From NCBI GenBank assembly GCA_018780145.1, contig JADMKA010000086.1, positions 1 through 49,970 of the forward strand: a DNA stretch of 49,970 nt, given 5' to 3'. The translations under genes were made by a program, and so were the position numbers. The stretch comes from Vitreoscilla sp. (lineage in GTDB: Bacteria; Pseudomonadota; Gammaproteobacteria; Burkholderiales; Burkholderiaceae_C). Below are positions 1 to 49,970 of this stretch, piece after piece. Position 1 is the stretch's first letter, and every line of letters starts with the position of its first letter. Under the pieces are notes generated by a model. The model searched no databases, was not told where the DNA came from, and worked only from the letters and a program-made list of their open reading frames with translations.

Positions 1-658
1 TGATGTCGCCGATGATGCGCATGCTCGGCTCGGGCGGGTAGATGTAGGTGTTGCGGACCATGAACTCCTTGAGGATGTCGTTCTGGATGGTCCCCGAGAG
101 CTTGTCCTGCGCAACGCCCTGCTCCTCTGCCGCCACCACGTAGCCGGCCAGCACCGGCAGCACCGCGCCGTTCATGGTCATCGAGACCGACACCTTGTCG
201 AGCGGTATCTGGTCGAACAGGATCTTCATGTCCTCGACCGAGTCGATCGCCACGCCGGCCTTGCCGACGTCGCCGGTCACGCGCGGGTGGTCGGAGTCGT
301 AGCCACGGTGGGTGGCCAGGTCGAAGGCCACGCTGACGCCCTGCCCGCCGGCCGCCAGCGCCTTGCGGTAGAAGGCGTTCGACTCCTCGGCCGTGGAGAA
401 GCCGGCGTACTGGCGGATCGTCCAGGGGCGCACCGCATACATCGTGGCTTGCGGGCCCCGGATGAAGGGCTCGAAGCCGGGCAGCGTGTCGGCGTGCGGC
501 AGGTGGGCCGTGTCCGCCGCGGTGTAGAGCGGCTTGACGCTGAGGCCCTCGGGGGTCACCCAGTTCAAGGCCGCCACGTCGCCACCGGGGGCGGACTTGG
601 CAGCGGCCTGGGCCCATTGCTCCAGCGTGCTGGCTTTGAATTCGTTCGGGGTCGTCAT
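1..658 (-). CDS. scpA: Methylmalonyl-CoA mutase, N-terminal part (partial)
   Basis: The N-terminal 219 residues of the large subunit of adenosylcobalamin-dependent methylmalonyl-CoA mutase; the rest lies outside the window. The enzyme interconverts methylmalonyl-CoA and succinyl-CoA in propionate, valine and odd-chain fatty acid metabolism. The substrate-binding barrel region is recognisable: [20 protein letters not shown], then [20 protein letters not shown], then [18 protein letters not shown] and [16 protein letters not shown], in the usual family order. The start at 658 is supported by a GGAGA ribosome site about seven bases upstream. It is divergent from a GntR/FCD regulator 100 bases away, which probably controls it. 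The identification is secure; the full length cannot be judged. Confidence 0.94.
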
Positions 659-693
659 GGGATCTCCTGGGCCGCGCTGTGGCCGGCTTTCGC

Positions 694-732
694 TTGCCTC
701 GCATGATACATGATGCATAATTATGAATTCAA
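694..732. promoter_or_regulatory. Overlapping divergent promoters with palindromic operator (gntR/scpA)
   Basis: This AT-rich island lies in a GC-rich gap. The perfect palindrome CATAATTATG is at 716-725. On the plus strand TTGCCT (694-699) and CATAAT (716-721) make a promoter for the GntR gene with a 16-base spacer. On the minus strand TTGAAT (727-732) and TATCAT (703-708) make one for the mutase with an 18-base spacer. The palindrome lies in both, so one bound dimer could block both directions. The assignment to the neighbouring GntR protein is inference. Confidence 0.55.
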
Positions 733-758
733 GCTTGACACAGATCTGACACCCACCC

Positions 759-1418
759 ATGGCCGACGCCGACACGCTGCTCGCCCCGCGCGCCCTGTAC
801 CAGCAGGTGGCCGAGCGCTTGCGCGAGCAGATCTTCAACCGAGATCTGGAGCCCGGCAGCTGGATCGACGAACAGAAGCTCACCGTCGAATACGGCATCA
901 GCCGCACCCCGCTGCGCGAGGCGCTCAAAGTGCTGGCGGTCGAGGGCCTGGTGACGATGAAGGTGCGGCGTGGCGCCTATGTCACCGAGATGTCGGCCGA
1001 CGACGTGAGCCAGGTCTACCGCCTGCTCGGCCTGCTGGAGGCGGATGCGGCTGCCGAGGTGGCCGAGCGCGCCAGTGACGCCGAGCTCGCCGAGTTGCGT
1101 GCCCTGCACGACAAGCTGGAGAAGCAGGTCAAGCAGCGCGATGCGTTCTTTGCCACCAACGAGCAGTTCCACCTGCGCCTGCTGGCCATCGCCGGCAACC
1201 GCTGGCGCCAGCAGATGGTGGGCGATCTGCGCAAGGTGATGAAGCTCAACCGCCACCACTCGCTGTTCAAGCAGGGCCGCATCGCCGAATCGCTGGCCGA
1301 GCACCGCGCGGTGATGCAGGCGCTGGAGTCACGCAGCCCGGAACTGACGGCCCGCCTGATGCGCGAGCACTTCACCAATGGCCTGGCTGCCGCCACGCCG
1401 GCGGCGGTGGCGCGCTAG
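759..1418 (+). CDS. GntR family transcriptional regulator, FCD (FadR) subfamily
   Basis: A 219-residue cytoplasmic DNA-binding regulator. Residues about 10-75 form the winged helix-turn-helix, with the GntR signature [19 protein letters not shown] and the wing [10 protein letters not shown]. Residues about 85-205 form the all-helical FCD ligand-binding domain, including [14 protein letters not shown], a typical metal/ligand pocket segment. Length and order are standard for the FadR/VanR subfamily, whose members usually sense organic acids or acyl-CoA compounds. It is divergent from methylmalonyl-CoA mutase and shares a palindromic promoter region with it, so regulation of propionate/methylmalonate metabolism is the likely role. 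The effector is unknown. Confidence 0.9.
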
Positions 1419-1430
1419 CGGGGCTTTCCC

Positions 1431-3045
1431 TCAGGCCGCCAGGGCGTCGGCCGGTGCGGGGCCGATGAGCGGCAGCAGGGCGTCGAGCACGCCGTCGTAC
1501 CAGGCCTCGCAGCCGTGGATCCAGTCGACGCCACCTGTCTCGTTGGGGTCCGGGCGGTAGTAACGCGCCTCGTTGCCGTCGAATCCGGTGACACCCATCA
1601 GGTCCCTCACCGAGTAGGTTTCGCAGCCCAGTTCCGCCAACGCGTGCCGCGCCAGCGATTCGTAGGCTTCGATGCCGACCAGATAGGGTTTCATCCGCGG
1701 ATTGCGCGATTGCATGGGCGGGTCGGTCAAGACGATGACCCGGAAGCCTCGGGCGCGAACGGCCTTGACCACGCCCAACCGTTCGCGGTTGAGGCGCCGG
1801 TAGTACGCCAGGGCCTGCTCGGTGTCGACATCGCCATGGGGGAACCGGCCGACGTTGCCGATGCCACGCCGCTGCAGCGCCCGGGACAGGAAGGTCATGT
1901 GGCTGTCGCCCAGAAGGCACAGGCGGCTGGCCGGCAGAGGGCCCGCCGCTGCCGCACCGGTGGCGCGGGCAAACGATTCGAGCAGGGCCTCCTCGCAGCT
2001 CACCTCGCCGTCGGCGGCGGCGTCTGGCTGGGTGGGCGCTTCGACCGGTGCCGCCGGAGGTTGAGCGCTGGTGGCCTCGCTGCCGCCGGCCACCCCCAGT
2101 CCGGCTGCGAAGTGGCGCATCACGAAGTCGACCCCATCGGATCGAACCGACCGCAGATTGGCTTCGTAGTAGCGGCCGCCGCTCTGGCATCCGGCGATGA
2201 GTTCGTAGGACGGGAAGTAGTCCACATCGTCGCGACGCGCCATCAGCTCGCCGGCGGCCGAGCGCAAGACCGACTTGGCAAGCGTCGTGGCGCTGAGCAC
2301 GTGCCCGCCCGTGGCGGTGGCCGTGAGCGGCACGGGTGACACGGTCAACATGAAGCCCATGCCGGGGCGCACCTCGCGCAACCGGTTCATGGTGGCATCC
2401 AGACAGGTGACAACGTCATGGCTGGAGTGGTTGACGAACCGGTGCAGGTCGGCATCGAACCGGCTGCGCACGGTGCCGGGGCACATCGGGTAGGCATACC
2501 CGGCCACATGCTCCCAGCCCTCTGTCAGGCCGAGCGTGAAGACCAGCACGTCGATCCCCGGCAAGGCATCGCGGATGCACGCCAGGGTATGCGCGCGGGC
2601 GCGCAAGACGTCGTCCCGCGTGGCGTACCGCCGGCCGGTATCGTGGGCAGGAAGGGGGGTCGAAGTACCGGCCGCCCTCCTCCCAGACTTCATCCTGGGG
2701 AACCGCGTCACCCAGGGCCCAGGAGACCCATTGCTGCAGCTGCGCCACGGCGCAGATGTTCGCCGTGCGAAACGAGAACACGCCCCAGCCGCCGGCGACG
2801 ACCTGCGCATCGCTGAGCCCAGCAAGTGCAGGCTCGGTGTCCACCCAGGCGTAGCCGTTCGCTCGCAGCCATCGGCTGATGCGCCGCGCAAGACAGGAGC
2901 CCGCCGTGGCGAAGCGCGTCCCGGCATGAAGGTCGAACCGCGGTGTCCACCGGTCGGCGCAAGGCTGCTGGGCGCGATCGGCCAAGGCCGTCTTCCAGTA
3001 GGCCTTGGCAGGCAGGTCGCTGTAGGGGTGAGTGGGTCGGCGCAT
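1431..3045 (-). pseudogene. GSCFA-domain protein with SGNH-like C-terminal half, frameshifted
   Basis: Two overlapping minus-strand frames carry one protein. The upstream frame starts at 3045 and has the GSCFA signature as TAGSCLARRI (residues about 47-56) and WGVFSFRTANIC. Around residue 129 it runs into a C6 tract (plus-strand GGGGGG, 2654-2659). Removing one base gives YFDPLPAHDTGRRYATRDDV and continues in the frame ending at 1431. The second half has TLGLTEGWEH and MLTVSPVPL of the GSCFA fold, then an SGNH-like block starting LLGDSHMTFLS. GSCFA proteins are putative SGNH-like hydrolases, often linked to polysaccharide modification. Whether the shift is a real mutation, phase variation or a base-call error cannot be decided here. 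It converges on the GntR gene with a 12-base gap. Confidence 0.75.
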
Positions 3046-3161
3046 GGACGGCCTCCGCTACCCGAGTGGCGCCACCTGGCGGCCGGGCGATCGCCCGAAA
3101 TGCGCGGCGCACGCGGTCGATCTTGGCCGATTTGCCCGGCTGCCCGCCGGCTGTGTGCCGA

Positions 3162-6100
3162 TCAGCCGGAACGCTCGGCCCGCGCAGCCGCCAGCAGCGC
3201 CCGATTGACCTGGTTGGCCTCGAGGAAGGACGGCCGCCAGGCCTGCGGCAGCGGCGGCAGCACGGTGCCGCTGATCCAGGCCAATGCGTCGGCGAGCGCC
3301 CGCGCCGCGAGCTCCGGCGAGTCGAGCGCCAGCAGCACGCAGCGCAGGCGCCACCACAATTGCGGCTTGTAGAGCGCCGAGTAGGCCACGCCGCCCAACG
3401 CCTCCAGCGCGCGCCGGGCCTCGGCCACCGCGCCGTCGTGCTGCCCCATCGCGGCAAGCGCCTCGACCCGGGCCACGCGGGCCAGGGTCGCCAGCGGCGG
3501 TTGCGCGTGCGCGAGCTGCCGCATCAGGCGCTCGGCGGTCTCGGCGAGCTCGGCCCACCCCTGCGAACGGGCCCGTTCGAGCTGCACCATGCCGCCGATG
3601 AGGCTGTTGCCCATGCCCGCCGTCACCTCGATCAATGCAGGGAAGTGGGCGTCGTCGACACTCTCCACAGCCACCAGGCCAACACGCAACACCATCAGGC
3701 GAGCCGCACGCATCTGGTGCGGCGCATGATCGGAAAGGCCGTCGCCGGCCAGCAGGCGTGGGACACGCGCCTCCTGGCCCAGGTGCATCCAGGCGGCCGC
3801 CAGCATGCTGCGGGCATGCGAGCGCAGAGCGTCGGGCGCCGTCGCATCGTTCGCGCAGCCTTCGAGATGGTTGACGGCGTCCTGGTAATGGCCCGCGGCG
3901 AGGCTGCACAGCCCCAGGTTGAGCCGGTCCATCGTGCGGTGCACCTGACCCAGGCCCAGCGTCTCGGACAGCATGGCCGCCTGGCCTGCGACCTCGACCG
4001 CCGAATCCGCGCGGCCGAGCGAGAGCCGCACCATGGCCAGGTTGCTGCTCGCTTCATGCAGGCTGCTCAGGTCGTTCGCCTCGCGTGCGGCCTGCGCGGC
4101 CGCCGTCGTCGCCACTTCAGCCTCGGGTGCCGCGCCGGTGTTGTAGAGCGCAAAGGTCAGGATGCTGAAGAAGCGGTAGCGCAAGCCGGCATCGCCATGC
4201 GCCGCGACCCACGCACGCACCTCGTCCAGGCGGGCGAGCGCCTCGGCATGGTGCCCTGCCACCGACATCGCCTGGGCCACATAGGTGAGCGCGAGCGCCA
4301 CGGTGGGTGGCTCGCCCACGCGGCGGGCCAGGCGAAGGTAACTCTCGGCAACCGGCAGCCCGGCCACCGCATCCTTCGCGAACAGCACTGTTTCCGTGCG
4401 GACCCGCTGCGCCGCCAGTTGCTGGAGGTCACCTTGCGCCTCGTGCAACAGCGCCTCGATCTCCGCCTCCGCGGCGCCCACGCCACGGCCGATGGCCCAG
4501 GCGTTGGCACGGGCGCAGCGGGCCGAGAAAGCCTCGCCCGACATCCCGGCAGCGGTGTAGGCCGCCACCGCGTGGTCGAGCAGCGCCGCCTCGTCGTCGC
4601 GCCGCCCCACTTGGCGTGCGCGTGCAGCCGCCTCGGCGTAGGCTGGCGCGGCACGTGCCGGCTCCCCGGCACCATGCCAGTGCCAGGCCAGCCGGGCGGG
4701 TTCGCCGCCCTGCCCCTCCAGGAACGCGGCGACCTGGCCATGCACCACCCGGGCGATCGGCCCCGGCAGCGTGCGCAGGGCGGCCTCTTGCGCCAGGTCG
4801 TGCGCAAAGCGCAGATCCTTCAGCAGCTGGGCGGCCTCGAGCTCGCGCCAGGCGTCCGCCAGGTGCAGGGCGCTGGATTGCATCACACGCTCCGCCAGCG
4901 CGACGCTGAAGTCTCCGCCGGCCACGGCCGCCACACGCGCCAGTGCCAGCGCCTCGGGCGACAGCCGCAGCAAGCGCTGTTCGATCAGGCGCTCCACCGT
5001 CTCGGGCAACCCGGGCCACGCCGATCCCTCCTGCCCGGACGCATCGGGGCCGACGGCGCGCACATGCATCTCCCGCAGCGTCTCCAGCACGAACAGCGGG
5101 TTGCCGCCGGTGCGCTGCAGCAGGCCGGCCGCCATCACTTCGGTGTCCAGGCCGGGCAGCTCCAGCGTCCGGAGCAGTTCGCGCACGGCCGCCAGGCTCA
5201 ACGGAGCCAGGCGAACCAGCACCAGGCCCGGGATCTCCAACAGGGGTTGCAGGGCCGGCGCAGCCTCCAGTTGCAGCTCGTCGGGCCGCTGCGCCAGCAG
5301 CCAGGACCCGGTGCGTTCGGTCCCGGCGTCGACCAGTGTTCGCAAGCTCTCCAGCGAGGCTGGATCGGCAAAGTGCAGGTCGTCCACCACCAGACCGGCC
5401 AGGCCGTCCCTGCGCGCGGCAGCCAGGACCTGCTCGACGGCATGAATCAGCAAGGCGCGCTGCCCCTCGCCCTCGCCTTGTGCCGCCGGCCCCAGCTCGG
5501 GCAGCAACCGGGCCAGCAAAGGGCGCAGCGGGTCTGCCGGCACGGCAGCCGGATGGCGACGCAGCACCTCGCGCAGGACACGGGTCAACACGCCCCACGG
5601 GAGGCCGGCGTCGCCCGGTCGCGCGCGCGCGTAGACCAATGCCGGCCGCACCGCGATCAGTTCCTCCAGCAGGCGGGTCTTGCCCAGGCCCGCCTCACCG
5701 AGCAGCAGCGCCACTTGTTGTGCGGCGTCAGCTGCCGTCAGCGTGGTCAGTTCCGCTTCCCGGCCGACGAGACGCGGTGGCCGGCTGAGCGTGGGCGGCA
5801 TGGCGCGAGACGGCGGCACGGCCAACCCCATGGCCTCGACGCGCGCCAGCAGCGCCAAGGTCTCGTCCGACGGGCGCAGGCCGAGCTCGTCTTTCAGGCC
5901 TTGCTCGCAACGCTCGAACGCGGCCACCGCGGCTGCACGGTCACCGCGCAGGTAGTGCAGGCGCATCAGGCGGCGGTGGGCGTGCTCGGCCAGCGGGTCG
6001 TCCCGCAACAGGCGCTGCGCATAGGCCAGCCCGCGGGCCAAGTCACCCTGCTGCTCCGCCTCGGCGGCCAGGCCAGCCAGGGTGTCGCGCCGGCGCTGCC

Positions 6101-6515
6101 GCCAGGTCTCGCGCAACGGCGCCAGCCAGGCGGCCAGCTCGGGGTGGTCGTCATAGTCGTGTGCACCGAGCAGTTCACCGTCCCAGGCCCAGGGGTCTGC
6201 CAGCAGCGCGTCTCGCGGCGGGAACAGGTCGGTGGCCAGGTCGGCAGCCGGTGTGGCAGAGTCCGCCACGTCGACCAGCCGCGCACCACTGGCCTTGCGC
6301 AAGCGGTACAGGCGCTGGCGCAGGTTGTTCACCGCGCCAGCGGGCGATGCCTGCGGCCACAGCATCGCCGCCAGGCGTGCCGGCGGCAATGGCCCTTGCA
6401 GGGCCACCACGGCGAGCAGGGCCGCGTCCTTGCGCGACAAGGGCACGTCAGGTCGATCGGCGTGCTGCAGGCTCGGTGCGCCGAACAAGGCCAGGCGCCA
6501 TGTCGATCCGCTCAT
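3162..6515 (-). CDS. SARP-like BTAD transcriptional activator with AAA ATPase and TPR-like region
   Basis: A 1117-residue signalling ATPase. Residues about 1-90 form an OmpR-type winged-helix region (LFGAPSLQHADRPDVPLSRK, LWPQASPAGAVNNLRQRL). Residues about 115-230 match the bacterial transcriptional activation domain (QRLLRDDPLAEHAHRRLMRL, then GLKDELGLRPSDET). Walker A GEAGLGKT is at about 273-280, followed by VVDDLHFADP as the Walker B/sensor region. The C-terminal half is alanine-rich helical and TPR-like, as in AfsR/MalT-type STAND regulators. The start at 6515 is preferred because AGGGAGG precedes it; a start five codons earlier is possible. Such large SARP-type proteins are best known in actinomycetes but also occur in Burkholderiales. 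The target is unknown; the secreted protein upstream on the same strand is a candidate. Confidence 0.85.
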   Translation of the reverse strand: MSGSTWRLALFGAPSLQHADRPDVPLSRKDAALLAVVALQGPLPPARLAAMLWPQASPAGAVNNLRQRLYRLRKASGARLVDVADSATPAADLATDLFPPRDALLADPWAWDGELLGAHDYDDHPELAAWLAPLRETWRQRRRDTLAGLAAEAEQQGDLARGLAYAQRLLRDDPLAEHAHRRLMRLHYLRGDRAAAVAAFERCEQGLKDELGLRPSDETLALLARVEAMGLAVPPSRAMPPTLSRPPRLVGREAELTTLTAADAAQQVALLLGEAGLGKTRLLEELIAVRPALVYARARPGDAGLPWGVLTRVLREVLRRHPAAVPADPLRPLLARLLPELGPAAQGEGEGQRALLIHAVEQVLAAARRDGLAGLVVDDLHFADPASLESLRTLVDAGTERTGSWLLAQRPDELQLEAAPALQPLLEIPGLVLVRLAPLSLAAVRELLRTLELPGLDTEVMAAGLLQRTGGNPLFVLETLREMHVRAVGPDASGQEGSAWPGLPETVERLIEQRLLRLSPEALALARVAAVAGGDFSVALAERVMQSSALHLADAWRELEAAQLLKDLRFAHDLAQEAALRTLPGPIARVVHGQVAAFLEGQGGEPARLAWHWHGAGEPARAAPAYAEAAARARQVGRRDDEAALLDHAVAAYTAAGMSGEAFSARCARANAWAIGRGVGAAEAEIEALLHEAQGDLQQLAAQRVRTETVLFAKDAVAGLPVAESYLRLARRVGEPPTVALALTYVAQAMSVAGHHAEALARLDEVRAWVAAHGDAGLRYRFFSILTFALYNTGAAPEAEVATTAAAQAAREANDLSSLHEASSNLAMVRLSLGRADSAVEVAGQAAMLSETLGLGQVHRTMDRLNLGLCSLAAGHYQDAVNHLEGCANDATAPDALRSHARSMLAAAWMHLGQEARVPRLLAGDGLSDHAPHQMRAARLMVLRVGLVAVESVDDAHFPALIEVTAGMGNSLIGGMVQLERARSQGWAELAETAERLMRQLAHAQPPLATLARVARVEALAAMGQHDGAVAEARRALEALGGVAYSALYKPQLWWRLRCVLLALDSPELAARALADALAWISGTVLPPLPQAWRPSFLEANQVNRALLAAARAERSG

Positions 6516-6586
6516 GTGCCCTCCCTGCACGCGACGCCGGTAGCGGCCGATTGCAGCATGTCGGCCAAGGACGGGTCAACGCCGGC

Positions 6587-7228
6587 TCAGGGCTGCAGGA
6601 TCAAGGTCACACCGCACAGCTGGGTCTTGCCGAGGTCATAGCCGTTCAGCGTCAACTGGTTGCCCGTCTGCGATGCGCTGATGATCTCTCCGGTGCCCAT
6701 GCAGCCCCAGAAGGCGCTCTGGTTCACGGAGCCGAGTTTGCCCCAGGCGTAGTCCGTGTAGCCGGGGATGGTGTCGATGCCGGCCGCTCGCAGGTCCAGC
6801 TCGAACGGGTGGCCGGCGATCAGGCCGGTGGCCCAGGATGCCGACAGGTCCCGGCCAAGCGAATTGACGCACGCGATGCTGACCTCCTGCCGGCCGCTGG
6901 GGAGGATGGAAACGCCCAGCGTGCAGGTCGCACCGTCGGTGTCCTTGTAGGTGCCCGCGACGAAGCTGTTGCCGAGCACCTTCGGCGACGGGACGGCCAG
7001 CACGCTGGCGCGGGCGTCGATCTTTCCGGCATCGTTCACCGACAACTGGATCTCGATGTCGCTGTACCTGATCTTGCCGTTGACGTCCGTCGTCGGCACC
7101 CGGTACGCATGGATCACATTGCCGGTGGGCAGCACCTGGGCGCGTTCGGTGAACACAGCCGGCTGAGCCTGGGTGGCACCAGCGAAGAGCGCGGCCAGGG
7201 CCAGCGCGGAGACAGCGTTCGTCAACAT
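6587..7228 (-). CDS. Secreted protein of unknown function
   Basis: A 213-residue protein starting at the ATG at 7228, which has GGAGG seven bases upstream; a TTG two codons earlier is less likely. Residues 1 to about 21 form a clear Sec signal peptide ending ATQAQ. The mature part has no domain I can name. It holds four cysteines (in GATCTLG, IACVN, GCMGTGE and QLCGV) that could form disulfides, and looks beta-rich. It lies 71 bases upstream of the large SARP-like regulator on the same strand, so the two may be co-transcribed. Presumably periplasmic or extracellular. Confidence 0.75.
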   Translation of the reverse strand: MLTNAVSALALAALFAGATQAQPAVFTERAQVLPTGNVIHAYRVPTTDVNGKIRYSDIEIQLSVNDAGKIDARASVLAVPSPKVLGNSFVAGTYKDTDGATCTLGVSILPSGRQEVSIACVNSLGRDLSASWATGLIAGHPFELDLRAAGIDTIPGYTDYAWGKLGSVNQSAFWGCMGTGEIISASQTGNQLTLNGYDLGKTQLCGVTLILQP

Positions 7229-7344
7229 GTTCAATCCTCCGGATCGGTTGGGGCCGGGCGAGATGGCCCGGTGCCGCGTTTGTAGGCGGCCGGCATTACC
7301 AGCGCGTTACTGCACACGCACCATCCATGCCCGCACGGGCGCCT

Positions 7345-8031
7345 TCAGCGGCCGCCACCTGGCACGCGTCGGCGCAGCCTGAAGGCCTCGCCAGCGACCA
7401 TCGCCGCCAGCATGCGGCCCACCATCATCGGATCCAGCTCGGGGTCGTCGAACAGCATCTCCTGGCTGGCATAGGCCGACTCGATCGCCAGCCGCGCGAA
7501 CACGCGCACCTCGGCACGGTCGACCCTCGGGTGGGCCGCCATGAAGGCCGCTTCGATCAGTGCCGTGACATGCCGGTGCGAACCGATGCGCACCGCCTGC
7601 AGCGCGGGCACGGCTCGCAATGCCCGGGTGATCCACACCCCCGCTGGCGCGGCCTGGGTCAACTCCAGGGTCTGCACGAAGAGCCCCAGCACGCTGGCCT
7701 CCAGTTTCGCCCGCGGCTGGGCCATGGTTTCCGGGGTGGCCCAGGCCTGGAGCAACTGGTTCTGCACCGCCATCAACCGCTCGCCCATCGCGTGCAGCAG
7801 CGCGTACTTGTTCGGGAAATAGCGGTACAGCGCGGGCGGCGTCAGGCCGGCACGCTCGCAGACCAGGTTGGTGGAAAGACGCTCGATGCCGACCTCACCC
7901 AGCAGATCCGCCGCCACACCCAGAATGCGCTCGTAGGTCTCCTGGGCGCGGCCCTGGCGCGGCAACGCCTTGGGCCGCAGGTCGGGGCCCAGGGGGGTGG
8001 ATGCGGGCGTGGCTCGGGTCAATGGGTGCAA
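7345..8031 (-). CDS. TetR family transcriptional regulator
   Basis: About 228 residues. The helix-turn-helix is plain: YERILGVAADLLGEVGIERL, then LVCERAGLTPPALYRYFPNK, with the canonical ALYRYFPNKYALL end. The C-terminal ligand-binding domain is helical and not specific. The start is uncertain. I chose TTG at 8031 because a minus-strand TAGAAT (-10) at 8058-8063 and a GGAGAG ribosome site at 8042-8047 lie just upstream; an ATG at 8100 in the same frame would place the promoter inside the gene. It is divergent from a four-gene ABC export operon and likely represses it in response to an unknown ligand. Confidence 0.87.
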   Translation of the reverse strand: MHPLTRATPASTPLGPDLRPKALPRQGRAQETYERILGVAADLLGEVGIERLSTNLVCERAGLTPPALYRYFPNKYALLHAMGERLMAVQNQLLQAWATPETMAQPRAKLEASVLGLFVQTLELTQAAPAGVWITRALRAVPALQAVRIGSHRHVTALIEAAFMAAHPRVDRAEVRVFARLAIESAYASQEMLFDDPELDPMMVGRMLAAMVAGEAFRLRRRVPGGGR

Positions 8032-8041
8032 TCGGTTTCGG

Positions 8042-8085
8042 GCTCTCCGTGAACGGAATTCTAGTGAGGGCCATCGAGGGCCATC
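8042..8085. promoter_or_regulatory. TetR/exporter divergent control region with tandem repeat
   Basis: Two perfect back-to-back copies of GAGGGCCATC occupy 8066-8075 and 8076-8085. Just beside them on the minus strand are TAGAAT (8058-8063) and GGAGAG (8042-8047), a plausible -10 and ribosome site for tetR. A TetR dimer normally binds an inverted repeat, so the direct repeat is unusual and could hold two shifted half-sites. Function is inferred from position only. Confidence 0.35.
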
Positions 8086-8110
8086 ACCGGCGCATGGCAT
8101 GCTTGGCGCC

Positions 8111-9370
8111 ATGGACAAGCAGACACCCGCCGCCCCCACCCTGAGTTCACTGCACATCGACCGCCAGGCAGCGACGCGAGGGCGCCGGCGCTGGCCTTGG
8201 GTCGCCGGAGCGCTCGTGATCGCCGGCGTCGGCTTCGCGCTGCTGGCGCCCCGCCAGGCCGAGGTGCAGGCGGGCACGGTGCAGAGCGCCTACCCCACAC
8301 AACAGTACAGCCAGCTGGCCGCCTCGGGCTACGTGGTGGCGCAGCGCCGCGCCGCCGTGTCGTCCAAGGCGACGGGGCGGCTGGTGGAGCTGAACGTGCG
8401 CGAAGGCAGCGTGGTGAAGAAAGGGGACCTGCTGGCGCGTCTCGACGCCGCCGATGTCAGCGCCAACCTGGGTGTCAGCGTGGCCGCCGTGCGCCAGAGC
8501 GAGGCCGCAGCCAGGCAGGCCGAATCCAATCTCAAGCTGGCCCAGTCCCAGCAGGCCAATGCCGACGACGAGCTGAAGCGCGCACTGGCGCTGGCCGCCC
8601 AGGGCTTTCTTTCGCCGCAGGCGGTGGACACGGTACAGACCCGCGCCCGCAGCGCCGCTGCCAGCACCGCGGCTGCGCAGGCTGCGCTGGCCACGGCCCA
8701 GGCCGGCATCGCCCAGGCCCGGGCCCAGGTGACCGTGCAGCAGGTGAACAAGGATTCCACCGAGATCCGCGCGCCCTTCGACGGCGTGGTGCTGGTGAAG
8801 AACGCCAACGTCGGCGACCTGATCACGCCCTTCTCCAACGCGGCCGGCACCTCGGGCGCGGTGGTCACCATGGCCGACATGGGCACGCTGGAGGTGGAGG
8901 CCGACGTGTCGGAATCGAACGTCGGCAGGGTGTTGGTGGACCAGCCAGTGGAGATCGTGCTGGATGCCCTGCCCGATCTCCGCCTGCGCGGCAACGTGGC
9001 CCGCATCGTGCCCACCGTGGACCGGGCCAAGGCCACGGTGATGACCAAGATCCGCTTCGACCAGCTCGACCCGCGGATCCTTCCGGAGATGAGCGCCAAG
9101 GTGAGCTTTCTCTCCAGGCCGGCCACCGACGCGGACCAGAAGCCGGTCCTGGCGGTGAGCCCGAAGGCCCTGGCCGACCGGGACGGCAAGAAGGTGGTGT
9201 TCCGGATCGGCGCGGACAACAAGCTCGAGATGCTGCCCGTGACCCCGGGCCGCAGCCTGGGCGACGCGATCGAGGTGGCACCGGGCGCATTGCAGCGCGG
9301 CGACCGCATCGTGCTCAACCCGGCTGACAAGCTGGCGGCGGGCTCATCGGTCAGCGTGGCATCCAAATGA
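8111..9370 (+). CDS. MacA-like/HlyD-family periplasmic adaptor subunit
   Basis: A 419-residue membrane fusion protein. A single N-terminal membrane helix lies at about residues 28-47 (WVAGALVIAGVGFALLAP). The biotinyl-lipoyl half-motifs flank a long helical hairpin: GRLVELNVREGSVVKKGDLL before it and IRAPFDGVVLVKNANVGDLI after it. The hairpin is rich in alanine and glutamine (about residues 125-215). The beta-barrel and membrane-proximal parts follow. It anchors in the inner membrane and links the transporter to an outer-membrane channel. Its stop overlaps the start of the ATPase by four bases, so the genes are translationally coupled. No outer-membrane factor is encoded nearby. Confidence 0.9.
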   Translation: MDKQTPAAPTLSSLHIDRQAATRGRRRWPWVAGALVIAGVGFALLAPRQAEVQAGTVQSAYPTQQYSQLAASGYVVAQRRAAVSSKATGRLVELNVREGSVVKKGDLLARLDAADVSANLGVSVAAVRQSEAAARQAESNLKLAQSQQANADDELKRALALAAQGFLSPQAVDTVQTRARSAAASTAAAQAALATAQAGIAQARAQVTVQQVNKDSTEIRAPFDGVVLVKNANVGDLITPFSNAAGTSGAVVTMADMGTLEVEADVSESNVGRVLVDQPVEIVLDALPDLRLRGNVARIVPTVDRAKATVMTKIRFDQLDPRILPEMSAKVSFLSRPATDADQKPVLAVSPKALADRDGKKVVFRIGADNKLEMLPVTPGRSLGDAIEVAPGALQRGDRIVLNPADKLAAGSSVSVASK

Positions 9371-10059
9371 GCCCGGCGCCCCTCATCCGGATCCGCTCGT
9401 TGAGCAAGGCCTACCAGCGTGGTGGCCAGGCGATCCCCGTGCTGCTGGACATCAACCTGGATGTGCAGGCCGGCGAGTTCGTCGCGCTGATGGGCCCGTC
9501 GGGCTCCGGCAAGAGCACGCTGCTCAACCTCATCGCCGGCATCGACCAGCCCAGCAGCGGCACCATCGAGATCGCGGGCGTGGACATCGCCACGCTGGGC
9601 GAGGGCCGGCTGGCCGACTGGCGCGCCGCCAACGTCGGGTTCATCTTTCAGTTCTACAACCTGCTGCCGGTGCTCACCGCGTTCGAGAACGTGGAACTGC
9701 CGCTGCTGTTGACCAGGCTGTCGTCGCGCGAACGGGCCCAGCGCGTGGAGGCCCTGCTGAGCCTGGTGGGCCTGACCGACCGCGCCGATCACCGCCCCAA
9801 CGAGCTTTCCGGCGGCCAGCAGCAGCGCGTGGCGATCGCCCGCGCACTGGTGACCGACCCGCAGCTGATCGTCGCCGACGAACCCACCGGCGACCTGGAC
9901 CGTGCCACCGGCGAGGAGGTGCTGCACCTGATGGACCGCCTGGTGCGCGAACTGGGCAAAACGATCGTGATGGTCACCCACGACCCCAAGGCCGCCGCCC
10001 GCGCGCAGCGCATGGTGCACCTGGAAAAAGGCGTGCTGGTGGACGAGATGCCCGCCTGA
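9367..10059 (+). CDS. ABC transporter ATP-binding protein (MacB/LolD type)
   Basis: A 230-residue nucleotide-binding subunit. Walker A is GPSGSGKST at residues 43-51, the Q-loop lies in [11 protein letters not shown], the signature is LSGGQQQR at about 147-154, Walker B is [12 protein letters not shown] at about 166-177, and the switch histidine is in VMVTHD. This pattern is typical of the ATPases that power FtsX-fold (type VII) systems such as MacB and LolCDE. It overlaps the adaptor gene by four bases and is one base from the first permease, so it powers the neighbouring permease pair. Confidence 0.95.
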
Positions 10060-10060
10060 C

Positions 10061-11218
10061 ATGTTCCTGCTCAAGCTGCTCCTGCTGAACGCCTTCCGGC
10101 ACAAGCTGCGCACCGGCCTGACGATCGTCGGCCTGGTGGTGGCGGTCTGCTCCTTCGGCCTGCTGCGCACGCTGATCGACGCCTGGTATGCCGGCGTGGA
10201 GGCCAGCTCGAGCACGCGGCTGGTCACCCGCAGCGCGGTGTCGCTGACCTTTCCGCTGCCGCTCAGTTATGTGCAGCGCCTGAAGGCGGTGGACGGCGTG
10301 ACCACGATCTCCTGGGCCAATTGGTTCGGCGGTGTCTACCAGACCGAGCGCAATTTCTTCCCGCAGTTTGCAGTGGAGCCGTCGACCTACCTGGCGCTCT
10401 ACCCGGAGTACCGCCTGAGCGAGGACGAGAAACAGGCCTTCCTGCGCGACCGGCAAGGCGCCATCGTCGGCCGCAAGCTGGCCAACACCTACGGCTGGAA
10501 GATCGGTGACCAGATCCCCCTGCGCGGCACCATCTACCCGGGCACCTGGAGCTTCACGCTGCGCGGCATCTGGGACGGTGCCGAAGCCAAGACCGACGAG
10601 TCGCAGATGTTGTTCCACTGGGCCTACCTCAACGAGAGCCTGCGCAAAAAGTACGGGCCTCGGGCCGACGCGGTCGGCGTCTACATGCTGGGCATCGACG
10701 AGCCGCAGAACGCCGCACTGATCTCGCAGCGCGTGGACGCACAGTTCAAGAACTCGCAGGCCGAGACCATGACCGAAACCGAGGCCGCCTTCCAGCTCAG
10801 TTTCGTCTCGATGAGCGAGGCCATCCTGGTGGCCATCGAGGCGGTGAGCTACATCATCATCGTCATCATCATGGCGGTGATGGCCAACACCATGACGATG
10901 ACCGCCCGCGAGCGCATGGCCGAGTACGCCACGCTGAAGGCCTTGGGGTTTTCGCCAGGCTTCGTGGTGCGCCTGCTGTTCGGCGAGAGCATGCTGATCG
11001 CACTCATCGGCGGCGGCCTGGGCCTGGCACTCACCTTCCCCGCCGTCGCCGCCATTGCCGGGGCATTGGGTTCGTTCCTGCCGGTGTTCCAGGTGCAGGC
11101 CACCACGGTGGCGCTGCAATGCAGCGCGGCAGGGGTCGTCGGCATCGTCGCCGCGGCCTGGCCGGCCTGGCGCATGAGCCGGATCGACATCGTGCAGGGC
11201 TTGAGGCACATCGGATGA
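10061..11218 (+). CDS. ABC transporter permease, FtsX/MacB family (first of two)
   Basis: A 385-residue inner-membrane protein. It has one membrane helix near residues 15-38, a large periplasmic domain (about 40-255, MacB_PCD type) and three C-terminal helices: [20 protein letters not shown], then [20 protein letters not shown], then [16 protein letters not shown]. The conserved cytoplasmic stretch [14 protein letters not shown] is the coupling-helix motif of this family. Its stop overlaps the start of the second permease by four bases. The two permeases probably form a heterodimer, unlike MacB, where the permease is fused to the ATPase and works as a homodimer. The exported substrate is unknown. 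Confidence 0.92.
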
Positions 11219-12384
11219 AGGCGATCCCGCTCAGCTACATCGCGCGCAACCTGTGGGTCCGGCGGGTCACCACCCTGCTCACGGCCGGTGGCATGGCACT
11301 GGTCGTCTACACCTTCGCCACCGTGCTGATGATGAGCGAGGGCATCCGTGCCACGCTGGTGGCCACCGGCCAGCCCGACAACGTGCTGGTGCTGCGCAAG
11401 GGGGCCGGCAGCGAGATCAACAGCGGCATCGACCGGCTTCAGGCCAGCATCCTGGAGACGCTGCCCGGCATCGCCACCGGGCGCCAGGGCGAGTTGCTGG
11501 TCTCCAAGGAAACCGTGGTGCTGAACTCGCTGCCCAAGCTCGGCAGCGGCAAGCCCAGCAACGTGACCATGCGCGGCACCGGCCCGGCCGGGCTGGCACT
11601 GCGGCCGCAGGTCACCCTGGCCGAGGGGCGATGGTTCCGGCCCGGCACGGCGGAGATCGCCGTCGGCCGCGCGGTCGCTGGCGGGTTCGACGGTGCGCAG
11701 CTCGGCCAGACACTGCGCTTCGGCAGCCGCGACTGGCTGATCGTCGGGGTCTTCGACGCGGCGAAGACGGCCTTCGACTCCGAGATTTGGGGTGACGCCG
11801 ATCTGATGATGCAGTCCTACCGGCGCGGGGCGTACTCGACCGTCGTCTTCCGCCTGGCCGATCCCGGCAGCATCGACGCGCTGCAAGCCACCATCGCCGC
11901 CGACCCGCGCCTGCAGGTCGAGGCCAAGCCCGAGGTGCGCTTCTACGAGGAGCAGAGCGAGGCGCTGGCGAAGTTCATCAGCATCCTCGGTACGGTGCTG
12001 AGCGTGATCTTCTCGATCGGCGCCATCGTCGGCGCCATGATCACCATGTTCGCCGCCGTGGCCCAGCGCACCGGCGAGATCGGCACGCTGCGCGCACTGG
12101 GTTTCAGGCGCGGCGCGGTGCTGGTGGCCTTCCTGGCCGAGAGCCTGCTGCTGAGCGTGGTGGGAGGCCTGCTCGGCCTGGCCGGCGCCAGCCTGATGCA
12201 GACGGTGAACATCTCCACCACCAACTTCCAGACCTTCGCCGAACTGGCCTTCCAGTTCAAGCTGACCCCCGGCATCGCGATCGAGACCATGGTCTTCGCG
12301 CTGGCGATGGGCTTCGTCGGCGGCTTCATCCCCGCCTGGCGGGCCGCGCGCCTGAAGATCGTCGACGGGTTGCGGGCCGCCTGA
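11215..12384 (+). CDS. ABC transporter permease, FtsX/MacB family (second of two)
   Basis: A 389-residue partner of the preceding permease with the same layout: one N-terminal helix (TTLLTAGGMALVVYTFATVL), a periplasmic domain (about 45-265), then three C-terminal helices. The coupling motif is QRTGEIGTLRALGFRRGAVL, and the end PAWRAARLKIVDGL matches the end of the first permease in type ([13 protein letters not shown]). The start is fixed by the four-base overlap with the upstream gene. Last gene of the adaptor-ATPase-permease-permease operon; 19 bases separate it from the convergent thioesterase gene. Confidence 0.92.
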   Translation: MKAIPLSYIARNLWVRRVTTLLTAGGMALVVYTFATVLMMSEGIRATLVATGQPDNVLVLRKGAGSEINSGIDRLQASILETLPGIATGRQGELLVSKETVVLNSLPKLGSGKPSNVTMRGTGPAGLALRPQVTLAEGRWFRPGTAEIAVGRAVAGGFDGAQLGQTLRFGSRDWLIVGVFDAAKTAFDSEIWGDADLMMQSYRRGAYSTVVFRLADPGSIDALQATIAADPRLQVEAKPEVRFYEEQSEALAKFISILGTVLSVIFSIGAIVGAMITMFAAVAQRTGEIGTLRALGFRRGAVLVAFLAESLLLSVVGGLLGLAGASLMQTVNISTTNFQTFAELAFQFKLTPGIAIETMVFALAMGFVGGFIPAWRAARLKIVDGLRAA

Positions 12385-12403
12385 AGCCTGCCCGCACCGC
12401 GAC

Positions 12404-12961
12404 TCAACCGCCCGGGTTCAGCACCACGCAGGTCGTGGTGGCATGGGCGTAGAGCTTGCCATCCGGCCCGACCAGCCGCCCCTCGGCAAAGCCGACCTGC
12501 CGGCCCGCATTGATGATGCGGCCTTCCGCCCGCACCAGCGGCACCTTGGGCGTCAGCGCGCGCACATAGCTGATCTTCAGCTCGGCCGTGGTGTAGCCCT
12601 TGCCGGCCGGCAAGGTGGTGTGGATGGCACAGCCCACGCACGTGTCCAGCAACGTGGCGATCCAGCCGCCGTGGATGGTCCCCATGGGGTTCAGGAACCG
12701 CGCGCTCGGCCGGCCCTGGAAGACCGTGCGGCCGAACTCGAACTCGATCGGCCAGAAGTCCATCGTGGCGCCGATGGGCACCGAAGGCAGATCGCCCGCG
12801 CCGATGGCCTCGAACATCTGCAAGCCGGTGCGCTGCATCAACTGCTCGGGCTGTGCAATGCCCGGGGCGGCAAGCCGGGCGCGCACCCGAGCTTCGTCTT
12901 CCTCCCAGCGCGCGAGCGTGGCGGCGATCTCGTCATGGAGCCGATGGGTGGCTGTGCTCAT
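12404..12961 (-). CDS. PaaI-family hotdog thioesterase
   Basis: A 185-residue cytoplasmic hotdog-fold protein. The active-site region is RFLNPMGTIHGGWIATLLDT, containing the HGG motif of the PaaI/YigI group, and the second half follows with YVRALTPKVPLVRAEGRI. Such enzymes hydrolyse acyl- or aryl-CoA thioesters. An N-terminal extension of about 75 residues precedes the hotdog core. The start at 12961 has GGGGAT upstream. It is divergent from a MarR regulator with a shared 53-base gap carrying repeats, so it is probably part of that regulator's target set. Confidence 0.85.
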   Translation of the reverse strand: MSTATHRLHDEIAATLARWEEDEARVRARLAAPGIAQPEQLMQRTGLQMFEAIGAGDLPSVPIGATMDFWPIEFEFGRTVFQGRPSARFLNPMGTIHGGWIATLLDTCVGCAIHTTLPAGKGYTTAELKISYVRALTPKVPLVRAEGRIINAGRQVGFAEGRLVGPDGKLYAHATTTCVVLNPGG

Positions 12962-12977
12962 CGCATATCCCCTATTT

Positions 12978-13007
12978 GATTGCAGGTACAACGATTGTAG
13001 GTACACT
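12978..13007. promoter_or_regulatory. MarR-type operator and promoter
   Basis: The inverted repeat TACAA-CGA-TTGTA sits at 12987-12999. Around it a 15-base direct repeat is visible (GATTGCAGGTACA from 12978 and GATTGTAGGTACA from 12993). A plus-strand promoter overlaps both: TTGCAG (12980-12985), a 16-base spacer, TACACT (13002-13007). A dimeric MarR protein bound here would block polymerase. The next codon is the MarR ATG at 13015, so the transcript would be almost leaderless. Confidence 0.55.
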
Positions 13008-13014
13008 TAAATCC

Positions 13015-13515
13015 ATGCGCAGAGCCAGCCCTTCTGTCACCCAGGCGTCAGCCGCCGCGGCGCCGGCCCTGCCGCGCGGCTGCAGCAACTTCAAGCTGCG
13101 CCAGGCCGATCGGCTGGTGAGCCGCCACTACGACGCCTACCTCGGTGGCCAGGTGGGGCTCAAGACCTCGCAGTACTCGTTGCTGAGCCATATCGCGGCC
13201 AGCGGCCCGGTGCGCCCGGCCGAGCTGGCGCAGGCCATGGGGCTGGAGCCCTCCACGCTGAGCCGGAACCTGCAGCCGCTGGTGGCGCAGGGCTGGGTGG
13301 AGATCGGGCCGGGCGCGGACGCGCGCTCGCGCCTGGTCGCACTCACCGAGACCGGCCGCGCCAAACGCACCGAAGCGCAACGGGCCTGGAAGCAGGCCCA
13401 GCTGGCCTTCAACGACAAGTTGGGCGTGGCGCGTGTGGCGCAACTCCACGCCTTGCTGGACGAGTGCATGGGCCTGCTCGCCGCGCCCGAGCCCAGCGGA
13501 GAAGACGATGCCTGA
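13015..13515 (+). CDS. MarR family transcriptional regulator
   Basis: A 166-residue winged-helix regulator. The recognition region is PAELAQAMGLEPSTLSRNLQ (about residues 74-93), followed by the wing GWVEIGPGADARSRLVALTE. The N-terminal 20 residues are low-complexity. It overlaps the downstream MFS gene by eight bases and so forms an operon with it. It is divergent from the hotdog thioesterase. The promoter-overlapping inverted repeat makes autorepression and control of both directions likely. Ligand unknown, plausibly an aromatic or other small acid. Confidence 0.9.
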   Translation: MRRASPSVTQASAAAAPALPRGCSNFKLRQADRLVSRHYDAYLGGQVGLKTSQYSLLSHIAASGPVRPAELAQAMGLEPSTLSRNLQPLVAQGWVEIGPGADARSRLVALTETGRAKRTEAQRAWKQAQLAFNDKLGVARVAQLHALLDECMGLLAAPEPSGEDDA

Positions 13516-14749
13516 CACCCCAGCCCCCCGCCCCACCCTGCCCGCCCTGTGGCTGGTGCTGCTGGCCGCCGGCGGCGTCTTCGCGCTGACCATGGGCGCG
13601 CGCCAGTCGATGGGCCTGTTCCTCGGGTCGATCAACACCGCCACCGGCCTGGGCCTGGCCAGCATCAGCCTGGCCTTCGCCTTCGGGCAGCTCTGGTGGG
13701 GCTTGACGCAGCCGCTGGCCGGGATGGTGGCCGACCGCATCGGCCCGGGGCGGGTGCTGGTGCTGGGCGTGCTGCTGGTTGCCGTTGGCACTGCGATGAT
13801 CCCGCTGATGCACACCACGGGCGGCTTGATCCTGGCCGTCGGCGTGCTGGCGGCCGGCGGTGCCGGCATGGCGGGGCCGTCGGTGCTGATGGCAGCGACC
13901 ACGCGCCTGGTGTCGCCCGAAAAGCGCGGCATCGCCACCGGGATCGTCAACGCCGGGGGCTCGTTCGGTCAGTTCATCTTTGCGCCGATCGCGCAGGGCA
14001 TCACCGCGGCCGCCGGCTGGGTCGCCGGGTTGCAGGCGCTGGCCGCATTGACGCTGCTTGCCCTGCCCGCCGCCTGGGTTCTGCGTGGGCGCGGCAACGT
14101 GCACGCCGCCGGCACCGCCAAGCCTGAAACCACGCGCGAAGCGGTGGGCCGCGCCCTCGCAGACCGCAGCTTCCTGCTGCTGTCTGCCGGCTTCTTCGTC
14201 TGTGGTTTCCACGTTGCCTTCCTGGCGACCCACCTGCCCGGTGTGGTCGCTTCGTGCCAGTTGCCGCCCGAGGTGGGCGCCTGGTCGCTGGCGATGATCG
14301 GCCTGTTCAACATCATCGGCAGCTTCGGCATCGGCTGGGCCATCGGCTTCCAGGGCGGGCGTTGGCCGATGAAGCGGCTGCTGACGCTGATCTACGCGGC
14401 GCGCGCGGTGGCGGTGCTGGTCTTCGTGCTCTCGCCCAAGAGCACCGCCGTGATGCTGGTCTTCGCCGCGGTGATGGGCCTGACCTTCCTGTCCACCGTG
14501 CCGCCCACGGCCGGCCTGGTGGCCAAGTTCTTCGGCCCGGCCCACATGGGCACCTTGTTCGGCCTGGTGATGGTGTCGCACCAGATCGGCGGCTTCCTCG
14601 GCGCCTGGCTGGGCGGCAAGGCCTTCGAGCTGACCGGCAGCTACGACTGGATGTGGTACGCCGACATCCTGCTCGCCGTGGCCGCCGCGTTGCTGAACTG
14701 GCCGATCAAGGAGCAGCGGCCGGCGCCGCTGGGCACGCAACCTGCCTGA
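13508..14749 (+). CDS. MFS transporter
   Basis: A 413-residue inner-membrane transporter with about 12 helices. The loop 2-3 motif is close to the MFS A motif (GMVADRIGPGRVLVLGVLLV), and the equivalent C-terminal stretch is WAIGFQGGRWPMKRLL. The N-terminal ALTMGARQSMGLFLGSINTA resembles the OFA/monocarboxylate-type branch. The start is set by a GGAGAA site upstream and by the eight-base overlap with the MarR gene. Uptake of the compound sensed by MarR, or export of it, are both possible; I favour uptake because of the family branch, at low certainty. Confidence 0.9.
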   Translation: MPDTPAPRPTLPALWLVLLAAGGVFALTMGARQSMGLFLGSINTATGLGLASISLAFAFGQLWWGLTQPLAGMVADRIGPGRVLVLGVLLVAVGTAMIPLMHTTGGLILAVGVLAAGGAGMAGPSVLMAATTRLVSPEKRGIATGIVNAGGSFGQFIFAPIAQGITAAAGWVAGLQALAALTLLALPAAWVLRGRGNVHAAGTAKPETTREAVGRALADRSFLLLSAGFFVCGFHVAFLATHLPGVVASCQLPPEVGAWSLAMIGLFNIIGSFGIGWAIGFQGGRWPMKRLLTLIYAARAVAVLVFVLSPKSTAVMLVFAAVMGLTFLSTVPPTAGLVAKFFGPAHMGTLFGLVMVSHQIGGFLGAWLGGKAFELTGSYDWMWYADILLAVAAALLNWPIKEQRPAPLGTQPA

Positions 14750-14782
14750 AGGGGCTGGCACCGGGTGCGATCATGCAGCCCC

Positions 14783-15628
14783 ATGCGCCTGCAACTCGCC
14801 TCCGACCTGCATCTCGAACGCCACCCGCACTTCAAGCTGCAGCCTGCGCCGGGCGCCGAGGTGCTGGTGCTGGCCGGCGACATCGGCTCCTACCAGGCTG
14901 GCTCGCTGCTGGAAGGGGACGATTTCGGCCTGGAGCGCTTTGCACCCGGCCGCCCCGAGGCTCCGTGGAAGCGGGTGCTCTACGTGCCCGGCAACCACGA
15001 GTACGACGGCCAGGAGTTCGACGAAGCGCACGGGCGGCTGCGCGCATGCTGCGAGCGCCTGGGCATCACCTGGCTGGAGCGTGAGGTACACGTCATCGAC
15101 GGCGTGCGCTTCATCGGCACCACGCTGTGGAGCGATTTCGACGCGCTGGCCAGCGGCAGGAGAACCGTCACCGAGCAGTTGAAGGAGCGCGAGAAGGCCT
15201 ACCGGGCCGCCAACTTCTACCTGCGCCGCTTCACCGCCACACGGCATGGCGACCCGATGCTGGCCGAGGAGTGGCGGGCGCAGGCGCTGGAGTGCCAACA
15301 GTGGCTCCGTGCGGCGCTGCAGGAACCGTTCGGCGGCATCACCGTGGTGGTGACCCACTACGCGCCCAGCCTGCACAGTGCCGACCCGCGCTATGGCAAG
15401 ACCCCCGGCACGGCCGGCTTCTGCAATGCACTGGACGACCTGCTCGACCATGCCGACCTGTGGCTACACGGCCACCTGCATTGCCCCAGCGATTACCGCA
15501 TGCCCGGCGGGCGGCGTTGCCGCGTGCTGGCCAACCCGCTGGGCTATGCCAACAAGGGCGAGCAGGATGGGTTCCGGGCCGCCTGGTCCATCGACCTGGC
15601 CGACCTGGGAGCGCCGACCAGAGCTTGA
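14783..15628 (+). CDS. Calcineurin-like metallophosphoesterase
   Basis: A 281-residue cytoplasmic protein. The five metal-binding blocks are present in order: SDLHLE (residues about 8-13), LAGDIG (30s), GNHEYDG (70s), VVTHYAP (about 190) and HGHLH (about 230). This is the dinuclear metallophosphoesterase fold. The substrate cannot be predicted from the motifs. The start is the ATG at 14783, just before the first motif. It lies 33 bases after the MFS gene and 62 bases before uspA, with a hairpin in the latter gap. Confidence 0.88.
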   Translation: MRLQLASDLHLERHPHFKLQPAPGAEVLVLAGDIGSYQAGSLLEGDDFGLERFAPGRPEAPWKRVLYVPGNHEYDGQEFDEAHGRLRACCERLGITWLEREVHVIDGVRFIGTTLWSDFDALASGRRTVTEQLKEREKAYRAANFYLRRFTATRHGDPMLAEEWRAQALECQQWLRAALQEPFGGITVVVTHYAPSLHSADPRYGKTPGTAGFCNALDDLLDHADLWLHGHLHCPSDYRMPGGRRCRVLANPLGYANKGEQDGFRAAWSIDLADLGAPTRA

Positions 15629-15639
15629 CTCAGGGCAAG

Positions 15640-15659
15640 GCACGCCGGAACCGGCGTGC
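15640..15659. repeat. Perfect hairpin between phosphoesterase and uspA
   Basis: The arms GCACGCCGG and CCGGCGTGC are separated by AA. No U-rich tract follows on either strand, so it is not a typical terminator. It may be an extragenic palindrome or an mRNA structure in the uspA leader. Confidence 0.4.
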
Positions 15660-15690
15660 GACACTGGCGCCATCACTTCCGGAGCATGTC

Positions 15691-16113
15691 ATGAAGATCC
15701 TGGTTGCCGCCGATGGAAGCGCCTACACCAAACGCATGCTGGCCTATCTGGCCGCGCACGACGAGTGGCTGGGGGGCCAGCACGACTACACCGTGGTGTT
15801 CTCGGTGATGGCCGTTCCGCCCCGCGCCGCCGCGGCGCTGGACAAGACCTTGTTGACCTCGTACTACGAGGCCGAGGCCGAGAAGGTCTTCAAGCCCATC
15901 CGCACCTTCTTCGGCAAGCAGAAGATCAATGCGGTCTTCGTGGCCAAGATTGGCCATGCGGCAGAGAACATCGCCACGCTGGCCGAAAAGGGCAAGTTCG
16001 ACCTGATCATGATGGGCTCGCACGGCCACAGCACGCTGGGCAATCTGGTCATGGGCTCGGTCGCCACCAAGGTGATGGCGCATTGCGGCACGCCAGTGCT
16101 GCTGGTGCGCTGA
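15691..16113 (+). CDS. Universal stress protein UspA family
   Basis: A 140-residue single-domain Usp protein. The N-terminal strand is MKILVAADGSAYTKRML, and the ATP-binding motif G-2X-G-9X-GS is intact at about residues 110-124 (GSHGHSTLGNLVMGS), followed by TKVMAHCGTPVLLVR. These features place it in the ATP-binding UspFG/MJ0577 group. The start has CGGAG seven bases upstream. It sits alone between a phosphoesterase and a repeat-rich gap. Role: stress survival, probably through ATP sensing; no specific partner is evident. Confidence 0.93.
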   Translation: MKILVAADGSAYTKRMLAYLAAHDEWLGGQHDYTVVFSVMAVPPRAAAALDKTLLTSYYEAEAEKVFKPIRTFFGKQKINAVFVAKIGHAAENIATLAEKGKFDLIMMGSHGHSTLGNLVMGSVATKVMAHCGTPVLLVR

Positions 16114-16118
16114 ACTTA

Positions 16119-16245
16119 CACCCGCCTGGCGGGTGGTCGCGGTACCCGGCCGCCGGTGCTCGGCTCAGCCGAGCGCCGGGCCGCTCCCAAGCAGGCTGAG
16201 CACCCGCCCGGCGGGTGGGGCCGGTACCCAGGCACCGGGTGCCCC
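16119..16245. repeat. Palindromic extragenic repeats (two direct copies)
   Basis: Two related units: 16119-16161 and 16201-16245. Each begins with the palindrome CACCCGCC-N-GGCGGGTG (16119-16135 and 16201-16217) and continues through a GGTACC core. Between them is a further perfect hairpin, GCTCGGCT-C-AGCCGAGC, at 16158-16174. A third unit in opposite orientation lies after dadA (18030-18073). No U tract follows, so these are REP-like elements rather than simple terminators. Confidence 0.6.
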
Positions 16246-16248
16246 ATC

Positions 16249-16458
16249 TCAGCCCGCGCTGACCCGGCTCAGCCAGTCGGCCTGGGTCGCGCTGCCTGCG
16301 GCGCCGATTCCCGCCGTGGACCACGCGTCCAGCGGTGCTTCGTCCAGGCAGAAGTCCAGGCCCATCGCGGTGCCCATGTCGGCCGGGTCGCACTCCGGCA
16401 CCGGTGCGGGCAAGCCCATCAGGCGGCGCAACAGGTTGGGTCGGGCGGCGTTGGACAT
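16249..16458 (-). CDS. Small protein of unknown function (69 residues)
   Basis: A short reading frame with a good ribosome site (GGGAG, six bases before the ATG at 16458). The product is acidic in the middle (PECDPADMGTAMGLDFCLDE) with a basic N-terminus (NLLRRL), two cysteines, and no membrane segment or signal peptide. I recognise no domain. The GC-rich repeats just downstream and an AT-rich gap upstream fit an independent small gene. Divergent from dadA. The call rests on the ribosome site and isolation, so confidence is moderate. Confidence 0.5.
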   Translation of the reverse strand: MSNAARPNLLRRLMGLPAPVPECDPADMGTAMGLDFCLDEAPLDAWSTAGIGAAGSATQADWLSRVSAG

Positions 16459-16636
16459 GGCGTACTCCCGTGGCTTGGTGACATCAGTTTCGACCTCTTA
16501 CGGAACCATGTAACCCGCAAAGGAAGGTGGAAACGCCCCCTGTTGAGGCATTTGGCACGTGTGCCCGCTGCACTGCGCCGGAGCGTGGCGAGAACGCATC
16601 GCCATCAGCCGATCTATTAGTAACTCTAATCACATC

Positions 16637-16655
16637 GCAATTTTATTAAGATTGC
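16637..16655. promoter_or_regulatory. 19-base palindrome in AT-rich region upstream of dadA
   Basis: GCAATTTTATTAAGATTGC is a palindrome with one mismatched pair around a central T. It lies in a stretch (16610-16670) far richer in A and T than the rest of the window, 60-80 bases before dadA. Lrp/AsnC-type regulators, which control dadA in enterobacteria and pseudomonads, bind AT-rich palindromes of this kind. The regulator is inferred, not seen. Confidence 0.45.
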
Positions 16656-16714
16656 TTCATTTTAGAAGTGACCCTGCCGAGAATCCGCCATCCCACGGAC
16701 AAGGCAGCAGCTTC

Positions 16715-18025
16715 ATGAAAGTCATCGTTCTCGGCGCCGGCATCATCGGCATCAGCACCGCCTGGTACCTCGCGGAAGAGGGCCACGAGGTCACGGTGGT
16801 CGACCGTCAACCCGACGCGGCGCTGGAGACCAGCTTCGCCAACGGCGCCCAGATTTCGGTCAGCTTCTGCGAGCCCTGGGCCAACGCCGGCGCCCCCTTG
16901 AAGGTGCTGAAGTGGTTGCTGCGCGACGACTCGCCGCTGTTGTTCCGCCCCCGGCTGGATCCTTACCAGTGGCGCTGGGGCATCAAGTTCCTGATGCAGT
17001 GCACCGATGCCGCTTTTGCCCGCAATGTGGAGCAGCTGGTGGCCTTGGGGGCCTACAGCCATGAATCGCTGAAGGAACTGGTCAGCCAGACCGGCATCGG
17101 CTACGAGCGCCTGGAGCGCGGCATCCTGCACTTCTTCTCGTCCGCGAAAGACTTCGAAGCCGGCGCGGCCGGGGCCGAGTTGATGCGCCAGCACGGCGTG
17201 GACCGCCGCGTGCTGAGCCGCGACGAGGTGCTGAAGGTCGAGCCCTCGCTCGCCACCTTCGGGCCCCACATCCATGGTGGCACCTACACGCCCAGCGACG
17301 AATCCGGCGATGCCCGCGTCTTCACCCAGAAGCTGGCCCGCCTGTGTGCGCAGCGCGGGGTGACCTTCCTGTACGAGCACGACATCCTGGGCCTCGACAC
17401 CGCCGGCGGTGAGATCAGCGGCGTGCGTGTCGGCTGCCAGCGCACCGGCCAGCGCCGCACGCTGCAGGCCCAGCACTACGTCGCCGCGATGGGCTCCTTC
17501 ACCGCCCCGCTGCTGCGGCCGGTGGGCGTGGATCTGGACATCTACCCCGCCAAGGGCTACTCGGCCACGCTGAAACTGGCGCGCCCGCAGGACGCGAGCA
17601 CCGTGAGCCTGCTGGACGACACCCGCAAGATCGCCATCTCGCGCCTGGGCGACCACATCCGCATCGCGGGCACCGCCGAGATGGCCGGCTACGACCAAGG
17701 CCTGGCCAGCACCACCGCCCAGGTGCGCTGCGCCGCGCTGGTCCAACGCTACGAGGAGCTGTTTCCCGGCGTGGCCGACACCACCGAGCCGAACTACTGG
17801 ACCGGCCTGCGCCCGAGCACGCCGACCAACATCCCCTACATCGGCCGCAGCAAGATCGGCAACCTGTGGCTCAACGCCGGCCACGGCACGCTGGGCTGGA
17901 CGCACGGCGCCGGCTCGGGCCGCGCACTGGCCGAACTGATGGCCGGCAAGCGCCCGCAGCTGAACTTCGGCTTCTGCGGCCCGACGCTCCCGCACCGCGC
18001 GCCGCAGGTGGCCCTGGCCACCTGA
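16715..18025 (+). CDS. dadA: D-amino acid dehydrogenase, DadA-like FAD oxidoreductase
   Basis: A 436-residue flavoprotein of the DAO family. The N-terminal Rossmann motif is VIVLGAGIIGISTAWYLAEE, followed by VVDRQPDAALETSFANGAQI, which is characteristic of DadA. The C-terminal FAD-binding end is NLWLNAGHGTLGWTHGAGSG. Length equals the usual 430-440. DadA oxidises D-amino acids, mainly D-alanine, at the inner membrane face, passing electrons to the quinone pool. The usual partner alanine racemase (dadX) is not next to it. The gene stands alone between palindromic repeats and has an AT-rich upstream region with a palindromic site. Confidence 0.9.
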   Translation: MKVIVLGAGIIGISTAWYLAEEGHEVTVVDRQPDAALETSFANGAQISVSFCEPWANAGAPLKVLKWLLRDDSPLLFRPRLDPYQWRWGIKFLMQCTDAAFARNVEQLVALGAYSHESLKELVSQTGIGYERLERGILHFFSSAKDFEAGAAGAELMRQHGVDRRVLSRDEVLKVEPSLATFGPHIHGGTYTPSDESGDARVFTQKLARLCAQRGVTFLYEHDILGLDTAGGEISGVRVGCQRTGQRRTLQAQHYVAAMGSFTAPLLRPVGVDLDIYPAKGYSATLKLARPQDASTVSLLDDTRKIAISRLGDHIRIAGTAEMAGYDQGLASTTAQVRCAALVQRYEELFPGVADTTEPNYWTGLRPSTPTNIPYIGRSKIGNLWLNAGHGTLGWTHGAGSGRALAELMAGKRPQLNFGFCGPTLPHRAPQVALAT

Positions 18026-18029
18026 GTTG

Positions 18030-18073
18030 GCGCACCCGGCACCGGGGTACCGGCCCCACCCTCCGTGAGGGTG
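18030..18073. repeat. Palindromic repeat, inverted copy relative to 16201-16245
   Basis: The reverse complement of 16201-16245 aligns well with this stretch; both share GTACCGGCCCCACCC and the CACCCGG arm. It ends in a small hairpin (CACCCTC-CGT-GAGGGTG). Together with the copies at 16119-16245 it flanks the small gene and dadA. Confidence 0.55.
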
Positions 18074-18137
18074 CGCGGCCGCTTCGGAGCGGCCGTGCGC
18101 TGGCCGCGCGCGACAAGCGCCCCGGCACAATGGGCGG

Positions 18138-19424
18138 GTGACAAGACCCTATTGCGCCATCGACTTCGGCACCTCCAATTCCGCCATTGCCTTGCCCGAC
18201 GCGTCGGGCCGCGTCGCCCTGGTGGCCGTGGAGGACGGCCAACCCACCATGCCGACGGCCGTGTTCTACACGACCGAAGGCACCCGCCCGCACGAGGCGC
18301 CGCGCCGGCTCTACGGCCGCGCCGCGCTCGCCGCCTACGTGGAGGGCCATGATGGCCGGCTGATGCGCTCGATGAAGAGCGTGCTCGGCTCCTCGCTGAT
18401 CGACCAGGGCACCGACATCGGCGGCGGCCACTCGGTGCGCTTCCTCGACGTGATCGCCGGCTACCTGCGGCACCTGAAGTTGCTCGCCGAAGCCCAGGCC
18501 GGCAGGCCGCTGACCCGCGCCGTGCTGGGCCGGCCGGTGTTTTTCGTCGACGATGACCCCGAGCGCGACGCACAGGCCCAGGCTGCGCTCGAAGCGGCGG
18601 CACGCCAGGTGGGCTTCAGCGAGATCAGCTTCCAGTTCGAGCCGATCGCCGCCGCGCTGGATTTCGAAGCCGGCATCGACCACGAACAGCTGGTGCTGGT
18701 GGCCGACATCGGCGGCGGCACCTCGGATTTTTCACTCGTGCGGGTCGGCCCGTCGCGGCGTGGCCGGGTGGACCGCGCCGACGACATCCTGGCCAGCCAC
18801 GGCGTGCACGTGGCTGGCACCGATTTCGACCGCCACGTCGAGCTCTCCGCCATCCTGCCGCTGGCCGGCTACAAGACCTTCGGGCCGCCGCCAGCCGAAC
18901 GCGAGGTGCCCAGCAAGGTCTACTTCGACCTCGCCACCTGGCACCTGATCAACACCGTCTACACCCCGGCGCGGGTGATGGAGCTGCGCCGCATGCGCAG
19001 CTTCTATGCCGACGCCGACCTGCACGCGCGGCTGATGACCATCGTCGACGAGCGCCTGGGCCATGCCCTGATGGCGCATGCCGAGGCGGCCAAGATCGCG
19101 GTGGCCGACGGGCACGAGGCGCGCATCGACCTGTCCGCCCTGGAGCCGCGCCTGGCTGCCCTGCTCACCGAGCCCCAGGCACTGGGCGCCATCGAGGCGG
19201 ATCTGGAGCGCATCGTGCAGGCCGGGCTGGAAACCGCGCGCCTGGCCGGTGTGCGGCCCGATCAGGTCGAGGCGGTGTACCTCACGGGCGGATCCACCGG
19301 CCTCGCCCCGCTGGCCCAGCGCATCGCCGCGCCGTTCACCCGCGCCCGCACGGTGCGCGGCGACCGCCTGGCCAGCGTGGCGCAGGGCCTGGGCATCCAC
19401 GCCCAGCGTGTCTTCGCCGGCTGA
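18138..19424 (+). CDS. yegD: Hsp70-family molecular chaperone, YegD-like
   Basis: A 428-residue Hsp70-type ATPase without a normal substrate-binding domain. The phosphate-1 motif is CAIDFGTSNSAIAL at the N-terminus, phosphate-2 is VADIGGGTSDFSLV (about residues 190-203), and the adenosine motif is VYLTGGSTGLAPL (about 380). YegD proteins have this length and layout. The GTG start at 18138 precedes the first strand directly; no ATG lies upstream in a sensible position. Function in the family is poorly defined; a chaperone-like role is inferred. Convergent with the UPF0149 gene, eight bases apart. Confidence 0.88.
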   Translation: MTRPYCAIDFGTSNSAIALPDASGRVALVAVEDGQPTMPTAVFYTTEGTRPHEAPRRLYGRAALAAYVEGHDGRLMRSMKSVLGSSLIDQGTDIGGGHSVRFLDVIAGYLRHLKLLAEAQAGRPLTRAVLGRPVFFVDDDPERDAQAQAALEAAARQVGFSEISFQFEPIAAALDFEAGIDHEQLVLVADIGGGTSDFSLVRVGPSRRGRVDRADDILASHGVHVAGTDFDRHVELSAILPLAGYKTFGPPPAEREVPSKVYFDLATWHLINTVYTPARVMELRRMRSFYADADLHARLMTIVDERLGHALMAHAEAAKIAVADGHEARIDLSALEPRLAALLTEPQALGAIEADLERIVQAGLETARLAGVRPDQVEAVYLTGGSTGLAPLAQRIAAPFTRARTVRGDRLASVAQGLGIHAQRVFAG

Positions 19425-19432
19425 ACCGGGGG

Positions 19433-20077
19433 TCAGTGCCGCTTGCGCGCCGGCGGACCGGCGCGGCGCGGGCGGGGCGGCCGGGTGCTGGCCAGCGGGC
19501 GTGTCACGTCGGCCAGCAGCAGGGTGCTGCTGACCAGCGCCTCCACCGCCTCGGCCAGATCCTGCGGTGGCTCCAGCTCCTCGATCACCTCGAGCAGCGC
19601 GTCCGCGTCTTCCAGGTCTTCGGGGTCGAAGCACCGGTAGAGCACCGCCAGCGGCTCGACGAGTTCGGGTGAGTCGTTGCGCATCAGCGCCGGGAAGAAC
19701 TCCATCGCGGTGGCGAAGCCGGCCACCCAGGGCATCACGGCCTCCAGCGGGTCGTCCTCCTCGTCGAGCTCGAAGACCCAGGGGTCGAACCACTGCCGTT
19801 CGCGGATGGCCTGGTCGAGCTGCGCATGGCGCCGCCGCACCAGGGCACGCAGGGGCTCGACGTCGAAGCCGAGCGGCACCGAGCGGCCGTCCACGTCCAG
19901 CACATGCGGCCACCATTGCGCCTCGGGCACGGCGCGGGGCTGGAGCAGCACGCCGCACAGGAAGCCGTCGAGCATCATCACGTCCAGCGGCTCGGCAGGC
20001 GCAGGGATCTTGTCGAGCAGGCGCTCGAGTTGGGCAAGCTCGGCGTCGCTCAGGGCGGGGTCGTGGGGGGCGGGCAT
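19433..20077 (-). CDS. UPF0149/YecA family protein
   Basis: A 214-residue acidic cytoplasmic protein. The family motif is clear: PLDVMMLDGFLCGVLLQPRA (about residues 33-52), and later WVAGFATAMEFFPALM. The C-terminus ends in a basic tail (RPPRPRRAGPPARKRH) and lacks the SEC-C zinc motif that many YecA proteins carry, so this is a tail variant. The molecular function of the family is not established. The start at 20077 was chosen over upstream options because the homology begins soon after it. Confidence 0.83.
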   Translation of the reverse strand: MPAPHDPALSDAELAQLERLLDKIPAPAEPLDVMMLDGFLCGVLLQPRAVPEAQWWPHVLDVDGRSVPLGFDVEPLRALVRRRHAQLDQAIRERQWFDPWVFELDEEDDPLEAVMPWVAGFATAMEFFPALMRNDSPELVEPLAVLYRCFDPEDLEDADALLEVIEELEPPQDLAEAVEALVSSTLLLADVTRPLASTRPPRPRRAGPPARKRH

Positions 20078-20192
20078 GGGGCGATTGTCGCTGCGCCCCG
20101 GTACCGGGCGCAAAGCCCATGCTGCGGCCGGAATGTCGGGCCGGCGACAGAGAAGTGTGTCGGTTTGTCGACACCTGGCGGGGTTTTCGGGG

Positions 20193-20240
20193 CCATCCCC
20201 CAAGTAGGGGATGGTTACACCTGGAGCACCCGCCTACAGT
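20193..20240 (+). promoter_or_regulatory. Inverted-repeat operator and -10 element of the small RNA locus
   Basis: A perfect inverted repeat CCATCCCC-CAAGTA-GGGGATGG lies at 20193-20214. Twenty bases after it is TACAGT (20235-20240), a good -10 hexamer. The right arm of the repeat overlaps where the -35 would lie, and no strong -35 is visible. This suggests an activator-dependent promoter. The regulator is unknown. Confidence 0.55.
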
Positions 20241-20246
20241 GATTGC

Positions 20247-20350
20247 CATGCCTTCCCCGCCTGTCGCGGTGGAATCTGGCAACCGTCCCAACGACGTCCT
20301 CTTTGAGGACTTGCACCGACCTGGCCCGCAAGGGCTGGGTCGTTTTTTTT
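20247..20350 (+). ncRNA. Candidate small regulatory RNA, about 100 nt, three hairpins
   Basis: This intergenic stretch reads as a complete small RNA gene on the plus strand. After the -10 at 20235-20240, transcription would begin near 20247. Three perfect stems follow. The first is TTCCCCGC/GCGG-T-GGAA (20253-20274, eight pairs with one bulge). The second is GTCCTC-TTT-GAGGAC (20296-20310). The third is an 11-pair stem with a GCAA tetraloop (20317-20342) followed by eight T residues. No protein gene on this strand ends nearby that would need the terminator. A 34-codon frame from ATG 20248 to the TAG at 20350-20352 exists, ending inside the U tract and without a ribosome site; I consider the RNA more likely than the peptide. 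Confidence 0.65.
20317..20350 (+). terminator. Rho-independent terminator of the small RNA
   Basis: Arms 20317-20327 and 20332-20342 pair completely (two G-U pairs) around the tetraloop GCAA, followed by T at 20343-20350. The orientation is plus only. The minus-strand chemoreceptor gene ends inside the T tract, so its stop codon TAA overlaps this element. Confidence 0.85.
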
Positions 20351-21941
20351 AGTGGACGTAGTTCGCGTCGCGCTGCAGGCGGAACAGGCTCACCAGCTCG
20401 GACAGGCGCGCCGCCTGGCCCTTCAGGCTCTCGGCCGCGGCAGCCGACTGCTCCACCAGCGCAGCGTTCTGCTGGGTCATCTGGTCCAGTTGCCCGACCG
20501 AGCCGTTCACCTGGCCCAGGCCAGCGCTCTGCTCGGCCGCGGCGGCGGTGATCTCGCCGATGATGTCCGACACCCGCTTCACGCTGGCCACGATCTCGTT
20601 CATCGTGGTGCCTGCGTCGCCCACCAGGCGGGCACCGGCTTCCACCTTGTCCACGCTGGTGCCGATCAGGCTCTTGATCTCGCGGGCGGCCTCGGCCGAG
20701 CGGCCGGCCAGGTTGCGCACCTCGCCGGCGACCACCGCGAAGCCGCGGCCTTGTTCGCCGGCCCGGGCGGCTTCCACCGCCGCATTCAGCGCCAGGATGT
20801 TGGTCTGGAAGGCAATGCCGTCGATCACGCCGATGATGTCGCTGATCTTGCGCGAACTGGCGTTGATCTCGTCCATCGTCGACACCACCTGGGCCACCAC
20901 CTCGCCACCGCGCTGGGCCACGCTGGAGGCCGAGGCCGCCATCTGGTTGGCCTGGGATGCGGCGTCGGCCGACTGGTTCACCGTGCTGGTGAGCTGGTGC
21001 ATGGAAGACGCCGCCTGCTGCAGGCTGCTCGCCGTCTGTTCGGTTCGTTGTGACAGATCCTGGTTGCCCACGGCCACCTCGGAGCTGGCGGTCTGGATCG
21101 ATTCGGCGGACTGGCGGATGTCACCCACCAGGGTGCGCAGACGATCCTGCATGCCATGGATGGCCTGCAGCAGGCGGCCGATCTCGTCGTTCGAGGTGAT
21201 CTCCACCGTCGAGGTCAGGTCGCCCTCGGCGATGCGCTCGGCCACCTTCACCGCGCGCCCCACCGGCACGGTGATGCTGCGCGTGGTGCGCCAGGCCAGG
21301 AAGGCACCGATCAGCATGGCGCCGGCCAGCAGGGCCGCGACCATGACCACGGCGCGCTGCTGCGACGCCAGGGTCGCCTCGGCGGCCTCGGCATTCTCCT
21401 TGCGGACGGATTCGATCAGTTGGGCGACCTTCTGGCGCCACACCGTCTCGACCGGCTTCACCGCCTCGGTGAGAGTCAGTGTCGCCTCGACGCCGGCACC
21501 CATTTCACCTTCCTTGGCGGCCCGCTCGATCAGCGGAATGGTCTTCTTGCCTGATTCGACGATGGCGGCCACCAGGGCGGCTTCCTCGGTGCTGGATTCG
21601 GTCGAGCCGATCAGGGCCAGCAGACTCTTTTCGCCGGCGGCGTAGCGGGCCTGGGATTCCTTGAGGACCTTCATCTCGCCATCGATGGCCCTCACGTCCG
21701 TCAACAGGGTGACGGAGCGGGCCTGGATGGCCAGGCTGTTGATGCTCTCCAGCATGCTGTTGGCCAGGGCCAGCTTCTCGTTCTTGACCCCGACGATGTC
21801 GCGTACCCGGTTGCCCTGGGCGCGCAGTTCGGCCACGCTGAGGCCGGCCACGACCAGCAGCATGAACAGCAGGCTGGCAAAGCCCAACCCAAGGCGGCGG
21901 GCCAGGGTCAGGTGCATAGACATTGAGGAAGAGGCAGCCAT
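20349..21941 (-). CDS. Methyl-accepting chemotaxis protein
   Basis: A 530-residue chemoreceptor. Transmembrane helix 1 is at about residues 15-38 ([20 protein letters not shown]). A periplasmic four-helix sensor (about 40-185, 4HB_MCP type) follows. Transmembrane helix 2 is at about 190-210 ([20 protein letters not shown]), then HAMP (about 212-265) and the signalling domain. The hairpin tip is [20 protein letters not shown], then [20 protein letters not shown], the invariant CheA/CheW contact. No C-terminal CheR pentapeptide is present. The start at 21941 has GGAGA upstream. The ligand is unknown. Regulation by the flagellar sigma factor is suggested by a matching promoter. Confidence 0.95.
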
Positions 21942-21969
21942 GGACAGGTCTCCGAACGCAGATGGGCAG

Positions 21970-21997
21970 TTTTCGGATTCTGGGCGCCGGTACTTGA
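21970..21997 (-). promoter_or_regulatory. Sigma-28 (FliA)-like promoter of the chemoreceptor gene
   Basis: Reading on the minus strand, TCAAGTAC (21997-21990) and TCCGAAAA (21977-21970) are separated by 12 bases. The FliA consensus is TAAAGTTT, about 11 bases, GCCGATAA, so both boxes keep the core AAGT and CCGA. The position, about 30 bases before the start codon, is right for a chemotaxis gene. Confidence 0.5.
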
Positions 21998-22030
21998 GGC
22001 GGCTCAACGAATAAGGCTGCCGATTCACGC

Positions 22031-22975
22031 CTACTCGCGTGCCATGCGGCCGGCCAGCCAGGCCACCAGCGCCCGCACGCCGCGAGGCACCTGGGCCGCA
22101 TAGGGGCGGATCGCCCAGACGTGGCTGCCAAAGGCCCCCATGGGTTGCCAACCCGGAAGCAGCGGCACCAGATCGCCTGTTGCCAGCGCCGCCTCGGCGC
22201 TGAAATCCGGCAACAAGGCGATGCCCAGGCCGGCCAGGGCCGCCTCGCGCAGCGCCTCGCTGTTGTTGGCGGCGAAGCGGCCACGGACCGGCACGCTCAC
22301 ACGTTCGGGCGACGCACCACCCGCCACCGGTGCAAAGCTCCAGGCCGGCGTGTCGCCCGGGCGGGGGTAGGTCAGGCAATCGTGCCCGCTGAGGTCGGCG
22401 GGCACTGCTGGCGGCGGGCGCCGGGCCAGGTAGGCCGGGCTCGCCAGCAGCAGCGTGCGCGTCTCACGCAGCATCCACGCCACATGGGTGTCCGGCGGGG
22501 TGCTGGTGTGGCGGATGGCCAGGTCGAACCCCTCCTGGGCCAGCGGCCGGATGCGGTCCGACAGATCCAGCTCGACCTGCAAGGCCGGGTACACGGCCAG
22601 GAATCCGGGCAGCAGCGGCACGATGCATTGCCGGGCCAACGCCACCGGCGCTGTCACCCGCAGGCGGCCGCTGGGCGAGGCGGCCAGATCGCGCACCTCG
22701 CTGAAAGCCTGGTCGATCGAGGCGAAAGCGCCCTGGGTGGCGGCCACCAGCTGGCGCCCCGCGTCGGTGAGCTGCATGCTGCGCGTGGTCCGCTGCACCA
22801 GGGGCACGCCGGCCGCCTGCTCCAGCTCGGCCACGCGGGCGCTCATCGCCGCCTTGCTCAGGCTCAGGCGCTGCGCCGCAGCGGTGAAGCTGCCGGCTTC
22901 GGCCAGAACGGTCAGCGCGTGGATGGGGCTCCACAGGGATGCGGCTCGGCCGCCCGGGGATTGGATCTTGCTCAT
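22031..22975 (-). CDS. LysR family transcriptional regulator
   Basis: A 314-residue regulator of the AaeR/CrgA-like branch. The winged HTH occupies residues about 15-75 ([20 protein letters not shown], then [20 protein letters not shown] and [12 protein letters not shown]). The periplasmic-binding-like effector domain follows (about 95-300), with [20 protein letters not shown] and [16 protein letters not shown]. It is divergent from mmsA with 109 bases between start codons; that gap holds a strong inverted repeat with a good fit to a LysR operator. Probable regulator of mmsA and of itself; effector unknown. Confidence 0.92.
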
Positions 22976-22983
22976 GGAAGGAG

Positions 22984-23005
22984 ATTGTTCATCTTTCAGA
23001 ACAAT
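22984..23005. promoter_or_regulatory. LysR-type operator between lysR and mmsA
   Basis: ATTGTTC (22984-22990), eight bases, GAACAAT (22999-23005): perfect seven-base arms. It contains the T-N11-A LysR box and lies just nine bases upstream of the lysR start codon, fitting autorepression combined with control of the divergent mmsA. Confidence 0.65.
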
Positions 23006-23084
23006 GAATCCAGCTCCTGGCCATTGGCAGCGCAGGGCCCACTGCCTAGACTGAGACCATCCCCACCCTGACAGCGAGACCGCC

Positions 23085-24686
23085 ATGGGCGCACCTGAAG
23101 CCTTCACCACCACGAAATCTGTCGACCCCCAGACGCCTGCTGCGCAGTCGTTGCCCCCCAAGGGGGTCGGCCAGCTCGGGAGCGGCCCGTCGCCGGCCGA
23201 CATCGGCCACTTCATCGGCGGCGAGGTCTACGCCGGCACCAGCGGGCGCCAGCAGGCCATCTACAACCCCGCCACCGGCGCCGTGGCGCGCCAGGTGGCG
23301 CTGGCCAACGAGGCCGAGGTGAACGCCGCCGTCGCCAGTGCGCAGGCCGCCTTCCCGGCCTGGGCCGAAACGCCGCCGCTGCGCCGTGCCCGCATCCTGA
23401 ACAACTTCCTGGCGCTGCTGAACCAGCACAAGGACACGCTCGCCGCGATGATCACCGCCGAGCACGGCAAGGTCTTCACCGACGCACAGGGCGAGGTCAC
23501 GCGCGGCATCGAGATCGTCGAATTCGCCTGCGGCGCGCCGCAACTGCTGAAGACCGACTTCACCGACCAGGTCGGCACCGGCATCGACAACTGGGTGCTG
23601 CGCCAACCGCTGGGCGTGGTGGCCGGCATCACGCCGTTCAACTTCCCGTGCATGGTCCCGATGTGGATGTTCCCGATGGCGCTGGCCACCGGCAACACCT
23701 TCATCCTGAAACCCAGCGAACGCGACCCCTCGCCCAGCCTGTTCATGGCCGAGCTGCTGAGGCAGGCCGGCCTGCCGAACGGCGTGTTCAACGTCGTGCA
23801 GGGTGACAAGCTGGCGGTCGACACCCTGTTGGCCCACCCGGACGTGAAGGCCGTGAGCTTCGTCGGCTCCACCCCCATCGCCCAGCACATCTACGAAACC
23901 GGCGCCAGGCACGGCAAGCGGGTGCAGGCGCTCGGTGGCGCCAAGAACCACATGGTGGTGATGCCCGACGCGGATGTAGACCAATCGGTCGACGCGCTGA
24001 TCGGCGCGGCCTACGGCTCCGCCGGCGAGCGCTGCATGGCGATCTCGGTGGCGGTGCTGGTAGGCGACGTGGCCGACACCATCGTCGCCAAGGTGGCCGA
24101 GCGCGCCAAGGCCCTGAAGATCAAGAACGGCATGGAGCTGGACGCCGAGATGGGCCCCATCGTCACGGCCCAGGCGAAGGAGCGCATCGAGGGCTACATC
24201 GCCCAGGGCGTGGCCGAAGGTGCCAAGCTGGTCGTCGACGGCCGTGGCTGCCAGGTGCCCGGCCACGAGGGCGGCTTCTTCACCGGCGGCACGCTGTTCG
24301 ACCAGGTGACGCCCGAGATGCGCATCTACAAGGAGGAGATCTTCGGCCCGGTGCTGGTGTGCGTGCGCGTGCCCGATTTCGCCGCCGCGCTGAAGCTCGT
24401 CAACGAGCACGAGTTCGGCAACGGCGTGGCCTGCTTCACCAGCGACGGCAACGTCGCGCGCGAGTTCAGCCGCCGGGTGCAGGTCGGCATGGTGGGCATC
24501 AACGTGCCGATCCCGGTGCCGATGGCCTGGCACGGCTTCGGCGGCTGGAAGAGAAGCCTGTTCGGCGACATGCACGCCTACGGCGAGGAAGGCGTTCGCT
24601 TCTACACCAAGCAGAAGAGCATCATGCAGCGCTGGCCGGCGAGCATCGGCAAGGGCGCCGAGTTCGTGATGCCGACGGCGAAGTAG
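23085..24686 (+). CDS. mmsA: CoA-acylating methylmalonate-semialdehyde dehydrogenase
   Basis: A 533-residue NAD-dependent dehydrogenase that converts (methyl)malonate semialdehyde to propionyl- or acetyl-CoA in valine and inositol catabolism. The N-terminal barrel match starts at about residue 40 with [18 protein letters not shown]. Further family blocks are [45 protein letters not shown] and [12 protein letters not shown]. The catalytic cysteine is residue 317 in [11 protein letters not shown]. The C-terminal [20 protein letters not shown] is diagnostic for MmsA rather than other aldehyde dehydrogenases. About 35 extra N-terminal residues precede the usual start of the family. Part of this extension is encoded by an intergenic-type repeat (see 23126-23190). 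Confidence 0.93.
23126..23190 (-). repeat. 65-base repeat element inside the mmsA coding region
   Basis: The reverse complement of this segment matches 34132-34196 over its full 65 bases, with one-base indels. The first 16 bases are identical, the central palindrome GACCCCCT-N-GGGGGG is shared, and both end in GTCTGGGGG. The second copy is intergenic, as this type of element usually is. Here it encodes residues about 14-35 of MmsA without breaking the frame. Confidence 0.65.
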
Positions 24687-24756
24687 GGCCCCCACGCTCC
24701 CTGGCGGTCGCTGCCTTGCAGGCCGCGCCGGGCCAGTGGCCCGGCTCCTCGCCAGG

Positions 24757-24783
24757 CACGAACAGTCCACTGGACTGTTCGTG
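24757..24783. repeat. 27-base perfect palindrome between mmsA and hydrolase gene
   Basis: Arms of 13 bases, CACGAACAGTCCA and TGGACTGTTCGTG, flank a single C. The two neighbouring genes converge here (mmsA ends at 24686, the hydrolase at 24876). The rest of the 189-base gap is GC-rich with further palindromes such as GCCCCCCATGGGGGC. There is no U tract, so it is best described as an extragenic palindromic element that could end transcription from both sides. Confidence 0.55.
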
Positions 24784-24875
24784 TCCGGGCTCGGCCCCCC
24801 ATGGGGGCTCGCGCAGCGGACCGGCGGAGCCGGATCCGCGCACGCCACTTGGCTGCGGCGGCTCCGTTGGAGCGC

Positions 24876-25727
24876 CTAGACGCCTGACGGAAAACGCTGG
24901 TCGAGCCAGGCGTCGAGTTGGGCCAGCACCTCCTGGTGCTCGGGCTCGTTGAAGATCTCGTGCGACAGCCCTGGCCACTCTCGGGCCGTGAGCACACCGT
25001 GCTTCGCGGCTGCGGCAAATCGCGCCGAGCCGGCGGGGGCCACGCAGCGGTCGGCACCGGCCCACATCAGCAGCGTGGGCAACTGCCATTGCGCAGCCAG
25101 CGCCTGGACCTCCTCGCCGGCCTCGGCCACGAAGCGGCCGAGCAGGCCGCTGATGCGGTCATGCACCAGCGGGTCGTTGACATAGGCCTGCACCACCGCG
25201 CCGTCGCGCGAGATCCAGGCCGGGTCCAGGCCGTTGCCGACACGCAGGTGTGGCAACAGCTTGGGCACCACCGCGAGCAGCAGCTTCTGCACCGCGTTCA
25301 TGCCCGGGTCCAGCGCCGGCGACGACAGCACCAGGGCATCCACCGGGCGGGCCCAGGCTGCGGGGCGAGGCCTCAGGCCTTCGGCCACGAAGCGCGCCGC
25401 CACCAGGCCGCCCAGGCTGTGGCCCAGCAGCACCAGCGGGCCGCGCAGCTCGCCACGCACCGCGTCGACCACGCAGGCCAGGTCGTCCAGCAGGCTGTCG
25501 ATGGCCGCGATGTCGCCACGCGCCCCGGCCGAACGGCCGTGGCCGCGGTGGTCGTACGCCACCACGTGCCAGCCATGTGAATTGAGCGCCGCGGCCACAT
25601 GCTCGTAGCGGCCGCCGTGCTCGCCCAGGCCATGGACGATCAGCACATGGCCGCGCGTCGCGACCTCGGAGCCCCAATGGCGCACATGCAGCGCCAGGCC
25701 GTCGCGGGTGGAGATGAGAGGTGGCAT
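24876..25727 (-). CDS. Alpha/beta hydrolase, monoacylglycerol lipase-like
   Basis: A 283-residue serine hydrolase (Hydrolase_4 type). The oxyanion region is LIVHGLGEHGGRYEHVA, and the nucleophile is Ser104 in LLGHSLGGLVAARF. An acidic residue in LLMWAGADRCVAP and the histidine in PGLSHEIFNEPE complete the triad. YDHRGHGRSAG is also typical for monoglyceride lipase/lysophospholipase homologues. No signal peptide, so it is cytoplasmic. The substrate is probably a short or medium acyl ester. It stands alone between a convergent palindromic gap and the divergent isomerase gene. Confidence 0.88.
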   Translation of the reverse strand: MPPLISTRDGLALHVRHWGSEVATRGHVLIVHGLGEHGGRYEHVAAALNSHGWHVVAYDHRGHGRSAGARGDIAAIDSLLDDLACVVDAVRGELRGPLVLLGHSLGGLVAARFVAEGLRPRPAAWARPVDALVLSSPALDPGMNAVQKLLLAVVPKLLPHLRVGNGLDPAWISRDGAVVQAYVNDPLVHDRISGLLGRFVAEAGEEVQALAAQWQLPTLLMWAGADRCVAPAGSARFAAAAKHGVLTAREWPGLSHEIFNEPEHQEVLAQLDAWLDQRFPSGV

Positions 25728-25863
25728 GGGACCGAGTCTAGCCGCCTGTCGGGCTGCGGGACGGGCCCACTGCCCGACAGCCTCCTGGCCCGGTGTTGCG
25801 CAGGTGTCTCGGATGGCCAGGCATTCCGGTTAGGCTCATGCGCGCAGCCATTCGGAGACCCCC

Positions 25864-26700
25864 ATGACCTCGCCCTACTTCCAACTCGAACAGGATCTCA
25901 CCACCGGCGTCGCCCGGCTCACACTCAACCGCCCGGAGCGGATGAACACCATGGACCCAGGCTTCTTCCCCGCGTTGCGAGATGCGGTGCGCGCACTCGA
26001 CGACGCCGGGCAGACCCGGGTGCTCGTGCTCGGTTCCACCGGCAAGCATTTCTCGGCCGGCATGGCGCTCGATGTCTTCGCCGGCGACAACATGCCGATG
26101 CTGGACCTGTCCACCGCCCGCAAGCGCCAGGCTTTCCAGACGGGCCTGCGCCGCCTGATGGCCTGCTTCGACGCGATCGACGGGGCGCGTTTCCCGGTGA
26201 TCTGCGCCGTGCAGGGCGGCTGCATCGGCGGCGGGCTGGATCTCGCGGCAGCCTGCGACCTGCGCCTGTGCACCGCCGATGCGTTCTTCACCGTACAGGA
26301 GATCCACATTGGCATGGTCGCCGACCTGGGCTCGCTGCAGCGCCTGCCCAAGATCGTGCCGCAGGGCGTGGCGCGCCAAATGGCCTACACCGGCGAGCGT
26401 GTCGGCGCCGAGCGGGCGCTGTCGATCGGCTTGGTCAACGCGGTGCTGCCGGACGCCGCTGCCCTGGCCGCACATGCCGCCGACCTGGCCGCCCAGATCG
26501 CTGCCAAGAGCCCGCTGGCCATCGCAGGCAGCAAGCTGGCGCTCAACCAGGCCCGCGACCATGGCACCGCCGAAGCCCTGTCGCAGATGGCGCTGTTGCA
26601 GAGCGCGATCTTCGACATCGGCGAGATGGAACGCGCGATCGCCGCATGGAAAAGCAAGGGCGCCGCCGACTACGCTCACCTGGAGCCCTTGCCGAGGTGA
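25864..26700 (+). CDS. Enoyl-CoA hydratase/isomerase, probable dienoyl-CoA isomerase
   Basis: A 278-residue crotonase. The oxyanion hole is formed by KHFSAGMALDVF and QGGCIGGGLDLAAACDLRL (residues about 117-135). The acid pair is Glu146 in FFTVQEIHIG and Asp154 in MVADLGSLQRLP, spaced by eight like the catalytic Glu196/Asp204 of rat ECH1. That pattern points to delta(3,5)-delta(2,4)-dienoyl-CoA isomerase, needed for beta-oxidation of unsaturated acids with odd double bonds. A plain hydratase would usually have a second Glu in place of the Asp. Divergent from the lipase-like hydrolase, which would fit a lipid-breakdown theme. Confidence 0.87.
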   Translation: MTSPYFQLEQDLTTGVARLTLNRPERMNTMDPGFFPALRDAVRALDDAGQTRVLVLGSTGKHFSAGMALDVFAGDNMPMLDLSTARKRQAFQTGLRRLMACFDAIDGARFPVICAVQGGCIGGGLDLAAACDLRLCTADAFFTVQEIHIGMVADLGSLQRLPKIVPQGVARQMAYTGERVGAERALSIGLVNAVLPDAAALAAHAADLAAQIAAKSPLAIAGSKLALNQARDHGTAEALSQMALLQSAIFDIGEMERAIAAWKSKGAADYAHLEPLPR

Positions 26701-26717
26701 TCGCCCCCGGTCGCAGC

Positions 26718-26843
26718 TCAGTTGATGCAGAAGACGTTGGGCTTGATGCCGTCCAGGTCGCCGAAGCAGCCGTCGCAGAACTCGGTGGCGCGCGGCAGCT
26801 TGTTGGTGCCAAGCGTGACGTCGCCGATCATTTCGCGCCCCAT
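26718..26843 (-). pseudogene. Deletion remnant of a VOC/glyoxalase-like gene
   Basis: A 41-codon frame reads MIGDVTLGTNKLPRATEF after four residues and ends DLDGIKPNVFCIN. The first part is the start of a VOC (glyoxalase/bleomycin resistance-type) protein, normally VTLGTNDLPRAxxFYD. The last part is the usual VOC C-terminus, normally RDLDGNKLxxFC. About 90 central residues, including the metal-binding core, are missing, and the two ends are joined in frame. The piece cannot fold as a VOC domain. It lies between the isomerase gene and the diguanylate cyclase gene. Confidence 0.6.
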
Positions 26844-26858
26844 GGCGTCGGTAGTGGC

Positions 26859-26871
26859 CCTACAGTGTAGG
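26859..26871. promoter_or_regulatory. 13-base palindrome next to the GTG start of the haem-GGDEF gene
   Basis: CCTACA-G-TGTAGG is a perfect palindrome with six-base arms ending four bases before the start codon. It contains TACAGT, which could be a -10, although no good -35 is seen. A repressor site or a leader hairpin covering the start are both possible. Confidence 0.35.
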
Positions 26872-26875
26872 CACC

Positions 26876-28090
26876 GTGAACCTCAAGGCCCGCCTGAACC
26901 TTGCGCTGGGCGCCTGCGCGCTGATCGCGGTGCTGGCGGCCGCGCTGGTGATGCACCACCAGCTGCGCGAGCGCGCGCTGGCCGAGGTGCAGCGCGAGGC
27001 CGAGCTGCACATGGAAGCCGCCACCGCCTTGCGCAGCTACACCGGCGACCATGTCCGCCCACTGCTGAACACCGACCCGGCCCACTTCCAACAGGCCGCC
27101 GTGCCCTCCTTCGCGGCCACCACCGCGATGCGCCTGCTGCACGAACGCTACCCCGGCGTCAGCTACCGCGAGGTCGCGCTGAACCCAACCAACCCGGCCA
27201 ACCGCGCCACCGGCGTGCATGAAGAGATCGTGCGCACGCTGCGCGAAGGCCACGCCGACACGCTGCAGCGCTTCACCAGCGAGGGCGGCCGCGAGATGCT
27301 CTACGTGGCCAAGCCGCTGCACGTGGCCGAGGCGAACTGCCTGGCCTGCCACGGGCGCCCGCAGGACGCACCGCCCGCGATGCTCGCGGTCTACGGGGCC
27401 CAGGGCGGCTTCGGCTGGAAGATGGGCGAAACCGTCGGCGCGCAGGTCGTGGCCGTGCCGCTGACCCTGCCGCTGCAGCGCGCTGGCCAGGCTCTCGGCC
27501 AGTTCCTGGCGGTCGCCGTCGCGGTGGTGCTGGCGGTGTTCCTGGCGCTGAACGCGATGCTGCGCAAGGTGCTGCTGAACCCCATCGCCAGCCGCCAGGG
27601 CGAGCTGCAGCGCCAGGCGATGGAAGACGCCTTGACCGGCGCCATCAACAGGCGCGGCCTGCACGAGTTCGCCGAGGCCGCCCTCGGCCACGCCCGCGCC
27701 GAGGGCGGCGCGCTGTCGATCGTGCTGTTCGACATCGACCACTTCAAGCAGGTCAACGACCGCTTCGGCCACGCGGCGGGCGATGCCGTGCTGCGCGAGC
27801 TGGTCCGGCGCATCCACGCCCGCATCCGCGCCGACGACCTGCTGGGCCGCCTGGGCGGCGACGAGTTCGCCCTCGTGCTGCCGCAGGCCACGCTGCACCA
27901 GGCCCACCAAGTGGCCACGCAGCTGCACGCCACGCTGCAGGGCGAGCTGTATCCGCACGGCCAACCGGTGGGCTTCAGCATGGGCCTGGCCCAATGGGAC
28001 GGCCACGAAGATCTGGCCAGCCTGTTCGCCCGCGCCGACAAGGCCCTCTATGCCGCCAAGGAGGCCGGCCGCGGCCGCGTCAGCTCGTGA
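26876..28090 (+). CDS. Diguanylate cyclase with DUF3365 sensor carrying a c-type haem motif
   Basis: A 404-residue membrane sensor. Helix 1 is at about residues 9-26 (LALGACALIAVLAAALVM). A periplasmic DUF3365 (Tll0287-like) domain spans about 30-195, with CLACHGRP at 155-162. CxxCH is the covalent haem c attachment motif. Helix 2 is at about 205-228 (LGQFLAVAVAVVLAVFLALN). The GGDEF domain spans about 245-400: the active-site motif GGDEF is at 327-331, with the inhibitory RxxD (RADD) five residues before it. It should make c-di-GMP in response to redox state, oxygen or nitric oxide sensed by a haem. The GTG start at 26876 fits because the signal helix follows directly. Confidence 0.9.
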   Translation: MNLKARLNLALGACALIAVLAAALVMHHQLRERALAEVQREAELHMEAATALRSYTGDHVRPLLNTDPAHFQQAAVPSFAATTAMRLLHERYPGVSYREVALNPTNPANRATGVHEEIVRTLREGHADTLQRFTSEGGREMLYVAKPLHVAEANCLACHGRPQDAPPAMLAVYGAQGGFGWKMGETVGAQVVAVPLTLPLQRAGQALGQFLAVAVAVVLAVFLALNAMLRKVLLNPIASRQGELQRQAMEDALTGAINRRGLHEFAEAALGHARAEGGALSIVLFDIDHFKQVNDRFGHAAGDAVLRELVRRIHARIRADDLLGRLGGDEFALVLPQATLHQAHQVATQLHATLQGELYPHGQPVGFSMGLAQWDGHEDLASLFARADKALYAAKEAGRGRVSS

Positions 28091-28143
28091 GCGGCCAGCG
28101 CTCGGCAGCTCCGGAGCGGCCGAGCCGCCCCCGCGGGGGGGCT

Positions 28144-28163
28144 GTCGGTGGTACCCCACCGAC
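28144..28163. repeat. Hairpin between the GGDEF gene and metW
   Basis: GTCGGTGG-TACC-CCACCGAC is a perfect eight-pair hairpin in the 85-base convergent gap; a CCCCCGCGGGGGG palindrome lies just before it. No T tract follows. It could act as a weak bidirectional terminator or is one of the window's extragenic palindromes. Confidence 0.45.
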
Positions 28164-28175
28164 GGGGGTCGACAC

Positions 28176-28760
28176 TCAGCCGCGCTCGAATTTGAAGACG
28201 GCAACGCTCGCGCGCAGATTGGGCCAGAGGCGGATCACCTCGCCGGACTGCAGGCCGAAGCTGTCGATGACATCCAGGCCGTTCTTGCCGGCCAGCACCT
28301 CGAAGTCGGCGTAGGTGCCGACACGGATGTTCGGCGTGTCGTACCACTCGTAGGGCAGCGCCTTGGTCACCGGCATGCGGCCGCGCAACACCGCCAGCCG
28401 GTTGGGCCAATGGGCGAAGTTGGGGAAGCTGACGATGCCGATCCGCCCGACGCGTGCCGTCTCGCGCAACATCTTCTCGGTGTTGCGCAGGTGCTGCAGG
28501 GTCTCGAGCTGCAGCACGACATCGAAGCTGCGGTCGTCGAAGAGCTTCAACCCCTCTTCCAGGTTCAGCTGGATCACATCCACCCCGCGCCGCGCGCAGG
28601 CCAGCAGGTTGGCGTCGTCCAGTTCCACACCATAGCCGGTGCAGCCGCGCCGGTCGCGCAGATGGGCCAGCAACTCGCCGGTGCCGCAGCCCAGGTCCAG
28701 CACCCGCGATCCCTCGGGCACCAGCTCGGCAATGACCTCCATGTCCTTGCGCTCGCTCAT
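28176..28760 (-). CDS. metW: Methionine biosynthesis protein MetW
   Basis: A 194-residue methyltransferase-fold protein. The SAM-binding motif I is [20 protein letters not shown] (about residues 18-37), and the MetW-specific blocks [20 protein letters not shown] and [20 protein letters not shown] are present. The start overlaps the metX stop by four bases, the usual metXW arrangement. MetW is required with MetX for homoserine acylation in several proteobacteria. It is co-transcribed with metX and therefore also under the upstream SAM riboswitch. Confidence 0.95.
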
Positions 28761-29893
28761 GCCAGCTCCTCTGCGGCGATGCGCTCGAAGTAGGCCCGCA
28801 TCACACCGTGGTAGCGCGGGTCCTCCAGCAGGAAGGCGTCATGCCCGTGCGGCGCGTCGATCTCGGCGTAGCTCAGCCCGATCCGGTTGTCGACCAGGGC
28901 CTTGACGATCTCGCGCGAGCGCGCCGGCGAGAAGCGCCAGTCGGTGGTGAAGCTGACGATCAGGAACTTGTTGCCGCGCGCCGCCTTGAAGGCGGTGGTC
29001 AGGTCGTCGCCACAGGCGTGAGCCGGGTCGAAGTAGTCGAGCGCCCGGGTGATCAGCAGGTAGGTGTTGGCGTCGAAGTATTCGCTGAATTTGTCACCCT
29101 GGTAGCGCAGGTAGCTCTCGATCTGGAACTCGATGTCCTGGGTGGTGTAGCCCAGCTCGCTGTCGCGCAGCGCGCGGCCGAACTTGGCCTCCATCGAATC
29201 GTCGCTCAGGTAGGTGATGTGGCCGATCATGCGGGCCACCCGCAGGCCACGCTTGGGGATCACGCCATGCGCGTAGAAGTGGCCGCCATGGAAATCCGGG
29301 TCGGTGACGATGGCACGCCGCGCCACCTCGTTGAAGGCAATGTTCTGTGCCGACAGGTTGGGCGCCGTGGCCACGGCCATGCAGTGGCGCAGGCGCGCCG
29401 GGTAGCGCAGTGTCCAGGCCAGCGCCTGCATCCCGCCCAGGCTGCCGCCCAGCACCGCCGCCAGCTGCGTGATGCCCAGGCGCTGCACCAGCCGAGCCTG
29501 GGCATCGACCCAGTCTTCCACCGTGACCACCGGGAAATCCGCGCCGTAGGGCCGGCCGGTGCCGGGGTTCAGGTGCATGGGCCCGGTGGAGCCGAAGCAC
29601 GACCCCGGGTTGTTGACCCCGATCACGAAGAAGCGGTTGGTGTCCAGCGGCTTGCCGGGACCGACGAGGTTGTCCCACCATCCGATGCTGTTGGGCTGGT
29701 CGGCGTATTCGCCGGCCACATGGTGCGACGCGTTGAGGGCGTGGCAGACCAGCACCGCGTTGCTGCGGTCGGCGTTCAGCGTGCCGTAGGTCTCGTAGAC
29801 CAGCGTGTAGTCGGTGAGCCAGGCCCCGCTTTGCAGCGGCAAGGGCTCATTGAAACGCATGCTTTGCGGCGAAACGAAGCCGACCGAACCCAT
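28757..29893 (-). CDS. metX: Homoserine O-acyltransferase MetX
   Basis: A 378-residue alpha/beta hydrolase-fold acyltransferase that activates homoserine for methionine synthesis. Characteristic blocks: [21 protein letters not shown], with the nucleophile serine in [35 protein letters not shown] and the end [17 protein letters not shown], with the catalytic histidine, are also present. Whether the acyl donor is acetyl-CoA or succinyl-CoA cannot be read off; many betaproteobacterial MetX enzymes with MetW use succinyl-CoA. The start at 29893 is preferred over an in-frame start 14 codons earlier, because that one lies in the terminator hairpin of the riboswitch leader. Confidence 0.95.
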
Positions 29894-29912
29894 CTGGTTT
29901 CCCTGCTCCAAC

Positions 29913-29950
29913 AAAAAACCCGGTGCCGCAGCCAAAGCGCGGACACCGGG
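29913..29950 (-). terminator. Intrinsic terminator in the metX leader
   Basis: On the minus strand CCCGGTG/CACCGGG and CCGC/GCGG form an 11-pair stem with one bulge and a nine-base loop (29919-29950), followed by six T residues (29918-29913). It lies 20 bases before the metX start and directly after the SAM-II aptamer. Minus-strand TGTCC (29945-29941), partly in its ascending arm, could instead pair with GGACA (29962-29958) at the aptamer end, a possible antiterminator. Confidence 0.85.
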
Positions 29951-29960
29951 AGTCGGATGT

Positions 29961-30012
29961 CCCTCTTTAGCTGCACTTGTAGAGCGCCCGCAATCAGGAA
30001 CAAATCGGCGCT
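29961..30012 (-). ncRNA. SAM-II riboswitch aptamer upstream of metXW
   Basis: The minus-strand sequence matches the SAM-II consensus: P1 arms AGCGCC and GGCGCT, the U-rich loop beginning GATTTG, the A-rich linker, and the conserved 3' part GCAGCTAAAGAGGG that forms the pseudoknot. SAM-II binds S-adenosylmethionine and shuts off methionine genes, often metX or metA. Here the conserved AAAGAGGG is about 70 bases from the start codon and is followed by a strong terminator. Control is therefore likely at transcription elongation instead of at the ribosome site. Confidence 0.9.
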
Positions 30013-30089
30013 GTGGGTGCGGAGTCTATCAGCAGGCCCGGGAGCTGTGCTGGAATGGCCGGGTTGCCACCCGACCCTTCAGGCCCCCC

Positions 30090-31151
30090 GTGAAACAGAG
30101 TCTGCTGCACTACGCCCAGTTGGCCGCCGTCGTCATCGTCGCGGTCGGCTGCTGGCAGGTTCTCCATCCCTTCATCCCGGCGCTGCTGTTCGCCGCCGTG
30201 GCCTGCTCGTCCAGCTGGCCGCTGCACCGGCGCATCCGCGCCGCACTGGGTGGCCGGCCGGCCCTGGCCGCGCTGGCGATGACGCTGCTGCTGGTCGTGC
30301 TGGTGATCGGCCCCTGCACCGCGCTGGCGCTGAGCCTGGCGGACGACGTGACCGCCCTGGTCGACACCATCAAGGGCCTGCTGGACCACGGCCCCTTCAT
30401 GCCGCCCGACTGGCTGAAGGACGTGCCCCTGGTCGGCGATCTGCTGCTGGCCTACTGGCAGCGCGTGGCCGCCAGCCGCGAGGAGGTGGCGGCGCTGGTC
30501 AAGAGCCTGATGGATCCGGCCCGCAGCCTGCTGCTGGGCACCGGCAAGGCCGTCGGCGCCGGGCTGATCCAGCTCACCTTCGCCGCCTTTGTCGCCTTCT
30601 TCTTCTACCGTGACGGCGAGGCCCTGGTCGGCGCGGCGCGGCGCGTGCTGGAAAAACTGGCCGGCCACCTGGGCGACGAGTTGCTGGCCACCATCGACAG
30701 CACGGTGACCGGCGTGGTGCATGGCATCTTCGGCACCGCGCTGGCCCAGGCGGCGGTGGCCATCGTCGGCTTCCTGATCGCCGGCGTGCCGGGTGCGCTG
30801 GCGCTGGGCGCGCTGACCTTCCTGTTCTCCATGGTGCCGGTCGGCCCGCCGCTGGTGTGGGGCGGCGCCGCGCTGTGGCTGGCCGCGCAGGGCGAGGTGG
30901 GCTGGGCTATCTTCATGGTCGTCTGGGGCCTGCTGGCGATCAGCAGCATCGACAACTTCATCAAGCCCTACCTGATCAGCCGAAGCAGCAGCCTGCCGCT
31001 GCTGCTGATCGTCTTCGGTGTGTTCGGCGGCATCGTCGCCTTCGGTTTCATCGGCATCTTCATCGGCCCGCCGATGCTGGCCGTCGGGTTGACGCTGGTG
31101 AAGCTGTGGAGCGAGCAGCCCGGGCTGATCGAGACCGACATCGGTCCATGA
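30090..31151 (+). CDS. AI-2E family transporter (PerM/YdiK-like)
   Basis: A 353-residue inner-membrane protein with about eight helices. Family traits: two N-terminal helices around LLHYAQLAAVVIVAVGCWQV, a central amphipathic region (about 90-150) with FMPPDWLKDVPLVGDLL, then FAAFVAFFFYRDGEALV. The C-terminal signature SSIDNFIKPYLISRSSSLPL and FGFIGIFIGPPMLAVGLTLV is typical. Members are linked to autoinducer-2 export, sodium/proton antiport or unknown permease roles; the name is not proof of function. The GTG start at 30090 precedes the first helix. It overlaps the next gene by four bases. Confidence 0.9.
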   Translation: MKQSLLHYAQLAAVVIVAVGCWQVLHPFIPALLFAAVACSSSWPLHRRIRAALGGRPALAALAMTLLLVVLVIGPCTALALSLADDVTALVDTIKGLLDHGPFMPPDWLKDVPLVGDLLLAYWQRVAASREEVAALVKSLMDPARSLLLGTGKAVGAGLIQLTFAAFVAFFFYRDGEALVGAARRVLEKLAGHLGDELLATIDSTVTGVVHGIFGTALAQAAVAIVGFLIAGVPGALALGALTFLFSMVPVGPPLVWGGAALWLAAQGEVGWAIFMVVWGLLAISSIDNFIKPYLISRSSSLPLLLIVFGVFGGIVAFGFIGIFIGPPMLAVGLTLVKLWSEQPGLIETDIGP

Positions 31152-32041
31152 CAACGCCCTCGACACCCCACCCGCCTTCCGCATGGGAACGGCTCTATCC
31201 CCTGCTGTTCGTCGCCCTGTGGAGCACCGGCTTCATCGGGGCCAAGTTCGGGTTGCCGGATGCCGAGCCGCTGACCTTTCTCGCCGTGCGCTACCTGGCG
31301 GTGCTGGTGCTGATGGGCGCCATCGCCTGGTGGACGGCGGCACCCTGGCCGCGCACCGCCATCGAGTGGGGGCACATCGGGGTGTCCGGCCTGCTGGTGC
31401 ATGCCGTGTACCTGGGTGGCGTGTTCACCGCCATCGGGCACGGCCTGCCGGCGGGCATCGCGGCCCTGGTGGTGGGTTTGCAGCCCGTGCTCACGGCCCT
31501 CGGCGCCGGGGCGCTGCTGGGAGAGCGGGTGCGACCCACCCAATGGCTGGGCCTGGCGATGGGCTTTGCCGGCGTCGGCCTGGTCGTCGCCCACAAGGTG
31601 GTGGCAGGCACCAGCGGCGCAGCGCTGACCACCATGCTGGTGCCGGCCGTGCTGGCGCTGCTGGGCATCACGGCGGGCACGCTGTACCAGAAGCGGTTCT
31701 GCCCGTCGTTCGACCTGCGCACCGGCTCGGTCGTCCAGTTCCTGCCCTGCCTGGCGGTCACCTTCGCGATCGCGTCCCAGACCGAGACGATGCAGATCCG
31801 CTGGACGGGCGCCTTCGTCTTCGCGCTCGGCTGGCTGGTGCTCGTGTTGTCGCTGGGCGCCGTGAGCCTGCTGAACGTGCTCATACGCCGCGGCAGCGCG
31901 GTCAACGTGGCCAGCCTGTTCTACCTCACCCCGCCCACCACGGCGCTGTTTGCCTGGGCGCTGTTTGGCGAGACGCTCACCGGGCTGGCCCTGATCGGGA
32001 TGGGGCTGGCAGTGCTCGGGGTGTGGCTGGCCAGGCGCTGA
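31148..32041 (+). CDS. EamA/DMT superfamily permease
   Basis: A 297-residue protein with ten predicted helices and two EamA repeats. The first repeat holds PLLFVALWSTGFIGAKFGLP and LPAGIAALVVGLQPVLTALG, ending in GERVRPTQWLGLAMGFAGVG. The second holds AVNVASLFYLTPPTTALFAW and ALFGETLTGLALIGMGLAVL. These pairs are the family hallmarks. Members export amino acids or metabolites such as threonine/homoserine. It overlaps the upstream AI-2E gene (ATGA) and is convergent with the lipoprotein gene that follows. Confidence 0.93.
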   Translation: MTTPSTPHPPSAWERLYPLLFVALWSTGFIGAKFGLPDAEPLTFLAVRYLAVLVLMGAIAWWTAAPWPRTAIEWGHIGVSGLLVHAVYLGGVFTAIGHGLPAGIAALVVGLQPVLTALGAGALLGERVRPTQWLGLAMGFAGVGLVVAHKVVAGTSGAALTTMLVPAVLALLGITAGTLYQKRFCPSFDLRTGSVVQFLPCLAVTFAIASQTETMQIRWTGAFVFALGWLVLVLSLGAVSLLNVLIRRGSAVNVASLFYLTPPTTALFAWALFGETLTGLALIGMGLAVLGVWLARR

Positions 32042-32077
32042 ACGGAAGGGCCACACCTCGGTACCGGCCAACCGCAC

Positions 32078-33121
32078 CTATGGAAAGTGATGATCCGCCG
32101 GGGCCGGGCGCTGCACGCCCGCATGGGCACGCAGCGGTGTGGCGGCCATCTCCTCACGGTCGGCGTCTCGATCGCGATCATGGATCGCCGCATTCGCCGC
32201 ATCGGCATAGATCTCCGGCTGATGAAAGACGCCGATCAGACCGCCGGGCAGTTTCACCACGGAGCCCACCACCTCGCCGACACCGAACATCTCGACGACC
32301 AGATCGCCACTCAGGGACAGAGAAACGATGTGCTCGCGGGCCCGTGCGCGCGCAGCTGGCAGATCGCCGCGGGCGTGGCGCTCGAGCAGTGCAGCGTCCA
32401 GCCCCATGTCGCCGAACACCACGCCGTGTGCGCCGTACTTCACGGCAAGGTAGTTGGCGATCTGCGAGCCCATCGAATAGCCCACCAGCTCGATCGACTT
32501 GATGGCCTGCTCACACAGCGCCTCGGTGTAGGCGTCGTCGGCGCGGGGGAACTGCCCGTTGCCGGTGCCGAACTTCGCCGCGAGCACGACACCCAGGTCG
32601 GTGAACACACCGCCCCAGCCGTCGCGCTCGGCAAACGGCCGGTCCATTCCCTTGAACAGGACCAGCGCATGGCCGCTGGCATCGTCGAGCAGCACGAGCC
32701 CGGACAGGCCGCTGTCGGGATGGTCGAATTGCTTGTGCTTGCGAAAGCGCATGCCCCCCACGTTCATGGCGGCCGATGAGTCGCCGCGGCGGCCGTAGAA
32801 CAGTTCGCTGTACAGCGCCGGAACCCTCAGCGGATCGACGGCGCTGCGCTGTTTGGCCAGCTCCGACGGGGTGGGGTCGTGGGCGCGGCAGGCGCTGTCG
32901 GCCGGCGCCGCTGCGCCCACCGGCCTGAGCATCGGCAAGGGGCTGGAGGCGACCGAACCCGCCGCAAAGCTGGGCGCGTCGGCCTCATGGCGCTGGATCG
33001 AGCGCTCGTTGGCGCACCCTGTCAACAAGACCAGCCAAGCAGCCGCGATCAGGCTGGTGCGCCGCCCAGGCCGAATGCGGGTCGGCACTCCGCGCAGGGT
33101 GGGATGGGGCAGCGCTGACAT
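32078..33121 (-). CDS. Predicted lipoprotein with lipase-like fold
   Basis: A 347-residue protein. The N-terminal membrane segment with lipobox is SLIAAAWLVLLTGCANE (cysteine near residue 36), so it should be lipidated. The body resembles lipase-type alpha/beta hydrolases of the DUF2974 kind: LFKGMDRPFAERDGWGGVF, then the nucleophile elbow VGYSMGSQIANYLAVKYGA. A histidine in LIGVFHQPEIY near the C-terminus could complete a triad. The start is uncertain: ATG 33121 is used, ATG 33157 is in frame, and neither has a good ribosome site. Function unknown; a surface or periplasmic esterase is plausible. Confidence 0.72.
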   Translation of the reverse strand: MSALPHPTLRGVPTRIRPGRRTSLIAAAWLVLLTGCANERSIQRHEADAPSFAAGSVASSPLPMLRPVGAAAPADSACRAHDPTPSELAKQRSAVDPLRVPALYSELFYGRRGDSSAAMNVGGMRFRKHKQFDHPDSGLSGLVLLDDASGHALVLFKGMDRPFAERDGWGGVFTDLGVVLAAKFGTGNGQFPRADDAYTEALCEQAIKSIELVGYSMGSQIANYLAVKYGAHGVVFGDMGLDAALLERHARGDLPAARARAREHIVSLSLSGDLVVEMFGVGEVVGSVVKLPGGLIGVFHQPEIYADAANAAIHDRDRDADREEMAATPLRAHAGVQRPAPADHHFP

Positions 33122-33234
33122 GATGCGATGGAAGGCGTCCTGGAGCAAGGCGAGCATGGATCAGAGCACACGATTGAGACACCACCATGGCGTCGACGTG
33201 CCGTGCTTCTGGTTCTGCCGCAGCAGACCGGCGC

Positions 33235-33265
33235 AAGAGCCCGGCGTCTCCGCGCCCGGGCTCTT
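33235..33265. repeat. Strong hairpin, possible terminator
   Basis: Arms AAGAGCCCGG and CCGGGCTCTT (ten pairs) lie between two minus-strand lipoprotein genes. The plus strand continues with only one extra T, and the minus strand ends in TCTTGCG, so it is a weak terminator candidate for the gene at 33314-33988. Confidence 0.45.
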
Positions 33266-33313
33266 TCCAGAGCCGAGGATACAAGGTGCAAGACCTGTCT
33301 CGACAGCCAGGCC

Positions 33314-33988
33314 TCAGTTCGACGCGAAGCAGTAAAGCCGGCCCGAACCTCCGGTACGAACCAGTGCCTCCTGGCTGCAACCCGCCGACTGGTGCGAGAA
33401 GTTCCAGGAGGTGGCCCAGTTCTCGGGCAGCGGCCCGATCCGGTCGTGGTGGCCGACGATGGCCGAGCCTTCGGTGCTGCTCGTCCAGGCCTTGCAGGTG
33501 GTGTCGGTCTGCGGCGCGAACGCGGTGCCGTCGGCGCGCGACCCGGTCAGCACGTCATGCTCGTTGGGGGTGTCGCCGCGGCCCTTGACGACGCCGCCCT
33601 TCTCGTCGAGCGCGGTGTCCTTGCTGATCAGGTTGCCGTTGTGCAGATGGGCCACGTCACGGGCGATCAGCGAGCCCTTGGCATTGAACCAGGGGCCGGC
33701 CCCGATGCGGTCACGCGCGTTGATGGAAGCCACCCCCGGCGCGGTGGCCGAGGGGAAGGTGCCGGGTACGCTGAGGTAGGCGCGCCAGGTCCTGCCGCCT
33801 GCACCCGCTGCCGTGGCCAGCTTCTGGCAATGGGCGTCGGCACCGGCCAGGCCGCCGAAATCGGCCCCCTTGCCGCTGCCCACGCTGGTGATGAAGAAGC
33901 TCATCGGGCCGGTGGCGGGCGGGGTGGCGCAGGCCGCGAGCAGGGTCGTTGTCGCAACGGCGAGGGCCAGGGAACGGGTCTTGCGCAT
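33314..33988 (-). CDS. Predicted lipoprotein with DUF1554-like (lectin-related) domain
   Basis: A 224-residue protein with an AAGGAG ribosome site seven bases before the ATG at 33988. The N-terminus is a lipoprotein signal (LALAVATTTLLAACATPPAT). The mature part has FFITSVGSGKGADFGGLAGA, then DAHCQKLATAAGAGGRTWRA and YLSVPGTF, then a spaced CKAW...CSQEA...LYCFAS pattern. This looks like the DUF1554/C-type-lectin-like fold found in secreted proteins. Cysteines probably form disulfides. No enzymatic motif. The outer membrane is the likely location; role unknown. Confidence 0.78.
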   Translation of the reverse strand: MRKTRSLALAVATTTLLAACATPPATGPMSFFITSVGSGKGADFGGLAGADAHCQKLATAAGAGGRTWRAYLSVPGTFPSATAPGVASINARDRIGAGPWFNAKGSLIARDVAHLHNGNLISKDTALDEKGGVVKGRGDTPNEHDVLTGSRADGTAFAPQTDTTCKAWTSSTEGSAIVGHHDRIGPLPENWATSWNFSHQSAGCSQEALVRTGGSGRLYCFASN

Positions 33989-34086
33989 CGGTGCACTCCT
34001 TGAGGTGGGGTTGAGGCAACGTAGGATTACGCGCCAGGCCTCGCCTTTCTTCCTCAGGGTGTTCCTGCATATTGCCGGCCGGCCAG

Positions 34087-34099
34087 CGACAAGTTGTCG
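34087..34099. promoter_or_regulatory. Palindrome upstream of the DUF1554-like lipoprotein gene
   Basis: CGACAA-G-TTGTCG is a perfect palindrome with six-base arms about 100 bases before the start codon at 33988. It could be an operator. The rest of the 211-base gap (33989-34199) holds no gene that I can support. Confidence 0.3.
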
Positions 34100-34131
34100 T
34101 GCGGTCGATCGGCCCCGCTCCCAAGGAAACG

Positions 34132-34196
34132 ACGGGCCGCTCCCGAGTTTCCTTGACCCCCTCGGGGGGCCTGACGCGTAGCGGCAGGTCTGGGGG
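34132..34196 (+). repeat. 65-base extragenic repeat, intergenic copy
   Basis: This GC-rich element contains a GACCCCCT-C-GGGGGG palindrome and ends GTCTGGGGG just after the TauD-like gene. Its other copy in this window lies inverted inside mmsA at 23126-23190. This type of element is common between genes of Burkholderiales. Confidence 0.65.
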
Positions 34197-34199
34197 CGC

Positions 34200-35111
34200 T
34201 CAGTAGGTGGCGTCGCCGACGATGCCGGCACGCTCCATCTTGCGATCGCACGGCGGGTAGTCCATCACCGCGTAGTGCTGGGTGGAGCGGTTGTCCCAGA
34301 AGGCCATGCTGTTCTTCCTCCAGCGCCAGCGCACCTGGAACTCGGGGACATAGGCCTGGCTGATCAGGTAGCCCAGCAGCTGGGCGGCACCGGGATTGGC
34401 GTCCTGCCCGAAACGCACGTTCTCGGGCGTATGGAAGTTGGTGAAGTGGGTGGTGAAGGCGTTGACGAACAGCACCTTCTCACCCGTCTCCGGGTGGGTG
34501 CGCACCACGGGGTGCTCGGCGTCCGGGTACTGGGCATGCAGGGCCAGGCGCTTCTCGATCGGCATGGCGGCGCCGAAACTGGCCTCGATGCTGTGGCGCG
34601 CCCGCAGGCCGGCGATCCTGGCCTTGATGTCCTCCGGCAGGCGGGCATGGGCCTCGACCATGTTGGCCCACATGGTGTCGCCGCCGACCGGTGGGCACTC
34701 GACGCAACGCAGCACACACCCGAACGGCGGCTTCTCGCGCCAGGTGGCGTCGGTGTGCCAGGCGTTCTCGTACCGGTCGTTGGGCGAGTTCGCGGATTTG
34801 TAGATGCGCACCAGGCCCGGGTGGTCGGGGTCGCTGCCGGCCACCGGGTGGTCCTCCAGCTCTCCGAAGCGGCGGGCAAAGGCCACGTGCTGGGTGCGGG
34901 TGATGTCCTGGTCGCGGAAGAAGAGCACCCGGTGCCGCAACAGCAGCGCGCGGATCTCGGCCAGCAGGGCCTCATCCTCCGACGCCACCCCCAGGTCCAC
35001 ATTGGAGAGCTCGGCGCCGATGGTGCAGGTGAGCGGCTCCACGTGGATCGAGTTCTTCAGGGCGCCGGCGCGCACCACGGCCGGTGCGCTGAGGTGGGTG
35101 GTGAACGTCAT
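34200..35111 (-). CDS. TauD/TfdA family alpha-ketoglutarate-dependent dioxygenase
   Basis: A 303-residue Fe(II)/2-oxoglutarate dioxygenase. The iron ligands are His and Asp in ENAWHTDATWREKPPFG and the distal His in RSTQHYAVMDY; the 2-oxoglutarate-binding arginine is in DRKMERAGIVGD. N-terminal blocks include AELSNVDLGV and HRVLFFRDQDITRTQHVAFA. The family hydroxylates taurine and other sulfonates, sulfate esters, 2,4-D-type ethers or carboxylates, so the substrate is open. The start at 35111 has AGGAGA upstream. Divergent from an AraC regulator, with tandem AraC-like sites 50-104 bases upstream. Confidence 0.92.
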   Translation of the reverse strand: MTFTTHLSAPAVVRAGALKNSIHVEPLTCTIGAELSNVDLGVASEDEALLAEIRALLLRHRVLFFRDQDITRTQHVAFARRFGELEDHPVAGSDPDHPGLVRIYKSANSPNDRYENAWHTDATWREKPPFGCVLRCVECPPVGGDTMWANMVEAHARLPEDIKARIAGLRARHSIEASFGAAMPIEKRLALHAQYPDAEHPVVRTHPETGEKVLFVNAFTTHFTNFHTPENVRFGQDANPGAAQLLGYLISQAYVPEFQVRWRWRKNSMAFWDNRSTQHYAVMDYPPCDRKMERAGIVGDATY

Positions 35112-35160
35112 GGCGTGGTCTCCTGGTTTGGGGCTTTGTGCCGGTTGCCAGTGTCGGAAA

Positions 35161-35215
35161 GGCGGTTTCCCCCGGCTTGACGCTGCAGGACGGCGACTTA
35201 CCATTTGACGCCAGC
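35161..35215. promoter_or_regulatory. Tandem AraC-type sites between tauD-like gene and araC
   Basis: Site 1 (35189-35215) reads GACGGCGACTTACCATTTGA then CGCCAGC. Site 2, from 35161, repeats GGCGGTTTCC and ends in TTGACGC like site 1. The two GGCG starts are 31 bases apart, about three helical turns. AraC-family activators bind such direct repeats. Closely similar sequences occur at 41257 and 47423. Confidence 0.6.
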
Positions 35216-35226
35216 CTGCCCGCCCC

Positions 35227-36258
35227 ATGCACCACCTCGTCCGCGCCGCCAGCCTCACCAATTACATCGACGTGGCGCGCGCCGCCGGGCTGGACGCCCA
35301 CCGCATGCTGATGGATGCCGGCATCAGCCCCAGTGTGCTCGTCGAGCCCGACCTGAAGCTGCCCGCCGATCGCGTGGCCTGGCTGCTGGAGAAGTCCGCC
35401 AGCGCATCGGGCTTCGAGAGCTTCGGCCTGCGCATGGCCGAGTCGCGCCAGTTGTCCAACCTGGGCCCGGTGGGCCTGCTGGTGCGCGACCAGCCCACGC
35501 TGCGCGACTCCATCGCCGTGCTGCTGCGCTACCACGCGGCGCTCAACGGCTCGCTGGCCATCATGCTGGAGGAGACGGCCGGCCTGGTGGTGGTGCGCGA
35601 GGAGATCATCGTTGGCGCTGCCGTGCCGGTGCGCCAGGCCACCGAGCTGGCCATCGGGGTGTTGCTGCGCCTGATGCGCCGCATCCTGGGCGAGGACTGG
35701 CAGCCGCGCCGCGTGTGCTTCATGCACGCCCCGCCCAAGGACACCCACACGCACCTGCGCGTCTTCGGGCCCTGCGTGGAGTTCAACCACGACTTCAACG
35801 GCATTGTCTGCTCGAAGGCGGAGCTGGACGCCCGCAATGCCACCGCCGACCCGCTGATGGCCCGCTATGCCCAGCGCCTGTTGGACACCACGGTCGAACC
35901 CGAGACGCAGGGCGCCCTGGCAGAGGACGTGCGCCGCAGCGTGCTGCTGCTGCTGCCCAGCGGGCGCTGCAACATCGAGCAGGTGGCCGAGCACCTGGGC
36001 CTGGTCTGCCGCACGGTGCAGCGCCGCCTGGCCGAGCAGGGCCTGAGCTTCTCCGAGCTGGTCAACCAGCTCCGCGTGGAACTGGCCACGCGCTACGTGA
36101 CCCAGAGCGACAGGCCGCTGATCGACGTGGCCGCGCTGCTGGGCTTTGCGGCGCCAAGTGCGTTTTCGCGCTGGTACCAGCGGCAGTTCGGCTGCAGCCC
36201 GACGCAGAGCCGGGCGGGGCGAGAGGCGCCCGGGAACAGGGCGATCCCCACGCGCTGA
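35227..36258 (+). CDS. AraC family transcriptional regulator (OruR/ArgR-like)
   Basis: A 343-residue regulator. Residues about 20-200 form an arabinose-binding-domain-like sensor of the type in OruR and similar proteins (LPADRVAWLLEKSASASGFE, LGPVGLLVRDQPTLRDSI). Residues about 245-335 form the double HTH: CNIEQVAEHLGLVCRTVQRR, then LAEQGLSFSELVNQLRVELA, then the second HTH ending VAALLGFAAPSAFSRWYQRQ. It is divergent from the TauD-like dioxygenase. The recurrence of its candidate binding motif at other promoters in this region suggests a wider regulon. Confidence 0.93.
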   Translation: MHHLVRAASLTNYIDVARAAGLDAHRMLMDAGISPSVLVEPDLKLPADRVAWLLEKSASASGFESFGLRMAESRQLSNLGPVGLLVRDQPTLRDSIAVLLRYHAALNGSLAIMLEETAGLVVVREEIIVGAAVPVRQATELAIGVLLRLMRRILGEDWQPRRVCFMHAPPKDTHTHLRVFGPCVEFNHDFNGIVCSKAELDARNATADPLMARYAQRLLDTTVEPETQGALAEDVRRSVLLLLPSGRCNIEQVAEHLGLVCRTVQRRLAEQGLSFSELVNQLRVELATRYVTQSDRPLIDVAALLGFAAPSAFSRWYQRQFGCSPTQSRAGREAPGNRAIPTR

Positions 36259-36309
36259 CGCTCAAGCCCGGGGTGGTCCCAGGCGATGTCGACCGATGGC
36301 ATGGCGCGA

Positions 36310-36376
36310 CGATCTTACCCAGATCGACGCGTGCCCTGTCACCGGCGGCCAGGGTCGCGACCTGCCTTGTCGCGAC
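36310..36376. promoter_or_regulatory. Palindromic sites upstream of aldo/keto reductase
   Basis: CGATCT-TACCC-AGATCG (36310-36326) is a perfect inverted repeat. Further on, GTCGCGAC occurs twice, at 36354-36361 and 36369-36376, 15 bases apart; each copy is nearly self-complementary. These lie in the 161-base gap between araC and the reductase gene and suggest separate control of the latter. No regulator can be assigned. Confidence 0.4.
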
Positions 36377-36419
36377 ACAGCTGCCGGCCGCAGAATTCGT
36401 CCCCATCCAGGAGGACTCC

Positions 36420-37415
36420 ATGAACTACCGCAACCTTGGCAAGAGCGCGCTTCGCGTGTCCGAGCTTTGCCTCGGCACGATGATGTTCGCCGACCAGACC
36501 GGCCTCGACGAGGCGCGCTCCATCGTCGCCCACGCCCACGACAGCGGCGTCAATTTCATCGACACCGCCGACGTGTACTCGCGTGGCGGGTCGGAGACGA
36601 TGGTGGGCCAGTTGATCGGCGACACACGCCACGATTGGGTGCTCGCCACCAAGCTGGGCAACAAGATGTCGGACCGCCCGAACGAGTCGCAGTACTCCCG
36701 GGCCTGGGTGCTGCGCGAGTGCGAAGCCAGCCTGGCACGCCTGAACACGGATGTGATCGACATCTACTACCTGCACCGCGACTACAACGGCATGGATCTC
36801 GAAGAACCGCTGCGGGCGATCGACACGCTGATTCGTGCCGGAAAGATCCGCTACTGGGGGGTGTCCAATTTCCGTGGCTGGCGGATCGCCGAGGCCGTGC
36901 ACGTGGCGCGCGCGCTGGGCATGCCGGCACCCGTGGTCTGCCAGCCGTACTACAACCTGCTCAATCGGCAGCCCGAGGTCGAGATCCTGGAGGCGTGCCG
37001 GCACCACGGCATTGGCGTCGTGCCCTACAGCCCGATCGCCCGCGGCGTGTTGACCGGCAAGTACGCACCGAACACGGCGCCCGCGCTGGACACCCGGGCC
37101 GGCCGTGCGGACAGCCGGATGATGCAGACGGAGTTTCGTGAAGAGTCGCTGCGCATCGCGCAGGTCTTGCGGCAGCACTGCGAGGCCAAGGGCGTCGCGT
37201 TGGCCCATTTCGCGACGGCATGGGTGCTGGCGAACCGGGCCGTCAGTTCGGTGATCGCCGGCCCGCGCACGCTGGACCAGTGGCGCGACTATCTCGGTGC
37301 GCTGGCCTGCGAGATCACGGACGACGACGAATCGCTGGTCGACTCCCTGGTGAAACCCGGGCACCCGTCGACGCCGGGCTACAACGACCCCGCCTACCCG
37401 CTCGACGGGCGCTGA
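36420..37415 (+). CDS. Aldo/keto reductase
   Basis: A 331-residue NADPH-dependent reductase of the AKR superfamily. The catalytic tetrad is Asp and Tyr in NFIDTADVYSRGGSE, Lys in VLATKLGNKM and His in IYYLHRDYNGMD. The C-terminal NADP-binding part has VSSVIAGPRTLDQW. The layout resembles the AKR11/YhdN group. A strong GGAGG site fixes the ATG at 36420. It reduces aldehydes or ketones; beside the dioxygenase it may deal with an aldehyde released by that enzyme, which is inference. Convergent with the beta-helix gene. Confidence 0.92.
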   Translation: MNYRNLGKSALRVSELCLGTMMFADQTGLDEARSIVAHAHDSGVNFIDTADVYSRGGSETMVGQLIGDTRHDWVLATKLGNKMSDRPNESQYSRAWVLRECEASLARLNTDVIDIYYLHRDYNGMDLEEPLRAIDTLIRAGKIRYWGVSNFRGWRIAEAVHVARALGMPAPVVCQPYYNLLNRQPEVEILEACRHHGIGVVPYSPIARGVLTGKYAPNTAPALDTRAGRADSRMMQTEFREESLRIAQVLRQHCEAKGVALAHFATAWVLANRAVSSVIAGPRTLDQWRDYLGALACEITDDDESLVDSLVKPGHPSTPGYNDPAYPLDGR

Positions 37416-37440
37416 CGCAAGGCGGCAGGTTGGGCCGCGT

Positions 37441-39087
37441 TCAATGGCAGACCAGGTCGCCCTCGATCTGGCAATCACCGCCGTCGGTGTCATGCTCGTA
37501 GCACCGGGCATCCGCAGGCTGCGCGAGGCGGCCCAGCACGTGGGTGGCGCTCGACGCGATGTCGTAGCCGCCCACCTGGCAGTGGCCCTCGCCCACCACA
37601 TCGGAGGCCCGGTCCACCACCAGCGTGTTCCAGGCCGCCCCGGCCAATGCCACACGGTCGATCGGCCCGCTCTCGAGGTTGCAGCGCGCCTTCAGCGCCT
37701 GGATGCGCCGGCCACCGCCGCAGGAGAGTGCCTTGGCGCAGCCTGCGTCGCTGCCCTTCACCGCGCACTTGAAGTGCTTCTGCACGATGCGGGCGGGGTC
37801 GCAGCTGCTGGGCTGCGGCACCAGGCTGCCCGCCTGGCAAGCCATGCGCTGGGCGGCGCAGGTGGCGGCCTGCGGGTTGGCAAGGTCGAGGTCCATCGAT
37901 TCACCGTCACCCAACAGCATGGGCACGCTGGCGCGCCAGAAGCAGGCGGTGGAGGGCTCGGGCGCAGCCCCCACATGGTTGTTCACGAAGGTCCCGCCGA
38001 AGCCGTCCACGGCAGGCAGGGCCGCAGGCCCGGTGGCCACGTTGTCGATGAGGTAGCTGGGTCCGGCGGCCAGGTAGACCGTCAGCGCGCCGGCATTGAA
38101 GTGGTTGCCTTTGATCGCCGTGGAGTGGGCGTGGTCCAGGTTGTCGACACTGCTGCCATAGGGGTAGCCGGCATCGGCCTCGCAGTAGCTGCGGTTGCCG
38201 TTGCGCGACGCCACCCAGATGTGCGGCCAGCCAACGACCAGGCCCGATGCGTCCTGGAAGACATTGCCCAACAGGTCGTTCTTGACCGGCTCGTTGTGGC
38301 GCACGGTGCCCGCTTCGCCACAGTTCCTGTAGATGAACACGCCGCCCTTGGGGCTGGTGGCGAAGGTGTTGCCCTCGATGCGGTTCTCGGAGGAGCCGTC
38401 CACCGCGATCACCTCGCGCCCCGGCACGGTCTCGAAGCGGTTGTTCAGGATCTGGTGCTGGCCGCTCTCGGCGTCGAGGTAGATCACCGTGGAGCGGCCC
38501 TGCCCCACGAAGCGCGAGTTCTGGATCGTCACCGCCGTGGTGCCCATGTACAGGTAGGCGGCGATGTAGCCCTCCGGATCCACCGTCAGGTTGTCGAACA
38601 CGATGTGGGTGGGCGCGGCGTCGCGCATCAACTGGGTGTGGTTGGCGTTGGTGCGGGAGGAGTCGCGCACCGCGGGCGTGTTCTGCCCGCCCATGCCGGT
38701 GACGTTGATGTTGCCCTGGAGGGTGCAGTTCCTGACCGTGATGTCACGCGGCCGCTCCCAGCGGGTGTTTCCCTGGCCATCCAGATAGCTGCGGCTCTGG
38801 ATGTTGATGCGGGGCAGATCGGCGTTCAGGTCGGTGTGAGAGAGCGTGGCCCCGGCACAGTCCACCGTCACCCCATTGGAGACCGCACCCTGGGTGAAAT
38901 ACAGCGAGCGGGTGATCACCTCGCCCGGGGTCAGTGTGAGGTCGCAGTCGATCAGCACCGCACCGTCGCCGGGCAACGGCGGCGAGCGCAGCAGGGCCAG
39001 CTTGGCGGGGCTGCAGGCCTCCACCGCCTGGGCGCCGTGCGGCACGGTCGCCAGAACCACCAGCAGCGCACCCAGCCATCCCCGCAC
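37441..39087 (-). CDS. Secreted right-handed parallel beta-helix protein
   Basis: A 548-residue exported protein. The GTG start at 39087 has GGAGGG seven bases upstream; the Sec signal (WLGALLVVLATVPHGAQA) follows directly. Residues about 100-340 are rich in short N-containing turns such as ITVRNCTLQGNINVTGM, VTIQNSRFVGQG, HQILNNRF and NRIEGNTFA, the pattern of a right-handed parallel beta-helix like those of pectate-lyase-type proteins. The C-terminal 130 residues hold about ten cysteines and look like a separate disulfide-rich domain. No catalytic motif can be assigned. Possible roles are polysaccharide binding or cleavage, or adhesion. It is 50 bases after the quinone reductase gene and may share its transcript. 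Confidence 0.8.
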   Translation of the reverse strand: MRGWLGALLVVLATVPHGAQAVEACSPAKLALLRSPPLPGDGAVLIDCDLTLTPGEVITRSLYFTQGAVSNGVTVDCAGATLSHTDLNADLPRINIQSRSYLDGQGNTRWERPRDITVRNCTLQGNINVTGMGGQNTPAVRDSSRTNANHTQLMRDAAPTHIVFDNLTVDPEGYIAAYLYMGTTAVTIQNSRFVGQGRSTVIYLDAESGQHQILNNRFETVPGREVIAVDGSSENRIEGNTFATSPKGGVFIYRNCGEAGTVRHNEPVKNDLLGNVFQDASGLVVGWPHIWVASRNGNRSYCEADAGYPYGSSVDNLDHAHSTAIKGNHFNAGALTVYLAAGPSYLIDNVATGPAALPAVDGFGGTFVNNHVGAAPEPSTACFWRASVPMLLGDGESMDLDLANPQAATCAAQRMACQAGSLVPQPSSCDPARIVQKHFKCAVKGSDAGCAKALSCGGGRRIQALKARCNLESGPIDRVALAGAAWNTLVVDRASDVVGEGHCQVGGYDIASSATHVLGRLAQPADARCYEHDTDGGDCQIEGDLVCH

Positions 39088-39137
39088 GTTCGAGCCCTCC
39101 GTGGGGCCTGAGTCTAGCGGGTGGCAGGCGGCCGGGG

Positions 39138-40109
39138 TCAGGGCACCAGGATGGTGGCGCCCACGGTGGCGCGGCTCTCCAGCGCGCGGTGGGCCTCGGC
39201 GGCCTCGGCGAGCGGGAACACCTGCTGCGGCTTGCTGTGGATCTTGCCCTGCAGCACCATGTCGAAGAGCTCGTCGGCCATGGCCAGCAGGTTGGAGCGG
39301 GGCAGCGCGTAGTCCACCATCGCCGGGCGGGTGATCCACAGCGACCCCTTGGCAGCGAGCAAGGTCACGTCGAACACCACCGGGCCGGAGGTGCTGCCAT
39401 TGCTGACCAGCGTGCCCTTCTTCTGCAGGCAGTCCAGCGAGCCCATGAAGGTGTCCTTGCCGACCGAGTCGAAAACCACCGGCACGCCCTTGCCGCCGGT
39501 GATCTCCTTCACTCGGTCGACGAAGCTCTCCTTGTTGTAGTTGATGACGTGGGCGCAGCCGTGCGCCTTGGCCACCTCGGCCTTCTCGTCCGAGCCCACG
39601 GTGCCGATCATCGTCACGCCCAGCGCACGCGCCCATTGCGCGGCGATCAGGCCCACACCGCCGGCGGCCGCGTGGTAGAGGATCGTGTCGCCAGCCTTCA
39701 GCGGGTAGACCTGGCGGAACAGGTACTGAGCGGTCAGGCCCTTCATGATGATCGTGGAGGCGGTGCGGTCGGAGATGCCATCCGGGATCCTGATCAGCAC
39801 CTCCGCCGGCATCACCCGCGCCTCGGCGTAGGCGCCCAGGGGGCCCAGCATGTACCCCACGCGGTCGCCCGGCGCCAGGTAGGTGACGCCCTCGCCCACC
39901 GCCTCCACGACCCCCACCGCGTCGCTGCCGATGCCGTTGGGCAGCGCGGCCGGATAACGGCCGATGCGAAAGTAGATGTCGATGAAATTCACCGCGATGC
40001 CAGTGTGCCGCACGCGCACCTGGCCCGGGCCGGGCTCGCCGAGCTCGACGTCTTCGAGCCGGAGCACCTCCGGGCCACCGGTTTCGTGGAAGCGGATGGC
40101 CTTGGTCAT
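39138..40109 (-). CDS. qorA: NADPH:quinone oxidoreductase, zinc-independent MDR family
   Basis: A 323-residue member of the medium-chain dehydrogenase/reductase superfamily, QOR branch. It lacks the zinc cysteines. Family blocks: FHETGGPEVLRLEDVELGEP, VNFIDIYFRIGRYPAALPNG and the NADPH-binding motif ILYHAAAGGVGLIAAQWARA. INYNKESFVDRVKEITGG follows. It reduces quinones or alpha,beta-unsaturated carbonyls. Forty bases after the porin gene, same strand, so probably in one operon with it and under the site at 41257. Confidence 0.92.
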   Translation of the reverse strand: MTKAIRFHETGGPEVLRLEDVELGEPGPGQVRVRHTGIAVNFIDIYFRIGRYPAALPNGIGSDAVGVVEAVGEGVTYLAPGDRVGYMLGPLGAYAEARVMPAEVLIRIPDGISDRTASTIIMKGLTAQYLFRQVYPLKAGDTILYHAAAGGVGLIAAQWARALGVTMIGTVGSDEKAEVAKAHGCAHVINYNKESFVDRVKEITGGKGVPVVFDSVGKDTFMGSLDCLQKKGTLVSNGSTSGPVVFDVTLLAAKGSLWITRPAMVDYALPRSNLLAMADELFDMVLQGKIHSKPQQVFPLAEAAEAHRALESRATVGATILVP

Positions 40110-40149
40110 GGGGTTCTCCTTGGGTCGGATCAGGTGGCAGTGTGCAGGA

Positions 40150-41157
40150 TCAGAAGGCGTGCCGGATGCCCAGGTCCAGGCCGGTGGAGCCCTGGTTGGC
40201 TGCCGTCACGGCGCCATTCAGCGCGGCGTTGGCACCGTCGCTGTTGCCGATGCGGGCGTAGCTGCCGTACAGCGCGGTGCGCTTGGACAGGTGGTACACC
40301 GCGCCGATGCCGGTGCGCTTGGAGGTCCCGGCATCCACGCCGGCGGGGGTCTCGCGGCTGGCCTGGGCGTAGGAGGCTTTCAGCTCCAGTGCGCCGATGG
40401 CGTACATGCCACTGACCTGCAGGCCATGCGTGTCGAGGCTGTTGCCGCTGTTGGCGCGGTCGTACAGGCCATACAGCGTGAAGTCGCCGAACTTGTAGCG
40501 GGCGCCCACGGTGAGGCTGCTCAGGTCGTCGATGGCCGGGTTGTCGTAGCGGCCGAGGGCCACGTGGCCGGCGAAACCGCCGCCCTGGTAGCCGGCGCTG
40601 ACACCGGTGTACTTGCCTGGCGCGCCCTCACCGGCGCTGACCTGCGCGTTGGCCATGAAGCCGCCGAGGCCGGCCGGCGTCAGGTAGTTCACCGCATTGT
40701 TGGCGCGGATGTTGGCGGGCTGCGCGATCTCCATCGAGCCGAACAGCACCTGCTGTGCCGCCACGCCTTGGGGGCCGAAGGCGTCGTAGGTGGCGTGCAC
40801 CAGGAAGGTCGGCGTGTACACGCGTCCCAGCTGCAGCTCGCCCCAGCCGCCGGCCAGGCCGACGTAGCTCAGGCGGTTCCAGAACGCCGCCGGCGAGGCC
40901 TGCGTGCCGTTGTCGCTGTTCAGGCCATGCTCGATCAGGAAGTTGGCCTTCAGGCCGCCGCCGAGGTCCTCGGTGCCGCGAAAGCCCAGGCGGCTGCCCG
41001 CCAGGCCGCCGGTGCCGACCTGTTTGTTGTCGCTGACCGAGCCGGTGCCCATGCCGAGGTTGGTGTCCAGCACGCCATAGACGGTGACTGTGGATTGCGC
41101 CACGGCGGTGCCGCTCAGTGCGCAAAGGGCGGCCAGGGCCAGAAGGTGTCGGTTCAT
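40150..41157 (-). CDS. Outer-membrane porin, Burkholderiales (Gram-negative porin) type
   Basis: A 335-residue 16-strand porin. It has a signal peptide (LLALAALCALSGTAVAQ, cleaved before STVTVYGVLDTNLG). The strand pattern is typical: GLAGSRLGFRGTEDLGGGLK, WGELQLGRVYTPTF and a terminal strand ending in phenylalanine (LDLGIRHAF), as needed for BAM insertion. The start at 41157 has GGAGA upstream. The AraC-like motif lies 100 bases upstream of it. It likely passes the small anionic substrate used by the catabolic genes of this region. Confidence 0.94.
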   Translation of the reverse strand: MNRHLLALAALCALSGTAVAQSTVTVYGVLDTNLGMGTGSVSDNKQVGTGGLAGSRLGFRGTEDLGGGLKANFLIEHGLNSDNGTQASPAAFWNRLSYVGLAGGWGELQLGRVYTPTFLVHATYDAFGPQGVAAQQVLFGSMEIAQPANIRANNAVNYLTPAGLGGFMANAQVSAGEGAPGKYTGVSAGYQGGGFAGHVALGRYDNPAIDDLSSLTVGARYKFGDFTLYGLYDRANSGNSLDTHGLQVSGMYAIGALELKASYAQASRETPAGVDAGTSKRTGIGAVYHLSKRTALYGSYARIGNSDGANAALNGAVTAANQGSTGLDLGIRHAF

Positions 41158-41256
41158 CGAGTGCGTCTCCAGGTGGTTGCCGGGGTTCGCCCGCACGGGG
41201 CGGGTGCCGGTGTGGCCATTGTTGGAACTCGGGTGCCCCGGCGATTGGCAAACCGC

Positions 41257-41280
41257 GACGGCGGCTTTCCCATTGGCGAC
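41257..41280. promoter_or_regulatory. AraC-type motif upstream of the porin gene
   Basis: GACGGCGGCTTTCCCATTGG followed by CGAC aligns with the sites at 35189 and 47423 (shared GRCGRCTT-N2-CCATT-N-GCG). It lies 100 bases upstream of the porin start, in the same orientation relative to the gene as the other two. The 237-base gap (41158-41394) also contains the promoter of the divergent binding-protein gene, probably with the -10 TAAACT at 41354. Confidence 0.55.
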
Positions 41281-41394
41281 ATGGGATTGTGGCGGGCACG
41301 GCTACCGTGCCAACGGCGCCACGCCTGTCGATCCCCCCGGTGTGTTGTTGCCCTAAACTGGTGGCGCGAAGTCGCGTGGTGGGGCGGGGTGTCG

Positions 41395-42444
41395 ATGGCG
41401 AGAAGTTGGGTACCGGTGTCCGTGCTGCTCGCCCTGGCCTGCGTGCAGGCGGCGGCGGCGCCGATGTTGCGCGTGCTGGCGTGGCCCGGCTATGCAGAGC
41501 CCGAGGTCGTGCTCGAGTTCGAGTCCAGGACGGGCGCTCGTGTCGAACTGACGGTGATCGACACCGACGAATCGATGTGGCAGAAGCTCAACGCCAACGG
41601 GGGCACCGATTTCGACGTGTTCGCGGTGAACGTCGCCGAGTTGCAGCGCTACATCCGGGCCCAGTTGGTGCGGCCGGTGGATCCCGCTCTGATCCCGGCC
41701 ATCCGGACACAGCAACCGCGCTTCCGGCAGCGCACCGCGATTCCGGGGCTGGTGCACACGGCCGGTGGCGTGGCGCAAAGTTACGCGATCCCGTTCACCT
41801 ACTCCGAGATGGGCCTGATCTACGACAAGCGCCAGGTCAGCTCCCCCCCGGTCTCGATCGCGGCGCTGTGGGACAAGCGCTACCAGGGCAAGGTGCTGGC
41901 CTACAGTGGGGGCACGCACAACTTTTCGCTCGCCGCCCAGATGCTCGGGGCGCCGTCGCCGTTCAAGATCGAGGCGGCCATGTGGCCGCGCGCAGTGGAT
42001 GCCCTGATCGATCTGCGGCGCAACGCGCTGGGCTTCTACAACCAGCCCGAGGAGTCGATCGAGCTCTTCCGGCGCCACGGCGCGGCGCTGATGTACGCCA
42101 ACTACGGAACGCAGCAGCTGCATCTGCTGAAGGCCCAGGGGGTCGATGCGGGCTATGTGGTTCCGCGCGAAGGCGCTCTGGCGTGGCTCGACTGCTGGGC
42201 CATCACACGCCATGCCCGTGACCCCGGGCTGGCCCATGCCTGGATCGACATGCTGCTGGGCGAACAGGCAAGCCGCTTGCTGGTCCAGCGCCAGGGGCTG
42301 GCCAACACCACCAGCGAATCGGATTCGAGCCGGCCCGAGGTGCGCCTACTCTGGCTTGAACCGGTCGAAGACGCCGGTCGGCGGGAGTCCTTGTGGGCGC
42401 GCATTCGGTCCGGTGATCGCGCGTCGCGGGTGCTGGCGCCATGA
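41395..42444 (+). CDS. PotD/PotF-like periplasmic binding protein, coupled to a diguanylate cyclase
   Basis: A 349-residue periplasmic solute-binding protein of the polyamine-binding type. Signal peptide about residues 1-22 (VSVLLALACVQAAAAP). LRVLAWPGYAEPEVVLEFES then corresponds to the first strand of PotF/PotD. Further blocks are NGGTDFDVFAVNVAELQRYI, SYAIPFTYSEMGLIYDK and MYANYGTQQLHLL. Ligand residues cannot be verified without an alignment, so polyamine is only one option. No permease or ATPase gene is near. Instead its stop overlaps the start of a GGDEF protein by four bases, so it is likely a sensory, not a transport, protein. Confidence 0.85.
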   Translation: MARSWVPVSVLLALACVQAAAAPMLRVLAWPGYAEPEVVLEFESRTGARVELTVIDTDESMWQKLNANGGTDFDVFAVNVAELQRYIRAQLVRPVDPALIPAIRTQQPRFRQRTAIPGLVHTAGGVAQSYAIPFTYSEMGLIYDKRQVSSPPVSIAALWDKRYQGKVLAYSGGTHNFSLAAQMLGAPSPFKIEAAMWPRAVDALIDLRRNALGFYNQPEESIELFRRHGAALMYANYGTQQLHLLKAQGVDAGYVVPREGALAWLDCWAITRHARDPGLAHAWIDMLLGEQASRLLVQRQGLANTTSESDSSRPEVRLLWLEPVEDAGRRESLWARIRSGDRASRVLAP

Positions 42445-44204
42445 AGCTGCCGCTGGGCATCGCCTGGCGCATCGGGCTCGCGCTGGCCTGCGTGGGCGTC
42501 CTGGCGGCCGCCCTGACCGGTTACTACGGCTACTCGGCCAGCCGCGCCATGCTGATCGCCGGCGCCGAGGAGCGCCTGCAGACAGCCACCCGGGTCCTGG
42601 TTCGGCAGCTGGCCGTGGGCCTGAACGGAACCGCGCGCGATGTGCGAATGCTGGCCGATCACCCGCAGTCTGCGCGCCTGCTCGCCCGCGCCGACCCGCG
42701 AGCACAGGAGATCACCGAGGACAACGTGGCCCTGCTGTTCGAACGCCTTCTGGACACCCATCCCGAGTACTTCCAGATGCGCCTGATCGACGTGACCGAC
42801 CATGGGCTGGAGCGCATCCGTGTCGATCGTGACGAGGCCGGCCTGGTGCGCGTGCGTGGCGACGACCTGCAGGAGAAGGGCCACTACCCGTATGTGTTCG
42901 AGACGATTCGGCTGCCCGCCGGCTCGGTGTACATGTCGCGTCCGGCCATCAACCACGAGGTGGGTGCCCATGCGGGTCTCGGCAAACCCTCGCTGCAAGT
43001 GGCAGCGCCCGTGCACGATGCGACCGGGCGGGTGCGTGGGGTCGTCGTCATCAACCTCGACCTGAACGGCCTGTTTGCCCAGTTGGCCGCCGACCTGCCA
43101 CCCGGCTTGCAGCTGTACCTGACCAACAGCGCTGGCGATTTCCTGGTCCACCCGGATCCCGCCAAGGCCTTCGCCTTCGATCGCGGGCGCGTGGCCCGGC
43201 TGCAGGACGCCTTCCCCGCCGCGCTCGCGATGACACGCGAGGGCAAGGAGCGGCAGGACGAGCTGGTCACCACGGCGTCGGTGGCAGGCCAGGGCGCGGT
43301 GGTGGCGGCCTTCTTGCGCCAGCCGCTCGGCGAACTGCAGCGCGACGACGAGTTCATCCTCGGGCTGGCCCAGCCGCTGAGCGTGGTGCTCCAGGAGAGC
43401 GAGCAACTCGGTGCGGCCAGCGCCCGCATCGTCGTGGCGTTCAGCGCGCTGGCCGTGTTGCTGGCAGCCCTGCTGGCGCGGGCCCTGACCCGGCCCCTGA
43501 ACCAGATGGTCGATGCGGTGCGGCGCATGGCCGACGGCGCTGCTGGCGGCCGCCTGCCCAGCGCACGCCAGGACGAGATCGGCCTGCTGGCGCGCAGCAT
43601 CGAGAACATGCAGCAGCAGATCCGCGCGCAGTTCGCCACGCTGGAGCAAAAGCAGGGCGAGCTCGACAGGCTGGCCAGCCACGACAGCCTGACGGGGCTG
43701 CACAACCGGCGTTTCTTTCTCGATCGGCTCGACCACGCGCTGGCGCATGCCAAACGCACCAACGGGCAGCTGGCGCTGCTGTTCATCGACCTCGACCACT
43801 TCAAGACCATCAACGACGAACTGGGCCATGCCGCGGGCGACCATGTGCTGCGCACCTTGGCGCAGCGCCTGAAGCATGTGGTGCGCGAGGTCGACACCGT
43901 CGCGCGCATCGGTGGCGACGAGTTCATCGTCCTGCTCGACGAGATCGCCGACATCGATGGGGTCACGCGCGTCGCGCACAAGGTGCTCGACGTACTGCTG
44001 CAGCCGGTGCGCCGTGGCGACGCGGATCTGGTGCTCGGGGCCAGCATCGGCGCCAGCCGCTACCCCAGCGACGGTACCGGTACCACCGAGTTGATCGCCG
44101 CCGCCGACCAAGCGATGTACCGCGCCAAATCGAGTGGGCGCAGGCGGATCTGCCTGGCGAGCGACGGCGATGCCACCGGCAGCGTGCCGGCGACCGTCAG
44201 CTGA
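42441..44204 (+). CDS. Membrane diguanylate cyclase: Cache-HAMP-GGDEF
   Basis: A 587-residue sensor. Helix 1 is at about residues 9-30 (WRIGLALACVGVLAAALTGY). A large periplasmic double-Cache domain spans about 35-325 (ERIRVDRDEAGLVRVRGDDL, YVFETIRLPAGSVYMSRPAI). Helix 2 is at about 330-352, HAMP at about 352-405 and GGDEF at about 415-575. The catalytic GGDEF is at residues 491-495 and the inhibitory RxxD (REVD) lies at 482-485, so it should be an active, product-inhibited c-di-GMP synthase. It has no EAL domain. Overlap with the binding-protein gene means coupled synthesis, and direct contact of the loaded binding protein with the Cache domain is the likely mechanism. Convergent with yeiH, six bases apart. 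Confidence 0.92.
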   Translation: MKLPLGIAWRIGLALACVGVLAAALTGYYGYSASRAMLIAGAEERLQTATRVLVRQLAVGLNGTARDVRMLADHPQSARLLARADPRAQEITEDNVALLFERLLDTHPEYFQMRLIDVTDHGLERIRVDRDEAGLVRVRGDDLQEKGHYPYVFETIRLPAGSVYMSRPAINHEVGAHAGLGKPSLQVAAPVHDATGRVRGVVVINLDLNGLFAQLAADLPPGLQLYLTNSAGDFLVHPDPAKAFAFDRGRVARLQDAFPAALAMTREGKERQDELVTTASVAGQGAVVAAFLRQPLGELQRDDEFILGLAQPLSVVLQESEQLGAASARIVVAFSALAVLLAALLARALTRPLNQMVDAVRRMADGAAGGRLPSARQDEIGLLARSIENMQQQIRAQFATLEQKQGELDRLASHDSLTGLHNRRFFLDRLDHALAHAKRTNGQLALLFIDLDHFKTINDELGHAAGDHVLRTLAQRLKHVVREVDTVARIGGDEFIVLLDEIADIDGVTRVAHKVLDVLLQPVRRGDADLVLGASIGASRYPSDGTGTTELIAAADQAMYRAKSSGRRRICLASDGDATGSVPATVS

Positions 44205-44210
44205 TCGCCC

Positions 44211-45218
44211 TCACCCCAGCCACCACAGCCAGCCCAGCACCAACCCCGCCAGGAAGACCGTCTCGCCGGCCATCAACAGCACCGGCTTCAAGCCCACGGT
44301 GGCCAGGTCGCGCAACTGGGTCTTCATGCCGATGGCGGCGATGGCCGCCACCAGGCAGGCACGGGAGAGTTCGCTGGCACCGGCCTGGATGGCGGGTGGC
44401 ACGATGCCGGTGCTGTTGACCGCGACCAGCAGCGCGAATGCGACGGCGAAACCAGGCAGCAGCGGCGGGCGCGGGCCGTCGGTGGCGCCACGTGCGCGCG
44501 TCATCGCAGCGGCCAGCATGATCACCGGCAGCAGCATGGCCACCCGTGTGAGCTTGACCAGCGTGGCCACGTCGCCGGTCTCGTGCGAGAGGCTGTAGCC
44601 GGCCCCCACCACCTGGGCCACGTCGTGGATGGTGGCACCCAGGAAGACGCCGGCGGCGTGGTCGGACAGGCCCAGGGCTCGGGCCAGCATCGGGTAGGCG
44701 ATCATGGCCAACGTGGAAAGTGCGCTGACACCGATCACCGTGAACAGCGTGGCGCGCTCCTTCTGCGGGTGTACCGGCAAGGCGGCCGAGAGCGCCAGCG
44801 CCGCGGAGGCGCCGCAGATCGCCGTGGCACCGCCGGTGAGCAGGCCGAACAAGGTCTGGAAGCCGAGCGCGCGGGCCACCAGCATCGACAGGGCAATGGT
44901 CAGCACCACCGACACCACCACCAGCGCCAACGGCTCCCAGCCCAGCGCCAGAACCTGGCCGCCGGTGATGCGCAGGCCCAGCAGCGCGATGCCGACGCGC
45001 AACACCTGGCGCGCTCCGAACTCGATGCCTGCCGCGCAAGCGCCCTCGCCCGACAGGAAGTTCATCGCCAGGCCGAGCAGCAGAGCGAACAGCATCACCG
45101 GCGCCCCGTAGTGCTGCGCCAGGAAGCTGGCCGCCGCAGCCACCACGCCGCAGGCCATCAACCCGGGGAAGTGTGTGCGGGCCCATCCAGGCCACCGGGT
45201 CAGCATGGCGGCGTCCAT
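44211..45218 (-). CDS. YeiH-family putative sulfate exporter (UPF0324)
   Basis: A 335-residue inner-membrane protein with about ten helices. Family blocks: APVMLFALLLGLAMNFLSGE, GIEFGARQVLRVGIALLGLR and LTGGATAICGASAALALSAA, plus FLGATIHDVAQVVGAGYSLS and AAIGMKTQLRDLATVGLKPV. The group is annotated as sulfate exporter from its link with sulfonate degradation; direct proof is scarce. It follows the Bug receptor gene with a gap of 16 bases and is the last gene of a three-gene operon with the beta-keto acid cleavage enzyme. Confidence 0.9.
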   Translation of the reverse strand: MDAAMLTRWPGWARTHFPGLMACGVVAAAASFLAQHYGAPVMLFALLLGLAMNFLSGEGACAAGIEFGARQVLRVGIALLGLRITGGQVLALGWEPLALVVVSVVLTIALSMLVARALGFQTLFGLLTGGATAICGASAALALSAALPVHPQKERATLFTVIGVSALSTLAMIAYPMLARALGLSDHAAGVFLGATIHDVAQVVGAGYSLSHETGDVATLVKLTRVAMLLPVIMLAAAMTRARGATDGPRPPLLPGFAVAFALLVAVNSTGIVPPAIQAGASELSRACLVAAIAAIGMKTQLRDLATVGLKPVLLMAGETVFLAGLVLGWLWWLG

Positions 45219-45234
45219 CGCGGCGCGCTCCGGC

Positions 45235-46227
45235 TCAGTCCGGTTTGAAGTTGATGGACTTCAGCAAGGATCCCTGGCGCTCGTAGGCGGTGCGCAGCGA
45301 CCTGGCCAGGTCCTCGCTGGTGGCGGAGGCCACGCCAGACTCCATGCCCAGGCTGCTCAAGCGCTCGCGCACCACCGGCGCCTGCATGGCCTTGTGCGCG
45401 AGCTCGCGCAGCCTCGCCTGTACGGCGGCCGGCACCTCCGGCGACACCCACAGGGCGACCCAGGCCACGGTGGTCATCGCCGGGTAGCCCAGTTCTTCGA
45501 AGGTGGGCACCTCGGGCAACGCCGCCAGGCGCTGCGGGGTGGTCACGGCATACGCCTTGACTTTCCCCGCCTTGATCATCGGCACCGAGGTGGCCGGGCC
45601 GTCGAACATGAACTGCACGTGGCCGCCGATCAGGTCCTGCAGCGCAGGCGGCGAACCCTTGTAGCCGACATGGCTCATGTCCAGCCCGGCCAGGCCGTTG
45701 AACTCCACGCCCAGCGTGTGCGAGATGGTGCCGGTGGTGTAGGAGGCCACGCTGATCTTGCCGGGGTTGGCCTTGATGTGGCCCACGGCCTCCTTCAGCG
45801 TCGTGGCCGGAACCTGAGGCGCGCCGACGAACACCAGGCCGCTGCGCGTCAGCTGCGCGATGGGCTTGATGTCCTTGAAGGGGTCGTAGCGCGGCTTGGC
45901 CAGGTGCGGGATCTCGCTGACGATGCCACTGATGTGCACCATCACGGTGTGCCCGTCGTGCGGCGCACCGAGCAGCTCGTTGACGCCCAGCATGCCCACC
46001 GCGCCGGCCTTGTTGTCGACGATCACCGGTTGGCCGCCCAGCATCGGTTGCATCGAATCCGCCAGCAGGCGGGCCACCACATCCAGCGTGCCACCGGGCG
46101 GGGCCGGCACGATGACGCGCAGCGGCTTGTCGGGGAAGGTCTGGGCACTGGCGGTGGCCACGGCGGCGCACCACAGCACGCCGCCCAGGGCGCGGGCGAT
46201 TCGGGTGGTCAGGGAGCTGCGGTTCAT
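45235..46227 (-). CDS. Bug/TctC-family tripartite tricarboxylate transporter receptor
   Basis: A 330-residue periplasmic solute-binding protein. It has a signal peptide (to about residue 29, ATASAQ), then FPDKPLRVIVPAPPGGTLDV, the Bug-family hallmark. VIVDNKAGAVGMLGVNELLG, GPATSVPMIKAGKVKAYAVT and FEELGYPAMTTVAWVALWVS follow in order. Bug proteins bind organic acids or amides and are greatly expanded in Burkholderiales. No TctA/TctB membrane parts are present, which is common: most Bug genes are orphans. It sits between the cleavage enzyme gene (35 bases) and yeiH (16 bases), in one operon. Confidence 0.94.
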   Translation of the reverse strand: MNRSSLTTRIARALGGVLWCAAVATASAQTFPDKPLRVIVPAPPGGTLDVVARLLADSMQPMLGGQPVIVDNKAGAVGMLGVNELLGAPHDGHTVMVHISGIVSEIPHLAKPRYDPFKDIKPIAQLTRSGLVFVGAPQVPATTLKEAVGHIKANPGKISVASYTTGTISHTLGVEFNGLAGLDMSHVGYKGSPPALQDLIGGHVQFMFDGPATSVPMIKAGKVKAYAVTTPQRLAALPEVPTFEELGYPAMTTVAWVALWVSPEVPAAVQARLRELAHKAMQAPVVRERLSSLGMESGVASATSEDLARSLRTAYERQGSLLKSINFKPD

Positions 46228-46262
46228 GTCTGTCTCCGGGGTCTTGTGGGTTCGGTTCGGCT

Positions 46263-47321
46263 TCAGGCGGCGCGGCGCAGCGGGTTGCCGCGCTGGCCCG
46301 GCTGGCGGTTGGGCGCGTAGCCCAGCGCGGCCAGGGTTTCGTCGGCATCGCGGTACTGGGTGCCGATCTTGTAGATGGCGCGTGCTTCCTGGCCGTTGGC
46401 CACTTCGCGGCCCAGCTCACGGGCGATGCGCACCGTCTGCTCGATCTGCTGCACCGAGCCCATGCGCTCGCCCTTGCGGCCCCAGAGGTTGTCCTCGATG
46501 CCCACGCGGGCATGCAGGCCCATCGCGATGGCCATGGTGTTCACCGGCAACACATTGCGCATGATGCTCTCCAGGGTCAGGCAAGCGCCGTCCGGGACGC
46601 GGCGGATGAACTCCATCATGTTGTAGGGGTTCGGGCCATCGAAGCCGCCGCCGATCGCCACCCAGGTCAGGTTGAACGGGCCGGTGAAGACCCCACGGCG
46701 GATCAGCCGCTCGACGGTCTCGAGCTGGGCCACGTTGGCAAGCTGGAAGTGCGGCTGGATGCCGGCGGCCTGCAGGCGGCGCAGGTGCTCCTCGACCCAG
46801 CCGGGGCCGGCCGGCACGGTCATTTCCCGGTAGGCCTGGTAGACGGCCGGCCGCTGGAAGGAGGTGCCGGCGTAGTCGTCCTCGCTCATCAGCTCCACCA
46901 CGTTCATCTGGTTGGTGTTGATGGCGATGGTGACCTGGTCGGGTTGGGGGGTCAGCTCGGCGAGCATGTGGCGGGCGTCGTCCGACAGCCACTTGGCATC
47001 GGCGCCCTCGCCTTCGGGCGAGAACGAGATCGAGCCGCCGACCTGCACGATCATGTCCGGCACGGCCGCCTTGACGCCGGCGATCAGCTCGTTGAACTTG
47101 GACAAGCGCTTGCTGCCCTTGCCGTCCAGCTCGCGCACATGCAGGTGCAGCACGGTGGCGCCGGCGTTGTAGCAGTCCACCGCCTTCTGGACCTGCTCTT
47201 CCATCGTCACCGCGATGTCTTCCGGAAAATCCGCCGGCTCCCATTCGGGGCCATAGGGCGCGACGGTGATGACCAGCTTCTCCTGGTTCTCGGGCAGCAG
47301 GGAATCGTCGAGGAAGTTCAT
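46263..47321 (-). CDS. Beta-keto acid cleavage enzyme (BKACE, DUF849)
   Basis: A 352-residue TIM-barrel enzyme. The zinc-binding site is formed by the HLH in TVLHLHVRELDGKGSKRL and an acidic residue in the N-terminal strand (VITVAPYG). The active-site blocks NVAQLETVERLIRRGVFTGP, WVAIGGGFDGPNPYNM and GLHARVGIEDNLWGRKGERM are all present. BKACE enzymes cleave a beta-keto acid with acetyl-CoA to acetoacetate and a new acyl-CoA; substrates range from carnitine-derived dehydrocarnitine to 5-amino-3-oxohexanoate. The start at 47321 has GGAGA upstream. First gene of the operon with Bug and YeiH; an AraC-type motif lies 102 bases upstream. Confidence 0.93.
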   Translation of the reverse strand: MNFLDDSLLPENQEKLVITVAPYGPEWEPADFPEDIAVTMEEQVQKAVDCYNAGATVLHLHVRELDGKGSKRLSKFNELIAGVKAAVPDMIVQVGGSISFSPEGEGADAKWLSDDARHMLAELTPQPDQVTIAINTNQMNVVELMSEDDYAGTSFQRPAVYQAYREMTVPAGPGWVEEHLRRLQAAGIQPHFQLANVAQLETVERLIRRGVFTGPFNLTWVAIGGGFDGPNPYNMMEFIRRVPDGACLTLESIMRNVLPVNTMAIAMGLHARVGIEDNLWGRKGERMGSVQQIEQTVRIARELGREVANGQEARAIYKIGTQYRDADETLAALGYAPNRQPGQRGNPLRRAA

Positions 47322-47422
47322 GCGGGTCTCCGGTCGAAAGGGCAGGTCACTGGCAGGGATGCGGGGCCAGTGGGCATGTCGACATTGTTCGAAACCCCGG
47401 CCCGCCGCGATGTGCGAGGGGC

Positions 47423-47449
47423 GACCGCGACTTGACCATTCGCGCCAGC
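47423..47449. promoter_or_regulatory. AraC-type motif upstream of the BKACE operon
   Basis: GACCGCGACTTGACCATTCG then CGCCAGC. It is nearly the same as the site at 35189 and similar to that at 41257. It lies 102 bases from the BKACE start codon and 24 bases from the divergent HlyD gene, so it could affect both. A GTCGAC palindrome lies 45 bases nearer the BKACE start. Confidence 0.6.
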
Positions 47450-47472
47450 CGGTAGCGGGCCAATAATCGGGC

Positions 47473-48453
47473 ATGCGCTGCCCGCCCGCCTCACCCGTGT
47501 CGCTGCATGCCGGCCTCGGCGCTGCGCTCCTGCCCTGTCTGCTCGCGGCCTGCCATGCGCCACCGCCCAGCGGCTGGTCCGGCTACGCCGAGGGCGAGGA
47601 CATCTACATCGCCGCGCCAGTGGCCGGGCGGCTGGCACGGCTGTCGGTGCAGGCTGGGCAGACGGTCGCCGCGGGCACGCCGCTGTTTGCGCTGGAGGCG
47701 ACCACCGAGCAGGCCGCACGCGCCGAGGCCGATGCCCGTGTGCTGGCCGCCCAGGCCCAGGCCAGCAACACCACCAAGGGCCGGCGGGCCGACGAGATCT
47801 CGGTGACCCGCGCCCAGCTCGCCCAGGCCCGTGCCCAGGCCGAGCGGGCCGACGCCGAGCTGAAGCGCCAGCAGGCGCTGGTGGCGCAGGAGTTCATCTC
47901 CCGCTCGCGCCTGGACGATGCCGCCACCGCCGTGGCCCAGGCGAAGGCCCGGGTCGCCGAACTCGAAGCCGCCTTGCGGGTGGCCGGCTTGCCGGCCCGC
48001 GCCGACGAGCGCGCCAGCGCCGAGGCGCTGGCCGAGAGTGCCCGCCAGGCCCAGCGGCAGCTGCAATGGCGCGAACAGGAAACCCAGCAGGCCGCACCGG
48101 CGGCGGGCCTGGTGCGCGACACCTTCTGGCGCGTCGGCGAGTACGTGCCGGCCGGCCAACCGGTCCTGGCGCTGCTGCCGCCTGCCGCGCGCAAGGCGCG
48201 CTTCTTCGTGCCCGAGGCCGAGGTGGGCGGCCTGGCTGCTGGGCAGGCGGTGACGCTGCACTGCGACGGCTGCGGCGCCCCCATCGCCGCCCGCATCAGC
48301 CGCATCGCCACACAGGCCGAGTACACGCCGCCGGTGATCTATTCCAACACCCAGCGCACGCGGATGGTGTTCATGGTCGAGGCACGGCCCGCGCCAGAAG
48401 ACGCGCCGCGGCTGCACCCGGGCCAGCCGCTGGACGTCCGGCGCGCGCCATGA
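47473..48453 (+). CDS. HlyD-family efflux adaptor, lipoprotein-like
   Basis: A 326-residue adaptor. The N-terminal segment ALLPCLLAACHAPPP ends in a lipobox-like cysteine (residue about 27), so it may be lipid-anchored and not held by a membrane helix. The lipoyl half-motifs are IYIAAPVAGRLARLSVQAGQ and AAPAAGLVRDTFWRVGEYVP; a long coiled coil (about 75-205) lies between. The membrane-proximal part has VTLHCDGCGAPIAARISRIA. It is the first gene of a three-gene or larger exporter operon (adaptor, ATPase, ABC-2 permease), resembling YhiI-type drug exporters. Confidence 0.9.
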   Translation: MRCPPASPVSLHAGLGAALLPCLLAACHAPPPSGWSGYAEGEDIYIAAPVAGRLARLSVQAGQTVAAGTPLFALEATTEQAARAEADARVLAAQAQASNTTKGRRADEISVTRAQLAQARAQAERADAELKRQQALVAQEFISRSRLDDAATAVAQAKARVAELEAALRVAGLPARADERASAEALAESARQAQRQLQWREQETQQAAPAAGLVRDTFWRVGEYVPAGQPVLALLPPAARKARFFVPEAEVGGLAAGQAVTLHCDGCGAPIAARISRIATQAEYTPPVIYSNTQRTRMVFMVEARPAPEDAPRLHPGQPLDVRRAP

Positions 48454-49400
48454 CTGGGATGGCCATCGACGTCCGTGGCCTGACCAAGCGCTACGACGGC
48501 CGCGCGGTGGTCGACGACGTGGCACTGCAGATCGCACCCGGCCGCATCTGCGGCTTCCTCGGCCCCAACGGCAGCGGCAAGACCACCACCATCCGCATGC
48601 TCTGCGGGCTGCTGACGCCGGATGCCGGCGAGGGCACCTGCCTGGGGCTGGATCTGAAGCGCGAGGGCCGGCTGATCAAGCGCCAGGTCGGCTACATGAC
48701 CCAGAAGTTCGGGCTGTACGAGGACCTGTCGATCCGCCAGAACCTGGATTTCGTGGCCCGCCTGTTCGAGCTGCCGGAGCGGCCGCGTCGGGTCGACGAA
48801 GCCCTGCAGCGGCTGGGACTGGCGAGCCGCCAGCAGCAGCTCGCCGGCTCGCTCTCCGGCGGCTGGAAGCAGCGGCTGGCGCTGGCCGCCTGCCTGCTTC
48901 ACGAGCCGCGCCTGCTGCTGCTGGACGAACCCACCGCCGGCGTCGACCCCAAGGCCCGGCGCGAGTTCTGGGACGAGATCCACCGGCTGGCGGCCGAGGG
49001 CATCACCGTGCTGGTCTCGACCCACTACATGGACGAGGCCGAGCGCTGCCACGAACTCGCCTACATCGCCTACGGCCGCCTGCTGGCACGCGGCACCGAG
49101 GCGCAGATCATCCAGCAGGCGGCGCTCACCGTCTGGTCGGCGCAGACCGACGCGGCGCCCGAGGCCCTGACCGCCCTGCTGGCCCCGCTGAAGGCCGCGC
49201 CCGGCGTGCTCAGCGTGGCCTCCTTCGGCAGCGCGGTGCACGTGGCGGCACAGGACGCCGCGGCCTTGGCTGCCGCCATCGCGCCGTACCGCGAACAACC
49301 CCACCTGCGCTGGACCCAGGCCGAGCCGAACCTGGAGGATGTCTTCATCAGCCTGATCGGCCAGGCGCCCGACAACGTCACCGGCGGGAAGCCGTCATGA
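48450..49400 (+). CDS. ABC transporter ATPase, ABC-2 exporter type
   Basis: A 316-residue ATPase of the YbhF/CcmA-like exporter group. Walker A is GPNGSGKTT at residues 38-46, the Q-loop in YMTQKFGLYEDL, the signature LSGGWKQRLALA at about 135, Walker B LLLLDEPTAGVDP at about 152-164, and the switch histidine in VSTHYMDEAERC. A C-terminal domain of about 80 residues ending NLEDVFISLIG is typical. It overlaps the adaptor and permease genes by four bases on each side. Confidence 0.95.
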   Translation: MTGMAIDVRGLTKRYDGRAVVDDVALQIAPGRICGFLGPNGSGKTTTIRMLCGLLTPDAGEGTCLGLDLKREGRLIKRQVGYMTQKFGLYEDLSIRQNLDFVARLFELPERPRRVDEALQRLGLASRQQQLAGSLSGGWKQRLALAACLLHEPRLLLLDEPTAGVDPKARREFWDEIHRLAAEGITVLVSTHYMDEAERCHELAYIAYGRLLARGTEAQIIQQAALTVWSAQTDAAPEALTALLAPLKAAPGVLSVASFGSAVHVAAQDAAALAAAIAPYREQPHLRWTQAEPNLEDVFISLIGQAPDNVTGGKPS

Positions 49401-49970
49401 CCCTCGGTTTCTCCTGGGCCCGCACCTTCGCGGTCTTCCTGAAGGAGTTCCAGCAGATGCTGCGGGACCGGCCGACCTTCGCGATGGCCGTCGGCGTGCC
49501 CATCCTCCAGCTGGTGCTGTTCGGCTATGCGATCAACACCGATCCCAAGGGCCTGCCGACCGCGCTGGTCAGCCACGACGCCGGCCCCATCGCCCGCAGC
49601 CTGGTGGTGAGCCTGCAGAACACCGGCTACTTCCACATCACCCACCAGCCGGCCAGCGAGGCCGAGGGCGATGCGCTGATCGAGCGCGGCGAGGTGCAGT
49701 TCATGGTCGCCATCCCGCCGGATTTCTCGCGTCGGCTGCTGCGCGGCGAGAAGCCCGCGCTGCTCGTCAGCGTGGACGCCACCGACCCCTCGGCCGCCAG
49801 CAACGCCATCGCCGCACTGGGCCAGCTCGCACCGGTGGCCTTGCGGCACGACCTCACCGGCCCGCTGAGCCGCCTGCAGCCCGGCAGCGCGCCGTTCGAG
49901 CTGCGCATCCACCGCCGCTACAACCCCGAGGGCCTGTCGCGCTACAACATCGTGCCCGGGCTGATCGGCA
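49397..49970 (+). CDS. ABC-2 type permease, N-terminal part (partial)
   Basis: The first 191 residues of an ABC-2 exporter permease (YhhJ/YbhR type), cut by the window end. RTFAVFLKEFQQMLRDRPTF is the amphipathic N-terminal element, followed by the first helix AMAVGVPILQLVLFGYAINT. A large periplasmic domain follows (residues about 55 on: VSHDAGPIARSLVVSLQNTG, FMVAIPPDFSRRLLRGEKPA). Coupled to the ATPase gene by the ATGA overlap. It completes the pump with the HlyD-like adaptor; the substrate is unknown. Confidence 0.93.
   Translation, partial: MTLGFSWARTFAVFLKEFQQMLRDRPTFAMAVGVPILQLVLFGYAINTDPKGLPTALVSHDAGPIARSLVVSLQNTGYFHITHQPASEAEGDALIERGEVQFMVAIPPDFSRRLLRGEKPALLVSVDATDPSAASNAIAALGQLAPVALRHDLTGPLSRLQPGSAPFELRIHRRYNPEGLSRYNIVPGLIG

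Follow-up and report, generated by a model that had tools for sequence, protein, structure and literature searches.

What does a periplasmic binding protein do when its gene lies beside that of a diguanylate cyclase? The question is raised by a 49,970-nucleotide stretch of Vitreoscilla sp. DNA (the window), in which a gene for a PotD-superfamily substrate-binding protein (SBP) directly precedes one for a diguanylate cyclase (DGC). The initial annotation described a PotD-like SBP gene overlapping a Cache–HAMP–GGDEF gene by four bases, without transporter partner and in a layout similar to NspS–MbaA, and asked for a synteny search for the pair. It also suggested that the ligand could be the nutrient of a neighboring catabolic regulon. 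Our analysis confirmed the gene arrangement and the domain assignments. The two hints about the ligand, one from the name of the SBP and one from its neighbors, were not supported.

Table 1. Features of the SBP and DGC genes in the window.
Feature	Position	Strand	Evidence or remark
SBP gene: 349 aa, PotD-superfamily periplasmic binding protein	41395..42444	+	ATG start
Sec signal peptide (probable), SBP residues 1-22	41395..41460	+	by eye: hydrophobic stretch, AAA before PMLRV
His175 of SBP, invariant, replaces glutamate of PotF E185, PotD E171, NspS	41917..41919	+	81/81
SBP pocket motif N236-Y/F-G-x-Q-Q241, common to sister ABC SBPs	42100..42117	+	
SBP W264-x-D266-x-W268 motif	42184..42198	+	
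SBP/DGC gene overlap, 4 bp, ATGA	42441..42444	+	
DGC gene: 587 aa, TM-dCache-TM-HAMP-GGDEF	42441..44204	+	ATG start
Periplasmic sensor, dCache-like (PF21623), DGC residues 35-320	42543..43400	+	profile match to 2p7j/3lid, 1.6e-7
HAMP domain, DGC residues 344-396	43470..43628	+	2e-13
GGDEF domain, DGC residues 412-569	43674..44147	+	5.3e-50
RxxD inhibitory site, DGC R482-D485, intact	43884..43895	+	
GGDEF signature, DGC residues 491-495, intact	43911..43925	+	

The SBP–DGC pair and its conservation

The start codon of the DGC gene lies inside the ATGA that forms the last four bases of the SBP gene. Domain profile matches identified the flanking genes as a porin, a PF03601 membrane protein, TctC and a BKACE enzyme; beyond them lie a HlyD-like ORF and an ABC-ATPase ORF (names assigned by eye). 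No PotABC-type transporter partner was found among the genes flanking the pair. In the host genome, the DGC profile gave a full-length match with the window DGC alone (868 bits), and the next match (247 bits) covered the HAMP–GGDEF part only. Among 13 SBP_bac_8 matches in that genome, the window SBP was the only one close to a GGDEF match, as read by eye from lists in which some of the other 12 are near contig ends. The window carries a second diguanylate cyclase at 26876-28090 (+), in which GGDEF is combined with an N-terminal Tll0287-like domain (PF11845). At 44211-47474 (-), the TctC-type SBP adjoins the BKACE beta-keto acid cleavage enzyme and the PF03601 membrane protein; no TctA or TctB gene was noticed near it among the window ORFs read.

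The periplasmic part of the DGC passed the PF21623 cut-off (35.3 vs 27 bits) and stayed below that of Pfam dCache_1 (34.9 vs 45 bits). Part of its conserved dCache motif was also present in 2p7j. The predicted DGC structure (pLDDT 90.7, pTM 0.60) has a long helix (7-73) leading to an alpha/beta sensor, followed by a second long helix (313-364) that runs into HAMP. Foldseek with the whole model returned mainly GGDEF domains, along with some models of chemoreceptors, whereas a profile of the sensor alone matched 2p7j/3lid.

Scanning the genome collection with a threshold of E 1e-3 gave 317 stretches that encode some relative, of which the best 80 were retained. One locus (L082), whose SBP runs off the end of its stretch, was left out, giving 79 readable loci. 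The same dCache sensor directly followed the SBP in all 79, and GGDEF was in view in 77, the other two being cut by contig ends. In 76 of the 79, the frame was open and the two genes overlapped by 4 bp (ATGA, GTGA or TTGA); the exceptions were L070, with a broken frame, L096 and L100. The partner frame of L062 stops early. GGDEF and RxxD were both found in 72 of 72 full-length closed partners among the best 80 loci. These partners are 561-612 aa long, which leaves no space for an additional EAL domain. The DGC is predicted to synthesize c-di-GMP, the output that the initial annotation expected from a GGDEF-only partner with an intact RxxD site.

Searching 60 genomes, including the host, gave nine SBP matches below 1e-100; a DGC adjoins eight of the nine, and all eight pairs (the window and seven others) share the ATGA overlap. 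The ninth is L045, an SBP that stands alone. When 398 genomes of the phylum were sampled, the SBP relatives fell into three classes. Eight loci besides the window (469-489 bits) had a dCache partner, with GGDEF in view in seven; the eighth was L165/L199. L170-L173 (= L191-L194; 407-410 bits) and L175 had ABC ATPase and permease genes instead of a cyclase. L198 (= L174; 373 bits) had a diverged sensor–GGDEF partner with an ATGA overlap. These results indicated that SBP and DGC form a real, conserved two-gene unit.

Judging by the titles of their records, the best 80 of the 317 loci came mainly from Burkholderiales, Rhodocyclales and Gallionella/Sideroxydans relatives. The rest were one Vogesella and some MAGs placed only as Gammaproteobacteria, Proteobacteria or Pseudomonadota. 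In the family of the host, the SBP was found at 1e-40 in 29 of 250 sampled genomes, so the module is patchy there. Six stretches of viral contigs matched a pattern, and none encodes a relative.

For the neighbor genes, ORFs of 88 loci were clustered, and clusters recurring outside the pair were counted in the best 80. The large clusters consisted of the two pair genes, of ORFs antisense to or shifted against them, and of ORFs drawn in by likeness. No gene family outside the pair recurred in more than nine of these 80 loci (best 80 of 317). The local porin and catabolic genes are thus uninformative on the ligand, and deducing it from them was rejected. With flank lengths that vary, a permease resembling those of the compared transporters occurred in none of the best 80 loci, some ABC ATPase in nine. 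Additional ORFs with GGDEF or GGEEF motifs occurred at varying positions in 12 of the 80. Four loci (L099, L116, L118 and L125) have a 640-aa GGEEF-motif ORF close behind the DGC, about 1904 bases past the SBP stop.

Lineage of the SBP

The SBP belongs to SBP_bac_8 (Pfam, 3.5e-25). It resembles the NCBIfam PotF, YdcS and PotD models, with scores far under their equivalog cut-offs. Foldseek with its predicted structure (mean pLDDT 91.8) returned YdcS, PotF and PotD as top matches, and its nearest solved relatives are binders of the PotD/PotF/YdcS type at about 20% identity.

The nearest known system in layout is NspS–MbaA (PMC9993111, PMC8079147). That system and the window pair have in common a PotD-superfamily SBP, the absence of transporter genes, and an SBP gene that immediately precedes a c-di-GMP enzyme gene and overlaps it. 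Docking in the periplasm is presumed for both, in Vibrio cholerae and Sinorhizobium meliloti as in the window. MbaA has GGDEF and EAL, whereas the window partner has GGDEF only, behind dCache–HAMP. In sequence comparison, BLASTP aligned MbaA and the window DGC over the GGDEF region alone, and S. meliloti MbaA gave no Cache match at 1e-6. The window SBP and S. meliloti NspS are 23% identical over 254 columns and differ in lineage and pocket. A survey of NspS–MbaA homologues used a threshold of at least 30% identity and at least 60% coverage (PMC9993111), so a survey of this kind would probably miss the window SBP. Judged by sequence, the pair resembles NspS–MbaA in layout and is not a member of it. 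One candidate for S. meliloti NspS (H37) was rejected as a transporter SBP; NspS is found elsewhere in the same record. The S. meliloti record CP090106.1 (L203, L233), labelled plasmid pSymB, is 3.7 Mb long, contains nspS-mbaA, aceA and purD, and looks like the chromosome.

A tree was built from 33 hand-chosen rows. The 16 DGC-partnered SBPs and one orphan SBP (L045) formed a single clade with support 100/98, adjoining ABC transporter SBPs, and the clade kept this support after two long rows were removed. S. meliloti NspS grouped with PotD and PotF. Because NspS has a very long branch, its exact position is unsure, and its monophyly with the DGC-type SBPs was tested. A single clade of NspS and DGC-type SBPs, a group picked after the tree was known, was rejected (p-AU 0.0027).

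The nearest SBPs outside the DGC type, at 41-43% identity, were encoded in ABC transporter loci of five genomes (L191-L194 and L234; two family codes of these loci are f69 and f59). These sister SBPs share the pocket signature of the window SBP, but they sit beside an ATPase, two permeases and sugar-oxidation genes and have no cyclase. The ATPase, both permeases, an ILVD/EDD sugar-acid dehydratase and a xylose-dehydrogenase-like SDR were present in all five loci, a relative of the L191 aldose 1-epimerase in four and an aldehyde dehydrogenase in two. Family names were taken from Pfam and NCBIfam matches of single members: the dehydratase from L191 and L192, the SDR from L192 and L193, the epimerase from L191, and the aldehyde dehydrogenase from L191 and L193. 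The scores for L-arabinonate dehydratase (853.9, cut-off 882) and D-xylose 1-dehydrogenase (XylB; 354.9, cut-off 400) were below the NCBIfam cut-offs. Such a gene content is the set for oxidative pentose breakdown. Farther ABC relatives have an RbsD/FucU protein, an amidohydrolase and an aldo/keto reductase alongside in Rhizobium, and a gluconolactonase-family protein, an MR/MLE enzyme, SDRs and an FAA hydrolase in Phaeobacter. One ABC row (L195) was without clear catabolic context. With sugar-type genes around both sister and farther relatives, this SBP branch looks sugar-linked, and the gene content suggests an aldose as the ligand of the sister SBPs.

The binding pocket and the ligand

Pocket columns were taken from PotF ligand-contact positions, which we take to include E185 and D247; the alignment of DGC-type SBPs to PotF is approximate at about 20% identity. 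The NspS residue list of PMC9993111 supplied further columns. W30, Y33, W264 and D266 were kept in nearly all compared SBPs, polyamine binders included, and do not discriminate. In 81 of 81 DGC-type SBPs, His175 stands in place of the glutamate shared by PotF, PotD and NspS, and Asn236 (81/81) in place of an aromatic residue, Trp in PotF and PotD and Tyr in NspS. No acid was found in the column of PotF D247 and the NspS Asp in any of the 81. E. coli PotD has Ser there, so the loss of this acid by itself cannot exclude polyamines. Of the NspS polyamine-contact residues, the W and the W-x-D are retained in the DGC-type SBPs, and the Y233 and D236 columns are Asn and non-acidic, respectively, in all 81, again in an alignment at about 20% identity. 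Eight residues (N79, H175, N236, Q240, Q241, W264, D266 and W268) were present in 16/16 DGC-type and 4/4 sister ABC SBPs. A pocket with aromatic faces and Asn, Gln, His and Asp would fit a sugar.

The pair might still sense a polyamine or another amine, as an NspS–MbaA analogue whose partner only makes c-di-GMP. We consider this unlikely. Its nearest solved structures, the retained W30, Y33, W264 and D266, and the gene layout all agree with an amine sensor, but the shared glutamate and aromatic residue are replaced throughout, the SBP clade adjoins SBPs of aldose operons, and kinship with NspS was rejected. The polyamine ligand implied by the name PotD-like is disfavored by the same observations, and a sugar is more probably the ligand of the window SBP.

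The proposed co-receptor and its exceptions

Our preferred reading, to which we give a probability of about 0.6, is that a sugar-transporter SBP was recruited, separately from NspS, as a co-receptor of a c-di-GMP synthase; the ligand, the docking and the sign of the response are what we infer. By kinship, the SBP would descend from a lineage of ABC transporters for aldoses of the pentose type and not from that of NspS, and its ligand would most likely be a monosaccharide or a close derivative. The SBP would be secreted to the periplasm, close around this small ligand and dock on the dCache domain. From there, the second transmembrane helix and then HAMP would relay the signal to the GGDEF dimer. 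In this way the extracellular ligand would set c-di-GMP synthesis, and the product would feed back at RxxD.

Alignments A4 (the window and 59 of the 80 loci) and A5 (the window and 43 of the 80) were prepared. Over 44 pairs, SBP and sensor distances were correlated (r 0.76). The partial correlation of SBP and sensor given GGDEF was 0.55 and that of SBP and GGDEF given the sensor was 0.30, a modest difference that includes shared ancestry. The correlation faintly suggests contact between SBP and sensor.

The docked SBP could instead mainly restrain the cyclase, with the ligand releasing the restraint. The periplasmic protein YfiR restrains its cyclase. HmsC, also periplasmic, does so too (PMC8846402). 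The sequence leaves the sign of the response unfixed, and the tight gene overlap would yield matched protein amounts. The SBP fold and the conserved pocket favor a ligand role, though they are silent on the sign, and we regard a mainly restraining SBP as improbable.

Several loci depart from the usual pair. The orphan SBP of the DGC-type clade (L045 7995-9005, G039) has no DGC alongside, and a search of its genome with the DGC profile gave no full-length match. An acetyltransferase-like ORF (by eye) is next on the same strand. In L043 7992-9212 (G001), an in-frame TAG interrupts the SBP gene, and the DGC gene that overlaps it is intact, so the DGC may work alone. dCache domains often bind ligands directly, and that of the DGC may itself bind one. 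It is quite unlikely, though, that the dCache domain senses its own ligand beside an SBP that scavenges or feeds an unlinked transporter: the orphan SBP and the broken SBP gene agree with this, but the pair recurs in all 79 readable loci, overlapping in 76, and none of the 80 has a nearby permease (best 80 of 317).

In L199 (= L165) 8975-12058 (G496), the partner is a dCache–HAMP–GAF–GGDEF–EAL protein of 1027 aa, and by its domain composition the output end of the module is exchanged there. In L197 7389-9915 (G404), a distant SBP overlaps a 463-aa GGDEF protein without a recognized sensor domain, possibly another recruitment.

In co-receptors of the LuxP–LuxQ type, too, an SBP acts upon a Cache-type periplasmic domain, as proposed for the window pair; they differ in having a histidine kinase output and an SBP of a different family. 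STM1987 and ArtI are not, to our knowledge, an overlapping gene pair. They resemble the window pair in combining an SBP with a dCache c-di-GMP protein, but the ligand differs: the Salmonella L-arginine response requires STM1987, a dCACHE_1 c-di-GMP protein, and the periplasmic SBP ArtI (PMC8846402). SBPs activate diguanylate cyclases and phosphodiesterases among other receptors, as stated in PMC9602780, so the general kind is already known. A description of an SBP–dCache–DGC pair was not found in the literature searched (titles and abstract openings of open-licence papers). SBP-gated c-di-GMP enzymes as such are known, and this lineage of them is not previously described in that literature.

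A broader statement can be made more tentatively, at somewhat less than even odds. The pair would be a widespread co-receptor, mainly betaproteobacterial and so far without a name, for which the SBP belonging to a sugar importer was recruited a single time, apart from NspS, so that c-di-GMP synthesis would obey an extracellular aldose. It would represent a convergent second solution to gating c-di-GMP signaling by an SBP, with an exchangeable output end, as in L199. The signal of most c-di-GMP enzymes is unknown. Here, ligand specificity should reside in a separate, presumably soluble SBP, so that the signal could be named for a whole family, which spans genomes of Burkholderiales, Rhodocyclales, Gallionella/Sideroxydans and further proteobacteria. 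If true, SBP gating of c-di-GMP would have evolved more than once out of transporter parts.
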